DNA of 51,281 bases from the NCBI GenBank assembly GCA_900318835.1, contig ONLW01000020.1, forward strand, positions 1-51,281, given 5' to 3'. Position 1 is the first letter of the stretch; every line of letters begins with the position of its first letter. Under the pieces are notes generated by a model that did not search any database, had not been told where the DNA came from, and was given only the letters and a program-made list of their open reading frames with translations. This document shows positions 1 through 51,281 of this stretch, piece by piece. This DNA comes from an uncultured Bacteroidales bacterium (lineage in GTDB: Bacteria > Bacteroidota > Bacteroidia > Bacteroidales > P3). Position numbers and translations under genes: made by a program.

Positions 1-1
1 G

Positions 2-319
2 GGTCTCCTCTCCGCCCCTGTGTGGCGGCGGACAGGCTCCGTGCAGCTGACGCTGCCCGAACGCTGGCAGGGGAAGGAGGTCCATCTCTACGGCTTCGCA
101 GTTGACTATGAGGGAAATGCAAGCGACACCGTGTATATCGGCATGCTGGATACAATAAATGATACGGAAGAGCGTTATTATCAGCATGACAAAAACGATA
201 TTCCTTGCTGGCGGATGCTTCTGGGGCACACAGCATTATCTGAAACAAATCAACGGTGTTCTCGAGACACAGACGGGGTTTGCCAACGGCAACTCGGCCA
301 GTCATCAACGGTCGGGTGA
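2..319 (+). CDS. C-terminal part of DUF6266-like protein (partial)
   Basis: Open from the window edge, so the 5' end is missing. The visible residues include GKEVHLYGFAVDYEGNASD, which resembles the C-terminal region of the DUF6266 family of Bacteroidota, proteins of unknown function usually found in multigene clusters. In that family the protein normally ends a few residues after the SDxVY motif, here near base 140. In this window the frame instead runs on for another 180 bases and overlaps msrA by about 130 bases. A stop (TAA, 156-158) lies one frame over, just before msrA, so a single-base indel would restore a normal end. Family assignment is from motif memory and moderate. Confidence 0.5.
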   Translation, partial: GLLSAPVWRRTGSVQLTLPERWQGKEVHLYGFAVDYEGNASDTVYIGMLDTINDTEERYYQHDKNDIPCWRMLLGHTALSETNQRCSRDTDGVCQRQLGQSSTVG

Positions 320-743
320 CAACGGCATCGTGGTGGAGCACCCCACCTACGAACAGGTGTATACCGACCGCACAGGCTACGCCGAGACGGTGCGTGTGGT
401 ATACGACCCCGCCATACTGCCACTGAAGAAGCTGGTGGAACTCTATTTCCTATGCATCGAGCCCACGTCGGTCAACCGGCAGGGGGAGGATGAAGGCACG
501 CGCTACCGCACGGGCATCTACTATATCGAACCCGAAGATCGCCTGACCATCATGGACGTCTATCGCGACGTGCAACACGGCTACAGCAGTCCGTTGGCCG
601 TGGAAGTGGAGCCACTGGAGAGCTTCGAACCCGCCAACGAATACCATCAGGACTACCTCGAGAAGCATCCCGACGGATACTGCCATCTACCTGAGGCTCT
701 GTTCGAAATGGCACGGAGAGCCAACCGGAAAGGTGAAAGGTGA
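186..743 (+). CDS. msrA: Peptide-methionine (S)-S-oxide reductase MsrA
   Basis: Reduces the S epimer of methionine sulfoxide in proteins and free methionine, using a catalytic cysteine recycled by thioredoxin. The N-terminus shows the family motif GCFWG with the nucleophilic Cys at residue 11, followed by GVLETQTGFANG, EHPTYEQVY, and the C-terminal HQDYLEKHPDGYC. At 185 residues it is a single-domain MsrA without a fused MsrB. I chose ATG 186 because the motif sits about 10 residues from the start in the family; an in-frame ATG at 159 is possible. No signal peptide, so cytoplasmic. The last residues (KGER) and the stop are encoded by an AAAGGTGAA repeat array, so the original C-terminus may have been altered. 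Confidence 0.95.
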   Translation: MTKTIFLAGGCFWGTQHYLKQINGVLETQTGFANGNSASHQRSGDNGIVVEHPTYEQVYTDRTGYAETVRVVYDPAILPLKKLVELYFLCIEPTSVNRQGEDEGTRYRTGIYYIEPEDRLTIMDVYRDVQHGYSSPLAVEVEPLESFEPANEYHQDYLEKHPDGYCHLPEALFEMARRANRKGER

Positions 744-756
744 AAGGTGAAAGGTA
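729..756 (+). repeat. AAAGGTGAA short tandem array
   Basis: About three and a half head-to-tail copies of a 9 nt unit reading AAAGGTGAA. The array overlaps the final codons and stop of msrA. The same unit, in one or other orientation, recurs at 2290-2303, 2536-2566, 13207-13235 and 23332-23364. Confidence 0.85.
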
Positions 757-768
757 AAACTTTTTTCT

Positions 769-796
769 GCCAATTGAAAAAAAGTGTGTATCTTTG
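769..796 (+). promoter_or_regulatory. Bacteroidota-type promoter for tRNA-Leu
   Basis: A TATCTTTG -7 box at 789-796 matches the Bacteroidota consensus TAnnTTTG, and a TTG-containing -33 element lies near 773, about 16-20 bases upstream. It is followed by a leader of about 80 bases before the tRNA. Confidence 0.7.
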
Positions 797-877
797 CACC
801 CGTTTTCTCTGACCGAGAAAAACGAATGAAACCAGAATTCGGAGTAGTTCAGACGTTTCGGTTAGCGAGATAAAAAT

Positions 878-959
878 GCGGATATGGCGTAATTGGTAGC
901 CGCGCAAGACTTAGGATCTTGTTCCGAGAGGAGTGGGGGTTCGAGCCCCCCTATCCGCA
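878..959 (+). tRNA. tRNA-Leu (anticodon TAG)
   Basis: A cloverleaf can be folded: acceptor GCGGATA pairs with TATCCGC at 952-958, the anticodon loop is CTTAGGA (anticodon TAG, reads CUA-type codons), a long variable arm typical of class II tRNAs follows, and the T arm is GGGGG-TTCGAGC-CCCCC. The CCA end is not encoded. A promoter box sits 80 bases upstream. Confidence 0.95.
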
Positions 960-960
960 C

Positions 961-993
961 GAAAGCTGAAAAATGAAAGATTGAAAGCTGAAG
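961..993 (+). repeat. GAAAGCTGAA/AATGAAAGATT degenerate repeat
   Basis: Directly after tRNA-Leu the sequence shows GAAAGCTGAA twice (961 and about 984) with a related AATGAAAGATT between. It is a degenerate direct repeat of the same style as the other short purine-rich arrays in this window, and it fills the space between the tRNA and the next coding region. Confidence 0.5.
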
Positions 994-1022
994 AACATAC
1001 AAGCACACGTTGTTGCAGGTTC

Positions 1023-2288
1023 GTGAAGCATGCAGCACTAGTGCTTTTTTCCATTTTTTTTATCGCGCACGCGCAGGCGAGTTATATATTGCTTCCGATG
1101 GACGAGGTGCAGAAGAATCACCTGAAAGCCTACGGCGTAGCCTACTGGAGTTTGCAGCGTGACGTGGAAGTGACGTGGCTGCTGAACTATCGCGGCGGCA
1201 CCTTCATGATGAAATATGCCGATGCTATCGAACGCGAGTGCAAGTTGCGGGGCGTCTCCTGCGAGGTCATCGCCGACGGGCAGAGTTCAGCCATCCTCAG
1301 CCATATCGCTGACCCTGGGGTGAACATGGATGCCGTCAAATTGCAGAAAGCCCCCAAAATCGCTGTCTACTCGCCCAAGAACAAACTGCCGTGGGACGAC
1401 GCGGTGACACTCGTGCTCACCTATGCCGAGATACCCTACGACGTGGTGTACGACGAGGAGGTGATGAGCGGCGTGCTTCCCACCTACGACTGGCTGCACC
1501 TGCACCACGAGGACTTCACCGGCCAGTACGGCAAGTTCTGGGGCGCCCACCGCTCGCAGCAGTGGTATATCGAGGACGTGCGCCTCCAGGAGGCTACGGC
1601 CAACCGGCTGGGCTACAGCAAGGTGAGCCACCTCAAGCTCGCCGTGGCCAAGAAAATCCGCGACTTTGTCATGGGCGGCGGCTTCCTCTTCGCCATGTGC
1701 TCGGCACCCGACAGCTACGACGTGGCGCTGGCCGCTGAAGGCGTGGACATCTGCGATGTGATGTTCGACGGCGACCCTATGCAACCCAACGCCCAGGAGT
1801 TGCTCGACTATAACAAATGTTTCGCCTTCAAAGACTTCCACATCAGCCGGAACCCCTCGGAATATGAGATCTCGACCATCGACATTGATGACCGCAGCCG
1901 TCAACGACTGGTGAACGAGAAGAACGACTTCTTCGTGCTCTTCGACTTCTCGGCCAAGTGGGACTGGATTCCCACCATGCTGACACAGAACCACACACGC
2001 GTGGTACACGGCTTCATGGGGCAGACCACGGCCTTCCGCCGCGAGTTTGTGAAGACCAGCTGCGTCATCCTCGGTGACAACAAGGAGTTGGGCGAGGTGC
2101 GATACTTGCATGGCGACTATGGCAAAGGCACCTGGACCTTCCTCGGTGGCCACGACCCCGAAGACTACCGCCACTTCATCGGTGACCCGCCAACCGACCT
2201 CTCTCTCTACCCCAACTCTCCCGGATACAGACTGATATTGAACAACATACTATTCCCCGCAGCGAAGAAAGAAAAACACAAAACATGA
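1023..2288 (+). CDS. Secreted protein annotated as asparagine synthetase B in Bacteroidales
   Basis: About 421 residues. The mature part opens with SYILLPMDEVQKNHLKAYG and contains LLNYRGGTFMM, MGGGFLFAMCSAPDS and DYGKGTWTFLGGHDPEDY. I recognise this as a Bacteroidales family commonly labelled asparagine synthetase B; I see neither the Ntn glutaminase N-terminus nor the PP-loop ATP motif of true AsnB, so the label is doubtful and the real function unknown. The GGHDPEDY end recalls glutamine-amidotransferase-like folds (inference). I chose GTG 1023 because it gives a hydrophobic signal peptide ending HAQA; the open frame extends back into the tRNA, which cannot be translated. No own promoter seen; it may be co-transcribed with tRNA-Leu. 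Confidence 0.75.
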   Translation: MKHAALVLFSIFFIAHAQASYILLPMDEVQKNHLKAYGVAYWSLQRDVEVTWLLNYRGGTFMMKYADAIERECKLRGVSCEVIADGQSSAILSHIADPGVNMDAVKLQKAPKIAVYSPKNKLPWDDAVTLVLTYAEIPYDVVYDEEVMSGVLPTYDWLHLHHEDFTGQYGKFWGAHRSQQWYIEDVRLQEATANRLGYSKVSHLKLAVAKKIRDFVMGGGFLFAMCSAPDSYDVALAAEGVDICDVMFDGDPMQPNAQELLDYNKCFAFKDFHISRNPSEYEISTIDIDDRSRQRLVNEKNDFFVLFDFSAKWDWIPTMLTQNHTRVVHGFMGQTTAFRREFVKTSCVILGDNKELGEVRYLHGDYGKGTWTFLGGHDPEDYRHFIGDPPTDLSLYPNSPGYRLILNNILFPAAKKEKHKT

Positions 2289-2324
2289 CAAGGTGAAAGG
2301 TGAGTGTTTCAATTAACAAAAAAA

Positions 2325-2474
2325 ATGAGCAGGAGTATATTACAAGATAAAAGCCTATTGTTTGCAGTACGTCGTGTGAACATGTATCGTTATTTGACAA
2401 ACGAGAAAAAAGAATTTGTGTCAAGAAAACAACTGATGAGAAGCGGTAACGCTTGTAACAACATTGAAAACTAA
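2325..2474 (+). pseudogene. Truncated four-helix-bundle (23S rRNA-intervening/S23-like) gene
   Basis: A 49-residue frame contains LFAVRRVNMYRYL, NEKKEFVSRKQL and MRSGNACNNIEN. This matches the first helices and the RSGTSIGANI-type turn of the four-helix-bundle family related to S23 intervening-sequence proteins, normally about 120 residues. The frame stops immediately after the RSG turn, so three quarters of the bundle is gone. It lies 12 bases upstream of the propeller gene and may now act as a leader peptide or be debris. Homology is from motif recognition. Confidence 0.55.
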
Positions 2475-2486
2475 AAAAAATCAGAT

Positions 2487-3797
2487 ATGAGAAAAATGTC
2501 TGTTATCTTAAGAGCTGTGATTGCGCTAGCTATACCTTTCACCTTTCATCTCTCACCTTTCACCTTGCAGGCGCAGGACAACAGCACGTGGACCGTCTAC
2601 GACACCCGCAGTTCCGACATCTGCGGCAACAACATCTCGGCCCTCGCCGCCGACAACAAGGGCGTGTGGGCCGGCACCTATCAGGGGCTCTGCCGCATGA
2701 GTGGCGGCTCATGGATGGACTACTCGATGTTCAACGACAAGTTGAAAGACCAGTCGGTGAACTGCCTGACGATTGACTCCCGCGGAGTGCTGTGGATTGG
2801 CACCGACGACTATGGCGTCATCGAATGGGACGGCACCAACTGGACCGAGTATACCGACGTCACACGGCGCCTGAAGATGAAGTTCGTCAAGGAGATTGTC
2901 GTCGACCAAGACGGTGTGAAATGGATTGGAGTGACCCTGGGCGGCTTGGTAACCTTTGACGGCAGCAATTGGGACAAATACACGCCCGACGACTGTGGCC
3001 TGCTGAGCGACTTTGTGCTCGACCTTGCTATCGACCGTGCCAACCGCAAGTGGATTACCACCAACGCCGGCGTGAGTGTCTTCAACGGCAGCCGCTGGAC
3101 CAGCTACACTACCGGAAACTCGGGACTCCCCGACGATATCGTGCCCGCCATCGTCATCGACAAAGACAATGTCAAGTGGTTCGGCACCCTCGGTGGCCTA
3201 GCCAGTTACGACGGCCAGCGCTGGAAGGTGTGGAACCCCAACAACAGCCCGCTGCCCAGCGAGCAGGTGAACGACATAGCCATCGACGCTAATGGTCTGT
3301 TGTGGATTGCCACCAGCAAAGGCGCCGCTGTATTCGACGGCGTAGATAACTGGGTAACTTTCACCTCGCGCAACAGCCAAATTCCTGCGGGCAATATCTA
3401 CAAGGTTGCCGTCGCCAACAATGGCACCGTCTGGTTCGGAAACGACTCCAAAGGGTTGGCCAAACTCAGCGGATTCCGCATGCCTGAGAAAACAATGACT
3501 TCCAACGACACTCCTGCTCCCACCGACAATCGCAGTAACAGCGAGACGAGCAACCCCGGCCCCAGTGATGAGCATGTGCGTATCAATCCCCATCTGGACG
3601 AGGGTTATATCACCATTTCCATCGAAAGTCCCTCAGCAACCATCACCTTCACCAACAAAAACGGCAAAGTGGTGAAGACTGTGGAGAACTACGTCAGTGG
3701 TAAAAAGATAAAAATCACCAAAATTCCCAAGGGCATGTACATCGTCGGTGTGAAGACAGTCCGTGGCGAGAAGAAAATCAAGTTCAACCTGAAATAA
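2487..3797 (+). CDS. Secreted seven-bladed reg_prop-type beta-propeller protein
   Basis: 436 residues. A signal peptide (about 1-29) is followed by seven repeats of about 43 residues, each of the form (I/V)xxDxxGVxWIGTxxGGLxxFDGxxWxxY, like the two-component regulator propeller repeats. Seven repeats would close one propeller. After a Ser/Pro-rich linker, the last 70 residues form an Ig-like module ending KGMYIVGVKTVRGEKKIKFNLK-type sequence (split here: KGMYIVGVKTVRG, then EKKIKFNLK), which resembles a T9SS type A sorting domain, so surface export is likely. No kinase part is present, so it is not a hybrid sensor. Residues 17-26 of the signal peptide are encoded by the TTTCACC repeat. It starts a tight plus-strand run. 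Confidence 0.8.
   Translation: MRKMSVILRAVIALAIPFTFHLSPFTLQAQDNSTWTVYDTRSSDICGNNISALAADNKGVWAGTYQGLCRMSGGSWMDYSMFNDKLKDQSVNCLTIDSRGVLWIGTDDYGVIEWDGTNWTEYTDVTRRLKMKFVKEIVVDQDGVKWIGVTLGGLVTFDGSNWDKYTPDDCGLLSDFVLDLAIDRANRKWITTNAGVSVFNGSRWTSYTTGNSGLPDDIVPAIVIDKDNVKWFGTLGGLASYDGQRWKVWNPNNSPLPSEQVNDIAIDANGLLWIATSKGAAVFDGVDNWVTFTSRNSQIPAGNIYKVAVANNGTVWFGNDSKGLAKLSGFRMPEKTMTSNDTPAPTDNRSNSETSNPGPSDEHVRINPHLDEGYITISIESPSATITFTNKNGKVVKTVENYVSGKKIKITKIPKGMYIVGVKTVRGEKKIKFNLK
2536..2566 (+). repeat. TTTCACC array inside a signal-peptide coding region
   Basis: Four CTTTCACC-type units (one degenerate, TTTCATC) lie within the signal peptide of the propeller gene and encode FTFHLSPFT. This is the reverse orientation of the array at 729-756. 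Confidence 0.85.
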
Positions 3798-3806
3798 TCT
3801 GACAAA

Positions 3807-5837
3807 ATGAAGAAGATATTCATTCTGGGTTTAATTGGCTTAATGGGGTTAATGGGCAACATCACCTATGCCCAACAGCTTGACCCAGCCAAACGAACCT
3901 ACACTGTAAAAGAGACCTCGGCCACGGAGGCCGAGTTGGTCATCACCGTGAAGCTCGACAACGGCTGGCACATGTATTCGCAGCACACCGACGAGAACGG
4001 GCCGCTGCCCACAGTATTCGACTTTACCAAGAGTGACGACTACCAACTGGTGGGCAAAGTCGCAGAACCCAAGCCCCATGAGGAGATGGACCCAATTTTT
4101 GGCTGTGTAGTCAAGTCATTCAGCAATACCGTTATCTTCCGCCAGAAAATCAAGAGACTTTCAACAAAAGACTTCACCGTCAAGGGTGTCATCAGCTACC
4201 AGCTCTGCAATGAAGGCAGCTGCATAGCCCCCGAGGACCACGACATGGTCTTCAAGGTGAAAGGTGCCGCAGAAGAGTTAGCCGCAACTATCGTTGAGGA
4301 AGAACCGGAGGCCCCGGAAACTCCAGTGGTTGAAGAGACTCCCGCCGAACCCGCCCCTGTAGAGGAGAATGGGGAGGAGAGTCAGAGCCTGCTGATGATT
4401 TTCCTCATTGCACTGGGAGGCGGCATCCTCACCATGTTCACCCCATGTGTGTTCCCGATGATACCGATGACTGTGAACTTCTTCATGCGTGGCGCCGAGA
4501 ACAAGCGCAAAGGCCGCCGTCAAGCCTGGTTTTTCGGTTTCAGCATTGTCTTCCTCTTTGCTGTGCTGGGTGTCATCCTGGCCCTCATCCTCGGTCCAGA
4601 ATCACTATATGTCATGGGCACGCACTGGATTCCCAATCTCATCTTCTTCGTCATCTTCTTCATCTTCGCGCTGAGTTTCTTCGGCCTCTTCGAAATCAAG
4701 ATGCCCGAGAAGTGGGTCAATGCCAGTGACGAGAAAGCCGACAAAGGCGGTCTACTGGCGCCCTTTTTCATTGCTCTGACCACCGTGCTGGTGAGTTTCA
4801 GTTGCACTGGTCCCATCCTCGGCGCTGCTCTGGTGGGCCTCACCACCAGTTCCACCGACCGCTGGGTAAGCCTGGTGACCATGCTGGGTTTCGGCATCGG
4901 CTTCGCCGCCCCCTTCACCCTGCTGGCCATGTTCCCCCAGTTCCTAAAGAATATGAAGAGCGGCGGATGGCTCAACACCGTAAAGGTCGTCTTTGCCTTC
5001 CTCGAACTGGCCTTCGGACTGAAATTCCTCCAGCAGGCCGACCTCTACTGCAACTGGGGCCTGCTCGACCGCGAGGTGTACCTAGCCCTTTGGATTGTTA
5101 TCTTTGGTCTTTTGGGCATCTACCTGCTGGGCAAACTGCGATTCAAAGGAGATGACCCCATCGAGCGCCTCGGTACCGGCCGCCTGATGCTTGCTATCCT
5201 TGACCTTGCCTTCGTGGTTTATATGATTCCCGGCCTCTGGGGCGCCCCGCTGAAAGGCATCTCGGGATTCATGCCTCCCATGGAGTCGCAAGACTTCAAC
5301 ATCGAAAAGATTGTCTATGAGCATGCCGGTTCCAGCAACGCCACCGTGCAGGTTGGCAAACTTCCTGCCGACCGCAAATATGCCGACCAACTGCACATGC
5401 CGCTTGGCTTCGAGGCCTTCTTCGACCTTGACGAGGCAAAAGCCTACGCTCGCGAACAAAACAAGCCCGTCTTCATCGACTTCACCGGCAAGACCTGTGC
5501 CAACTGCCGCGAGATGGAGCACTACGTATGGAGTGACTCCGAAGTAAAACGAATCCTCAACGAGGACTACGTCATGGTCTCGCTCTTCTGTGATGCCAAC
5601 ACAATCTCCCTACCCGAAAGCGACTGGGTCACCACCGACAACGGCCGCACCATCAAGTCACTCGGACAGAAGAACCTCAACTACCAGAAGACCGCATTCA
5701 ACATGAATGCCCAGCCCTACTATGTCGTCATCGACGCCGACGGCAACGTGCTCACCAAGGAGAACTACAAGTACGACCGCGATGTGAAGAAATTCATCGA
5801 CTGGCTCAACGAAGGAAAAGCAAATTTTAAGAAATAA
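3807..5837 (+). CDS. DsbD-type thiol:disulfide interchange protein
   Basis: Carries electrons from cytoplasmic thioredoxin across the inner membrane to periplasmic thiol partners. 676 residues: signal peptide (about 1-22); an N-terminal DsbD alpha-like domain (about 25-150) with YQLCNEGSCIAPED; an acidic Pro/Glu linker (165-190); a CcdA/DsbD membrane domain (about 195-480) with GGGILTMFTPCVFPMIPM and the second-cysteine motif SFSCTGPILGAAL; and a C-terminal thioredoxin fold with CANC (C564, C567). All three redox modules are present. It starts 9 bases after the propeller gene and ends 6 bases before the C10 protease, so it is probably co-transcribed with them and may maintain thiols of exported proteins. 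The signal peptide (GLIGLMGLMG) is encoded by a TTTAATGGG repeat. Confidence 0.93.
   Translation: MKKIFILGLIGLMGLMGNITYAQQLDPAKRTYTVKETSATEAELVITVKLDNGWHMYSQHTDENGPLPTVFDFTKSDDYQLVGKVAEPKPHEEMDPIFGCVVKSFSNTVIFRQKIKRLSTKDFTVKGVISYQLCNEGSCIAPEDHDMVFKVKGAAEELAATIVEEEPEAPETPVVEETPAEPAPVEENGEESQSLLMIFLIALGGGILTMFTPCVFPMIPMTVNFFMRGAENKRKGRRQAWFFGFSIVFLFAVLGVILALILGPESLYVMGTHWIPNLIFFVIFFIFALSFFGLFEIKMPEKWVNASDEKADKGGLLAPFFIALTTVLVSFSCTGPILGAALVGLTTSSTDRWVSLVTMLGFGIGFAAPFTLLAMFPQFLKNMKSGGWLNTVKVVFAFLELAFGLKFLQQADLYCNWGLLDREVYLALWIVIFGLLGIYLLGKLRFKGDDPIERLGTGRLMLAILDLAFVVYMIPGLWGAPLKGISGFMPPMESQDFNIEKIVYEHAGSSNATVQVGKLPADRKYADQLHMPLGFEAFFDLDEAKAYAREQNKPVFIDFTGKTCANCREMEHYVWSDSEVKRILNEDYVMVSLFCDANTISLPESDWVTTDNGRTIKSLGQKNLNYQKTAFNMNAQPYYVVIDADGNVLTKENYKYDRDVKKFIDWLNEGKANFKK
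3826..3856 (+). repeat. TTTAATGGG array in the dsbD signal peptide
   Basis: Three to four units of TTAATGGG(T/G) encode GLIGLMGLMG in the signal peptide. The same unit in the same strand orientation recurs at 15433-15464 inside purL, which is read from the other strand. Confidence 0.8.
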
Positions 5838-5843
5838 CACCCG

Positions 5844-7673
5844 ATGAAAAAAACACTCCTGCTGACCGCCGTTCTTTTCTCTTTTGCGGCAAACGCACAG
5901 ACCCACCATGTGAACGTCGAACAAGCCCAGCTTGTTGCCACCAATTTCTGGCAGTGGCACAACACGACACCCTTCAGAAACGTCACAAACGCCAAAGCAA
6001 TGACATTTGAAGGCATCGACCAGCTTCATGTATTCGACTTCGACGGCAAGGGCTTCGTCATCGTCCCTGCCGACGATCGTGTAATGCAGGTCCTCGCCTA
6101 CTCTTTTGAGGACCCCTTCCCCTCCGAGCTTAACCCCGAAGTGGGCTACTGGCTGCGCAACTACAACACCCAGATTGCCGCCATAGCCAAGAGCAACGCC
6201 CCCCGCAACACCCAATGGAATCGTCCACTTCTTGACCCCGCCCCTGACTCCACCGTCAACCTCACCGGCATCCCTACCATGCTCACCACCAAATGGAACC
6301 AGAACGACCCTTACGACAAATTCTGTCCATACGACTCGCTCCACCACGACCGCACCGTCGTGGGATGTGTAGCCACTGCCATGGCTCAAATCATGAAATA
6401 TTGGAACTACCCCGCCTATGGACAAGGGAGCCACAGCTATGAACCTCCGGTTTGGTATAGCAGCTACGACTTCGGCACCCTCTCGGCCGACTTCGGAAAC
6501 ACCACCTATCTTTGGGAATATATGCCCGACGAGTTGGACAACCTCGCACGCACCTACCAACGCGATGCCGTTGCAACACTTTCCTATCACTGCGGTGTGG
6601 CCGTCGAGATGATGTACGGCATCTCGTCGCAAGGTGGCAGCGGAGCCTTCTCCGCATGCGGCGATTGGCGCTCCTACTGTGCCGAGAATGCATTCAAGCA
6701 ATTCTTCAAATACGACACCAGCGATTATCACGCCACACGTGACTTCGTCAATAATGACAGCCTCTGGTGTGCCCTCATCGACGAGCAACTAGCCCTGGGA
6801 CATCCCGTCTACTATGATGGTCGCGACGTTACAGGCGGCCATGCCTTCGTCCTTGATGGATCAGACACTGCAGGACGCTACCATTTCAACATGGGGTGGG
6901 GCGGCTCCGGAAACGGATACTACTCAATCGACAACATCGCCCCGGATTCCGGTGGCATCGGGGGAAACGCATCTTTGACCTTCAACATGGAACAAGGTGC
7001 CATCTTCAACATCATGCCCGCCTACGAGGAGACCTTCGACACCGCCGATTACTACGACACCACTTGCAACAGCAACCGCTACATCAACTTCTATGAGCAT
7101 CGCCTGCTTGTAGCCGACACAGACACTATCCTGCGCCACCTCAGCACCTACTACCGCTACCATCTCAAAGTCATCAACCCCAAAAAAGTTTTCCTAAATC
7201 CCAACATCAGCGGCGAACTTCCAATCTCCGTCGACTTCTGTCCTTCTGAGCTTTTCACCCTTCCCCAATGCTCCTTTACCAACGAGGGCCTCGTATTCTC
7301 CGGCTGGTGCCGCGTCAAGACCGGAAACGATACCATCTACCAACCTGGACAGCAAGTCAAACTCTACGCCAACACCACATTCTTCGCCATCTGGGCCGAC
7401 TCCACCCTCAATGCAGGCATCGAGGACCTTGAACATGAAAGTCTCCGAATCTGGCCCAACCCCACCTCCGACGAAATCACCATCGCTGTCCCTACCCACA
7501 CCGGCACCATCATTATCACCGATGTTCTGGGCCGCACAGTGCTCCGCGACGACTATCCCAACATCGTGAGCAGGAATGCCAAAATTTCACTCCAGACGCT
7601 ACCCAACGGCGTATATACCGTGCAGGTAAAGACAGCCATCGGCACCTATAAACAACGAATAATCAAACGATAA
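5844..7673 (+). CDS. Secreted C10 (streptopain-like) cysteine peptidase with T9SS sorting domain
   Basis: 609 residues. Signal peptide (1-18), an inhibitory Spi/propeptide-like region, then the C10 catalytic domain with the nucleophile in VGCVATAMAQIMKYW (Cys175) and the histidine in GGHAFVLDG (His333), followed by MGWGGSGNGYY. The final 80 residues, starting LRIWPNPTSDEI and ending KQRIIKR, are a typical type A T9SS C-terminal sorting domain, so export across the outer membrane and surface attachment are expected. Family members include streptopain, interpain and the Bacteroides fragilis Bfp proteases. Both catalytic residues are present, so it should be active. It follows the DsbD gene by 6 bases. 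Confidence 0.92.
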   Translation: MKKTLLLTAVLFSFAANAQTHHVNVEQAQLVATNFWQWHNTTPFRNVTNAKAMTFEGIDQLHVFDFDGKGFVIVPADDRVMQVLAYSFEDPFPSELNPEVGYWLRNYNTQIAAIAKSNAPRNTQWNRPLLDPAPDSTVNLTGIPTMLTTKWNQNDPYDKFCPYDSLHHDRTVVGCVATAMAQIMKYWNYPAYGQGSHSYEPPVWYSSYDFGTLSADFGNTTYLWEYMPDELDNLARTYQRDAVATLSYHCGVAVEMMYGISSQGGSGAFSACGDWRSYCAENAFKQFFKYDTSDYHATRDFVNNDSLWCALIDEQLALGHPVYYDGRDVTGGHAFVLDGSDTAGRYHFNMGWGGSGNGYYSIDNIAPDSGGIGGNASLTFNMEQGAIFNIMPAYEETFDTADYYDTTCNSNRYINFYEHRLLVADTDTILRHLSTYYRYHLKVINPKKVFLNPNISGELPISVDFCPSELFTLPQCSFTNEGLVFSGWCRVKTGNDTIYQPGQQVKLYANTTFFAIWADSTLNAGIEDLEHESLRIWPNPTSDEITIAVPTHTGTIIITDVLGRTVLRDDYPNIVSRNAKISLQTLPNGVYTVQVKTAIGTYKQRIIKR

Positions 7674-7693
7674 AAAAATATTTTAAAGAAAAA

Positions 7694-7725
7694 TTTGGTC
7701 AATTGGGGAAAAGTTCGTACTTTTG
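7694..7725 (+). promoter_or_regulatory. Promoter of initiator tRNA-Met
   Basis: TTTG at 7694-7697 (-33) and TACTTTTG at 7718-7725 (-7), spaced about 20 bases, match the Bacteroidota promoter and lie about 30 bases before the tRNA. Confidence 0.75.
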
Positions 7726-7754
7726 CACTCGATTTCCCAAGGGAAATAAGAGAG

Positions 7755-7826
<72 letters not shown>

Positions 7827-7832
7827 CCTAAG

Positions 7833-7868
7833 AAAAGCAAGTTGCCGATTGGCAACTTGCTTTTTTTT
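7833..7868 (+). terminator. Intrinsic terminator after tRNA-fMet
   Basis: Perfect stem GCAAGTTGCC / GGCAACTTGC with loop GATT (extended by A/T pairs) followed by nine T residues. Confidence 0.92.
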
Positions 7869-7883
7869 TGCACTTTTCTTTCC

Positions 7884-7985
7884 ACCTACCTGATACCACC
7901 TACTTGCCATCCCCCTACCAACGCCTGACCAACTCCTACCATGGCAGGAGTTGGTCAGGCGTTGGTAGGTAGTTGATAGGTGATT
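7884..7985. repeat. Palindromic repeat family, copy 1
   Basis: About 100 bases with arms of about 27 bases centred at 7941/7942. The core is CCAACTCCTACC-ATGG-CAGGAGTTGG with one mismatch, and outer CACCTA/TAGGTG blocks. Located between two converging transcription units (tRNA-fMet and a lipoprotein gene). Other copies: 18981-19090, 25085-25190, 36425-36515, 45600-45680. Confidence 0.9.
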
Positions 7986-8012
7986 GTCTGCTAGTTGTCA
8001 GGAAGGCAAAAT

Positions 8013-8043
8013 GGGGGCCGCGCGGCTTCGCCGCACGGCCCCC
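8013..8043 (-). terminator. Intrinsic terminator of the 8066-8419 gene
   Basis: GGGGGCCG(C)GCGG / CCGC(A)CGGCCCCC stem of about 13 pairs closed by a TTCG tetraloop; read on the minus strand it is followed by ATTTTG. It lies 23 bases after the stop of the lipoprotein gene. Confidence 0.8.
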
Positions 8044-8065
8044 AGAAATGGTTTTTCCTTCAATA

Positions 8066-8419
8066 CTATTTAAACTGCACGATGTCGGCAGTACCGCGGA
8101 CAGTCTTGTTAATGATAACTCCGAAGAGAACAATCTGTTCCTCGGTGACGACGCGGATGTTGGTGAGGCACTGGCCATCCTTGAGGTTGGCTTTCTTCTT
8201 AAGCTCGTCCATCACCTGCTGCTCGAGGTTGGCGCCGCCAAAGAGATAGAGGTAGACGCTGGTTTCAGCCTGAGCCTGGACGTTGCCAACATAGGTGAAG
8301 TTGGCAGAGGAAATGGCAGTACCATCGCTAATGGCGGTCAGCGCACCATTGGTGATACAGCTGGTCATGGAGAAAGCCATTGCAACAACGGCCACTAAAG
8401 CAAGGATTCTTTTCTTCAT
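8066..8419 (-). CDS. Small lipoprotein, DUF6567-like
   Basis: 117 residues from the ATG at 8419. A lipoprotein signal (MKKRILALVAVVAMAF-SMTSC) with the lipobox Cys at residue 21, then a short mature domain with ISSANFTYVGNVQAQAET, YLFGGANLEQQVMDELKK and LTNIRVVTEEQIVLFG. This pattern resembles a family of small Bacteroidales lipoproteins (DUF6567) of unknown function; assignment is by motif memory. An in-frame ATG 10 codons upstream (8449) would put basic residues before the signal and is less likely. Own terminator immediately downstream. Confidence 0.75.
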   Translation of the reverse strand: MKKRILALVAVVAMAFSMTSCITNGALTAISDGTAISSANFTYVGNVQAQAETSVYLYLFGGANLEQQVMDELKKKANLKDGQCLTNIRVVTEEQIVLFGVIINKTVRGTADIVQFK

Positions 8420-8467
8420 TTTTCGTTCCCTGATACGTGTCGGGCGCAACTGTTAGTTAATAAATAA

Positions 8468-9928
8468 TTATTTTAATTTTTTGAGAATCTCAAGAGTTTG
8501 GTTCCAGAACATCTCGACGGTCTTGATTTCGATGCGCTCATCGGGGCTGTGGACACCACGCAACGTGGGACCGTAGGAGATCATGTCCATGTTGGGATAT
8601 TTCTCGCCGATGAGGCCACACTCGAGTCCGGCGTGGATGGCGCGGACGATGGGCTCGCGGCCATACATCTTCTTGTAGACCTCAACGCCCACCTTCAGCA
8701 CGCGGCTGTCGGGATTGGGCGTCCAGCCGGGGTAGCCGTCGCTGTGCTTCACGCGACAAGCGGCCAGACGGAAGGTGCTCTCGAGCTTGGCAGCAGCAGC
8801 CATTTTGGCGCTCTCGACGGAGGAACGCTGGCTGGTAGCGATGTGGATGACACCGTCCTTCATTTTAATTGATGCCAAGTTGGTGGAGGTCTCGACGAAG
8901 TTCTCGATCTCGCGGCTCATGGCCAGCACGCCGTGGGCGCAGGCGTAGAGGAGGTTGACGAGACGTTCCTGCGTCTCCTTGTCGATGAGTTTCTTGGGCA
9001 TCTCTTTGACATCGCGCAACTCAAACTCCATGTCGGGCTCGGTGCTGCGGAACTCGAACACCATAGCCTTGCCCATCTTGGTGACCATGGTCTTGAAGTT
9101 GCGTACCTTGTCCTCGGGCACGGTGACAAGGGCCTCGGCCTCGCGGGCGATGGCGTTGCGCAGGTTGCCGCCATCGATGGTGGCGAGACGCATACCATAT
9201 TTATATGTACCCTCCCAGAGGATACGGTTGAGCAGCTTGTTGGCGCAGGCGCGGCCGCGGTTGATGTCGTCACCACTGTGGCCACCCACCAGACCGCTCA
9301 CCTTGACACGGAAGGCCTTGTGCCCCTTGACAGCGGGCACAAGCTTATAGTCGAGCTCTGCGGTGGTGTCGATGCCACCGGCGCAGCCGATGCAGTACTC
9401 GCCCTCGTCCTCGTCGTCGAAGTTGAGGAGAATCTCGCTCTTGAGCCAGCTCTTGCTGAGGCCGTTGGCGCCGGTGAGGCCGGTCTCCTCATCGACGGTG
9501 ATGAGGGCTTCGAGTGCGGGATGGGTAATCTTCTTGTCCTCGAGGATGGCGAGAATGGCGGCGACGCCGATGCCGTCGTCGGCGCCGAGGGTGGTACCGT
9601 CGGCGGTGAGCCACTCACCGTCAAGCACAGGCTGGATGGGGTCTTTCATGAAGTCGAACTTCTTGGTGCTGTTCTTCTCACAGACCATGTCCATATGGGC
9701 CTGGAGACACACACCGACACTCTTCTCGTAGCCCTTGGTGGCGGGCTTGCGGATAAGCACGTTGCCCAGCTTATCGCTCTTGGTCTCGAGTCCATGCTCC
9801 TTGCCCCATTTAACGAGGTAGGCGCTGATGCGCTCCTCGTGTTTTGAGGGACGTGGAATCTGCATTATTTCGCCGAACCAATGCCACACGCGGGCGGGTT
9901 TGAGGTCTTTTAAAACATCTTGTTTCAT
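8468..9928 (-). CDS. pepD: Aminoacyl-histidine (cytosol non-specific) dipeptidase, M20C
   Basis: Zn-dependent dipeptidase that cleaves a wide range of dipeptides in the cytoplasm. 486 residues, the usual PepD length. Metal-site motifs are visible: LQAHMDMVCEKN, TLGADDGIGVAAIL, TVDEETGLTGANGL, CIGCAGGIDT, and VSGLVGGHSGDDI in the lid domain. The C-terminal HAGLECGLIG and SYGPTLRGVHSPDERI complete the site. Transcribed alone from a TAATTTTG promoter 45 bases upstream of the ATG. No signal peptide. Confidence 0.96.
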   Translation of the reverse strand: MKQDVLKDLKPARVWHWFGEIMQIPRPSKHEERISAYLVKWGKEHGLETKSDKLGNVLIRKPATKGYEKSVGVCLQAHMDMVCEKNSTKKFDFMKDPIQPVLDGEWLTADGTTLGADDGIGVAAILAILEDKKITHPALEALITVDEETGLTGANGLSKSWLKSEILLNFDDEDEGEYCIGCAGGIDTTAELDYKLVPAVKGHKAFRVKVSGLVGGHSGDDINRGRACANKLLNRILWEGTYKYGMRLATIDGGNLRNAIAREAEALVTVPEDKVRNFKTMVTKMGKAMVFEFRSTEPDMEFELRDVKEMPKKLIDKETQERLVNLLYACAHGVLAMSREIENFVETSTNLASIKMKDGVIHIATSQRSSVESAKMAAAAKLESTFRLAACRVKHSDGYPGWTPNPDSRVLKVGVEVYKKMYGREPIVRAIHAGLECGLIGEKYPNMDMISYGPTLRGVHSPDERIEIKTVEMFWNQTLEILKKLK

Positions 9929-9935
9929 ATATTAC

Positions 9936-10003
9936 TTCAAGTTTTAAGTTCTAAGTTTTAAATTCGCGGGTGCAAAATTACATATTTTTAATGATACGGC
10001 AAA
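9936..10003 (-). promoter_or_regulatory. pepD promoter and AAGTTTTAA repeat leader
   Basis: On the minus strand a TTTG at 10000-10003 (complement CAAA) and a TAATTTTG -7 box (9973-9980) form a Bacteroidota promoter. The leader 9936-9963 carries three copies of an (A)AGTTTTAAGTTCTAAG-type unit, another short direct-repeat array. Confidence 0.65.
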
Positions 10004-10004
10004 A

Positions 10005-10925
10005 TTATTTTTTCTTTAGACCCAAATGGCTGACAATCTCTGTCTTGAGGGGATAGCATTCGCTGCCGAAGGCGGGACTGCCGTATTCGAGCACCATGGT
10101 GTCGGAGACGGGGATGCGGGTGCAATCGTCGAGGAGGAGGTAGTTCCAGGTGCTGTCGCTCATCGGGTAACGGTAGAGATTATAGTAATAAGCGCTCAAC
10201 ATGTAACGCATGCGCCCGATGGTGACAATGTCGATGTCGCGCAAGGCGCGGCGATTGCCGCAGGCTGCCACGGTGTCGGCCATTCCGTAGGTTGTCATGG
10301 GGATGCTGATGCCATTGTCCATGCCATAGTTTGTCAGCGAGATGCTGATGCAGTCGGCGGCCTTGAGGCGCTGGCGGATGCCTTCGATTTCGTCTTGGTT
10401 GAGGCCGATGGAGGCGCCTATTTCGACGGGATTGATGGGCCCTTGGGAACTCCAACCGCCCTTGTGTTCCCCATTGGCGGTCTCAGTGTGGAATCTCTCC
10501 ACTTTGCGGCCGTCAAACTCAATGTCCATATATGCACCTCTGTCCATCGCTGCGCGGGTATAGTCGACCAAATCCCACAACTCACGCTCGTGGTCGCAGT
10601 AGTGGGCGACAAGGTTATCGGCTTCCACCTGATTGGACAGGCGGTTGTCGAGCCACCAAGAGAGGCCGAGGAGCAGCAGGTTGGCGGCGCCCCAGAGGAC
10701 GATGGCGCGCTGGTAGGTGTCGCGCATGCGGAGGTTGCAGAGGGTGATGAGGAGGGTCACAATGAATAGTGGAAGCCAGAGGAGGACGGTGAGGGCGAAG
10801 AAGAAGTCAAACCCTTCTTTGCCAGTGGTGACACACATAGCGATGAGCACCATGGAGACGAGTGTCTTCACCATGATGGCTAGAGAGCGACGGAAGGTGG
10901 TTCGTTTTTTTTGCTGTGGTTCCAT
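10005..10925 (-). CDS. Membrane protein of unknown function
   Basis: 306 residues from ATG 10925. A basic N-terminus is followed by three predicted membrane segments (about residues 14-32, 38-60 and 70-90), then a soluble domain of about 210 residues with YMDIEFDGRKVERF, GASIGLNQDEIEGIRQRL and MRYMLSAYYYNLYRY. I do not recognise the family. The start lies one base after the stop of the upstream DUF3298 lipoprotein gene, so the two are translationally coupled. The longer open frame upstream of this ATG is antisense-like low-complexity sequence and was not used. Confidence 0.7.
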   Translation of the reverse strand: MEPQQKKRTTFRRSLAIMVKTLVSMVLIAMCVTTGKEGFDFFFALTVLLWLPLFIVTLLITLCNLRMRDTYQRAIVLWGAANLLLLGLSWWLDNRLSNQVEADNLVAHYCDHERELWDLVDYTRAAMDRGAYMDIEFDGRKVERFHTETANGEHKGGWSSQGPINPVEIGASIGLNQDEIEGIRQRLKAADCISISLTNYGMDNGISIPMTTYGMADTVAACGNRRALRDIDIVTIGRMRYMLSAYYYNLYRYPMSDSTWNYLLLDDCTRIPVSDTMVLEYGSPAFGSECYPLKTEIVSHLGLKKK

Positions 10926-10926
10926 G

Positions 10927-11736
10927 TTATTCGATGTAGCTTCCGGGGCCGAAGAGGCGCTTGGCGTAGGGGGTGAGTTCCACGTGCTTGGAGAGCCAGA
11001 AGACGGGGAGGACGATGCTCTGGATGCCACAGGCATAGGGGGCGATGTGGTAGAGACCGTAGTTGACGACGATGGTGCTGCGGGTGGAGTCAATGAAGAA
11101 ATCCTCGGGCATGGGCATACGCTCGACATTGCGGAACTCGTCGAAAAGACACTCTTGAATGTCCTTGTTGACCTCAAGGTCCAGAATAGCATGGGCGATA
11201 GCCTCACAGAAGAGGTTGGTGTCGGTGACGAGGTCGGTGAGGTGGATGGCATTGCCAGTTTCAAGATCGATGGTCAGGAAGTCGGTCGAATGCATACCAT
11301 GAGCGGCACCGAGAGGAAAGCCTTCGGTCTGGATGATGAAGGTTGCAAGTGTACTGTCTTTCAAGCAGGTGCCTGTAATGTTGAGATAGCTGTAACCATT
11401 TTCCTCGTTGAAACTCTCCACAGGTTGCAACTCGCTGACATCTTCCACAATCCAACCCTGGATAGCGGATTCCACATTGACCTTATTGCTGTCACCAAAG
11501 CAAAGAAACATCAGTTCCCGCTCGGCCGCCGGGCTTATTACGTCTTTGTCGGGCCATTGCAGGGAGTAGGTCACCTTCACACCGATAGTATCGAGGTCGA
11601 AGATGTAAGGCTCGTCAAAAATCTGCAGCCAACACTTCTCTCCACTGATGGCGTGTGTCTTGAATTCTTTGTTGTCATGTCTGCATCCTGCCAGCAACGC
11701 AAGGCAAAGGGCAAGGCAAAAGAGCTGTTTTTTCAT
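10927..11736 (-). CDS. DUF3298/RsiV-like lipoprotein
   Basis: 269 residues. The start at 11736 gives a lipoprotein signal (LALCLALLAGC). The mature part shows YLNITGTCLKDSTLATFIIQ, HSTDFLTIDLETGNAIHLTDL and the terminal block STIVVNYGLYHIAPYACGI, which match the DUF4163 plus DUF3298 arrangement shared by RsiV and PdaC relatives. In other bacteria these domains bind lysozyme or deacetylate glycans; here a catalytic role cannot be shown. Transcribed from a divergent promoter (-7 box 11760-11767) shared with the PCMD gene, and coupled to the membrane protein downstream. Confidence 0.75.
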   Translation of the reverse strand: MKKQLFCLALCLALLAGCRHDNKEFKTHAISGEKCWLQIFDEPYIFDLDTIGVKVTYSLQWPDKDVISPAAERELMFLCFGDSNKVNVESAIQGWIVEDVSELQPVESFNEENGYSYLNITGTCLKDSTLATFIIQTEGFPLGAAHGMHSTDFLTIDLETGNAIHLTDLVTDTNLFCEAIAHAILDLEVNKDIQECLFDEFRNVERMPMPEDFFIDSTRSTIVVNYGLYHIAPYACGIQSIVLPVFWLSKHVELTPYAKRLFGPGSYIE

Positions 11737-11759
11737 AAGATTACTTGTTTTTTCGACTG

Positions 11760-11804
11760 CAAAGATACGAAAAAAATCCATTTCCCATTTTTTTAGTATC
11801 TTTG
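11760..11804. promoter_or_regulatory. Back-to-back Bacteroidota promoters
   Basis: Minus-strand TATCTTTG (complement at 11760-11767) serves the DUF3298 gene; plus-strand TATCTTTG at 11797-11804 serves the PCMD gene. The two -7 boxes are only 30 bases apart, so the promoters overlap and may compete. Confidence 0.75.
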
Positions 11805-11823
11805 CATCCTAAATAGACAAACA

Positions 11824-12996
11824 ATGAGAACAAACAGGCCATGCCATTTTCTGCCGACAAGATGCTGGCGCTCCTTGCTCTTTTTGCTATGCCTGCCGCT
11901 ATTTTTCACGGCCTGCATCAAGGAGGAACTTCAAAACAACGAGTGCGATATCCTGAACGCATGGGTCGAGGGCGAGGAATACGAGAGTTTCTTTTACCAT
12001 AATTCACAGATGCGGATTGACAACATCCCGTCGAACAGCACAGAGATTGTCTTCCGTGTGCGCACCAAGACAGGGCTGTCACCGATGCCAGTGCATTTTG
12101 CGCTCACGCCCGGCGCTACCATCGAACCCGCCAACGGCTCGCCGCAGGATTTCTCCAATGGCCCCGTGACCTATACGGTAACGTCGGAGGACGGCAAGTG
12201 GATGCGCACCTACCGCGTCGATTTCCAAGAGGTCAGTTCCTCGCTTTCCTATCTCTTCAGCTTCGAGCATGTGGCAGTGGATACCTTCACCAGCGGCAGC
12301 ACCTACCATGTCTTCTATGAGGTTAACAACGGCACGCGCTACAACCATTGGGCTTCGGGCAATGCCGGCGTGGCCATCCTGCACAGCAACTGGACCCCCG
12401 AGCAGTTCCCCACCTACTCGACAGCCAATGGCTATCAGGGCAACGGCGTGTGTCTCAACACACAATCGACCGGCGCTTTCGGTGTAGCCTTCAGCAAACC
12501 CATCGCCGCAGGCAACCTGTTCCTCGGCAAGTTCAACGTCAACGCCGTGCTCACCAATGCACTGAAGGCGACAGAATTCGGCATCCCCACCAGCCAGCAG
12601 CCCGTGAAGGTCAGCGGCTGGTACAAATACCACCCCGGCGACGAGTTCACTAACGCCTCGATGGAGGTCCTGCCCGACCGCGTGGACCAAGGCCATATCT
12701 ACGCCGTCTTCTTCCGCAACCAGGACGCCCTGGGCAACCCCGTGGTGCTCTACGGAGACAGTGTCCTCACCAGCAGTCTCATCGTCAGCAAGGCCCAGTG
12801 GGTACCAGCGGCCACGGACGAGTGGACGCACTTCGAAATAACCTTCGAAGGCGGCACCGCTGACCCCACCATCCTCGCCACCATGGGTTACAGCTACACT
12901 GTGGTCTTCTCCTCGAGCAAGGACGGCGACACCTTTGAGGGCGCCATCGGCAGCACACTCTATATCGACGAAATAGAAGTGGAATTCAAGAATTAG
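11824..12996 (+). CDS. PCMD-domain lipoprotein
   Basis: 390 residues. A long basic N-terminus precedes a lipoprotein signal (FLLCLPLFFTAC, Cys about 36). The middle shows a cadherin/Ig-like strand pattern (TPGATIEPANGSPQDFSNGPV) and the C-terminal half has VKVSGWYKYHPGDEF, HIYAVFFRNQDA, WTHFEITFEGG and GSTLYIDEIEVEF, typical of the putative carbohydrate metabolism domain (PCMD) of Bacteroides, a jelly-roll fold thought to bind glycans. Probably surface-exposed lipoprotein. It is followed 16 bases later by an outer membrane beta-barrel gene, suggesting a pair. Confidence 0.85.
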   Translation: MRTNRPCHFLPTRCWRSLLFLLCLPLFFTACIKEELQNNECDILNAWVEGEEYESFFYHNSQMRIDNIPSNSTEIVFRVRTKTGLSPMPVHFALTPGATIEPANGSPQDFSNGPVTYTVTSEDGKWMRTYRVDFQEVSSSLSYLFSFEHVAVDTFTSGSTYHVFYEVNNGTRYNHWASGNAGVAILHSNWTPEQFPTYSTANGYQGNGVCLNTQSTGAFGVAFSKPIAAGNLFLGKFNVNAVLTNALKATEFGIPTSQQPVKVSGWYKYHPGDEFTNASMEVLPDRVDQGHIYAVFFRNQDALGNPVVLYGDSVLTSSLIVSKAQWVPAATDEWTHFEITFEGGTADPTILATMGYSYTVVFSSSKDGDTFEGAIGSTLYIDEIEVEFKN

Positions 12997-13012
12997 TTTA
13001 GAGATAATAGTT

Positions 13013-13756
13013 ATGAAAAAGAAACTTATTGTAGTCGTAATATTTTCAATTTTCAATTTGCATTCTTCAATTTGCAGGGCCGACAGCCTCGATGTGAAGG
13101 TCCACGTGGGCCATAACATCGGCGGCACCGTCCCTCTGCCCATGCCGGCTTCCATCCGCAGCATCGACGCCTTTCGGCTCACACCCTCCCCGTGCATCGG
13201 CGCCAATTTCACCTTTCACCTATCACCTTTCACCTTCTCCGTAGGCCTGTACCTCGAGAACAAAGGCATGGACGCCGATGTCACCGTCAAGAGCTACAGC
13301 ATGGAGATGAAGAAAGGCGCCAGCCAGATCAGCGGTCTCTTCACCGGCCACGTCTCCCAACAGGTGACGCAGTGGATGCTCACGCTGCCGTTACAAGCCA
13401 CCTGGTCACCTAGCTACGCTGTCACCTTCAAGTTCGGACCTTATTTTTCTCTGTTGTTGAAGAAGGTGTTCAGCGGCATCGCCTCCAGCGGATACCTCCG
13501 CCAAGGCGACCCCACGGGTCCCCGTATCGAGATAGGCAACAAGGAGGGCGAATGGGCCACCTACGACTTCAGCAACGAGATGCGTACTCTGCAGTGGGGC
13601 CTCAGCTTCGGGCTGGATTGGCAGATTGTGCGCCACGTCGGCCTTTCGGCCAACCTCAAGTGGGGCCTCTCCGGCATCTTCAATAGTGACTTCAAGACCG
13701 TCGAGCAAACGCTCTATCCCATCTACGGCTGCATCGGCCTATTCTATCGCCTCTAG
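13013..13756 (+). CDS. Outer membrane beta-barrel protein
   Basis: 247 residues with a signal peptide (MKKKLIVVVIFSIFNLHSS...) and alternating amphipathic strands ending with the aromatic LYPIYGCIGLFYRL, the usual C-terminal signature of barrel proteins of the OMP_b-brl_2 / porin-family type. About eight strands fit this length. Function unknown; it may pair with the PCMD lipoprotein upstream. Two repeat arrays are inside the gene: TTTTCAATT units encode the end of the signal peptide, and TTTCACC units encode FTFHLSPFTF in what should be a transmembrane strand. Confidence 0.8.
   Translation: MKKKLIVVVIFSIFNLHSSICRADSLDVKVHVGHNIGGTVPLPMPASIRSIDAFRLTPSPCIGANFTFHLSPFTFSVGLYLENKGMDADVTVKSYSMEMKKGASQISGLFTGHVSQQVTQWMLTLPLQATWSPSYAVTFKFGPYFSLLLKKVFSGIASSGYLRQGDPTGPRIEIGNKEGEWATYDFSNEMRTLQWGLSFGLDWQIVRHVGLSANLKWGLSGIFNSDFKTVEQTLYPIYGCIGLFYRL
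13043..13074 (+). repeat. TTTTCAATT array in a signal-peptide coding region
   Basis: Two TTTTCAATT units and a further CTTCAATTTGC unit encode FSIFNLHSSIC of the barrel protein signal. The unit recurs at 23551-23563 and 23590-23611. Confidence 0.75.
13207..13235 (+). repeat. TTTCACC array within a beta-barrel gene
   Basis: Four CTTTCACC-type units (one CTATCACC) encode FTFHLSPFTF. Same orientation as the array at 2536-2566. Confidence 0.85.
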
Positions 13757-13773
13757 CCTACAGAAATATATTA

Positions 13774-14508
13774 TTACATCTCAATCACAGTGTCACCCCT
13801 CCATGGAGTGGAGTCACCATCACTGAGACGTCCTTCGATAACATGACAGTCGTCGACATAGATAGTGGTACCAAAATAGCTATTGACACCGAACTCAAAA
13901 TACTGGGCCGTTGGAGGGATAGTTATCGTTTCCTCAAAGGTTTGCCAGATATTCAAATCATGGGGTAGATAAGTAAGCCCTCGGCCACCCCCACGAAGGA
14001 TATAATATTCTTCGTCCGTGTAAAATTCCCGCAATTCGCTCACAGAAATATTCGACGACTGAGCAGCCCGCGTCCTAAAGTAACAGTAAGTGCGGGCACC
14101 TTTTGCCTTCCACTGCTCGACGTAATAACTGAAACGGATCTTTATCTTACTGCCGGGGGTCACAGGTATCAATTGGGCAAGTCGGGCCGTTTCCCCAGTT
14201 TTTTGTGATTTCATCTTTGCAGACAAAATCCCTTCGAAAATTATTTGATTCTCCAGTTTAATGTTATTTTCATCAATTGGCGACCATTCTGCCGGTTGAT
14301 AGTATACATCCCAATTCCACTGTTCCAATCCGCCGTTCTTCAACAGGTTGGGGCCATCAAACACATAATCGTGAACGACACTGTCGGAGATAGGATCACT
14401 GTCATTTGCCGGAGATTGACCTCGGAAGGCATCATCATTGTCCTCACGTGTGCACCCGAAAAGGATGACAGAGACAAAGAGCACAATAGTTGCCTGCGAG
14501 AATTTCAT
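13774..14508 (-). CDS. Lipoprotein with galactose-binding-like fold
   Basis: 244 residues with a lipoprotein signal (VLFVSVILFGC). The mature part starts with GPNLLKNGGLEQWNWD and contains KIRFSYYVEQWK, WQTFEETITIPPTAQYFEFGVNSYFGTTIYVDDC. This N-x-G-x-E-x-W opening and D-D-x end are typical of CBM-like jelly-roll domains used to bind glycans, although no specific family can be named. Converges on the barrel gene with only 17 bases between stops and no obvious terminator. No partner upstream except purL, which is transcribed in the same direction 86 bases before it. Confidence 0.65.
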   Translation of the reverse strand: MKFSQATIVLFVSVILFGCTREDNDDAFRGQSPANDSDPISDSVVHDYVFDGPNLLKNGGLEQWNWDVYYQPAEWSPIDENNIKLENQIIFEGILSAKMKSQKTGETARLAQLIPVTPGSKIKIRFSYYVEQWKAKGARTYCYFRTRAAQSSNISVSELREFYTDEEYYILRGGGRGLTYLPHDLNIWQTFEETITIPPTAQYFEFGVNSYFGTTIYVDDCHVIEGRLSDGDSTPWRGDTVIEM

Positions 14509-14594
14509 ACTGTTTTTTTTTATTTATTGGAAGACAGGAGGTCCGCTAAGACACTCCCGCCTTGATTGTCACAGGCAAAGTGCCTGCTTACCAT

Positions 14595-17500
14595 TTATTT
14601 AAAATACTCGACGCCGCTCTCAAAGATTTTCTGGTCATCGCGGAAGTCGATATTCTGGGCGCTCCATTCGGTGCGGCGCTCGCTGTGGCCCATCTTGCCG
14701 AAGACGCGACCGTCGGGGCTGGTGATGCCCTCGATGGCGAGGTATGAGCCGTTCATGTTGTACTCCTCGTCCATTGTCGGCACACCCTCGAGGTTGCAGT
14801 ACTGGGTGGCCACCTGACCGTTCTTGAAGAGGCGGTCGAGCCACTCCTGCGGAGCCACGAAGCGACCTTCGCCATGCGAGATGGGGATGGCGTAGACACC
14901 ACCCAGCTCGGCCTGACGAAGCCAGGGACTGAGGTTGCTGCTAACTCGGGTGTAGGCGATTTTGCTCTGGTGACGGCCAATGGTGTTGAAAGTCAGCGTG
15001 GGTGCATCCTCGGCCTGCGGACGAATTTCACCATAAGGCACGAGCCCAAGTTTCACCAATGCTTGGAAGCCATTGCAGATGCCAAGCATCAGACCATCGC
15101 GTTTGTTGAGCATCTCCATCACGGCCTCAGCGATACGCGGGTTGCGGAAAACACTGGTGATGAACTTGGCTGAGCCTTCGGGCTCGTCGCCGGCACTGAA
15201 GCCACCGGGAATCATCACTATCTGGCTGTTGTTGATGGCGCGGACGTAAGCATCGACGCTCTCGCGGATCTGCTGTCCATTCTGGTTGCGGAAGACGATA
15301 ATCTCGCTCTCGGCACCGGCGCGGTTGAAAGCGCGGGCGGAATCATACTCACAGTTGGTGCCGGGGAAGGCGGGAATGAAGACATGCGGCTTCGAGACCT
15401 TATGGGAGCAGAGGTGGATGCTGTCGAAGTGGATGGGTTTAATGGGTTCAATGGGTTTAATGGGCGATGTGCTGCGGGTCGGGAAGACACTTTCGAGGGT
15501 CCCCTGCCATGCGGCGAGGGCCTCCTCGAGGTCGATGCGCTCGTTACCGACATAGAAAGCAGGCTCCTCGATGACGCAGCCAATCTCCTTGCAACGGAAG
15601 GGAAGACCCTTGACAGTCTCCACCTCGACAACGATGTTGCCATAGTGGCGGGCGGGAAGGTCATTCTCGGCTGCAAGACGTACACCGAGCTTGTTGCCGA
15701 AGGCCATCTTGCTGACAGCCTCGATGATTCCGCCGTAACCTACGACGAAGGAACTCTTCACCTTGCCGTCGAAGATAGCCTTGCGCAGGGCAGCATACTG
15801 GGCCTGCACGTCGTCATAGACGGGCATACCGTACTGGTCTTCCTTGACATCGAGGAGCAGCAGCTTATTGCCGGCCTTCTTGAGTTCGGTGCTGACCACA
15901 TGGTGCACGTCGCCGGTACCCACGGCGAAGGAGCAGAGCGTCGGCGGCACGTCGATATCGTTGAAGGTGCCGGACATGGAGTCCTTACCACCGATAGCAG
16001 GCAGTTTGAGACCCATCTGGGCGTGGTAGGCGCCGAGGAGGGCAGCGAAAGGCTCACCCCAACGGTAGGGGTCGTTGCCGAGCTTCTTGAAATATTCCTG
16101 GAAGGTGAGGCGCACACGGCTGGCATCGCCACCAGCGGCGGCAATCTTGGCCACGCTGTTCACGATATTCCAGGCGGCACCGTGGAAGGGGCTCCACGAC
16201 ATCAAGTAGGGATCGAGGCCGTAGGACATGAAGGTAACGAGGTCACAGTGACCGTCGAGCAACGGCAGTGTGGCGGCCATCACCTGCGTGGGCGACAACT
16301 GGTACTTGCCGCCATAAGGCATGAAGACGCTGCGAGCACCGATGGAGCTGTCGAACATCTCCACCAAACCCTTCTGCGAGCAGACATTGAGGTCGGCGAG
16401 GGTCTTGAGCCAGAGGTCTTTTATTTCCGAGGCTGGTGCCTCAGACACAATGGGTTTGGTGGGCATGGTGACGCTCACCGTAGTTTCCTGGTGGGCACCA
16501 TTGGTGTCAATGAAGCGACGGGAGAGGTTGACAATCTCTTTGCCACGCCAGTTGATGACCATGCGGGACTCCTCGGTGACGGTAGCAACCACGGTGGCTT
16601 CGAGGTTCTCCTCGTCGGCATATTTCAGCATAAGGTCAACATCCTTGGGGTCGACAACAACAGCCATACGCTCCTGACTCTCGCTGATGGCCAGCTCGGT
16701 GCCATCGAGACCAGCATATTTCTTAGGAACCTTGTCGAGGTTAATCTGCAGACCGTCGGCCAGTTCACCGATAGCCACGCTCACACCGCCGGCACCAAAG
16801 TCGTTGCACTTCTTGATGATGGAGGAAACCTCCTCGCGGCGGAACAGGCGCTGGATCTTGCGCTCGGTGGGGGCGTTACCCTTCTGTACCTCGGCACCAC
16901 AGGTGGTGAGGCTCTTGGTGGTATGGCTCTTGGAGGCACCGGTGGCACCGCCGATGCCGTCGCGGCCCGTGCGGCCACCCAGCAGAATAATGATATCACC
17001 AGGGTCAGAGGTGAGACGCTTCACGGCACGACGCGGGGCGGCAGCGATGACGGCGCCAATCTCCATGCGCTTGGCTACATAGTTGGGGTGGTAGACCTCG
17101 TTGACCAGGCCGGTGGCGAGGCCAATCTGGTTGCCATAGCTGCTGTAGCCGTGGGCGGCGGTGGTGACAATTTTGCGTTGCGGCAACTTGCCGGCGAGGG
17201 TCTCATTGAGAGGCTTCGTGGGGTCGGCAGCACCTGTGACGCGCATGGCCTGATAGACATAGGTGCGGCCCGAAAGAGGGTCGCGGATACAGCCACCGAG
17301 GCATGTGGCAGCACCGCCGAAGGGCTCAATCTCGGTGGGGTGGTTATGGGTCTCGTTCTTGAAATTGATGAGCCATTCCTCCTTGTTGCCGTCGATGACG
17401 ACAGGCACCACGATAGAGCAGGCGTTGATTTCGTCACTGGGTTCCTGGTCGTCGAGGATACCAGCCTTCTTGAGGCGCTTGGCGGCAAGGGTGCCAATGT

Positions 17501-18326
17501 CCATCAGGCAGACGAACTTGTCGGTACGACCGGCGTACTGCTCCTTGTGGTCGGCGAGGTACTGCTTGAAAGCGCCCTCGATGAGCGGACGGTAGAAACC
17601 GTCGTCGAACTTCACGTCCTTGAGCTCGGTGGCGAAGGTGGTGTGACGGCAGTGGTCGCTCCAGTAGGTGTCGAGCACACGAATCTCCGTCATCGTTGGG
17701 TCACGGTGCTCCTCGTCGTGGAAGTAGCGCTGGATGTGCTTGAAATCGGCGAAGGTCATGGCGAGCCCCAGGCCGTCATAGAGTTCTTTCAGTTTGGGCT
17801 CGGCCATATCCTTAAAGCCATCAAAAACAATCACGTCGGCGGGCTCGTCGAAGTGGTCCTCGAGGGTGGCGGGCTTGGGCTCGTCGGTAACGCGACTGTC
17901 CACGGGGTTGACGCAGTGCTTGATAATCATATTTCTAGTTTCACTAGACAAACTAGTTTTACTAGTAATCACATAGGTGGTGGCACTCTTGATGATAGGT
18001 TCCTCACTGTCGTTCAGCAGCTTGACACACTGCTCCGCCGAGTCGGCACGCTGGTCGAACTGGCCTGGAAGATACTCCACCGTAAAACAGAAGTCGCCAT
18101 CCTTGTGAGGGAACTCCTCATCATAGATGTCATCTACCGGCGGCTCGCTGAACACCGTCTGCTTGGCCTGCGCAAAAGTGGTGTCGCTGACGTTCTCCAC
18201 GTCGTAGCGGATAAGCACGCGCACCTCCTCGGCATCAATGCCGAGGTACTCACTCATTTCGTTTTTCAACTCCTTGGCCTTTACGGCAAAGGGTGTCTTC
18301 TTCTCAACATAAATTCTTCTTACCAT
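14595..18326 (-). CDS. purL: Phosphoribosylformylglycinamidine synthase
   Basis: Converts FGAR, glutamine and ATP to FGAM, step four of purine synthesis. 1243 residues is the length of the large single-chain form, with the N-terminal PurS-like domain, two AIRS-like halves (DTYWSDHCRHTTF; NETHNHPTEIEPFGGAATC; GGRTGRDGIGGATG) and a C-terminal class I glutaminase with PGTNCEYDSA, the nucleophile in MLGICNGFQ and the SHGEGRFVA histidine/glutamate motif. The gene contains two short repeat arrays: TTTAATGGG units encode PIKPIEPIKPI in the linker before the glutaminase, and a CTAGT-rich palindromic array encodes part of SKTSLSSETRN near residue 120. Both keep the frame and fall in probable loops. 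Followed 14 bases upstream by an acyltransferase gene in the same direction. Confidence 0.97.
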   Translation of the reverse strand: MVRRIYVEKKTPFAVKAKELKNEMSEYLGIDAEEVRVLIRYDVENVSDTTFAQAKQTVFSEPPVDDIYDEEFPHKDGDFCFTVEYLPGQFDQRADSAEQCVKLLNDSEEPIIKSATTYVITSKTSLSSETRNMIIKHCVNPVDSRVTDEPKPATLEDHFDEPADVIVFDGFKDMAEPKLKELYDGLGLAMTFADFKHIQRYFHDEEHRDPTMTEIRVLDTYWSDHCRHTTFATELKDVKFDDGFYRPLIEGAFKQYLADHKEQYAGRTDKFVCLMDIGTLAAKRLKKAGILDDQEPSDEINACSIVVPVVIDGNKEEWLINFKNETHNHPTEIEPFGGAATCLGGCIRDPLSGRTYVYQAMRVTGAADPTKPLNETLAGKLPQRKIVTTAAHGYSSYGNQIGLATGLVNEVYHPNYVAKRMEIGAVIAAAPRRAVKRLTSDPGDIIILLGGRTGRDGIGGATGASKSHTTKSLTTCGAEVQKGNAPTERKIQRLFRREEVSSIIKKCNDFGAGGVSVAIGELADGLQINLDKVPKKYAGLDGTELAISESQERMAVVVDPKDVDLMLKYADEENLEATVVATVTEESRMVINWRGKEIVNLSRRFIDTNGAHQETTVSVTMPTKPIVSEAPASEIKDLWLKTLADLNVCSQKGLVEMFDSSIGARSVFMPYGGKYQLSPTQVMAATLPLLDGHCDLVTFMSYGLDPYLMSWSPFHGAAWNIVNSVAKIAAAGGDASRVRLTFQEYFKKLGNDPYRWGEPFAALLGAYHAQMGLKLPAIGGKDSMSGTFNDIDVPPTLCSFAVGTGDVHHVVSTELKKAGNKLLLLDVKEDQYGMPVYDDVQAQYAALRKAIFDGKVKSSFVVGYGGIIEAVSKMAFGNKLGVRLAAENDLPARHYGNIVVEVETVKGLPFRCKEIGCVIEEPAFYVGNERIDLEEALAAWQGTLESVFPTRSTSPIKPIEPIKPIHFDSIHLCSHKVSKPHVFIPAFPGTNCEYDSARAFNRAGAESEIIVFRNQNGQQIRESVDAYVRAINNSQIVMIPGGFSAGDEPEGSAKFITSVFRNPRIAEAVMEMLNKRDGLMLGICNGFQALVKLGLVPYGEIRPQAEDAPTLTFNTIGRHQSKIAYTRVSSNLSPWLRQAELGGVYAIPISHGEGRFVAPQEWLDRLFKNGQVATQYCNLEGVPTMDEEYNMNGSYLAIEGITSPDGRVFGKMGHSERRTEWSAQNIDFRDDQKIFESGVEYFK
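15433..15464 (+). repeat. TTTAATGGG array within purL
   Basis: Three and a half 9 nt units (ATGGGTTTA, ATGGGTTCA). Read on the minus strand it gives PIKPIEPIKPI in the PurL linker; the same strand of the same unit at 3826-3856 gives GLIGLMGLMG. Confidence 0.85.
17935..17966. repeat. CTAGT palindromic array within purL
   Basis: Four CTAG cores spaced 9 to 11 bases (CTAGTTTCACTAG then ACTAGTTTTACTAGT), each half being a small palindrome. It is AT-rich compared with the rest of purL and preserves the frame. Confidence 0.8.
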
Positions 18327-18340
18327 ATTGTGATATTTTT

Positions 18341-18901
18341 TTATTCCACTTCAATAAAATTTTCCGGCTTTTTGGCCATCTCTTTCTTGTAGAGACGGCG
18401 GATTTTCAAGATGTCGGCATCGGCATCATCGGTGGTCCAAATGGCCTCACCGATATGCACTTCACGCTTCCCGAAATCCAAAAATGCAGGCACAATGGGC
18501 ACTCCAGCCTGATGTGCAATTTCCCAGAACCCACGTTTCCAACGCTTTGTAGGTTTACGGGTACCTTCAGGAGTGATAGCAATGGCCAGCGGCCCTCCCT
18601 TGGCAAACTCACGTACTGCGGTGCCAATCATGTCATTATGACGGTTTCCGCGGTCAATGGCGATGCAACCCAAACGGCGCAGCAATCCACCTAGCGGCCA
18701 GCGGAAAAACTCCTTCTTGATGAAGATCTTACCATTGACACCCAAACTCCACAGATAAGCCGTACCCACCAGATAATCAGCCACTGAGGTATGGGGGGCG
18801 GTAGCAAAAATGCAACGTTCAATTTCAGGTCTCGACCCTTTCTCAGGCAGGACAAACTTCCATCCGCCGAGCTTTACAATAGCTATCCAAATCTTTTTCA
18901 T
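18341..18901 (-). CDS. PlsC-family 1-acyl-glycerol-3-phosphate acyltransferase-like protein
   Basis: 186 residues. The acyltransferase motif I HTSVADYL (His-x4-Asp) and motif III TPEGTRKPTKRWKRG are present, with RLGCIAIDRGNR as motif II. These define the PlsC/LPLAT fold that transfers acyl groups to lysophospholipids at the inner membrane. It is shorter than typical PlsC (about 240) and resembles the small LPLAT proteins often found in Bacteroidota; the exact acceptor is unknown. Transcribed from a TATTTTTG promoter just upstream and runs 14 bases into purL, so purL may be co-transcribed. Confidence 0.85.
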   Translation of the reverse strand: MKKIWIAIVKLGGWKFVLPEKGSRPEIERCIFATAPHTSVADYLVGTAYLWSLGVNGKIFIKKEFFRWPLGGLLRRLGCIAIDRGNRHNDMIGTAVREFAKGGPLAIAITPEGTRKPTKRWKRGFWEIAHQAGVPIVPAFLDFGKREVHIGEAIWTTDDADADILKIRRLYKKEMAKKPENFIEVE

Positions 18902-18909
18902 ATCGGCTG

Positions 18910-18917
18910 CAAAAATA
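18910..18917 (-). promoter_or_regulatory. -7 box of the acyltransferase-purL unit
   Basis: Complement of CAAAAATA gives TATTTTTG on the minus strand, 9 bases before the start codon, matching TAnnTTTG. The leader would be nearly absent, so transcripts may be close to leaderless. Confidence 0.55.
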
Positions 18918-18980
18918 CACTTTTTTTCGCGATTGTAAAAAAGATTTTTTCCACCACCTGTTAAAACGGTGTCAAAGTAC

Positions 18981-19090
18981 CCTACACCTCACCCCAAAGA
19001 CCTGCCATCCACCTATCAACACCCTACCAACTCCTACCGCGGTAGGAGTTGGTAGGGTGTTGGGTAGGAGCTGGTAGGGAGATGGTACTT
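18981..19090. repeat. Palindromic repeat family, copy 2
   Basis: Perfect 22-base arms at 19018-19061, CAACACCCTACCAACTCC... mirrored around a CCGCGG centre, flanked by CACCTATC and GGTAGGGAGATGG blocks. Sits between the acyltransferase promoter and the gpx terminator. Confidence 0.92.
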
Positions 19091-19103
19091 AGTATCAGGC
19101 AAT

Positions 19104-19142
19104 TAAAAAGCCCCCTTTGTACACTTGGGAACACAGGGGACT
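19104..19142 (-). terminator. Terminator of the glutathione peroxidase gene
   Basis: AGCCCCCTTTGT / ACACAGGGGACT stem (10 of 12 paired) with a 10-base loop; on the minus strand it is followed by CTTTTTAATT. Confidence 0.75.
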
Positions 19143-19166
19143 AAAGAATGATTTTCAACAACTTAA

Positions 19167-19721
19167 CTACAATTGCTCTATTATGGCGTTTTCAACGGCC
19201 CGCATTGTAGAGGTTTGAGCATCGAAACGGCCCACCACCTTGCCCTCGCGGTCGATGAGGAACTTGGTGAAGTTCCAAGGAATCTCACCAGGTTTCTTCT
19301 CCTTGAGCCACACATAGAGCGGCGAGGCGTTGGCACCTTTAACGTTGATTTTGGCAAACTGCGGGAAGGAGATATTGTAGTTCTCGGTGCAGTAATTATG
19401 AATGTCATCGTAAGAACCGGGAGCCTGACTACCGAACTGGTTGCAGGGGAAATCGAGGATAGTGAATCCCTGCTCGCGGTAGGTATCATAGATACGTTCG
19501 AGATCCTCATACTGAGGGGTGTAGCCACACTGGGTGGCGGTGTTCACCACCAGCAACACTTGACCCTCGTAGATGGACAGCGACACACTGTCGCCCTGTC
19601 CATCAAGCACCTTGAACTGGTAGATGTTGTCCCTGTTTTCTGTCTTTTCATCGTTCTTGTCGCAGGCGACGAACATCATTGTTGCCGCAAGTGCCAGCAC
19701 AAAAATTCTTATTTGTTTCAT
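19167..19721 (-). CDS. Lipoprotein glutathione peroxidase (thioredoxin-type Gpx)
   Basis: Reduces peroxides with a catalytic cysteine; non-selenium bacterial enzymes of this type usually use thioredoxin rather than glutathione. 184 residues. Catalytic motif NTATQCGYTPQY (Cys65), then ILDFPCNQFGSQAPG with the conserved Gln and a possible resolving Cys, and WNFTKFLIDREGKVVGRF with the conserved Trp-Asn. Unusually it begins with a lipoprotein signal (LALAATMMFVAC, Cys20), so it is anchored in the envelope instead of the cytoplasm. Divergent from the secreted C1 peptidase gene through a shared promoter region. Confidence 0.93.
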   Translation of the reverse strand: MKQIRIFVLALAATMMFVACDKNDEKTENRDNIYQFKVLDGQGDSVSLSIYEGQVLLVVNTATQCGYTPQYEDLERIYDTYREQGFTILDFPCNQFGSQAPGSYDDIHNYCTENYNISFPQFAKINVKGANASPLYVWLKEKKPGEIPWNFTKFLIDREGKVVGRFDAQTSTMRAVENAIIEQL

Positions 19722-19746
19722 GTGTAAGTTTTTTATTTTTCGGCTG

Positions 19747-19794
19747 CAAAAGTACAGATTATTTTCGATACGTCAGAAAAAAAATGTATTTTTG
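19747..19794. promoter_or_regulatory. Divergent promoters of gpx and the C1 peptidase
   Basis: Minus-strand TACTTTTG (complement at 19747-19754) faces gpx, and plus-strand TATTTTTG at 19787-19794 faces the peptidase. The boxes are 32 bases apart, so one bound factor could affect both. Confidence 0.7.
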
Positions 19795-19822
19795 CACCGC
19801 GAAAAAATAAAACATTTATAAT

Positions 19823-21250
19823 ATGAAAGTAAAACTCATTGCATTAGCCATCGCCACCTTGCTCGTTTCGGGCGGCGCAATGGCACAGAAGAAAAAACAG
19901 GCCGAGCCTGAGTACAACGGCGGCATAACCACCGAGATGATGAAGCAGATAAAGCAGAGCTTCGGCGGCTCGGCCAGCGACAAGGCGTTCCGCAACATCC
20001 TCGTCAACAACAGCCCCGCCAAGCTGGCCATGAACTATGAGAATGTCACTAAGTTCGACTCGCACTTCTCGAACCGCGTCATCAGCAAGGCCGTCACCGA
20101 CCAGAAGTCTTCAGGCCGCTGCTGGATGTTCACCGGCATGAACGTGCTGCGCAACCAGGCCATCCGCAAGCACAACCTGCCCGCCGACTTCCAGTTCTCG
20201 CAGGCCTACCTCTTCTTCTATGACCAGCTGGAGAAGAGCAACCTCTTCCTGCAGGCCATGATTGACACCTACAAAAAGCCCATGAACGACCAGGAGGTCG
20301 AGTGGCTCTTCAAGAACCCCATCGGCGACGGCGGCCAGTTCACCGGCGTGGCCAACCTCATCGCCAAGTACGGCCTCGTGCCCAGCGACGTGATGCCCGA
20401 GACCTACAACACCAACAACACCTCCAGCATCAGCAACCTTATCGCCCTCAAGCTCCGCGAGGACGGCCTCCAGCTGCGCGAGATGGCAGCCCAGAAGGGC
20501 ATGACTGCTGCCAAACTGCAGACCAAGAAGACCGAGATGCTCGGCACCATCTACCGCATGCTGGCCCTCACCATGGGCGAGCCCCCCGCCAGCTTCACCT
20601 GGCAGCAGAAGGACGCCAAGGGCGAGATTGTGGAGACCGCAACCTACACCCCGATGGAGTTCTACGAGAAATTCGCCAAGACCGACTTCTCGAAGTACTA
20701 CATGGTGATGAACGACCCCACCCGCGAGTACTACAAGGTGTATGAAATCCAGTACGACCGCCACGTCTACGACGGCCAGAACTGGCGCTACCTCAACCTG
20801 CCCATGGAGGACATCGCCCCCATGTGCATCGCCTCCATCAAGGACAGCACCATGATGTATTTCAGCTGCGACGTGGGAAAATTCCTCAACCGCGACAACG
20901 GCCTGATGGACATGAACAACTACGACTACGAGAGCCTGATGGGCACCACCTTCGGCATGGACAAGAAGCAGCGCGTGGCCACCTTCGCCAGCGGCTCGAG
21001 CCACGCCATGACCCTCTGCGCCGTCGACCTCGACAAAGACGGCAAACCCATCAAGTGGATGGTGGAGAACAGTTGGGGTCCCAACTACGGCTGGCAGGGT
21101 AACCTCATCATGACCAACGACTGGTTCAACGAGTACATGTTCCGCGTGGTCCTCGAGGAGAAATACATCCCCGCCAACATCCGCGCCATGATGGACCAGA
21201 AGCCCATTATGCTCCCCGCATGGGACCCGATGTTCGCCCCTGAAGAATAA
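19823..21250 (+). CDS. Secreted C1B aminopeptidase (PepC/bleomycin hydrolase family)
   Basis: 475 residues. Papain-fold residues are visible: QKSSGRCWMFTG (Cys100), SSHAMTLCAVD (His394) and VENSWGPNYGWQG (Asn416). This is the arrangement of PepC and bleomycin hydrolase, which form homohexamers and remove N-terminal residues. The start MKVKLIALAIATLLVSGGAMAQ is a clear signal peptide, so unlike cytosolic PepC this one acts in the periplasm. Monocistronic, with its own promoter and a strong terminator. Confidence 0.94.
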   Translation: MKVKLIALAIATLLVSGGAMAQKKKQAEPEYNGGITTEMMKQIKQSFGGSASDKAFRNILVNNSPAKLAMNYENVTKFDSHFSNRVISKAVTDQKSSGRCWMFTGMNVLRNQAIRKHNLPADFQFSQAYLFFYDQLEKSNLFLQAMIDTYKKPMNDQEVEWLFKNPIGDGGQFTGVANLIAKYGLVPSDVMPETYNTNNTSSISNLIALKLREDGLQLREMAAQKGMTAAKLQTKKTEMLGTIYRMLALTMGEPPASFTWQQKDAKGEIVETATYTPMEFYEKFAKTDFSKYYMVMNDPTREYYKVYEIQYDRHVYDGQNWRYLNLPMEDIAPMCIASIKDSTMMYFSCDVGKFLNRDNGLMDMNNYDYESLMGTTFGMDKKQRVATFASGSSHAMTLCAVDLDKDGKPIKWMVENSWGPNYGWQGNLIMTNDWFNEYMFRVVLEEKYIPANIRAMMDQKPIMLPAWDPMFAPEE

Positions 21251-21262
21251 TGATTATGACAT

Positions 21263-21300
21263 AAAAAAAGCCCCGCGCCGAATGGTGCGGGGCTTTTTTT
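21263..21300. terminator. Bidirectional terminator
   Basis: AAAAAAAGCCCCGC(G)CC / GG(T)GCGGGGCTTTTTTT stem with GAAT loop. A-run on the left and T-run on the right allow it to serve both the C1 peptidase (plus) and the next gene (minus). Confidence 0.93.
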
Positions 21301-21956
21301 TATTCGTCGCGCTTGGCTTTGAACCAGTCGACGAACTTGGGGAGGTCGTCAAGAGGTTGGAAGCCGCTCTTGAAGGGCTCTGCGGGGACGGGGACAGTCT
21401 CCATGTAGCCGATGAGGGTAGCACAGTCGAACTCGCCCATCAGAGACTCGAGGGTAACATAAACACCCACTTGGAAGTCCTCATCCTGTCGCTGGCCGTC
21501 CTCAACCGCGATGCGGAGGCCCAGCATCTCAGGCTCCTCCTCGCACTCCAGTTGCTGGAAATACATCTTGCGGGTGTCGAAGAGCATCTTGTCGAAGCGC
21601 ACCTTGAGCTCGGTGCCCATGGGCTGCTTGAAGGCGATGAACTCCCACCAGTCGAGGTCGGGGGCGTTGTCGACTAGTTCCACCACATAGCGGAAGAGGT
21701 CGGTGTCGCCCTCGGCGGTGAAGGTGAGGGTGCGGCCGTTGGCGGTGGCATCGCCTATCTCGTAGGTGAGGCCGTCGCAGTATTTCGTCAGCTGGTACTG
21801 CATGGCGTTCTCCAGTTGCTCACGTTCTTTATCCTCCAAGTCGCCCATTGCGACGAGTTCCTCATTGTGGTCTACAAACCACTGCCAAAATTTAGTGGTG
21901 TCGGCTCGGCCGACAACCATATTTTTTTTCTCTACTTTTTCCATATTCTTCAACAA
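21300..21956 (-). CDS. Acidic cytosolic protein of unknown function
   Basis: 218 residues, or 214 if ATG 21944 is used. No signal peptide or membrane segment. It contains FWQWFVDHNEELVAM, LTYEIGDATANGRTLTFTAEG, WWEFIAFKQPMGTELKVRFD and a long acidic tail (VDWFKAKRDE). The last codons run into the bidirectional terminator. It resembles conserved Bacteroidales hypothetical proteins, but I cannot name the family or a function. It lies directly next to the repeat-flanked GxxExxY unit and is transcribed in the same direction. Confidence 0.7.
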   Translation of the reverse strand: MLKNMEKVEKKNMVVGRADTTKFWQWFVDHNEELVAMGDLEDKEREQLENAMQYQLTKYCDGLTYEIGDATANGRTLTFTAEGDTDLFRYVVELVDNAPDLDWWEFIAFKQPMGTELKVRFDKMLFDTRKMYFQQLECEEEPEMLGLRIAVEDGQRQDEDFQVGVYVTLESLMGEFDCATLIGYMETVPVPAEPFKSGFQPLDDLPKFVDWFKAKRDE

Positions 21957-21977
21957 CTATTTTTGTTTTTCTTTTTT

Positions 21978-22036
21978 ACGACAACACAGACAACACAGAC
22001 AACGCAGACAACTGAGAAAACGCAACATGCGTTTTC
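21978..22036 (+). repeat. Left inverted repeat of the GxxExxY unit
   Basis: ACGACAACACAGACAAC and two further AGACAAC units, then hairpin GAAAACGCA-ACA-TGCGTTTTC (22016-22036, perfect 9 bp stem) ending one base before the stop codon of the gene. Confidence 0.88.
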
Positions 22037-22037
22037 C

Positions 22038-22502
22038 TTAACGGACGCTGTGAAATTCTATGTTGTCATCATATCTGTTTCTTAGTTTTTTACCCTCAGA
22101 ATTGACAATCACATCCAATTCTTTATCATAATAATAACGTTCAATTTCTGCATATAACGGAGCAAAATTCACCAGTATGCCCACCATCGGTTTTACCAAA
22201 TGCATGTAATTATATAACTGTGCACGATGTTCTTTGTTGAGAGCAGACACAGACTTTAATTCCGCAATCACAGTTTCTTTACAAAAGAAATCAAGATAAG
22301 ATATCGATTCCATCTGTTTGCCACGATAAACCGGATGGATGGCCGTCTCCCGTTCAAAAGGTATCTTTTGCAAAGACAGTTCCATAGCGAACCCCTCCTG
22401 ATATATTTTTTCATTCAGGCCAGGACCGAGTTCTTTCTTCACATTGTAAATGGCGCCCATCACGTCATAACACTCATCTTTATATTTCGCAATATTCACC
22501 AT
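22038..22502 (-). CDS. GxxExxY protein (PDDEXK_3 family)
   Basis: 154 residues. The family name motif is present as G28-L-N-E31-K-I-Y34 within KKELGPGLNEKIYQEGF. A nuclease-like core follows: SISYLDFFCKETVIAELKSV holds the Asp and the Glu-x-Lys of a PD-(D/E)XK fold, then HRAQLYNYMHLV with the QLxxY motif, and VGILVNFA. Family members are small, found widely in Bacteroidota and often next to repeats; no activity has been firmly assigned as far as I know. AT-richer than its neighbours. Both ends of the gene abut hairpins, leaving about 16 bases between the start codon and the right hairpin. Confidence 0.88.
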   Translation of the reverse strand: MVNIAKYKDECYDVMGAIYNVKKELGPGLNEKIYQEGFAMELSLQKIPFERETAIHPVYRGKQMESISYLDFFCKETVIAELKSVSALNKEHRAQLYNYMHLVKPMVGILVNFAPLYAEIERYYYDKELDVIVNSEGKKLRNRYDDNIEFHSVR

Positions 22503-22518
22503 TTAATCCCCTTTTTTC

Positions 22519-22570
22519 ACGAAACGCCATGTTGGCGTTTCGTCGTTGTCTGCGTTGTCTTTGTTGTCGT
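22519..22570 (-). repeat. Right inverted repeat of the GxxExxY unit
   Basis: On the minus strand it reads ACGACAACAAAGACAAC, GCAGACAACG, then hairpin ACGAAACGCCA-ACA-TGGCGTTTCGT (22519-22543, perfect 11 bp stem). It differs from the left hairpin by paired changes while keeping the ACA loop. Confidence 0.88.
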
Positions 22571-22590
22571 TTTATAAAGAACCGTTGTCG

Positions 22591-23556
22591 TTAGATTATT
22601 ATCGCTTCGGGGTCGAGGGCGACACCGAATTTCTGTTTCACATCTTGTTGTATGGCGGCGGCGAGGGCTCGGACTTCGTCGCCGGAGCAGCCGTCAGCAT
22701 TGTATAGGACAAGTGCGTTCTTGGGCCATACCCCTGTCCTACCCTGCGTGCGACCTTTCCAGCCGACCTTATCAATCAGCCAACCGGCACTCAGTTTGTA
22801 TCCGCCGTCTGTGCCGTGTGCCTCGGGCATATCGGGATAATCTGCCCTGATTCTATGGTATGTATCCTCGTCGACCACGGGGTTTTTGAAGAAGCTGCCG
22901 GCAGAGCCATGTTCCTCGGGTCGTGGAAGCTTGCTCCAGCGCACTTCCATGATGGCCTCGCGGAGCTGCTGGGCGGTGTTGTGAGGCAGCCCTTCGAGGG
23001 CTTTGTAGCTGAGGTTGGGGACAAATTCCTTGCTCAAGCGGTAGGTGACCCGGAGAATAAGGTAGCGTCCTGGATCGTGCTTAAAGATGGAGTCGCGGTA
23101 GGCAAACCGGCAGTCGGCATTACTGAAGTCACAATGGCGACGTTCCAGAATGTCGTATGCCTCGACGCGCTCGATAAAATCTTTCGCCTCCGCACCGTAA
23201 GCACCCACGTTCTGTACCGCAGAAGCACCTACTGTGCCGGGGATGGACGAGAGATTCTCGAGGCCGTAAAGTCCGTGGTCGAGAGTCCACTGCACCAAAT
23301 CATCCATTATCATTCCACCCCAGGCGGTGACAAGGTGAGAGGTGAAAGATGAAAGGTGAAAGGTATTAGACAGCGTGATGACGGTGCCCTCGTAATCCTT
23401 GGTAAACACCATGTTGCTGCCCGCACCAATCACTAGCAACTCGCCTTCCAGCGGCGGCACCTCATCGCCCGGCTCCATGACTATCAGCCTTCGAGCTTTC
23501 ACATCAATGCCGAAGGTATTGTAGCTTTTCAGTGATATGTTTTCAAAAACTTTCAA
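22591..23556 (-). CDS. murB: UDP-N-acetylenolpyruvoylglucosamine reductase MurB
   Basis: NADPH- and FAD-dependent enzyme that makes UDP-MurNAc for peptidoglycan. 321 residues, type I. Visible: SYNTFGIDV near the start, VIGAGSNMVFTKD, ENLSSIPGTVGASAVQNVGAYG for FAD binding, YRDSIFK, GSAGSFFKNP with the catalytic serine, and KLSAGWLIDKVGWKG. Start is TTG 23556: an in-frame stop lies two codons upstream and no ATG precedes the NTFG motif. The start sits in a TTTTCAATT repeat, and residues 85-97 (NTFHLSSFTSHLV) are encoded by a TTTCACC array in place of the strands usually found there. Downstream of the MATE gene in the same direction. Confidence 0.94.
   Translation of the reverse strand: MKVFENISLKSYNTFGIDVKARRLIVMEPGDEVPPLEGELLVIGAGSNMVFTKDYEGTVITLSNTFHLSSFTSHLVTAWGGMIMDDLVQWTLDHGLYGLENLSSIPGTVGASAVQNVGAYGAEAKDFIERVEAYDILERRHCDFSNADCRFAYRDSIFKHDPGRYLILRVTYRLSKEFVPNLSYKALEGLPHNTAQQLREAIMEVRWSKLPRPEEHGSAGSFFKNPVVDEDTYHRIRADYPDMPEAHGTDGGYKLSAGWLIDKVGWKGRTQGRTGVWPKNALVLYNADGCSGDEVRALAAAIQQDVKQKFGVALDPEAIII
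23332..23364 (-). repeat. TTTCACC array inside murB
   Basis: Plus strand shows AAGGTGAGAGGTGAAAGATG and AAAGGTGAAAGG units; on the coding strand they encode TFHLSSFTSHL between the FAD-binding loop and the SIPG motif. Confidence 0.85.
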
Positions 23557-23611
23557 TTCTCAATGGGTACGCAGACGTCTCGCCTGCTTTATTTTTCAAT
23601 TTTCAATTTCC
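23551..23611 (-). repeat. TTTTCAATT units spanning the murB start and MATE stop
   Basis: Units at 23551-23563 and 23590-23611. The first contains the TTG start codon of murB, the second contains the TGA stop codon of the MATE gene, so the whole spacer between the two genes is repeat-derived. Confidence 0.75.
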
Positions 23612-25021
23612 TTTGGGACCCAGCTCCTTACGCGGCCTGCGTTCGGGAGGAACATAATCCATGCGGAAGACCTGACGGTGGGTCACCAAGAGCACTGCCG
23701 AAAGCGCAGCACCCAGCACGTCGCAGATGGCGCAGGCCTGCCAAACACCGGTCACACCGTCGCCGGTAGCCTCGAAGCACAAACCGGGCAGGATGAGCGA
23801 CAGCGGGATGAGGAAGATGACCTGGCGCGAGAGGCTCGTCACAATGGCTATCCACGGTTGGTCGATGCTCTGGAAGAGCTGCGAATTGGTAACCGTGAAA
23901 GCTATCAACGGGCAGAAAACCAACAGGTAGCGCAACGCGGGTGCTCCCATGGCGAGAATCTCGGATTCGGAGTTGAAGAAACCGATGATGGTGCGCGGGA
24001 AGATGAGTGCCGAGGCGGCACCCAGGATGCCGATGAGGACGCAGACTTTCATTGTGAGGATATAGACCTCACGCAGACGGTCGTTGCGACGGGCGCCGTA
24101 GTTGTAACCTGCGATAGGCTGCATGGCCTGACAAACACCGAGCAGCATCATGAATATCAAGCCCATATACGAATTCGCGGCGCCGTAGACGGTCATCGCG
24201 TCGTCGCCACCGAAGCGTATCAGCTGGCGGTTCAGCACAGCCACCACGGCAAAAGCCGCGAAGTTCATCGAGAAGGGGCTGATTCCGATGGCAAGTATAT
24301 TCCTGAAAATGTAGAACTTGGGAGCCCATGCATGGCGTTTGAAACGGATGAACGACTTAGGCTGCACAAAGTGGAGCACCGCCACGGTGGCCGAAGCACC
24401 CATCGAGAGGGTCGTAGCCCATGCGGCGCCCTTCATTCCCCAACCGAACTCACTGATAAACAAGAAGTCGAGGAAGATATTCAGTGCCGCACCACCCACC
24501 ATGATCCACATGCCTTTCATGGGGTAGCCCGAAGAACGGATGAGTCCTACAAGATTGAAAGTCACCGTCAAAAGGAACATGCCCGGTAGCACGATGTACA
24601 TATACTCGCAAGCGGCATTGAGCACCTGCGACGAGGCACCGTCGGCAAAAAGATTCATGATGGGATGCATCCAAAGGTAGCCGCCCACCACAAAAATAAA
24701 TCCGAAGAGGAATGTCAGCAACATACTGTTACCCAATATCTTCTCAGCCCAGCGCACATCCTTTCGGCCCAGCACGATGCTCATTCTCGCACTCGAACCG
24801 GCACCCACCAGTGAGCCGAAGGCGTGGATGATGTTCATCAACGGGAAAGTGATGGTGAGGGCGGCAAGTAGCATCTTACCATCCATCGGACTGTTACCCA
24901 AAAAGATACGGTCCACAATATTATATATCGACGTCACCACCTGGCTTGCCACTGCTGGCAGCGCATACTGCCAAAGGAGCTTGCCCATAGGCTTGGTCTC
25001 GAATTCGGTGATACTATCCAT
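23603..25021 (-). CDS. MATE-family multidrug efflux transporter
   Basis: Cation-coupled antiporter of the inner membrane, usually exporting cationic drugs. 472 residues with twelve expected membrane segments. Family features: LLWQYALPAVASQVVTSIY in TM1, FLGNSPMDGKMLLAALT, then the second half beginning with AIGISPFSMNFAAFAVV and MQPIAGYNYGARR. I start at ATG 25021 (MDSITEF), because the upstream extension MGVFYVNFNI is not typical. The stop codon is inside a TTTTCAATT repeat. Followed by murB in the same direction after 46 bases. Confidence 0.93.
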   Translation of the reverse strand: MDSITEFETKPMGKLLWQYALPAVASQVVTSIYNIVDRIFLGNSPMDGKMLLAALTITFPLMNIIHAFGSLVGAGSSARMSIVLGRKDVRWAEKILGNSMLLTFLFGFIFVVGGYLWMHPIMNLFADGASSQVLNAACEYMYIVLPGMFLLTVTFNLVGLIRSSGYPMKGMWIMVGGAALNIFLDFLFISEFGWGMKGAAWATTLSMGASATVAVLHFVQPKSFIRFKRHAWAPKFYIFRNILAIGISPFSMNFAAFAVVAVLNRQLIRFGGDDAMTVYGAANSYMGLIFMMLLGVCQAMQPIAGYNYGARRNDRLREVYILTMKVCVLIGILGAASALIFPRTIIGFFNSESEILAMGAPALRYLLVFCPLIAFTVTNSQLFQSIDQPWIAIVTSLSRQVIFLIPLSLILPGLCFEATGDGVTGVWQACAICDVLGAALSAVLLVTHRQVFRMDYVPPERRPRKELGPKGN

Positions 25022-25084
25022 AATGTTAAAATTAACGTAAAAAACACCCAAATATTGCCCCTGAAAGGCAAAAAATCAGACTAA

Positions 25085-25190
25085 CGCCAACTAACTGATA
25101 ACCACCTACGAACGCCTTACCAACTCCTAACCAACTCCTACCATGGTAGGAGTTGGTAGGGTGTTGATAGGGGGTTGGTAGGGGCATCCT
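25085..25190. repeat. Palindromic repeat family, copy 3
   Basis: Perfect 13-base arms CCAACTCCTACCA/TGGTAGGAGTTGG at 25131-25156 with CCATGG centre, preceded by TGATAACCACCTA and followed by GTTGATAGGGGG. Between the MATE gene and the end of the fimbrillin unit. Confidence 0.9.
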
Positions 25191-25202
25191 AGGTATTATG
25201 CA

Positions 25203-25228
25203 CAAAAAAGGCCCCGATAAACGGGGCC
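25203..25228 (-). terminator. Terminator of the fimbrillin/small peptide unit
   Basis: GGCCCCG-ATAAA-CGGGGCC stem; on the minus strand it is followed by TTTTTTGTG. Confidence 0.88.
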
Positions 25229-25260
25229 ATTGTACTTCTCCAGTGTCGGAGGGTGGTGGA

Positions 25261-25455
25261 TCAGTCGTCGGTCCAGCCGGCGCCGCTGTAGTTGTCTATT
25301 TGCCAGGTCTCCTGGCCGTCGGCGGCGTGGGACTGACCCAGACCCAGGCCGAAAAAGAGGAGTTGGCTGGAGGCGTAGCCGCGCTCCGCCTTGAAGGTGA
25401 CCACCGTCAGCTCGGGTGCCATGTATTCTTTTTTCTCTTTCATCTCGTTCTTCAT
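25261..25455 (-). CDS. Small peptide with the PELTVVTFKAERGYASS motif
   Basis: 64 residues, no signal peptide: a lysine-rich start, then YMAPELTVVTFKAERGYAS and a Gly-rich hydrophobic and Trp-containing tail (FFGLGLGQ, WQIDNYSGAGW). I recognise the start pattern (K-Y-x-x-P-E-x-x-V-V) from many short Bacteroidota proteins of unknown function, often near surface-protein genes. It is 14 bases downstream of the fimbrillin gene and precedes the terminator, so it belongs to that operon. The second in-frame ATG (25443) could be the true start. A precursor-peptide role is a guess only. Confidence 0.65.
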   Translation of the reverse strand: MKNEMKEKKEYMAPELTVVTFKAERGYASSQLLFFGLGLGQSHAADGQETWQIDNYSGAGWTDD

Positions 25456-25469
25456 AGTTGTATATAAGT

Positions 25470-26405
25470 TTATTGAATTTGTATTTTCGGGAGGTTCAAA
25501 ATGTGGTTGCGCTGGATAGTGATATCGCTAATCTTCTTTTTCACATGGCCACTCGAAGCATCCGACCACCATTCACCAAACTGCTCCGCCCGTTTCAGCG
25601 TGAACCGGAAGTCGGTGTGCTCTGTTTGGGGCACCGGAAGGAAGAAACGCATGGTCTTCCCCGCCCTCAGCACCGGGCAGTTGCCACAACCGGCGTTCCC
25701 CTCATAGTCAGTCACATTATAATTCATATAGGCGTCATGAGCGTAGTTCTCCACCACAAGCTTGCCGTTGGCGGCCTTGCGGCAGAGGAAATAACTGCCA
25801 TCCGCATTGCTGGTGGGGAACAAAACCAAAGGCTGACCGTTCTTGGAGGTCTCGAGGAAGACACCGGCGATGGGGAAATCCTCACCGCTGTTGTTCTCCA
25901 CCGTGAACGACATCATCCCGGTGATGTGACGGAACTCCAGCACCTCCGTGCTGGCATCGCCGAAAGCCACCATCGGATATTTCACCGTCATACTGCCATC
26001 GTCGTAAAATTCATGCGAACCATCCACCTCCCTTATAAACACCGTGTCGGGGCTAGTGGCGATATCATTATTCGAATAGGGATACCACGCCACGAAGTTG
26101 GCGGTGGGAAGGAATCCACCCCAAGGTACATCATCATCGAGATAATACCCGTTCGAACCCTTATATACCATGAAATATGTCTTCGCCGCATAGCCGGCCT
26201 GGAAAATACCCACATAATCCTCGTACGCTTTCCATGAGGTGTTGCGTGCATCCGAGGTGTCGACCACCACTTTCGCACCATTGCTTTCCATGTTTTCCTC
26301 CACGATGCGGAGGCCGTGCGTTTGCTCCTCCTTCTCGCAGCCTACAGCCAGCATTGCCACCAGCAGGGGGACGGCTCCCCAGTTAATTAGTTTACTTTTA
26401 CTCAT
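25470..26405 (-). CDS. Fimbrillin-like (Mfa1-like) lipoprotein A
   Basis: 311 residues. Lipoprotein signal WGAVPLLVAMLAVGC with Cys about 23. The mature domain shows VVDTSDARN, FVAWYPYSNN, MVAFGDASTEVLEFRHITGMMSF and the C-terminal ITIQRNHILNLPKIQIQ, all features of the Bacteroidetes fimbrillin family (Mfa_like_1), whose members are exported as lipoproteins and polymerised or displayed at the outer membrane. It is a tandem paralogue of the gene at 26448-27354, with nearly the same leader (VEENME repeated) and similar upstream bases. Not adjacent to typical fimbrial usher-like genes. Confidence 0.85.
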   Translation of the reverse strand: MSKSKLINWGAVPLLVAMLAVGCEKEEQTHGLRIVEENMESNGAKVVVDTSDARNTSWKAYEDYVGIFQAGYAAKTYFMVYKGSNGYYLDDDVPWGGFLPTANFVAWYPYSNNDIATSPDTVFIREVDGSHEFYDDGSMTVKYPMVAFGDASTEVLEFRHITGMMSFTVENNSGEDFPIAGVFLETSKNGQPLVLFPTSNADGSYFLCRKAANGKLVVENYAHDAYMNYNVTDYEGNAGCGNCPVLRAGKTMRFFLPVPQTEHTDFRFTLKRAEQFGEWWSDASSGHVKKKISDITIQRNHILNLPKIQIQ

Positions 26406-26447
26406 TGTTGTATCTTTTTTGTTTTTACTTTCTTCTAGACACGATGT

Positions 26448-27354
26448 CTACTGAATCTGAAATTTCGGGAGGTTCAGTATGTGGTTGCGTTGGATGGTGA
26501 TATTGCGGATGTACTTTGTCACTTGGATGCCATTCACTTTATCATCCCAACTGCCATCGCCATGATCCTCACCTTCTTTCACTGTAACCTTGAAGTCGGT
26601 ATTCTCCGTGACGGGAATCGGGAAATACACCCGTACGGTCTGCCCCGGTCTCAGCACCTGCATACCGTAATCTTCCGCATCCGTCACATTGTAAGAGACT
26701 ATCGAATTCGAGACTCTGCTCTCCACCACAAGATTGCCGTTGCCATCCTGGCGGCAGACAAGGCCGTCGCCTTCCCAGTAGTCAGGCCATAATCCGAAAG
26801 GCGATCCGTTCTTGGAGGCCTCAAACTGAACCTTCGAGATCGGAAAGTCCACGCTGCCGTTATTCTCCAGCGTGAAGGCCAAGGCTCCAGTGACATGACG
26901 GAACACCAGATTCTCCGAACTGGCATTGCCGAAAGCCACCATCGGGAATTCCACCCTCACCTTGCCGTCGTCATAGACTGCGTTCGTACCCGCTTTGTCC
27001 CCGATTCGGACGCTGTCCGCACTCTCAGTTGTTTCCATATTCGCGCAGGGGAACCACGCCACAAAGTCCTCAGTGGGGGTATAATCGATATAGTACTTGC
27101 CTTCACCTTCTTTTAGGACACCAATAGATGTCTCCAGTCCTCTTGTGGCGGAGAAAACGCCTATTTCCTCAACCGCCTCCACCCAACCGTTGCGGCGGGC
27201 GTCCGCGGTGTCGACCAGCGACTTAAATCCGTTGCCTTCCATGTTTTCCTCCACGATGCGGAGACCGGGCGTATTGGCCTCCTTACCGCAGGCCGTGGCC
27301 AAAATTGCCGCCAGCAGGGGGACGGCACCCCATTTCAGTCTTTTTTTTTATCAT
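26448..27354 (-). CDS. Fimbrillin-like lipoprotein B, frameshifted at a poly-A tract
   Basis: Tandem paralogue of fimbrillin A (284 residues after the shift point), with GLRIVEENMEGNG, FVAWFPCANME, MVAFGNASSENLVFRHVTGALAF and ITIQRNHILNLPKFQIQ. The expected start ATG (27354) is out of frame with this body. A run of nine A (plus strand T at 27341-27349) follows the second codon; with eight A the frame reads MIKKRLKWGAVPLLAAILATAC, a good lipoprotein signal that matches the paralogue. As written the gene is off. Whether this is phase variation or a base-calling error cannot be decided from one sequence. Confidence 0.8.
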
Positions 27355-27477
27355 TGTAGTATCTTCTTGGTACAATATTTCAACTACTTACAACAATACG
27401 CCCTCGTTTTTCGGTGTGCAACGTTACATCATATTCCCTAAATAGCAAAATTTTTATCGAATATTGTTAATAAAAAA

Positions 27478-27507
27478 TAAAACCCCGGACTGTGATCCGG
27501 GGTTATT
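27478..27507 (-). terminator. Terminator of the M20 amidohydrolase gene
   Basis: AACCCCGGA-TCACAG-TCCGGGGTT stem on the minus strand followed by TTATTTTTTATT, 26 bases after the stop of the amidohydrolase. Confidence 0.88.
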
Positions 27508-27532
27508 GCAAATATGCGCCTCAGCACATCTT

Positions 27533-28738
27533 CTATTGTTTTATCCTATTATTCAGCGCCATCAGCGCGTTGTAGGCGATGAGGCCGTTGGCCAGCTCCA
27601 GGCTGCGCTCGTCGACCATGAGGTTGGGACGGTGGAGGTTGCTGAAGGGGGTGCCGGGCTCGTGGATGCCGATGCGGAAGTAGCAGGCCGGTATCTTCTG
27701 CGCGAAGAAGGCGAAGTCCTCGGCGGTCATGCGGAGGTCGAGCCACTCGACGTTCTCCTCGCCAAGGAAGGCGCAGGCGTTGTCGTGTACCTGCTGCGTG
27801 CAGGCGTCGTCGTTGAAGACGTAGGGATAGCCGTAGTCGATGAAGAGGTCGCACTCGGCACCCATGGCTTCGGCCACGCCGGTGCTAATCTTGCGAATCT
27901 TCTCGTGGGCCTCGAGGCGCCACTTCTCGTCGAAGGTGCGGATGATGCCCTCCATCTTCACCATGTCGGGGATGATGTTGGTGCGGCCGCCCACCTCCTG
28001 AATCTTGCCGATGGTGAGCACCGTGGGCATCATGGGGGCGGCGTTGCGGCTGACCACCTGCTGCAGGGCGATGACGATATGGCTGGCCACCACGATGGGG
28101 TCGACGCTGAGGTGCGGCGTGGCACCGTGGCCACCGAGGCCCTTGACGGTCCAGTAGAGCTCATCTGTCGAGGCCATATACTTGCCTTTGCGCATGCCCA
28201 CTTTGCCGAAGTCCATCTCCGGCAGGCAGTGGAAGGAGTATATCTCGTCGGGCGTGATGTCGTCGAAGAGGCCGTCCTCCATCATCATGCGGGCGCCGCC
28301 GGGGTATTTCTCCTCCGACGGCTCGAAGATGAACATCAGCGTGCCGCTGAACTGGTCTCGTAGTTGTATGAGGATTTTGATGGCGCCGAGGAGCGAGCAG
28401 GTGTGCATATCGTGCCCGCAGGCATGCATCACGCCGGGCTTCTCGCTGGCAAACGGCAGACCCGTGCACTCGGTGATAGGCAAAGCGTCATAATCCGACC
28501 GCAAAGCGACGCAATAGCTGTCGGGGTCTTTGCCGCGAAGCAAAGCCATGGTTCCCGTCTTGCCAATCCCAGTCTTGGGCTCCAGCCCCATCGCACGCAG
28601 CCGTTCGGCCACGAACTCCATGGTGCCGTACTCCTCCTGCGAGAGGTCGGGGTGCCGGTGCATCCAGCGCCGCCACTCTATCACCTCCTCGCGCTGTGCA
28701 TGCGCCAGCTGCTTGATTCTATCTATCAGGTTTTCCAT
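27533..28738 (-). CDS. M20 family amidohydrolase (N-acyl-L-amino acid amidohydrolase type)
   Basis: 401 residues, the usual length of the M20D group. Two-metal site motifs: RSDYDALPITE, MHACGHDMHTCSLLGA with the conserved Cys-Gly-His-Asp, EPSEEKYPGGARMM with the Glu-Glu pair, and GGHGATPHLSVDPIVVA in the lid domain, then CYFRIGIHEPG near the end. These enzymes deacylate amino acids or cleave p-aminobenzoyl-glutamate-like amides in the cytoplasm; the natural substrate cannot be told here. Transcribed alone with its own terminator. Confidence 0.92.
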   Translation of the reverse strand: MENLIDRIKQLAHAQREEVIEWRRWMHRHPDLSQEEYGTMEFVAERLRAMGLEPKTGIGKTGTMALLRGKDPDSYCVALRSDYDALPITECTGLPFASEKPGVMHACGHDMHTCSLLGAIKILIQLRDQFSGTLMFIFEPSEEKYPGGARMMMEDGLFDDITPDEIYSFHCLPEMDFGKVGMRKGKYMASTDELYWTVKGLGGHGATPHLSVDPIVVASHIVIALQQVVSRNAAPMMPTVLTIGKIQEVGGRTNIIPDMVKMEGIIRTFDEKWRLEAHEKIRKISTGVAEAMGAECDLFIDYGYPYVFNDDACTQQVHDNACAFLGEENVEWLDLRMTAEDFAFFAQKIPACYFRIGIHEPGTPFSNLHRPNLMVDERSLELANGLIAYNALMALNNRIKQ

Positions 28739-28807
28739 TGTCTGTTTTTTTCTACCCTCTTAACGAAAAACAGTTCCGTTTATTGTGCCTGAGGCTAAAA
28801 AACACAT

Positions 28808-28891
28808 GAGGAGGCCGAAGAACTCTTCGTCGCCACCGAGCGCAACGCCAAACTGCGCTACGAGGGATATAAGAAACTGAGCGAGATGTAA
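28808..28891 (+). pseudogene. Possible 3' remnant of a lost gene
   Basis: A 27-codon frame ending in TAA reads EEAEELFVATERN then AKLRYEGYKKLSEM, a charged amphipathic helix typical of the end of a protein and with codon use like the neighbours. An in-frame stop lies 4 codons upstream and no start precedes it. The fragment is followed by a hairpin terminator. The parent gene is unknown. Confidence 0.35.
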
Positions 28892-28915
28892 TCCTGCATC
28901 GACACACTAAAACGA

Positions 28916-28949
28916 CGAAAGCCGAGGCCAGCAATGGTCTCGGCTTTCG
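28916..28949. terminator. Terminator downstream of the 28978 gene
   Basis: CGAAAGCCGAG(G)CC / GG(T)CTCGGCTTTCG stem with AGCAAT loop; T-runs follow on both strands (GGTTTTG on plus, GTCGTTTTAG on minus), so it can serve the membrane protein gene on the minus strand. Confidence 0.82.
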
Positions 28950-28977
28950 GTTTTGTGGGATGCTCCTTGTGAAGAAA

Positions 28978-29496
28978 CTATGCTTGTTTTGTACGCAAAA
29001 CTTTTTTCTGCGAAAAGCAATAGGCCAAATATATGACCAAAGCATAAATGATTGGTGAAATAGCAACCAGACCAAGTTCCATGAAGCCGACGAATGGGGA
29101 GCCATTGAACACAAAACAATTGTATATAGGAGCGGCAGGAAGGGTGCATACAAGCACAATCCAAGAGTATATGGCCGACTCTGTGAGTTTCCAAAGTGCA
29201 GCACACGCTGTGCCGATAAGCAACAAGGCGGAAGGGAAAGCGTACATCCAGCCTTTCTTCGTGTTATTATGTAGCACCAGCGCCGGACCGATGCCACAAA
29301 TCAAAGCTGCCGCAATACCGCAGACCATGAATAAAACACCGGCATGAAAGCCGTCAGCCTCATCATCCATAAGAATATCCCATTTGGTCGTCGAGAGCAT
29401 AATAAAGAAAGCAAAGACATTGAGCGCAGTGTAGATGAGCGCAAAAGTACCATAAAATGACTTTGAACTGCCACATTTATTTTCGTTATTCTTCAT
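28978..29496 (-). CDS. Small multispanning membrane protein
   Basis: 172 residues with five hydrophobic segments (about 16-36, 52-75, 86-105, 112-132 and 145-165) separated by short loops, and a basic tail (KKVLRTKQA). No recognisable family motif; similar in size to small DUF membrane proteins of Bacteroidota. No neighbours in an operon; AT-richer than core genes, consistent with accessory DNA. Function unknown. Confidence 0.65.
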   Translation of the reverse strand: MKNNENKCGSSKSFYGTFALIYTALNVFAFFIMLSTTKWDILMDDEADGFHAGVLFMVCGIAAALICGIGPALVLHNNTKKGWMYAFPSALLLIGTACAALWKLTESAIYSWIVLVCTLPAAPIYNCFVFNGSPFVGFMELGLVAISPIIYALVIYLAYCFSQKKVLRTKQA

Positions 29497-29595
29497 ATCA
29501 TAAACCCTTAAAAGTTAATCACTGAAACAAACGCCACCCGGCGGATTTTATTGCCCGCGGGGCGGCGGAAGATTGTTGCATGCCGGCGAGGGGCA

Positions 29596-30063
29596 TCACC
29601 CTTCGTCCGGACCCGGCGTGGGGTCGGGGGGCGGCGTGGGCGTGTCGCCGTCGCTGTCCTTCTTGGCCACGTATTCCTTCTCGACCACCTCCTTGCGCTG
29701 CACGCCGGCACCCATCGAGAGGAGCAGCTCGGTGAACTTTTGCTCGCACTCGGCCTTGGCGCGGACGGTCACGCCGGCACGGATCACCAGGTCGCCAGCG
29801 TTCTCCAGTGTCAGCTCGGTGACCGTCGGGTCGAGCTTCTTGGCGCGTTCCAGATTGATGTTGCCGTCTTTGACGTGGACGTCGGGGTAAATTCTCAAAG
29901 CGGCGTCTTTGCCGTTCTTCAGCTGGATGGCGAAACCCATCGACATCAGCTGTGCGGCCGCCTTGCAGAAGTTCTCGAGCACGGCCTTGGCCACTTGCTC
30001 GGGGATGAGGGGGTTCTCGTGTGCAATCTCGCGGGCCAGGGTAGAAACTTGTACGAGGATTGC
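29596..30063 (-). pseudogene. 5'-truncated HU-like DNA-binding protein gene
   Basis: The frame reads VQVSTLAREIAHENPLIP, then AVLENFCKAAAQLMSMGFAIQL and LRIYPDVHVKDGNINLERAKKL, ending with a Pro/Asp-rich tail (PTPPPDPTPGPDEG). This matches the HU/IHF-related DNA-binding proteins of Bacteroidota, which normally have about 30 more residues at the N-terminus. Here the frame is cut at 30063 by the stop codon of the next gene, with no ATG in the homologous part, so the 5' end appears to have been replaced. A GTG at 29994 could start a shorter product. Confidence 0.6.
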
Positions 30064-30594
30064 TCATTTTACCCATATTTTCTTCCATTTGTCTTTCGGG
30101 TCTTCCTTAATGATGCTTTCGTATGCGTGATAGTCTTTGGCATTGGGGTTGTGGCCTATGCCTCGTATCCATGACAGGTAAAGACCTATCCGAATATCCT
30201 TACCTGTGTCCTTTTTGTTTTTAACATACCAATCGTTACTGCTTTTTATCAAATCATATACCTCTTGGCGTGTAAGAATGTAGAAATTGTATTCTGCATT
30301 TGTTCCCTCGCCTTTGATATGTACAAACACCCACGGACAAACTACTTTCTCCTCAAAATCCTTGATATTTCCATTATGGTCGGAAACAAGTCCAGTTATT
30401 ATGTTGGGGTTGTCTCCTTGCATAGGACACGTCTTGACCTGTAACATGCAAGTCTCTTTACCGTTTATGCAAATGAGGTCGGCACCCTTGAAGTTCGGCA
30501 GAGCATCGTTGAGATTGATGGCGTTCCAACCCATTTCCAGCAGTTTCAGTTTCACCGCCGTTTCGCCGATTAGTCCGATTTGTGCGTTGTTCAT
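30064..30594 (-). CDS. Putative PD-(D/E)XK-type nuclease-like protein
   Basis: 176 residues, cytoplasmic. The first third has IGLIGETAVKLKLLEMGWNA followed by NFKGADLICING and CMLQVKTCP: a G-E helix, a conserved Asp and then Q-V-K, the layout of many restriction-like PD-(D/E)XK folds (for example Holliday-junction-resolvase-like and group I intron nuclease-like proteins). The C-terminal half (VFVHIKGEGTNAEYNFYILT) fits the same fold. Activity is not proven. AT-rich compared with its surroundings. It starts 5 bases after the end of the 30600-31349 gene and its stop abuts the truncated HU-like gene. Confidence 0.6.
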   Translation of the reverse strand: MNNAQIGLIGETAVKLKLLEMGWNAINLNDALPNFKGADLICINGKETCMLQVKTCPMQGDNPNIITGLVSDHNGNIKDFEEKVVCPWVFVHIKGEGTNAEYNFYILTRQEVYDLIKSSNDWYVKNKKDTGKDIRIGLYLSWIRGIGHNPNAKDYHAYESIIKEDPKDKWKKIWVK

Positions 30595-30599
30595 GGCTA

Positions 30600-31349
30600 T
30601 TATTCTTCTTTATTGCGCTGCTGCCACCATTTGTTGCGCCAACCGTATTTCTCACCAAATTGGCTCATCAGTTCGTAAGCATCATTGGTCTGCATGAACG
30701 AAGGGGTGATTTGTGCCTTTGCGAGGACTCTCTTTAGACGTGGAAGGTTGAATTGCTCGCCGTAGGCTTCATACAAGAATTTCACATTCCTTTTACACAG
30801 CGACATGGGATCGTTCCAATCAAGGTTGTAAAGCACCGTTCCCATGCGTATCAGGCTCTTGAACTCTTTAAGAGGGATTGCCTCATTGTAACTTTTCATC
30901 AAGGCTGGCTCGCCGGAATCCAACAGCTTGTCGACAGGAAATATCAGTTCGGGATTTTTGTCTGCCCATACGATGTCTCCAGTATAAATATCATCACCAA
31001 AGTCGTCTTTGTAAGCAGTCCTCATGCCTGCGAAAAGCACACGATGGGCATAGCCTATATGGTGCGGCTGGCCTTGGAAAAAGTCGTCGCATATATCTGC
31101 GTTGTGGTGTTCTTCCCATATTTCATTGCTATCGAAGACATAGAACTCGTATTCATCGGGGCAGACGTTGGTGACGAGGAATTGACCATATGGTTTGTAT
31201 CCGAAGCAGTTTTCATCAAGTACGTAGCGGATGGAAACATCCCACTCTGCAACCGAGCCGAACGAGATTTTGTAAGCGTCGTGGTGGCATAGGTCATGGA
31301 GCATGGCCTCATCAAGTACACTGCCTTTGGGTAAAATGTCGTTATTCAT
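30600..31349 (-). CDS. Unknown protein paired with the nuclease-like gene
   Basis: 249 residues, no signal peptide or membrane segment. Contains MRTAYKDDFGDDIYTGDIVW, which resembles the Y-x-G-D-I-V motif of YopX-like proteins, and otherwise many aromatic and acidic residues (DEYEFYVFDSNEIWEEHHN). The family is not recognised. AT-rich like its partner; a two-gene operon with the nuclease-like protein is clear from the 5-base gap. A joint role, for example in defence against foreign DNA, is speculation. Confidence 0.65.
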   Translation of the reverse strand: MNNDILPKGSVLDEAMLHDLCHHDAYKISFGSVAEWDVSIRYVLDENCFGYKPYGQFLVTNVCPDEYEFYVFDSNEIWEEHHNADICDDFFQGQPHHIGYAHRVLFAGMRTAYKDDFGDDIYTGDIVWADKNPELIFPVDKLLDSGEPALMKSYNEAIPLKEFKSLIRMGTVLYNLDWNDPMSLCKRNVKFLYEAYGEQFNLPRLKRVLAKAQITPSFMQTNDAYELMSQFGEKYGWRNKWWQQRNKEE

Positions 31350-31377
31350 ATTTTTTTGGTGTTAAAGAATTACAAAA

Positions 31378-31411
31378 CCACCCCGCCGCCCAAGGTGGGC
31401 AGCAGGGTGGT
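31378..31411 (-). terminator. Terminator of the toxin-antitoxin unit
   Basis: ACCACCC...GGGTGGT with inner GCCCA/TGGGC pairs; on the minus strand it is followed by TTTTGTAATTC. About 100 bases after the original toxin stop at 31514. Confidence 0.7.
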
Positions 31412-31513
31412 GCGTGTCAATAATAAATGTAGGGTTTTCTCCCTTCCCGTTTACAACTATACCGTGTGGGGGGGGGTAGAAATCAAGCAGTTATGAGCGA
31501 AGCGTCGCATATA

Positions 31514-31825
31514 CTATTTTACTTGTTCGGCCTGCACCTCGGGTTCACGTCGGCAGTCCCACATGGCAGCGATATAGATGACATCGTCCTAGACACGGTA
31601 AACCATCTTGCTCAATCCGTCCACGACAACGCTGCGGTAGGTGACGGAGCGGTCGGCAAACAGCGGGTCGATGGTGCCGATGCCAGGGTGGCGCATAATC
31701 ATATCAACAGCCTCATCGACATCGTCGAGAAACTTCATCGAACGCTTTTCGCCGAAGCGCTCGTAGATATAGTCGGCAATCTGGTCCCGCCCCTCTTTGG
31801 CGTAATCAGTCCATTCGTATCTCAT
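31514..31825 (-). pseudogene. RelE/ParE family toxin interrupted by an amber stop
   Basis: The frame starts at ATG 31825 with YEWTDYAKEGRDQIADYIY, MIMRHPGIGTIDPLF and GLSKMVYRV, the pattern of the RelE/ParE toxin family, then hits TAG at 31589-31591. Directly after, in the same frame, comes DDVIYIAAMWDCRREPEVQ ending at a second stop at 31514. In relatives this junction carries Glu, Gly or Asp, so a GAG to TAG change explains it. The lost 25 residues include the last strand with the RREP motif, so the toxin should be inactive unless the codon is read through. It overlaps the antitoxin gene by 4 bases. Confidence 0.8.
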
Positions 31826-32112
31826 ATCGATCCGGCCATTACGGATTCTTCCCGTTTCATGTGAGCCTTGAGGGCAATTCTCTCTCTTGCCTGGCGCATC
31901 GAATCCTCGTGAGGGGTGGTGCGTCCGGCGGCGATATCGGCCTCAGCAGCATCGAGCATGGCATTGATTTCCTCCATGGTGTATGGCTTCAAATCGTAAT
32001 CTTCCTCCCGATTGGCATGCTCCATCAAGTGGTCGGCCACCCAGCGCATGTCATTCCTGGAAAGCGTGCCATAAAGGTACTCAAGCAGGCTGTTCAGAGT
32101 CGCGGTGCTCAT
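31822..32112 (-). CDS. Antitoxin of a RelE/ParE-type system
   Basis: 96 residues, acidic and helical, with NSLLEYLYGTLSRNDMRWVADHL at the start and EEINAMLDAAEADIAAGRTTPHEDSMRQ in the second half (listed here in parts: EEINAMLDAAEADIA, TTPHEDSMRQ), the latter resembling Bacteroidales antitoxins that precede a RelE/ParE toxin. Its stop overlaps the toxin start (ATGA). Promoter TATTTTTG (complement at 32145-32152) lies 33 bases upstream. Intact, while the toxin is broken, which fits decay of the pair. Confidence 0.7.
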   Translation of the reverse strand: MSTATLNSLLEYLYGTLSRNDMRWVADHLMEHANREEDYDLKPYTMEEINAMLDAAEADIAAGRTTPHEDSMRQARERIALKAHMKREESVMAGSI

Positions 32113-32144
32113 AATGTGTCCTTTCTGTGTTTAATTTGACATTG

Positions 32145-32152
32145 CAAAAATA
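32145..32152 (-). promoter_or_regulatory. -7 box of the toxin-antitoxin unit
   Basis: Complement of CAAAAATA, reads TATTTTTG on the minus strand, 33 bases before the antitoxin start. Confidence 0.6.
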
Positions 32153-32177
32153 CATATATTATTTGGACTGACCAAAT

Positions 32178-35100
32178 CTATTTTGCTTTGGCAATGCGGA
32201 TAACGGTGTTCTGTCCGTCGAGGAGCTCGATGGGGGTGCCGCCTTCGACGGTGGGGACGAGGGTGAGACTGGTGCAGAGGGTCTCGGTGCAGATGTAGTC
32301 GCGGTGGGCGTTGATGGCGCTGTCCCACTCGCCACTCTGCAACTCGACGACGATGCGGTCGGTCACCTCGAAGCCCCCTTCGGGGGCAATGCGGTTGTCG
32401 GCTGAGCCGACACCGCCTCCCTTGCGGATATTTTGGATGCGGTTGACCAGCTCGCGGGCGATGCCTTCGTTGACGAGCTCGGGGGTGAGCTGGATGTCGA
32501 GGGCCACAGTGAGGTTGCCGTCGTTGGCCACCACCCAGCCGGGGATGTCCTGCGTGGCAATCTCCACGTCGCTCAGCAGCACTTCGCAATCCTGACCTTC
32601 GACGCTGACCACACAGCGGCCATCGGCCTCGAGGGCGTTGATCTGCTGCTGGCTGAAGGCCATGATGGCGGCACCGAGGGCTTTCATCACCTTGCCGTAG
32701 CGCGGGCCGAGGGTCTTGAAGTTGGGCTTGATTTTCTTCACCAGCAGGTCGTTGTCGGCGGCGAGGAACTCAATCTCTTTGACGTTGAGCTCGGAGCAGA
32801 TGAGGTGCTGCACCTTCTCGATCTGGGCCTTCATGTTTTCGTCGCGCACCGGGATGACAATCTTCTGCAGCGGCTGACGCACGCGGAGGTTGCTCTTCTT
32901 GCGGAGGCCGAGGACCATGGAGCAGACTTTCTGGGCCAGCTGCATTCGCTCCTCGAGGGCCTTGTCGACCATCTCGGCGTGGTACTCGGGGAAGCCGAGG
33001 TGATGTACGCTCTCCACGTTGTAACGCTTGGTAACAGCGTTGAGGTCGAGGAACATGCGCTCGCTGAAGAAGGGGGCGATGGGAGCCATGAGGCGGCTGA
33101 GGGTCTCGAGGCAGGTGTAGAGCGTCTGGTAGGCACTCTTCTTATCATCGGTGATCTCACCACGCCAGAAGCGGCGGCGGCAGAGACGCACGTACCAGTT
33201 GCTGAGGTAGGCATCGACGAAGGTGCCGATGGCGCGGCCGGCGCGGGTAGGCTCGTAGTCCTCCATGGCGTCGCCGACGGTCTTCACCAGCGTGTTGAGT
33301 TCGGAGAGAATCCAGCGGTCAATCTCAGGACGCTCGGCGATGGGCAGGTCTTTCTGCGAGTAGTCGAAGCCGTCGAGGTTGGCATAGAGGGCGAAGAAGC
33401 TGTAGGTATTGTAGAGGGTACCGAAGAGTTTGCGGCGCACCTCGTCGACGCCCTCGACGTCGAACTTCAGGTTGTCCCACGGCTGGCTGTTGGTGATCAT
33501 ATACCAGCGGGTGGCGTCGGGACCGTACTTTCCGAGGGTCTCGAAGGGGTCGACGGCGTTGCCGAGGCGCTTGGACATCTTGTTGCCGTTCTTGTCGAGC
33601 ACCAGGCCGTTGGAGATGACGTTCTTGAAGGCCACGCTGTCGAAGCACATGGTGCCGATGGCGTGGAGCGTGTAGAACCAGCCACGGGTCTGGTCGACGC
33701 CCTCGGCGATGAAGTCGGCCGGGAACTCGGTGGGCTTCAGCTCGCCACCCATGTAGTGTATCTGGGCGTAAGGCATAGCACCACTGTCGAACCACACGTC
33801 GATGAGGTCCGGCTCACGACGCATGGGTTTGCCACTGTCGCTGACCAGGATGACGTTGTCGATATAGGGGCGGTGGAGGTCGAAGTCCTTGTAGTCGCCG
33901 GCGTAGGGATTCGAGGCCATGAGACCGGCCTTGACAGCCTTCTCAATCTCGGCACTCAGTTCCTTGACGCTGCCGATGCATTTCTCCTCCTTGCCGTCCT
34001 CGGTGCGCCAGATGGGCAGCGGGGTGCCCCAGTAGCGGCTGCGGCTGAGGTTCCAGTCGACGATGTTCTCCAGCCAGTTGCCGAAGCGGCCGCTGCCGGT
34101 GGCTTCGGGCTTCCAGTTGATGGTCTTGTTGAGTTCTATCATTCGCTCCTTGAGGGCCGTGGTGCGGATGAACCAGCTGTCGAGCGGGTAGTAAAGCACG
34201 GGCTTGTCGGTACGCCAGCAGTGGGGGTAGCTGTGCGTGTGCTTCTCACTCTTGAAGAGCTTGCCCTGCTCCTTGAGCATGATGACCAGCTCCACGTCGA
34301 GGCTCATGTCCTTCTCCGTCTTGGTGGGGTCGTAGGCGTTCTTGACGAACTTGTCGGCATACTTGCTGTATTCTTCCACATCGACGTTGGCCTTCACCCA
34401 TTCGGGGTCGAGGTCTTCAATCGGGGCGAAGCGGCCCTGCTTGTCGACCATAGGCAGCTGCTTACCGTCGCGGTCGAAGAGCAGCAGGTCGCCGATGCCA
34501 GCCTTCTTGGCCACACGGGCGTCGTCGGCGCCGAAAGTGGGGGCGATATGCACGATGCCAGTACCGTCCTCGGTGGTCACGTAGTCACCAAGGATGATGC
34601 GGAAACTGCCCTTATCAGAGACTTCTGTGGGCTTCACCCAGGGAATCAGCGGCTCGTAATGCAGGCCTTCCAGCGCGGTGCCCTTGCACTCACTGACAAT
34701 CTTGTACTCGGGGCACTTGCCTTCGGGGAACATCGACCCTACCAGGGCCTTGGCCATGATGATGCGGCAGGGGGTCTCCTTGTAGGGGTGAGTGGTCTCG
34801 ATGGTGACATAGTCGATATTGGGACCCACACAGAGGGCGGTATTCGAAGGCAAGGTCCAGGGCGTGGTGGTCCAAGCAATGGCGTAGGTGTCGGCTTGGT
34901 CGCAAATCTTGAACATGGCCACGCAAGTCGTGTCTTTCACGTCGCGGTAGCAGCCGGGCATATTCAGTTCGTGGCTCGAGAGTCCGGTGCCAGCGGCGGG
35001 CGAGTAGGGCTGGATAGTATAACCCTTGTAAAGCAGGCCTTTGTCGTAGAGCTTCTTCAGCAGGAACCACAGCGTCTCGATATACTCGTTGTTGAAGGTG

Positions 35101-35546
35101 ATGTAGGGGTCCTTGAGGTCGACCCAGTAGCCCATTACGCGCGTCAGCTCGTCCCACAGCTCCTTGTACTTCATCACCTCTTCGCGGCAAGCTTTGTTGT
35201 AGTCATCGACGGAGATTTTCTTGCCGATGTCCTCCTTGGTGATGCCGAGGTTCTTCTCGACGCCGAGTTCCACGGGCAGGCCGTGGGTGTCCCAACCGGC
35301 CTTACGGTCGACAAAGAAGCCCTTCTGCGCCTTGTAGCGGCAGAAGACATCCTTGATGGTGCGGGCCATCACGTGGTGAATGCCAGGCTTGCCGTTGGCC
35401 GACGGAGGACCATCGTAGAACACGAACGACGGATGTCCTTCGCTGAGTTTCTGTCCTTTCTCAAAAACCTCGTTCTCCTCCCAGTATCGGCGCACATCCT
35501 GCCCAATCTGGGTCAAATTAAGCTGCTTATACTCTTTATATACCAT
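32178..35546 (-). CDS. ileS: Isoleucine--tRNA ligase
   Basis: Charges tRNA-Ile. 1122 residues, the long form of Bacteroidota. The HIGH signature is present as GIHHVMARTIKD after YDGPPSANGKPG, the editing domain has TTTPWTLPSNTA (residues that bind the mischarged end), and the KMSKR loop is KMSKRLGNAVDPFETLGKYG. The anticodon-binding domain and C-terminal extension follow. Monocistronic, transcribed from a TATCTTTG promoter about 65 bases upstream; the leader contains GTTGGCAC/GTGTCAAC, a small inverted repeat. Confidence 0.97.
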   Translation of the reverse strand: MVYKEYKQLNLTQIGQDVRRYWEENEVFEKGQKLSEGHPSFVFYDGPPSANGKPGIHHVMARTIKDVFCRYKAQKGFFVDRKAGWDTHGLPVELGVEKNLGITKEDIGKKISVDDYNKACREEVMKYKELWDELTRVMGYWVDLKDPYITFNNEYIETLWFLLKKLYDKGLLYKGYTIQPYSPAAGTGLSSHELNMPGCYRDVKDTTCVAMFKICDQADTYAIAWTTTPWTLPSNTALCVGPNIDYVTIETTHPYKETPCRIIMAKALVGSMFPEGKCPEYKIVSECKGTALEGLHYEPLIPWVKPTEVSDKGSFRIILGDYVTTEDGTGIVHIAPTFGADDARVAKKAGIGDLLLFDRDGKQLPMVDKQGRFAPIEDLDPEWVKANVDVEEYSKYADKFVKNAYDPTKTEKDMSLDVELVIMLKEQGKLFKSEKHTHSYPHCWRTDKPVLYYPLDSWFIRTTALKERMIELNKTINWKPEATGSGRFGNWLENIVDWNLSRSRYWGTPLPIWRTEDGKEEKCIGSVKELSAEIEKAVKAGLMASNPYAGDYKDFDLHRPYIDNVILVSDSGKPMRREPDLIDVWFDSGAMPYAQIHYMGGELKPTEFPADFIAEGVDQTRGWFYTLHAIGTMCFDSVAFKNVISNGLVLDKNGNKMSKRLGNAVDPFETLGKYGPDATRWYMITNSQPWDNLKFDVEGVDEVRRKLFGTLYNTYSFFALYANLDGFDYSQKDLPIAERPEIDRWILSELNTLVKTVGDAMEDYEPTRAGRAIGTFVDAYLSNWYVRLCRRRFWRGEITDDKKSAYQTLYTCLETLSRLMAPIAPFFSERMFLDLNAVTKRYNVESVHHLGFPEYHAEMVDKALEERMQLAQKVCSMVLGLRKKSNLRVRQPLQKIVIPVRDENMKAQIEKVQHLICSELNVKEIEFLAADNDLLVKKIKPNFKTLGPRYGKVMKALGAAIMAFSQQQINALEADGRCVVSVEGQDCEVLLSDVEIATQDIPGWVVANDGNLTVALDIQLTPELVNEGIARELVNRIQNIRKGGGVGSADNRIAPEGGFEVTDRIVVELQSGEWDSAINAHRDYICTETLCTSLTLVPTVEGGTPIELLDGQNTVIRIAKAK

Positions 35547-35579
35547 ATTATTAATTATTTATTTATTCATACACAAGCG

Positions 35580-35620
35580 GTTGGCACCAAATAGTGTCAA
35601 CAAATTAAGAAACAAAGATA
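35580..35620 (-). promoter_or_regulatory. ileS promoter and leader hairpin
   Basis: Minus-strand TATCTTTG (complement at 35613-35620). Downstream in the leader, GTTG(G)CAC and GTG(T)CAAC (about 35579-35601) can form a small hairpin of unknown role. Confidence 0.6.
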
Positions 35621-35662
35621 CGAAAAATATCCGAAACGGTAGCAAAAAAAAACAATAAAAAA

Positions 35663-35688
35663 CCTCCGTTCCACGCATGGAACAGAGG
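35663..35688 (-). terminator. Terminator after the DUF4295 gene
   Basis: CCTC(T/C)GTTCCA / TGGAAC(G/A)GAGG stem with TGCG loop; minus strand continues with TTTTTTATTG. Confidence 0.88.
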
Positions 35689-35743
35689 CCAAAACAAAAG
35701 CGTATGAAAAAAATTATTATCCTTTTCTCGCGGTTACTTGAAA

Positions 35744-35899
35744 TTATTTCTTTTTCAGATACTCCTGCACGTTGTCGGAAGGAACGATTTCCTCGGAGAA
35801 CATGTAAGCGTTGGTCTTGGGAGAACGAACCATGCGGATCACTTTTGCATAGCTTTTACCAGTGGTGGTTTTCAGGGTAGCAACAACTTTCTTTGCCAT
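35744..35899 (-). CDS. DUF4295 small ribosome-associated protein
   Basis: 51 residues from ATG 35899: starts MAKKVVATLKTT, then KSYAKVIRMVRSPKTN and YMFSEEIVPSDNVQEYL. This is the DUF4295 family, confined to Bacteroidota and encoded directly after rpmG; thought to be linked to the ribosome because of its conserved place and basic composition. Follows rpmG by 20 bases. In many relatives the next gene is ftsY, but here a terminator and ileS follow. Confidence 0.92.
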   Translation of the reverse strand: MAKKVVATLKTTTGKSYAKVIRMVRSPKTNAYMFSEEIVPSDNVQEYLKKK

Positions 35900-35919
35900 A
35901 GTCTATATCTCCTATTCTT

Positions 35920-36108
35920 TTACTTGATTTCTTTGTGAACGGTCATTTTCTTCAAGAAGGGGTTGTACTTCTTAAGCTCCAAACGCTCAGGAGTATTCTT
36001 CTTGTTCTTGGTGGTGATGTAGCGGCTCATGCCAGGGACGCCGCTGTTCTTCTGTTCTGTGCATTCAAGGATCACCTGGACCCGTGCGTCTTTATTTTTC
36101 TTTGCCAT
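35920..36108 (-). CDS. rpmG: 50S ribosomal protein L33
   Basis: 62 residues. [20 protein letters not shown], then [20 protein letters not shown] and a basic end; the L33 family signature. It is the variant without the two CxxC zinc pairs (only one Cys is present). First gene of a two-gene unit with DUF4295. rpmB, usually just upstream in this phylum, is not in the window before it. Confidence 0.96.
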
Positions 36109-36195
36109 GACTTAAATGTTTTCAAATTCATAACCGATTGAATCCCAACGGAGAAAGAGCATCACAATCATCCTTTTGGCCATTCAAATCGGATG

Positions 36196-36203
36196 CAAAA
36201 TTA
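36196..36203 (-). promoter_or_regulatory. -7 box of the rpmG unit
   Basis: Complement of CAAAATTA reads TAATTTTG, about 88 bases before rpmG, leaving a leader of some 80 bases. Confidence 0.6.
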
Positions 36204-36289
36204 CAACTATTTTTGAAACTGGCAAAATATTTCTTCATTTTTTCGATATTTTTTTGTCAAAAAAGGGATATGTCCAACTCCCCACCCCA

Positions 36290-36415
36290 GCCCTTTGAAT
36301 GGCATGGCCCCCTCCCCTGCCCCTCCTCCGGGGAGGCGATGCTACGCAGGTCGCAGGATGTGTTGTGCCTGTCACCCCCTCCCCAGAGGAGGGGGCCGTG
36401 GGTGAGAGTAATACT
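36290..36415. repeat. GC-rich CCCCTCC/GGAGGGG repeat
   Basis: CCCCTCCCCTGCCCCTCC, TCCGGGGAGG, and 50 bases later TCACCCCCTCCCCAGAGGAGGGGGCC: two imperfect inverted blocks. A related block lies at 45690-45745. In both places it directly adjoins a copy of the CCAACTCCTACC palindrome. Confidence 0.65.
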
Positions 36416-36424
36416 GACCAAACA

Positions 36425-36515
36425 TCTTTCACCTACCATCACCCTACCATCACCCTACCAACTCCTACCGTGGTAAGAGTTGGTTAGGAGTTGGTAGGGA
36501 GTTGATAACTGGTTT
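36425..36515. repeat. Palindromic repeat family, copy 4
   Basis: ACCATCACCCTACCATCACC tandem blocks, then core CCAACTCCTACC-GTGG-TAAGAGTTGG (36458-36483, one mismatch) and GTTAGGAGTTGGTAGGGAG. Upstream of the pfkA promoter. Confidence 0.88.
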
Positions 36516-36581
36516 ATAGCCAGTTAGGCCCTTGCGTCCTGAAGGGGGATTTTTTTATTGTGCGATTGCGAAAAAAAAACG

Positions 36582-36589
36582 TATCTTTG
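36582..36589 (+). promoter_or_regulatory. -7 box of pfkA
   Basis: TATCTTTG, with TTG-containing sequence at 36558-36567 as -33 element. Leader of about 85 bases to the chosen start. Confidence 0.75.
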
Positions 36590-36676
36590 TAGTTCACAAC
36601 CAGTGTAAAGAGACGGCGTAAATGTGTCATAGACAACGTCATGCGCTTTACAACAATGAATAAAGAAAGGAAAGAT

Positions 36677-37777
36677 ATGGCATTGAAACGAGTGATGGTG
36701 CTGACCGGCGGCGGCGACTGCCCCGGATTGAACGCGGTGATTCGCGGCATCGTGAAGCGCGCCTCGCAAGCAAGCGACTGGGAGGTCGTGGGTTGCATCG
36801 AGTCGTTCAACGGTGTGCTGCGCGAGCCAACGGAAATCATGATGCTTGACGAGAAGACCGTCGAAGGTCTACAGATTCAAGGCGGAACCATTCTGGGAAC
36901 CACCAACAAGGGAGGCCCCTTCGCATGGCCGGTGAAGAACCCGGACGGCACATGGACCACCGTCGACCGTAGCGACGAGATGCTGCGCAAGCTGCAATAC
37001 ATGGGCGTGGACGCCGTCATCAACATCGGCGGCGACGGCAGCCAGCGCATCTCGCTGGGCCTGGCCAAGAAAGGCCTCAACATCGTAGGCGTGCCTAAGA
37101 CCATCGACAACGACTTGTCGATGACCGACTACACCTTTGGTTTCCAAACGGCTGTGCAGATTTGCACCGATGCCATCGACAAGCTGGTGACCACCGCAGC
37201 CTCGCACAACCGCGTGTTCATCCTCGAAGTGATGGGGCGCGATGCGGGTTGGATAGCCCTCCACTCGGCCATAGCCGGCGGCGCCGACGTATGCATCATC
37301 CCAGAAATACCCTATGACATTCAGAAGATTAAAGCCAAGATTGAGCAACGCTATAACAAACGTCGCGGCTATTGTATCATCGTGGTTGCCGAAGGCGCTA
37401 TGGCCAAAGGCGGCTCGGTGGTGGGTAGCGTCACTGGCGAAGTGGGCTACCAGCACGTGAAATTGGGCGGCGTAGGCGAGCAACTGGCAGCCGAACTCAA
37501 AGCCGCTGGCGTTGAGCACGATATTCGCTACACCATCCTCGGCCACCTGCAGCGCGGCGGCACCCCGATAGCCTTCGACCGCGTGCTGGCCACCGAGTTC
37601 GGCGTACGCGCCATGGAGTTCGTCATGGAGGGTCGCTTCGGCCAAATGGTAGCTTACCATCACCCTGATATCGTGGGCATACCGCTCGAGGAAGCTGTAC
37701 GCGAACAGAACCTCGTGGCTTCCGACAGCCGTCTGGTGCACACCGCCAAGGGCGTGGGCATCGAATTCGGAGACTGA
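36677..37777 (+). CDS. pfkA: 6-phosphofructokinase
   Basis: Phosphorylates fructose 6-phosphate, the committed step of glycolysis. 366 residues from ATG 36677, chosen because AAGGAAAG lies 6 bases upstream and the fold starts at RVMVLTGGGDCPGLNA; ATGs at 36641 and 36656 are alternatives. Motifs: NIGGDGSQR, VPKTIDNDL, EVMGRDAGWIALH, HLQRGGTP. The GGDG glycine favours ATP as donor, while PKTIDND has Lys where classical ATP enzymes have Gly and pyrophosphate enzymes have Lys. This mixed pattern is known in some PFK groups, for example trypanosome ATP-PFK. Donor therefore most likely ATP. Confidence 0.95.
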   Translation: MALKRVMVLTGGGDCPGLNAVIRGIVKRASQASDWEVVGCIESFNGVLREPTEIMMLDEKTVEGLQIQGGTILGTTNKGGPFAWPVKNPDGTWTTVDRSDEMLRKLQYMGVDAVINIGGDGSQRISLGLAKKGLNIVGVPKTIDNDLSMTDYTFGFQTAVQICTDAIDKLVTTAASHNRVFILEVMGRDAGWIALHSAIAGGADVCIIPEIPYDIQKIKAKIEQRYNKRRGYCIIVVAEGAMAKGGSVVGSVTGEVGYQHVKLGGVGEQLAAELKAAGVEHDIRYTILGHLQRGGTPIAFDRVLATEFGVRAMEFVMEGRFGQMVAYHHPDIVGIPLEEAVREQNLVASDSRLVHTAKGVGIEFGD

Positions 37778-37849
37778 ATTCTAATGCCACCGTTCCTACT
37801 TAAATTGAATTTGGAGACTAAATAATAAAGTATATAATATTATAAAAAG

Positions 37850-38671
37850 ATGAAAACGACGAGACTTCTATTGGCCATGACCGTCGTGGCCATGACAGCC
37901 GCCAGCTGCGGCACTAAACCCCGGACGCTGGTCCTTTATTATTCGCAGACAGGCAATACCAAAGCTGTGGCCGAAGAGATTGCCAACCGCCTTGGCGCCG
38001 ACATCGAGGAAATTGTAGCCGTGAACCCTTACAATCCTGATTTCCAAGCAACCATCCAACGTTGTCTGCAGGAGCGCGAGCAGGGTGTAACACCCGAGAT
38101 TCAACCCATCAAAGCCGACCTGTCGAAATACGACATCGTCTTCCTCGGCTACCCCGTGTGGTTCGGCACCTATGCTCCGCCGGTAATCACCTGGCTGAAT
38201 AGTGTCAACCTCACCGGCAAGAAGGTGGTTCCATTCTGCACTTTCGGCAGCGGCGGCTTGGAGTCGAGTGTCGCAGAACTTCGTAAGTGCCAGCCTAATG
38301 CCGACGTGCTCGACGGCTACGGTGTCCGCGCCGCCCGCCTCGAAGCCATGCCCAAAGAGGTGGAACAGTTCCTGATGGCTGGTGGATTCATCGAGGGAGA
38401 ATACACGGCCCCCGAACCCTTTGGCGAGCAGCATGAGGCAAGCGCCGACGAGTCAGCCATCTTCGATGCCGCTATAGACGGCTATCCCATGATTCACGCC
38501 ACGGCCAAGACCGTTGCCGTCCGCACCATCGCCAACGGCGCCGAGTATCTCTTCACCGCCGAAGACCTCCCGCGCGAAGACAATCCCGACATGCCCCCCT
38601 CTGGCGAGATGCAGGTTTACGTCACCGTCTCCAATGGCCAGGCACCCGTCTTCACCAAGGTGATTCGGTAG
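37850..38671 (+). CDS. Flavodoxin-domain lipoprotein
   Basis: 273 residues. A lipoprotein signal (LLAMTVVAMTAASC, Cys about 20) is followed by a flavodoxin fold with the FMN phosphate loop YSQTGNTKAVAE, then IVFLGYPVWFGTYAPP and FCTFGSGGLESS, the motifs of Flavodoxin_4-type proteins. The C-terminal part (about 170-273) is not typical flavodoxin. Anchoring a flavodoxin outside the cytoplasm would need export of the cofactor or a folded route; FMN binding is inferred from motifs. Between pfkA and purH, with no clear operon partner. Confidence 0.88.
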   Translation: MKTTRLLLAMTVVAMTAASCGTKPRTLVLYYSQTGNTKAVAEEIANRLGADIEEIVAVNPYNPDFQATIQRCLQEREQGVTPEIQPIKADLSKYDIVFLGYPVWFGTYAPPVITWLNSVNLTGKKVVPFCTFGSGGLESSVAELRKCQPNADVLDGYGVRAARLEAMPKEVEQFLMAGGFIEGEYTAPEPFGEQHEASADESAIFDAAIDGYPMIHATAKTVAVRTIANGAEYLFTAEDLPREDNPDMPPSGEMQVYVTVSNGQAPVFTKVIR

Positions 38672-38703
38672 AAAAAAGTTTTTGCACAATCGAAAAAAGG
38701 TCG

Positions 38704-38711
38704 TATCTTTG
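38704..38711 (+). promoter_or_regulatory. -7 box of purH-mreB
   Basis: TATCTTTG, preceded by TTTTTGC at about 38679-38685 as -33 region. Leader about 80 bases. Confidence 0.75.
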
Positions 38712-38720
38712 CAGATACGA

Positions 38721-38761
38721 GTACTGAACGGTATATCACGCAAGTGATATATTGTCAGTAT
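38721..38761 (+). promoter_or_regulatory. Structured purH leader hairpin
   Basis: TATATCAC-GCAA-GTGATATA (perfect 8 bp stem, GNRA-type tetraloop, 38732-38751) nested in TACTGA/TCAGTA (38722-38727 with 38755-38760). It lies just after the promoter and has no T-run, so it looks like a leader structure or a protein-binding site and not a terminator. No purine-riboswitch core was seen. Confidence 0.6.
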
Positions 38762-38797
38762 ATTATATGATTGCATAAAATATAAATAATAATATAA

Positions 38798-40327
38798 ATG
38801 GAACCTAAACGCATAAAATCAGCCCTCATCTCAGTCTTCTACAAAGACGGTCTTGAGGACATCGTTCGCGCCCTCAATGCCCAAGGCGTCACCATCTACT
38901 CCACCGGCGGCACCCAGAAGTTCATCGAAGGTCTCGGCATCCAGCCCGTGGCCGTCGAAAGCCTCACCGGCTACCCCTCCATCCTCGGTGGCCGTGTAAA
39001 GACGCTTCACCCAAAGGTGTTCGGCGGCATCCTTTCGCGCCGCGACATGTTCAGCGACGGCGAGCAGCTGGCACAATACGAGATTCCCGAGATTGACCTC
39101 GTCATCGTCGACCTCTACCCCTTCGAGCAGACCGTGGCCAGCGGCGCCACAGAGCAGGATATCATTGAAAAGATTGACATCGGAGGCATCAGTCTCATCC
39201 GCGCCGCCGCCAAGAACTTTAACGACGTGGTCATCGTGCCCGCTGTGGATTACTACAAGGAGTTCCTCGACATTTACAAAGAGCAGAACGGTTGCACCAC
39301 CCTCGAACAGCGCCACCGTTTCGCCACTTATGCCTTCAACATCAGCAGCCACTATGACACCGCCATCTTCAACCACTTCAATGAGACGGAAAACCTGCCT
39401 GTTTTCAAGCAGAGCTGCAAGCATGGCGAAGTGTTGCGCTACGGCGAGAACCCTCACCAGAAGGGCGTCTTCTTCGGCAATCTGGAAGACTGTTTCGACA
39501 AACTTAACGGCAAGGAGATTAGCTATAACAACCTCGGCGACATCGACGCCGCCTGCACCCTCATCGACGATTTCGAAGGTCAGACTGCTTTCGCCATCCT
39601 CAAGCATAACAACGCCTGCGGTATGGCCGTGCGCCCCACCCTCCTCGAGGCTTGGAAAGACGCCCTGGCCGGTGATCCCATCAGTGCTTTCGGCGGCGTG
39701 CTCATCTGCAACCAGAAGGTATCTAAGGAAGTGGCCGACGAAATGCATAAGATTTTCTTCGAGGTATGCATCGCCCCCGATTATGCCGACGATGCCCTCG
39801 AGGTGTTGCGTGGCAAGAAGAACCGCATCATCCTGCGCCGCAAAGGTTTTAAAATGTCCAACCCAATGTTCCGCTCCGTCCTCAATGGTGTGCTGGTGCA
39901 GGACCGCGACACCGTCGTCCCCACCGCTGCCGACATGCAGAAGAGCGTAACATCCACCGCCATCACCAAAGAGCAGGCCGAGGACCTGGCCTTCGCCACC
40001 ATCCTCGTAAAACATACCAAGAGCAACGCCATCGTGCTGGCCAAAGGTCGTCAACTCTACGCTAGCGGCACCGGCCAGACCAGCCGTGTTGACGCCCTGC
40101 GTCAGGCTATCGCCAAAGCCAAGAGCTTCAACTTCGACCTCAACGGCGCCGTGATGGCTAGCGATGCATTCTTCCCCTTCCCCGACTGCGTGGAGATTGC
40201 CCACGAGGCCGGCATCGTGGCCGTCGCCCACCCCGGTGGCAGCATCCACGACCAAGACAGCATCGACTACTGCGAGAAAAACCACATGGGCATGGCCATC
40301 ACCGGAAAACGTCACTTTAAACATTAA
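38798..40327 (+). CDS. purH: Bifunctional AICAR transformylase/IMP cyclohydrolase
   Basis: Catalyses the last two steps of IMP synthesis. 509 residues, full length. N-terminal MGS-like cyclohydrolase domain (IKSALISVFYKDGLEDIV, IYSTGGTQKFIE, GGRVKTLHPKVFGGIL); C-terminal formyltransferase domain with RYGENPHQKGVFF, LKHNNACGMAV (catalytic Lys/His region), TSRVDALRQAIAK and VAHPGGSIHDQD. Starts about 87 bases after a strong promoter and precedes mreB by 8 bases. Confidence 0.97.
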   Translation: MEPKRIKSALISVFYKDGLEDIVRALNAQGVTIYSTGGTQKFIEGLGIQPVAVESLTGYPSILGGRVKTLHPKVFGGILSRRDMFSDGEQLAQYEIPEIDLVIVDLYPFEQTVASGATEQDIIEKIDIGGISLIRAAAKNFNDVVIVPAVDYYKEFLDIYKEQNGCTTLEQRHRFATYAFNISSHYDTAIFNHFNETENLPVFKQSCKHGEVLRYGENPHQKGVFFGNLEDCFDKLNGKEISYNNLGDIDAACTLIDDFEGQTAFAILKHNNACGMAVRPTLLEAWKDALAGDPISAFGGVLICNQKVSKEVADEMHKIFFEVCIAPDYADDALEVLRGKKNRIILRRKGFKMSNPMFRSVLNGVLVQDRDTVVPTAADMQKSVTSTAITKEQAEDLAFATILVKHTKSNAIVLAKGRQLYASGTGQTSRVDALRQAIAKAKSFNFDLNGAVMASDAFFPFPDCVEIAHEAGIVAVAHPGGSIHDQDSIDYCEKNHMGMAITGKRHFKH

Positions 40328-40335
40328 TCACACAC

Positions 40336-41361
40336 ATGGGACTTTTATCATTCTTCAACCGCGAAGTTGCAATGGACCTTGGCACTGCCAACTCCATCGT
40401 GATATATAACGACCAAGTCGTCATCGACGAACCAAGTATCGTTGCTTACGACCGCAACAACAACAAGATTATTGCCGTCGGCAAGGAAGCCCAGCGCATG
40501 GATGGCCGTACCGACAACAAGAACATTGAGACCGTGCGCCCGCTGCGTGGAGGTGTCATCGCCGACTTCGAGATGGCACAGCACCTCATCCGCGAACTCA
40601 TCGGCATGACCAACGTCAATCGTTCGTTCCTTCCGCCGTCGCTGCGCATGGTCATCTGCATTCCCAGTGGCATCACCAACGTCGAAGAGCGTGCAGTGCG
40701 CGAAAGCGCCGAGCAAGCCGGTGCCAAAGAGATCCGCATGATTCACGAGCCCATGGCCGCTGCTATCGGTATCGGCATTGACGTGCTGCAGCCTGAAGGC
40801 CACATGGTGGTCGACATTGGAGGTGGTACCGCCGAGATTGCCGTCATCTCCCTCGGCGGCATCGTCTGCAACAATTCTATCCGCGTGGCTGGTGACGTGT
40901 TCAACGACAACGTGGTGGACTATATGAAACGTCAGCACAACATGATTATCGGTGTACGTATGGCCGAGAAAGTGAAAATTGCCGTCGGTGCTGCCGTCAG
41001 CGAGCTTGCCGACCCGCCCGAAGACTTCCGTACCCTGGGACGCGACCTCCTCACCGGTCTGCCCAAAGAGATTTCCGTCAACTACAAGGAAATCGCCCAC
41101 GCCCTCGACCGCTCCATTGCCCAAATTGAGCAAGCCATCCTCGACACCCTCGCCGCCACGCCTCCCGAACTGGCTGCCGATATCTACAAGACCGGCATCT
41201 ACCTGGCCGGCGGTGGTGCACTGCTGCGTGGCCTCGACCAGCGCGTGAGCAGCAAGACCAAACTGCAGGTCCACATCGCCGACGACCCCCTGCGCGCAGT
41301 CGCCCGCGGTACCGGCATTGCATTGAAGAACTTCAACAAGTTCTCCTTCCTCATCCGATAA
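40336..41361 (+). CDS. mreB: Rod shape-determining protein MreB
   Basis: Actin-like ATPase that positions the cell-wall elongation machinery. 341 residues. Starts MGLLSFFNREVAMDLGTANS with the phosphate-1 motif, then RPLRGGVIADFEMA, PSGITNVEERAVRES, MVVDIGGGTAEIAVISLGG (phosphate 2) and YLAGGGALLRGLDQR (adenosine motif). Co-transcribed with purH, an arrangement seen in other Bacteroidota. Unusually a terminator follows at once; mreC, mreD, mrdA and rodA, often next in this phylum, are absent here. Confidence 0.97.
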   Translation: MGLLSFFNREVAMDLGTANSIVIYNDQVVIDEPSIVAYDRNNNKIIAVGKEAQRMDGRTDNKNIETVRPLRGGVIADFEMAQHLIRELIGMTNVNRSFLPPSLRMVICIPSGITNVEERAVRESAEQAGAKEIRMIHEPMAAAIGIGIDVLQPEGHMVVDIGGGTAEIAVISLGGIVCNNSIRVAGDVFNDNVVDYMKRQHNMIIGVRMAEKVKIAVGAAVSELADPPEDFRTLGRDLLTGLPKEISVNYKEIAHALDRSIAQIEQAILDTLAATPPELAADIYKTGIYLAGGGALLRGLDQRVSSKTKLQVHIADDPLRAVARGTGIALKNFNKFSFLIR

Positions 41362-41362
41362 G

Positions 41363-41407
41363 GAAAAAAAAGAAGAGCGCCGCCCTAATGGACGGCGCTC
41401 TTTTCTT
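41363..41407. terminator. Bidirectional terminator between mreB and dacB
   Basis: AAAAAAGAAGAGCGCCG(C)CC / GG(A)CGGCGCTCTTTTCTT stem, TAAT loop, A-run and T-run on either side. Confidence 0.92.
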
Positions 41408-41408
41408 A

Positions 41409-42857
41409 TTAATAGATAGCAACTACCTTCTGTAGAATCTTATTAAGTTTTTCTCCTGCAACGGCATTGGAGACCTCGTGTCCATTGCTAATGATAGTAA
41501 AGGCCAACCGGTCACCATTGGCGGCATCGATATATCCGGCATAGGCTTTTACGCCCTCCATGGTGCCGGTCTTCAGTCGCACCGACGTGCCGACAGGCAA
41601 CGATGCAAGGATGTTTTTGGCTGTCCCACTCTCGCCCACCTTGGCCAGCGAACGAAGGAAATCGTTGAAGAAAGATTCTTTACTAATAGCCATTAAATAG
41701 CGACACACAAAATCGGCCGTCACTCTGTTCTGCTGCGACAAACCACTGCCATCTACAACCTTGACGCCACCGACATTGAGTTTCTTTTCCTTGAAATAGT
41801 CTGTCACCACCTTGGAGCCATTGACAAAGGTACCTTTACCAAATTTCCTATAGCCAAGGTACTTGAAAATCGATTCGGCATAGACGTTGTTGCTGGTAAG
41901 GTTGGTATATTGTGCAATGGTGTAGTAGTCACTGCTGTAGTAGTCGAGCACGATGCGAAGGCTGTCAGGTTCAGTGTAGACCTGCATGGAGTTCGACGAG
42001 ATGCTGATGCCGTGGGTACGGAGATAGGAGGCAAAGAGGTCGGCACAGTGTTTGGCAGGATTCGGCAATGACCCGCGCACAGCGAAATCCTTCTTACCCT
42101 GAGGCACCGTACCGCGATAGAGACGTTCGCCAGTGGTAGGGCTACCATAGATAGTCACATTGTCTCCCGACCCTTCAGGACCTGTGGTCACCTCGCAAAC
42201 ACCCGTAACATTGATATTCTTCGGCGAAACCCTAACACTTGACGCTGGATAACCTAGCTTGGTGCTCGGGTTGAAGTAGACAAAATACATATTCTCGTGA
42301 AAGTTGAGGCCACTGACACCGGCAGCGTAGTAGTTGCCAACGTCACCCCATGTCCAACTGTCGTGCAAGGGCTGTTCGTCGAAAACACCCACATGGTAGC
42401 AGATGCGTCCGTCAACACGGCGGATTCCTTTCTTCTTCAAGGCTCTGGTCCAACCATCGAAGAGCGAGTCGGGAGTTGTCTGCCTGTAGCGGTAGGAGCC
42501 CAGCATCGGGTCGCCGCCACCGATAAGGTAGATGTTGCCATGAAGCACTCCGTCGCGGTCGATGGTACCACGGATGCCCACCTGCGTGGTAAAACGAAAA
42601 TCGCTTCCCAAACGGGCAAAACCCACGCCGGTAGTGAAAAGCTTGACCACCGATCCCGGAGTCATAGACAACTGCGAGTTATAACTGTAGACCTCATGTC
42701 CTTTGGTTATATTGTAAACACTCACTGCAAGCATGCCATGCTGCATGCCGGTCTCGCGATGCACACCGAGAATTGTCTTTTCAAGGTCGGCCACATGCTG
42801 GGCGCCGACGCCGAAGGTTGCCAGCAAAGCAAATGTCAAAAAACACAATCGTTTCAT
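41409..42857 (-). CDS. dacB: D-alanyl-D-alanine carboxypeptidase/endopeptidase (PBP4 type)
   Basis: Periplasmic serine peptidase (S13) that trims or cuts peptidoglycan cross-links. 482 residues. Signal peptide (1-19), SxxK motif MTPGSVVKLF (Ser69, Lys72), SxN motif in TNLTSNNVYAESI, and KTG motif RLKTGTMEGVKAY. DacB has its own inserted domains between motifs, in agreement with the length. Upstream of yihA? It lies downstream of yihA in the same direction with 2 bases between, so the two are co-transcribed. Confidence 0.95.
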   Translation of the reverse strand: MKRLCFLTFALLATFGVGAQHVADLEKTILGVHRETGMQHGMLAVSVYNITKGHEVYSYNSQLSMTPGSVVKLFTTGVGFARLGSDFRFTTQVGIRGTIDRDGVLHGNIYLIGGGDPMLGSYRYRQTTPDSLFDGWTRALKKKGIRRVDGRICYHVGVFDEQPLHDSWTWGDVGNYYAAGVSGLNFHENMYFVYFNPSTKLGYPASSVRVSPKNINVTGVCEVTTGPEGSGDNVTIYGSPTTGERLYRGTVPQGKKDFAVRGSLPNPAKHCADLFASYLRTHGISISSNSMQVYTEPDSLRIVLDYYSSDYYTIAQYTNLTSNNVYAESIFKYLGYRKFGKGTFVNGSKVVTDYFKEKKLNVGGVKVVDGSGLSQQNRVTADFVCRYLMAISKESFFNDFLRSLAKVGESGTAKNILASLPVGTSVRLKTGTMEGVKAYAGYIDAANGDRLAFTIISNGHEVSNAVAGEKLNKILQKVVAIY

Positions 42858-42859
42858 AG

Positions 42860-43459
42860 TTATTTTAGTGTTTCGTTAATACTCTCAATATTATCGAGCA
42901 GGGCGTCGCGACCCATGCCCGTGAGCGACGACGTGAGGAACATCGGCGGCAATTCTTCCCACATTTCCGACAATTCCTTCTTCATGGCCTTGATGTTGGC
43001 CTGCACCTCGCGCTGGCTTTCCTTGTCGCTTTTGGTGAAGACGATGGATAGCGGCACGCCGTGGGTACCAAGGAAAGTGATAAACTCAAGGTCAATCTTC
43101 TGCGGCGGGATACGGCTGTCAATGAGCACATAGACATTAGTCAGCGCCTCGCGATGGAGGAAATAGTCGCGCATCATGGTGCTCCATTTCTCACGCGAGG
43201 TACGCGAAGTGCGTGCATAGCCATAACCAGGAAGGTCGACCAGATACCACTCGTTATTGATCAGGAAATGATTGATAAGTTGCGTCTTTCCAGGGCGTCC
43301 CGAAGTCTTGGCCAGCCCCTTGACACCCGTCAGCATGTTGATGAGCGACGACTTGCCGACATTGCTCCTGCCGATGAAGGCATACTCCGGTCGGCCGTCC
43401 GAGGGGCACTTCTTGTAGTTGGGACTACTGATGCTGAACACTGCACTACTTATCTTCAT
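42860..43459 (-). CDS. yihA: Ribosome biogenesis GTP-binding protein YihA/YsxC (EngB)
   Basis: Essential GTPase for assembly of the large ribosomal subunit. 199 residues. G1 [17 protein letters not shown]2 region [17 protein letters not shown]3 [11 protein letters not shown]4 IVFTKSDK and G5-like [10 protein letters not shown]. Between glsB (6 bases upstream) and dacB (2 bases downstream); all run on the minus strand as one probable operon glsA-glsB-yihA-dacB. Confidence 0.96.
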
Positions 43460-43465
43460 CTCCTG

Positions 43466-44587
43466 CTATTTTCGATTGGCGCGTTTAATCTTCCTTAACT
43501 CTTGCTTGAGTTCCGTCTGCTTCTTTTTCAACGACTTAAGCTCTTTCATGGCCTCCAGTTCCTCCACACTGCGATGCTTCCACCACGGCAACAGCTTCAT
43601 ATTGATGCCAAACAGGCGACGGCGGTCGAGCTTCAGGTTACGATGCTGGTAGCTGTCGATGTAGCGTTTGTGCTTATCCGGATACAAGTCGCTGAGGGTG
43701 ATAAGGATACCCGTGTCGGTAGTGCCTGTCAGGTGGTGGTTGGGGCAGGTTCCGAACGAGCGCATGGACGGCGTGAGGTTCATATAGGCATTGATGAGCG
43801 GTGGCACCGTGCATCCGCGGTCTCGCACCGCGTGAAGGAGTATCTGATAGTCTTCCTTATAGTTACGTCCGTTGAAAAGCTGCACCAGCTCGTTGTAGTC
43901 ACTCTCGATGCTTATTTTCTCATAGGGCCACACCAGGCCGTCGCGGTCGGGGAAATGCTTCTGGTAGAAGAAGAGAATCAAGTCACGCGCCTTCTTGTCG
44001 AGGTCACCATACATGGTAATCTTACCAAAGAAATAGCGCGTTTCGGGAATCTCAAGTATCAGGCATCCAAGACCATCCCACAGATTGTCAAGACTATAGA
44101 GACCCTTGCGAAGGTTGTTGCTGGGCTGATAGGCTGGCTGCACAAAAGCACGGCCAAGCTCAACAGTATAGGGTAGATAATCGTTGATGAAGGTTTCGCT
44201 GAACTGGTATTGGTCGGCTGTCGGGGTGACAATGGAACCATCCTCGCGGCGCAGCATGTTGGTGCCGTGGATAAAACGGTAGGCACCCACAATTTCCTCA
44301 TCCTCAGGACTCCACACAAACAACTGCTTGCAGCAGTAGGGGTCGTCCATCGTGTCGTATTGGTCGATGTCGACTTCCTTGCCGGTACCACCGCCGTCAA
44401 CAGCGAAACTCAGCTCGCGCAAACGGCCAATTTCGCGCATAATATTGGGCGAAAGGTGGGCCGTGGTGACATATATCTCCTTGTTGCCAAAGTTGCTCTT
44501 GCGCAAGAAGTGCTTTTGCTTCAGCTCCCTCTTGATCAACTCGCGGTCAACGGGCGGCGCAATGTAGCTCAGGTCAATTTCATTCAT
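43466..44587 (-). CDS. glsB: Glycine N-acyltransferase-like protein (GlsB)
   Basis: 373 residues, GNAT-like. Contains RELSFAVDGGGTGKEVDIDQ, KQLFVWSPEDEEIVGAYRF, VELGRAFVQPAYQPS and LWDGLGCLIL, the acyl-ACP-dependent N-acyltransferase pattern of the hemolysin-like/OlsB group. In Bacteroides thetaiotaomicron GlsB makes monoacylated glycine and GlsA adds the second acyl chain, giving glycine lipids. The neighbouring gene has the expected O-acyltransferase type and overlaps by 4 bases, which supports the assignment; OlsB-type use of ornithine cannot be excluded from sequence alone. The charged C-terminal coil (MKELKSLKKKQTELKQELRK in part) is typical of the Bacteroidota form. Confidence 0.8.
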   Translation of the reverse strand: MNEIDLSYIAPPVDRELIKRELKQKHFLRKSNFGNKEIYVTTAHLSPNIMREIGRLRELSFAVDGGGTGKEVDIDQYDTMDDPYCCKQLFVWSPEDEEIVGAYRFIHGTNMLRREDGSIVTPTADQYQFSETFINDYLPYTVELGRAFVQPAYQPSNNLRKGLYSLDNLWDGLGCLILEIPETRYFFGKITMYGDLDKKARDLILFFYQKHFPDRDGLVWPYEKISIESDYNELVQLFNGRNYKEDYQILLHAVRDRGCTVPPLINAYMNLTPSMRSFGTCPNHHLTGTTDTGILITLSDLYPDKHKRYIDSYQHRNLKLDRRRLFGINMKLLPWWKHRSVEELEAMKELKSLKKKQTELKQELRKIKRANRK

Positions 44588-45432
44588 ATCTCGAAATCTG
44601 CGTTAGGGTTCATTTTTAGCTTATACACATGCTCGCGCAACAAAGCTGCCCACTCGGCAGGCGTGTGGCGCTGGTCGAAAGTCTGCCACGGGACGAGCTT
44701 GCCGAAGGTGATGCTGAAAGTTTTGCCACGCTGGGCGAACATCTCGGCCGGCAGCATCGCCATCTCGAACGAGAATTTGATTCCCAGCCGCTTACGAATA
44801 TTCGCCACCGTATAAAAGATGTTGCGGTTGCAAGCATCGGTGTAGACAGGAACGACGTCGCGATGGTATTTTACAGCCTTCTTGACAAAAGTAGGATGCC
44901 ACTCTAGGTCCTTGATGACACCTCCCTGACGACGCGAGGCGGCTCCCGAAGGGTAATAGAGCAGGATATTGTCGCCCGCAAAAGCCTCCTCGAGGTTAGC
45001 CAACGTCTTAGTTCTGTTCACCTTGTTGATAGGAACAAACAGTTCGCGCAAGCCCGGCAGGTAGAGCAGGAAGTCGGTCACCGGGAAAACAATGTCCTTC
45101 CTCTTCCTTCCCACGGCTCCCATCAGAGCCAAACCATCAGGGCCTCCCAGCGGGTGGTTGCCCACCACCATGGGATGGCCGTCGGCTGGCAGGTTATCCA
45201 AACCGTTTACTTTCACCTCAATGCCAAGGTTCCAAGGCTCCTTGCCTTCGGTGAATCCGTAGACAAAATCGAGGCCGAACAGGTCGCGGTCCTTATAAAT
45301 AGTCTCATTGATCTCGTCGACATGCAGCAACCGCTCGCCCCATTTCAACACAAAATGAGGAACCTTGACACCTTTGTCGGCAAGAATTTTCTGCAAGTCT
45401 ATGTGCTTTTCCGTGATAACTACCTGTTCCAT
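44584..45432 (-). CDS. glsA: Glycine-lipid O-acyltransferase-like protein (GlsA)
   Basis: 282 residues from ATG 45432. LPLAT fold: VVGNHPLGGPDGLALMG (acyltransferase His and Asp), VPINKVNRTK, LLYYPSGAASRRQGGVIKD and VPVYTDACNRN. In Bacteroides the neighbour of the glycine N-acyltransferase is this O-acyltransferase. ATG 45432 is chosen because the -7 box (45461-45468) lies inside the only upstream extension. The gene ends 4 bases into glsB, so translation is coupled. First gene of the probable operon glsA-glsB-yihA-dacB. Confidence 0.8.
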   Translation of the reverse strand: MEQVVITEKHIDLQKILADKGVKVPHFVLKWGERLLHVDEINETIYKDRDLFGLDFVYGFTEGKEPWNLGIEVKVNGLDNLPADGHPMVVGNHPLGGPDGLALMGAVGRKRKDIVFPVTDFLLYLPGLRELFVPINKVNRTKTLANLEEAFAGDNILLYYPSGAASRRQGGVIKDLEWHPTFVKKAVKYHRDVVPVYTDACNRNIFYTVANIRKRLGIKFSFEMAMLPAEMFAQRGKTFSITFGKLVPWQTFDQRHTPAEWAALLREHVYKLKMNPNADFEI

Positions 45433-45460
45433 CCGTGGTTCATCGTTACTATTCAAACTG

Positions 45461-45468
45461 CAAAGATA
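45461..45468 (-). promoter_or_regulatory. -7 box of the glsA operon
   Basis: Complement of CAAAGATA reads TATCTTTG, 29 bases before the chosen glsA start; it decides the start codon. Confidence 0.75.
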
Positions 45469-45599
45469 CAACTTTTTTTTAATATAAGAACAACATTTTC
45501 GACATTTAGCTCCTAATAGAGAAATTTTAACTTAAAAGACCGTTAAACTCCACCTTGAGAACGCCTCAAAACAGACAAAATCTCGCTTAAGCGTAACTA

Positions 45600-45680
45600 G
45601 CTGACAACCACCTATCAACTCCATACCAACTCCTAACCAACTCCTACCATGGTAGGTGATGATAGGGTGATGGTAGGGCA
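45600..45680. repeat. Palindromic repeat family, copy 5
   Basis: GACAACCACCTATCAACTCC, CCAACTCCTAACCAACTCC and the core CTACCATGGTAGG (45644-45658); the right arm is diverged (TGATGATAGGGTGATGGTAGG). Between divergent glsA and cstA. Confidence 0.85.
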
Positions 45681-45689
45681 ATGTCCGCA

Positions 45690-45745
45690 TGTTTACCCCT
45701 ACCCCCTACCTGCAGGGAGGGGTACCCGAAGGACTGGGTGGGGGA
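45690..45745. repeat. GC-rich CCCCTACC/GGGAGGGG block
   Basis: CCCCTACCCCCTACCTGCAG followed by GGGAGGGGTACCCGAAGG and GGGTGGGGG. Related to the block at 36290-36415 and, as there, directly next to a palindromic repeat. Confidence 0.55.
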
Positions 45746-45776
45746 AAAAAGATTTGGCCACTTTGTAAAAAAGTCG

Positions 45777-45784
45777 TACTTTTG
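45777..45784 (+). promoter_or_regulatory. -7 box of cstA
   Basis: TACTTTTG with a TTTG at 45761-45764 upstream; 25 bases before the chosen start. Confidence 0.7.
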
Positions 45785-45809
45785 CAACGTTTTTTTAGAT
45801 ATAGAATTT

Positions 45810-47282
45810 ATGATTACATTTATCATTTTAGTCATTTTGCTACTACTTGGCTATTGGCTCTATTCCAAGCTAATAGAGCGCATCATAGGGGTCGACCCAC
45901 AACGCGTCACACCTGCCGTGGAGCACCCCGATGGAGTCGACTATGTGCCGATGAAACCCTGGCGCATCTTCCTCATCCAGTTCCTCAACATCGCCGGTGT
46001 GGGCCCGATTATCGGTGCCGTGATGGGTGCCCAGTTCGGCACAGCGTCATTCCTGTGGATTGTCTTCGGTTGCATCTTTGCCGGTGCCGTGCACGACTTC
46101 ATTGCCGGATTCATCTCCCTCCGTCAGGACGGCGCCTCGCTGCCCGAAATCCACGGCAAGTATCTGGGCAACGGCATGAAGCAGTTCATGCGTGGCTTCA
46201 CCGTGGTACTGATGATTCTCGTCGGTGCCGTGTTCGTCAACACCCCCGCCACGCTGCTCACGCAGGACATCTTCGTCCCCGAAGGACTGAGAGGTCTGGA
46301 CCACAGCGTGATACAATACTTCTGGGTTATCCTCATCTTCGTCTACTACCTGCTTGCCACCATGCTGCCTATCGATAAAGTTATTGGCAAGATATACCCT
46401 ATCTTCGGCATCCTGCTGCTAGCCATGGCAGTGGCGCTGGTGGTGGCTTTTGTGGTCTACGGTGTGCCGCTGCGTGAGGTGTGGGAAGGCTTGGAAAACG
46501 CTCATCCCCAGGCCGAAACCAACCCCATCTTCCCCATGATGTTCATCTCCATCGCCTGCGGCGCCATCAGCGGTTTCCATGCCACACAGTCGCCTTTGAT
46601 GGCCCGCTGCATGGTCAATGAAAAACAGGCCCGTCCCATCTTCTACGGTGCCATGATTGCCGAGGGCATTGTGGCCCTCATCTGGGCTGCTGCCGCCGCC
46701 TATTTCTTCCACGATCACCCCGAGATCTGCTTCGGCAAGAGCGGTGCCGCTATGGTGGGGGTGATTGCAAATGAATGGTTCCCAAGCATCATCGCTTTCA
46801 TCACCATCCTCGGCGTGGTCTCCGCCGCCGTCACCAGCGGCGACACGGCCCTGCGCTCGGCGCGCCTCATCGTGGCCGACTTTATGCATGTGGACCAGAA
46901 ACCTATCCTGAAGCGCCTCTATGTGGCTCTTCCCGTGTTTGTTATGGCCGCCGCACTGCTAGTCTTCTCGCTGGTCAATCCCGCGGGCTTCGACTACATC
47001 TGGCGCTACTTCTCGTGGGCCAACCAGGTGCTCGCCATGGTCACACTGTGGGCCGTTACCGTGTTCCTCAGCAAGCTCAAGCCCGGCACCTGCTGGTACT
47101 GGATCACGCTGGTGCCCGCCCTCTTCATGAGCATGGTAACCATCAGCTTCCTCTTCGTGGCGCAGAAGGAAGGTCTCGGCTCGGTCCTCCCCCACCCTGT
47201 GGGCTACTCCATCGCCGCCGCCATCACCCTCGCCCTCGGCGTCTTATTCTTCATTAAAACGAAGAAAAACACAATAAAATAA
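45810..47282 (+). CDS. Carbon starvation protein CstA family transporter
   Basis: Inner-membrane peptide/pyruvate transporter family. 490 residues from ATG 45810; a longer frame from 45681 would start before the promoter and is rejected. Contains IERIIGVDPQRVTPA, FLIQFLNIAGVGPIIGAVMG, AGAVHDFIAGFISLRQDGAS, SGFHATQSPLMARCM and VSAAVTSGDTALRSARLIVAD, all CstA signatures, and about 13 membrane segments. It is shorter than E. coli CstA (about 700) and matches the compact form common in Bacteroidota. The substrate (peptides or pyruvate) cannot be read from sequence. Confidence 0.92.
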   Translation: MITFIILVILLLLGYWLYSKLIERIIGVDPQRVTPAVEHPDGVDYVPMKPWRIFLIQFLNIAGVGPIIGAVMGAQFGTASFLWIVFGCIFAGAVHDFIAGFISLRQDGASLPEIHGKYLGNGMKQFMRGFTVVLMILVGAVFVNTPATLLTQDIFVPEGLRGLDHSVIQYFWVILIFVYYLLATMLPIDKVIGKIYPIFGILLLAMAVALVVAFVVYGVPLREVWEGLENAHPQAETNPIFPMMFISIACGAISGFHATQSPLMARCMVNEKQARPIFYGAMIAEGIVALIWAAAAAYFFHDHPEICFGKSGAAMVGVIANEWFPSIIAFITILGVVSAAVTSGDTALRSARLIVADFMHVDQKPILKRLYVALPVFVMAAALLVFSLVNPAGFDYIWRYFSWANQVLAMVTLWAVTVFLSKLKPGTCWYWITLVPALFMSMVTISFLFVAQKEGLGSVLPHPVGYSIAAAITLALGVLFFIKTKKNTIK

Positions 47283-47313
47283 CCTTTTTGCCGTTCATTT
47301 TCGGAAAAAGTTG

Positions 47314-47321
47314 TATCTTTG
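47314..47321 (+). promoter_or_regulatory. -7 box of the 47343 gene
   Basis: TATCTTTG, with GCCGTTCATTTTCGG upstream; 21 bases before the start, so the leader is short. Confidence 0.75.
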
Positions 47322-47342
47322 CATTTTGAAAACATTGAAAAA

Positions 47343-48173
47343 ATGAAAAAAAATATCGCACTCATGCTGGCCCTACTCGTTGCAGGAACGGCCTTCGCCG
47401 CCGGGCATAAACCCCGCAAGAATTCGCGTACCGAGATGGGAATCCACGGCAACGCCCTCTATGTGATTGAGTATACCTACAACCTGCACAGCGGCGCCGA
47501 CGGTGGCCGCCAGCTCATCTGCATCGACAGCATCACTTTCGACAAGCGCGGCAATTTCGCCGACAAGTTCCGCACCAAAGCCAACGACTACACTTGGTAC
47601 AGCTACTTCTTCGACGTCAACGGCTATAGCCTTGGCTGGAACGAATACAACAAGGAGAAGATGCTCACCGGCCGCACCGCCTACCTCAACGACAAAGACG
47701 GCAACCGCGTAGAGCGCACCGTCTACTTGGGCAACCAGATGACCAAGAAGGAGAGCAGCAAGTATATCAGCGGCCTGATGATGGAGGAGCAGAGCTTCGA
47801 CCAGGACGGCCAGATGACCGAACTGCGCAAATACAAATACGACCAAAAGGGTAACTGCACCGAGATTGAGTTCTACAACCGTGACGGCGACCTCATGCAG
47901 CACTACCTGTACAAATACGACGCCCGTGGCAACCGCATCGAGTGGCGCTTCTACGACGCCGACGAGTTCCTCTCGGCCCTGACGACCTACTACTACGACG
48001 ACCACGACAACCTCATCGAGGTGAGCTCGTTCAACTACGATGAGCACCTCAACTGGAAGCACAGCTACGTCTACGAGTACGACGAAGACGACAACTGGGT
48101 CCGCCAGACCATCTACCGCAACAACGTGCCCTACCAGGTCATCGAGCGCGAGATCGCCTTCCCGGCGAACTGA
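47343..48173 (+). CDS. Secreted Tyr/Asp-rich repeat protein
   Basis: 276 residues. A signal peptide (IALMLALLVAGTAFA) is followed by repeats of about 23 residues with Y-x-Y-D-x-x-G-N-x-x-E (for example KYKYDQKGNCTEIEFYN, KYDARGNRIEWRFYD, YYDDHDNLIEVSSFN), like RHS/YD repeats but short and without the large RHS core. Such repeats form beta-rich solenoids at the cell surface. No sorting domain, so location is periplasm or outer surface. ATG 47343 is chosen after the promoter. Followed after 5 bases by the DUF4160 gene. Confidence 0.75.
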   Translation: MKKNIALMLALLVAGTAFAAGHKPRKNSRTEMGIHGNALYVIEYTYNLHSGADGGRQLICIDSITFDKRGNFADKFRTKANDYTWYSYFFDVNGYSLGWNEYNKEKMLTGRTAYLNDKDGNRVERTVYLGNQMTKKESSKYISGLMMEEQSFDQDGQMTELRKYKYDQKGNCTEIEFYNRDGDLMQHYLYKYDARGNRIEWRFYDADEFLSALTTYYYDDHDNLIEVSSFNYDEHLNWKHSYVYEYDEDDNWVRQTIYRNNVPYQVIEREIAFPAN

Positions 48174-48178
48174 TTGAT

Positions 48179-48415
48179 ATGCCTACCGTATTCAAGATAT
48201 TCAACTTCCGGTTCATGTTCTACTCCAGTGACCATGAACCGGTGCATATTCATATTGAACGAGGTGGGTGCGAGGCGAAGTTTAACGTCCAACCAATTGA
48301 ATTGGTTTACAACCATGGTTTCAAGCCGCATGAGTTGTCGCTTATCAAATCGCTGGTGGAGGAGAACGCCGATGTGATTGCGGAGCGGTGGCAGGAATTC
48401 TTCAAGAACAAGTAA
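48179..48415 (+). CDS. DUF4160 protein
   Basis: 78 residues. MPTVFKIFNFRFMFYSSDH, EPVHIHIERGG, FNVQPIELVYNHGFKPHEL and IAERWQEFF are the signature of DUF4160, including the H-x-H motif. These small proteins are always found with a DUF2442 partner, and the pair looks like a toxin-antitoxin or similar addiction unit, though this has not been shown to my knowledge. Its stop overlaps the DUF2442 start by one base (TAATG). Confidence 0.92.
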   Translation: MPTVFKIFNFRFMFYSSDHEPVHIHIERGGCEAKFNVQPIELVYNHGFKPHELSLIKSLVEENADVIAERWQEFFKNK

Positions 48416-48762
48416 TGGCAGATAAGAAGCAAATAGCACGAGTTTGGGTAGACGACCACGCCGTCTATGCCGAGACCAAGGACGGTCTGCGGGCTAGTTA
48501 CGCGTTTGCCCAATGGCCTCGTCTGCGCAATGCCACTGATGCCCAACGCCGTGATTTCTATCTCTCTTATCATGGCATACACTGGCCACAGATTGACGAA
48601 GACCTAAACTTCGAGGGTATGTTCTACGACGCAGGCCTCTGTGATATTACCCCTACGGAAGACGCCGTGTACTACCTTACACCTTACACTACCGAAGAAG
48701 ACCCCCTACCTACCGCAGCGGAAGAGCCTGTGGAGTACGGGGAGAAATTATCATTCCCATGA
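48415..48762 (+). CDS. DUF2442 protein
   Basis: 115 residues from ATG 48415. VWVDDHAVYAETKDGLRASY, FAQWPRLRNATDAQRRDFYL and HGIHWPQIDEDLNFEGMF (IHWPxxDEDLSxEGM pattern) define DUF2442. The C-terminal 25 residues are extra and acidic/Pro-rich. It partners DUF4160 upstream and overlaps the next gene by 4 bases (ATGA), so the three genes form one translationally coupled unit. Confidence 0.92.
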   Translation: MADKKQIARVWVDDHAVYAETKDGLRASYAFAQWPRLRNATDAQRRDFYLSYHGIHWPQIDEDLNFEGMFYDAGLCDITPTEDAVYYLTPYTTEEDPLPTAAEEPVEYGEKLSFP

Positions 48763-49709
48763 AACGCTTACTTATCCTTCTGTGCCTGTTTACTGCCATC
48801 GGCGTACAGGCACAGGGTTGTTTGAAGGGCACCGTCACCGATGCCAAGACCGGTGAGCCGCTGCCTTTTATCGATGTAACCGTCTTCCAAGACGGCAAGC
48901 AGGTTCACCATGGAGTGACCGACTGGGACGGTCTCTTTACCATCAAGCCTCTACCGGAAGGCAAGTACGATGTGCTAATAAGCTTTGTCGGATACCTGCC
49001 GTACAAAAAAGAAGGTGTCAAAATCTTAGCCACAGGATTTACTATGCTGGATATTAAGTTGACACCCGCGGCTACATGGCAAAGCAGTGTTTCCCAGGAA
49101 CCGAAGATGCTCCCGCTGCTGGAATACGAGGTCGCAGACAGCGGTCTGGCAATGCTGCTTGTCCGTGTCATCGAGGGCAAGGAACATACCTACTTCTGGT
49201 CCGAAGGGCCACGCAAACCAGAGCACTCCCCTGAAGGCACATGCCTCAACCTCTTCATAATGACAGAGCCACGCATCGACACCACCTTCGACACTGTGTC
49301 ACATAGATACAACACACTGTACATGCTCTACAATTTCTACAACGTGGAGATGAAAGAATACTACGGCCAGGAGGTGGTAATTCCGTCAATGCCACAGCCT
49401 TTGAACAATAATGCGCCAGTCTTCTCGTTCGATAGCACTTCGACGACCGTGGAAGTATACTCGACCTATAATCCTCAGACATTTACCGACGGCACATACG
49501 GATTTTTAGAATACCGTGGCATCATCTTTTTCATCCAGATGCCACCCGAAGCAATCGACACACACTTACTTCGTCCTGTGAAGAACAGCCAACGCAATTT
49601 CAAGTACGCCGCGCTGCTACCGTGGGCACGCTATGACCCACGCACATGGACATATACCCACCAGCAGGGCTATTGGTACCGATGGCGGGAACTGCCGAGT
49701 GGCTACTAA
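48759..49709 (+). CDS. Secreted protein with carboxypeptidase regulatory-like domain
   Basis: 316 residues. Signal peptide (MKRLLILLCLFTAIGVQAQ), then GCLKGTVTDAKTGEPLPFID and GVTDWDGLFTIKPLPEGKYD...SFVGYLPYKKE, the CarboxypepD_reg-like Ig fold common at the start of SusC-type receptors and other Bacteroidota envelope proteins. No TonB box, plug or barrel follows; the rest (about 105-316) is not recognised and ends in aromatic residues. It is coupled to the DUF2442 gene by a 4-base overlap, an unusual combination for a TA-like pair. Ends with no gap to the convergent nuclease gene. Confidence 0.8.
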   Translation: MKRLLILLCLFTAIGVQAQGCLKGTVTDAKTGEPLPFIDVTVFQDGKQVHHGVTDWDGLFTIKPLPEGKYDVLISFVGYLPYKKEGVKILATGFTMLDIKLTPAATWQSSVSQEPKMLPLLEYEVADSGLAMLLVRVIEGKEHTYFWSEGPRKPEHSPEGTCLNLFIMTEPRIDTTFDTVSHRYNTLYMLYNFYNVEMKEYYGQEVVIPSMPQPLNNNAPVFSFDSTSTTVEVYSTYNPQTFTDGTYGFLEYRGIIFFIQMPPEAIDTHLLRPVKNSQRNFKYAALLPWARYDPRTWTYTHQQGYWYRWRELPSGY

Positions 49710-50372
49710 CTAAAACAAAGACATTTGTCTTACCCCCAAGGCACAGTAGTGCTGGTAAGGGCAGGCGTAGGGTTCCAGACAGTGTTGGCCTGTGGGTGTG
49801 GCGGGTTCACCGTGACGCAGGACCTCCTTCATGGCGGCGATATTACGGGCTATCTCATCGTGCTGCGCCTGTAAGGCATCGGAGAGTTCCTCTTTGATAA
49901 AATTGCCATTGCCGTCGTTATAGACCACTGAGAAGGCAGCCACTTCCCGACAATGGGAAATGACATAGTGTTGCAGGGCGGCGTCGCGCTTGTATGTCTC
50001 ACTCAGTACGTTTCCACTCTTCACTTCATAGACTTCCAAGCGTCCATCCTTCCGCTTATGCACCACGTCGGCAAGGACTAGCACATCGTCATAAGAAAAG
50101 CCAGCTTCGAACAAATCCACCTCTTCCTCCTTGTCCAACAGTTGTGACGTCCGCTCGGGGTAGGCGTCCACGTTGCGCTTCAGCTCGGCGGAGAGGTCTA
50201 TGCCGTCTGGGAAGGTGGCCTTGAAGGCGTACTCGAAGTCGCGGCCACGGTCGAAGCGCTGCATCTGCTCACGCGTGTACTTTGCCAGGCGCGGGTTGTG
50301 CACGTCGAGCCACAGGGCGCGGTCGCACTGAAGCCCACGGATGTACTTGCTCTTGCTCAGCAGATGTGACAT
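49710..50372 (-). CDS. Cas4/RecB-like PD-(D/E)XK nuclease with iron-sulfur cysteines
   Basis: 220 residues. LSKSKYIRGLQCDRALWLD carries the first conserved Cys; nuclease motifs are GRDFEYAFKATFP, VLVLADVVHKR (Asp), LEVYEVKSG (Glu-x-Lys) and ALQHYVISHC (Q-x-x-Y). The end has CLEPYACPYQHYC with three more cysteines, so four in total can bind a 4Fe-4S cluster, as in Cas4, AddB and DUF2779 proteins. No cas genes or CRISPR array nearby. It is coupled to the LOG-family gene by a 16-base overlap. Role in DNA repair or defence is likely but unproved. Confidence 0.85.
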   Translation of the reverse strand: MSHLLSKSKYIRGLQCDRALWLDVHNPRLAKYTREQMQRFDRGRDFEYAFKATFPDGIDLSAELKRNVDAYPERTSQLLDKEEEVDLFEAGFSYDDVLVLADVVHKRKDGRLEVYEVKSGNVLSETYKRDAALQHYVISHCREVAAFSVVYNDGNGNFIKEELSDALQAQHDEIARNIAAMKEVLRHGEPATPTGQHCLEPYACPYQHYCALGVRQMSLF

Positions 50373-50914
50373 AGCACTTCGTCTACGGTTGCGGCGGCGA
50401 TTAGGCCGGCGGTGGTGCGCATGAGGCCTTCGTCGTGGGCGCGCTGTATCTGGGCGAGGAAGGGGTCGAAGTAGCCGTCGATATTCAGTAGTATCATGGG
50501 CTTCGGCTGATAGCTGCCGTCAAGAACGCGTTTGCCGTCGACTATTTGCAGCTGATTGGCCACCATAACCTCGGCGACCTCGTCGAGGGTGCCGATGCCG
50601 CCGGGGAGGGCGACGAAGGCGTCGCTGTGGGCGATGAGGTATTCCTTGCGCTCGGCCATGGTGCTGACGCGGACGAGCTCGGTGACGCGCTGCGAGTGGA
50701 TGATGTCGTCGCTGAATAGGTTGGGGATGACGCCGACGACGCGCCCCCCCTCCTCGAGCGCGGCACCGCTGACCACGCCCATGAGGCCGAGATTGCTGCC
50801 GCCATAGACGAGGGTGTGTCCCTCCTGGGCGATGCGGCGGCCGAGGGCGGCGGCGGCCTCGATGATTTCCTTGTTGCGCGGCAGCGACGAGCCGCAAAAG
50901 ACTGCTATGTGCAT
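50357..50914 (-). CDS. LOG-family nucleotide phosphoribohydrolase-like protein
   Basis: 185 residues from ATG 50914 (MHIAVFCGSS), chosen because the upstream MKMGNK is atypical. Rossmann fold with VYGGSNLGLMGVV and the PGGIGTLDEVAEVM motif (PGGxGTxxE) of the LOG (cytokinin riboside monophosphate phosphoribohydrolase, TIGR00730) family, which cleaves the N-glycosidic bond of nucleoside monophosphates. The physiological substrate in bacteria is often unclear. Overlaps the nuclease gene downstream by 16 bases, so both are one unit. Confidence 0.92.
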   Translation of the reverse strand: MHIAVFCGSSLPRNKEIIEAAAALGRRIAQEGHTLVYGGSNLGLMGVVSGAALEEGGRVVGVIPNLFSDDIIHSQRVTELVRVSTMAERKEYLIAHSDAFVALPGGIGTLDEVAEVMVANQLQIVDGKRVLDGSYQPKPMILLNIDGYFDPFLAQIQRAHDEGLMRTTAGLIAAATVDEVLCHIC

Positions 50915-50938
50915 TTTATTTCCCATTTTCAATCGTTT

Positions 50939-51281
50939 TCATTCCTCCACCCGCACCTTCTTCGACTGGTTGTCGCGGGCGAAGCGGCGGCTGAACTTGA
51001 CACCCATCGTGGCGCCGAGGGTCCAGGTGAGGCGGTCGGCGGTCAGGTCGTCGTCGACGGCCACGGTGCGGATGGGCCGCGAGGGGTCCTTGGCGTGCGC
51101 CTCGGTGGTCTCGCGCAGGATGTCGGCGTCGCTCACCGAGCCGCTGACCTTGGGGTAGAAGCTCACCAGCTTGTCGCCGCGGGCGTCGGCCAGCGTCACG
51201 CGGTTGCCCTCGAGCATCTCCTCGCCGACCACCTCGGCGACGGCGGCGATGACGGCCTGCACCTCGTAGCTCTTGAATCCG
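50939..51281 (-). CDS. HU-like DNA-binding protein (partial)
   Basis: Runs off the window edge, so the N-terminus is missing; the visible part is at least 113 residues. It shows YEVQAVIAAVAEVVGEEMLEG, GNRVTLADARGDKLVSFYP and ITEAHAKDPSRPI-type residues followed by TWTLGATMGVKFSRRFA. The helical opening and arm-like strands are like the HU/IHF-related proteins of Bacteroidota, as is the remnant at 29596-30063, but similarity is weaker. Located 24 bases upstream of the LOG gene in the same direction. Confidence is moderate because the family is inferred from pattern only. Confidence 0.5.
   Translation of the reverse strand, partial: GFKSYEVQAVIAAVAEVVGEEMLEGNRVTLADARGDKLVSFYPKVSGSVSDADILRETTEAHAKDPSRPIRTVAVDDDLTADRLTWTLGATMGVKFSRRFARDNQSKKVRVEE

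Follow-up and report, generated by a model that had tools for sequence, protein, structure and literature searches.

The question raised by this locus is why a short gene of the GxxExxY family lies between two inverted copies of a repeat, and whether gene and repeats together form a unit that can move. In the window (the whole stretch of DNA that was analysed, 51,281 nt), the segment 21978-22570 holds a GxxExxY gene enclosed by two inverted arrays, each made of 9-nt words GACAACNNN and an ACA-loop hairpin. On either side of the gene the hairpin is proximal to it and the run of words is distal. The unit can be written as AAC-word-word-word-hairpin, GxxExxY gene, and the same again in inverted order. 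The features of the locus are the following.

21300..21956, minus strand: orf21300, flank of the candidate insertion site, adjoining murB in all 30 of the closest loci
21978..22015, plus strand: word array on the 3' side of the gene, ACGACAAC followed by AGACAAC units with a period of 9 (repeat search)
22016..22036, plus strand: hairpin GAAAACGCA-ACA-TGCGTTTTC, 1 nt from the stop codon (repeat search, covariation)
22038..22502, minus strand: GxxExxY gene, 154 amino acids, predicted PD-(D/E)XK nuclease fold (profile matches, alignment, model)
22519..22543, minus strand: hairpin ACGAAACGCCA-ACA-TGGCGTTTCGT (direction of reading: from the words towards the gene), 16 nt upstream of the start codon (repeat search, covariation)
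22544..22570, minus strand: inverted word array on the 5' side of the gene, GTTGTC units at 22545, 22554 and 22563
22584..22592, minus strand: outlying extra unit GTTGTCGTT, extending to the murB stop codon (repeat search)
22591..23556, minus strand: murB, flank of the candidate insertion site (profile match, synteny)

The murB gene, the GxxExxY unit and orf21300 are all on the same strand. A search of orf21300 against Pfam and NCBIfam profiles gave no match. The two sides of the element pair in inverted orientation at 93% over 27 nt and at 77% over 53 nt. The inverted flank-to-flank alignment scores 60; shuffled flanks have a 99th percentile of 24 and mismatched flank pairs one of 52. The initial annotation, which had described a GxxExxY gene between inverted repeats with ACA-loop hairpins, is correct in this respect and the pairing is above chance; the spacings it gave from the hairpins to the stop and start codons are exact.

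Two other stretches of the window resemble word arrays. Positions 23330-23366, inside the coding sequence of murB, contain a short array-like stretch ggtgagaggtgaaagatgaaaggtgaaaggta similar to a word array read in frame, and positions 23550-23611, which cover the beginning of murB and the adjoining upstream DNA, contain ctttcaattctcaatggg...ttttcaattttcaatttcc, which looks like a further array. Words AATTTTCAATTCTC, similar to those at the murB start, adjoin GACAAC arrays at two other loci (L335, L337).

The window protein is assigned to GxxExxY by TIGR04256 (7e-33, 113.4 bits against a cut-off of 35) and to PF13366 (3e-32, 112 bits against a cut-off of 22). The PD-(D/E)XK active-site residues E31, D71, E81 and K83, as well as Q95 and Y99, are invariant in all 32 aligned proteins, and the pattern E, D, E-x-K, Q-x3-Y is kept in all of them. 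The nearest solved folds to the structure model (pLDDT 90.5) are Cas4 SSO0001 and lambda exonuclease. The protein is a predicted Cas4/RecB-like PD-(D/E)XK nuclease with its active-site residues intact. Matches to Cas4 profiles are weak and were obtained for two of three GxxExxY proteins. Cas4 carries a four-cysteine iron-sulphur cluster. No conserved cysteine was found in the alignment of 32 GxxExxY proteins, and therefore a cluster of the Cas4 type is not expected; on this ground GxxExxY was not classed as Cas4. Compared with Cas4, RecB-type and lambda-exonuclease enzymes, GxxExxY stands apart in having no conserved cysteine in this alignment. At an E-value threshold of 0.001 the enclosed gene matches PF13366 alone in Pfam, and no HUH Y1 transposase lies between the repeats.

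The differences between the left and right stems had been read earlier as compensating changes. This reading is correct, and it holds also for a set of 49 hairpins from the word family concerned, here called family A, whose words contain GACAAC. The hairpins were picked by the presence of ACATG within 45 nt of GACAAC, and about five obvious chance matches were kept. Among the hairpin cells 86.7% are paired (62.3% in shuffles) and 99 are changed on both sides (26.3 in shuffles). The covariation score is 0.524, compared with 0.132 +/- 0.017 for shuffled stems and at most 0.158 with the partners slid. The number of stem pairs changed on both sides is unremarkable in these 49 hairpins (8 against 7.0). 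The stems covary in family A, the only family scored.

The comparison of orthologous intervals was based on the 30 closest loci of the genus, in seven of which the gene lies between murB and orf21300. Empty sites, for which the initial annotation had proposed to search, are present in the remaining 23. Most of these have a short gap; one (L058) retains a gene-less family-A remnant, and approximately eight, judged by eye, hold gene-less arrays of other word families. Two assemblies have two murB contigs each (G064: C63, C69; G079: C83, C131) and are probably mixtures of strains or species, and therefore counts from them are less sure. For the murB tree three loci were added deliberately because they are occupied, giving ten occupied loci out of 33. 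The presence of the gene requires eight changes on this tree, at least six of them forced by supported branches, and shuffled labels require 8.8 on average. Thus, presence at the murB site is patchy and no more clustered than shuffled labels.

A sister pair bears on the discreteness of the unit. The empty locus L047 and the occupied locus L048 are 94.5% identical in murB DNA and 94.7% in orf21300 DNA. The earlier description of a self-contained, possibly mobile unit gains support from this comparison, as the whole element is present in one and absent from the other of two sister genomes whose flanks are both approximately 94.6% identical. The next closest relative, L050, carries the gene (with only 64% DNA identity), and simple parsimony therefore favours loss in L047. 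What the pair demonstrates is the discreteness of the unit and not its acquisition. Inspection of the junction by eye revealed no target-site duplication, the flanks having diverged by 5%.

In a tree of 83 GxxExxY proteins of the genus, the ten from the murB site group together as a single clade (support 97), and therefore the family-A subfamily is tied to this site. Within the clade the histories of genes and flanks disagree. The flanks of L110 are nearest to those of the gene-less locus L061 (81.7% in murB and 90.6% in orf21300, four loci compared). However, its GxxExxY DNA is 83.8% identical to that of L033, with only 64.5% in murB DNA; the corresponding protein identities are 90% for GxxExxY and 62% for MurB. 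The pair L048 and L050 has the opposite pattern, 84% for MurB and 61% for GxxExxY at the protein level. When L033 and L110 are aligned, identity increases at the array (from 62% to 82%), is lower again between the hairpin and the start codon, reaches 75-90% within the gene and drops beyond it. As the history of one copy conflicts with both its flanks, horizontal movement of the element into the murB site seems likely. By the same comparison, patchy presence together with conflicting histories would fit a homing-type invasion of this site.

Arrays without the gene also occur elsewhere. In the window's genome, gene-less GACAAC arrays were found at three other positions, with a half copy at one more. 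Across 120 genomes of the genus, 199 matches to the strict pattern GACAACNNAGACAAC were counted, and at most three per genome to its reversed control. Among 44 inspected array loci, two (L317, L330) hold the gene at the murB site and 42 are gene-less. Of the latter, all of family A, 22 are inverted pairs (median span 92.5 nt) and 20 were scored as halves. By eye they are mostly intergenic; a mechanical check places 18 of the 42 within some open frame of at least 80 codons. In 98 family-A array starts, the position -2 before the first word is A in 93 cases and the position -1 is C in 84. At two loci (L325, L321) arrays of another family are nested, by eye, inside family-A arrays. Word repeats similar to CTACCATCTCC, perhaps of another family, adjoin GACAAC arrays on the right flank of L122 and the left flanks of L304 and L309. 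In one genome (G015) five contigs (C4, C9, C15, C18 and C23) have GACAAC arrays within about 250 nt of their ends, which suggests near-identical recent copies that broke the assembly.

The number of such arrays is associated with the presence of the gene. In the 77 of 120 genomes for which the status of the family-A gene is known, the median number of GACAAC matches beyond the gene's own site is 8 with the gene (n=11) and 0 without it (n=66; p = 8e-8); when only the 23 inspected relatives without the gene are taken for comparison, p = 8e-4. In 59 genomes the association of gene and arrays gives p = 2e-6, 3e-6 and 4e-5 for families A, B and C, where two family-B carriers are counted from a partial gene (G022, L114) and from a more distant one (G002, L003). 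A permutation test removing genome and word effects gives p = 1e-4 (34 of the 59 genomes). All these genomes are related, and the p values overstate their independence. In four sister pairs, read off without statistics, the difference is as expected in three and there is none in the fourth. Family-B words, too, are numerous in genomes with the family-A gene (log2 count 3.17 in the median, 1.0 without the gene), and therefore the association is partly one between array-rich genomes. Three genomes (G002, G015, G064) have no gene at the murB site, yet contain 11 array matches each, as many as the carriers; recent loss of the gene would explain this. Overall, the candidate gene-less copies are enriched where the matching gene is present, in three word families.

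Within the window's genus, PF13366 has 0 to 7 matches per genome and at least one in 42 of 59 genomes; in its phylum, Bacteroidota, 101 of 198 sampled genomes have a match, and GxxExxY genes also occur in many other phyla. We aligned the reverse complement of the upstream flank of each gene to its downstream flank, with mismatched flank pairs as the reference. The genus set had 94 matches, 90 of them distinct and 80 full-length; only these 80 were used. Their median score is 40.5 for true pairs and 18 for mismatched ones; of the 80 true pairs, 57 score above the 95th percentile of the mismatched distribution and 25 above the 99th. The multi-phyla set, from named genomes, was drawn as the best 80 of at least 569 candidates with one peptide motif; 79 were used, one flank being too short, and 44 and 30 of these 79 exceed the same percentiles. 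The loci below the 95th-percentile threshold number 23 of 80 and 35 of 79, respectively. The suggestion that repeats should be sought at other GxxExxY genes is borne out, as most of the genes tested have inverted words. Loci that pass include members of Chloroflexota, Planctomycetota, Verrucomicrobiota, Acidobacteria and Proteobacteria. Of two loci from archaeal metagenome-assembled genomes (MAGs), L259 passes (score 43) and L212 does not (score 17).

The words vary between loci, yet match across the gene, in the manner of ACCACGGAG...CACGGAG, gene, CTCCGTG...CTCCGTGGT. The autocorrelation is highest at lag 9 for the multi-phyla set and the genus set; this is not so for 30 loci of the phylum, whose flanks were read by eye only. 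Word similarity between loci climbs with protein identity, from a median of 17 below 50% through 29 at 60-70% and 38 at 70-80% to 53 above 80%; these are loci without detected common neighbours, as judged by a crude neighbour test that missed some. The words, as far as these alignments reach, track the GxxExxY protein subfamily. At five loci (L203, L221, L223, L224, L251) the unit on each side appears by eye to be a whole palindromic array rather than a half. The initial reading is supported; gene-less miniature copies, subfamily-specific words and occurrence in many phyla are added to it here.

Several other sites are informative. Upstream of scpB in eight genomes of another genus, the gene is open in four, absent in three, and decayed between recognisable ends in one. 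The six genes of family C share one common downstream gene. The nine genes of family B have five different downstream neighbours, which suggests movement of this family between sites. In Sphingomonas parapaucimobilis the gene lies between fabD and fabG, with words visible on the left side only. In three Opitutaceae MAGs it lies between gatA and gatB, as assigned from translations of the neighbours. At two of the latter loci the prevailing word changes alike on both sides (CACGGAG in L209, CACAGAG in L242); the third (L187) does not pass the flank test. One locus (G027, L066, about 759-2064) contains a tandem duplication of the whole GxxExxY element, with a unit of 597 nt and copies 97-100% identical.

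These observations point to a little-noticed kind of small mobile DNA in many bacterial phyla. We suggest that the locus belongs to a gene-plus-repeat system similar to REPIN/REPtron, run by an unrelated PD-(D/E)XK nuclease; with mobility judged by comparison of genomes, we put the probability of this reading at about two in three. An action of the GxxExxY product on the words or hairpins is indirectly supported by the co-occurrence of matching genes and arrays and by the covariation of the hairpins. The Cas4/RecB-like nuclease would recognise the words and hairpins of its own element, probably when these are single-stranded and folded in the course of replication, and might cut at or near the outer boundary between AAC and the words. 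Host replication and recombination could then copy the gene-bearing form into a homologous empty site, in a homing-like manner, and a gene-less form could be copied into a new site using the nuclease in trans. A hydrolytic nuclease is unable by itself to join DNA, and therefore the insertion step would require host functions. A wider proposal, to which we give slightly better than even chances, is that a separate and ancient class of small mobile DNA, found in many bacterial phyla and probably in archaea, has the GxxExxY nucleases as its dedicated enzymes. Elements of this class would have arrays of 9-nt words and covarying hairpins, co-diversification of subfamilies and words, homing into preferred intergenic sites, and gene-less copies mobilised in trans. 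Such a class, with its independent origin from a Cas4-like nuclease, would parallel REP/RAYT and account for the word repeats of the CACGGAG, CACAGAG and CGCAAAG types found in intergenic DNA of many phyla.

The reading that comes nearest is a free-standing homing nuclease, whose gene and arrays spread only among alleles of one site, the gene-less arrays being unrelated or passive. The confinement of families A and C to one site each agrees with it, and the conflict between element and flank histories at the murB site resembles transfer from allele to allele. However, the gene-less arrays of family A have the words, covarying hairpins and terminus of the unit, in three families the distribution of arrays over genomes is linked to that of the corresponding gene, family B is found at five different sites, and the adjoining end of murB lacks the raised identity expected from co-conversion. 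We consider this reading unlikely. Clearly less probable is a regulatory, non-mobile role, in which words and hairpins would be RNA structures (terminators or processing sites) that control the nuclease or are processed by it in a polycistronic mRNA. Among the loci at which both neighbours were called, these are co-directional in 42 of 66 in the multi-phyla set, 54 of 70 in the genus and 24 of 27 in the phylum, the multi-phyla loci again coming from the best 80 of at least 569 candidates. Between such neighbours the gene has nearly always the same direction (same against opposite, 36/6, 49/5 and 24/0 in the same order), in agreement with this role, and compensated stems would also suit RNA. 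On the other hand, gene-less copies are spread over numerous unrelated loci and are in part nested within each other, a close sister genome lacks the whole unit, and no Rfam family matched among the 15 loci searched.

The arrays could also be ordinary repeats of the REP/BIME type, moved by an HUH (RAYT, Y1) transposase encoded elsewhere, with the GxxExxY genes as passengers. Indeed, Y1 transposase genes (PF01797) are present in 40 of the 59 genus genomes, including that of the window (two matches). However, three genomes that are 80-88% complete (G008, G019, G042) have no Y1 match and contain 29, 18 and 10 matches, respectively, to the family-A and family-B patterns combined, and therefore Y1 transposases are not the general cause. 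Moreover, with genome effects removed, the arrays still track the GxxExxY subfamily, and GxxExxY genes of many phyla are enclosed in this layout too. This is in our view the least probable explanation of all, and the nuclease-run gene-plus-repeat system is preferred.

A description of such a system was not found in the open-access literature searched, where two papers name GxxExxY once each and in passing, PF13366 occurs in one, and the name PDDEXK_3 and six typical word strings are absent. The closest parallel is REPIN/REPtron, with a chromosomal nuclease gene beside inverted palindromic repeats, scattered gene-less inverted doublets, matching pairs of enzyme and repeat, and clusters formed by insertion of repeats into repeats (PMC3116915, PMC8266576, PMC3733652). 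Here the GxxExxY gene likewise lies beside inverted repeats, with scattered gene-less inverted doublets and nested arrays as in those accounts, and the matching of enzyme and repeat takes the form of genomic co-occurrence of matching pairs. The enzymes differ, being a predicted PD-(D/E)XK nuclease here and an HUH tyrosine enzyme there, and so do the repeats, an array of 9-nt words with a hairpin (terminal AAC in family A) as opposed to a GTAG-tagged REP hairpin. RAYT phylogeny is reported to be largely congruent with that of the species (PMC3116915), whereas here one copy of the gene conflicts with its flanks. Another PD-(D/E)XK nuclease gene in a fixed intergenic region is rpnC of E. coli (Rpn/YhgA-like), for which two independent introductions between panC and panD have been inferred, according to the part of the report available, which does not mention flanking word arrays or gene-less copies (PMC5350276); that family is PF04754, and the present one PF13366. 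MITEs and their parent insertion sequences are similar in having short inverted-repeat derivatives without the gene, mobilised in trans (as would be the case here). Unlike them, the present unit has no match to a transposase family and no recognised target duplication, and its repeat consists of tandem words.

If the preferred reading is true, it would provide a function for GxxExxY, a very common nuclease family, and an explanation for many intergenic repeats, and the strategy of a nuclease with its own scattered hairpins would have arisen more than once. The matching pairs of enzyme and repeat, such as GACAAC words and family A, would then be material for studying how a protein of about 150 residues might recognise specific DNA sequences. 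REP-like palindromes are also found in the window's genome: GGCCCCTACGGGGCC and GATGCCGTAGGCATC lie directly beside a gene-less GACAAC array, on the left flank of L127.
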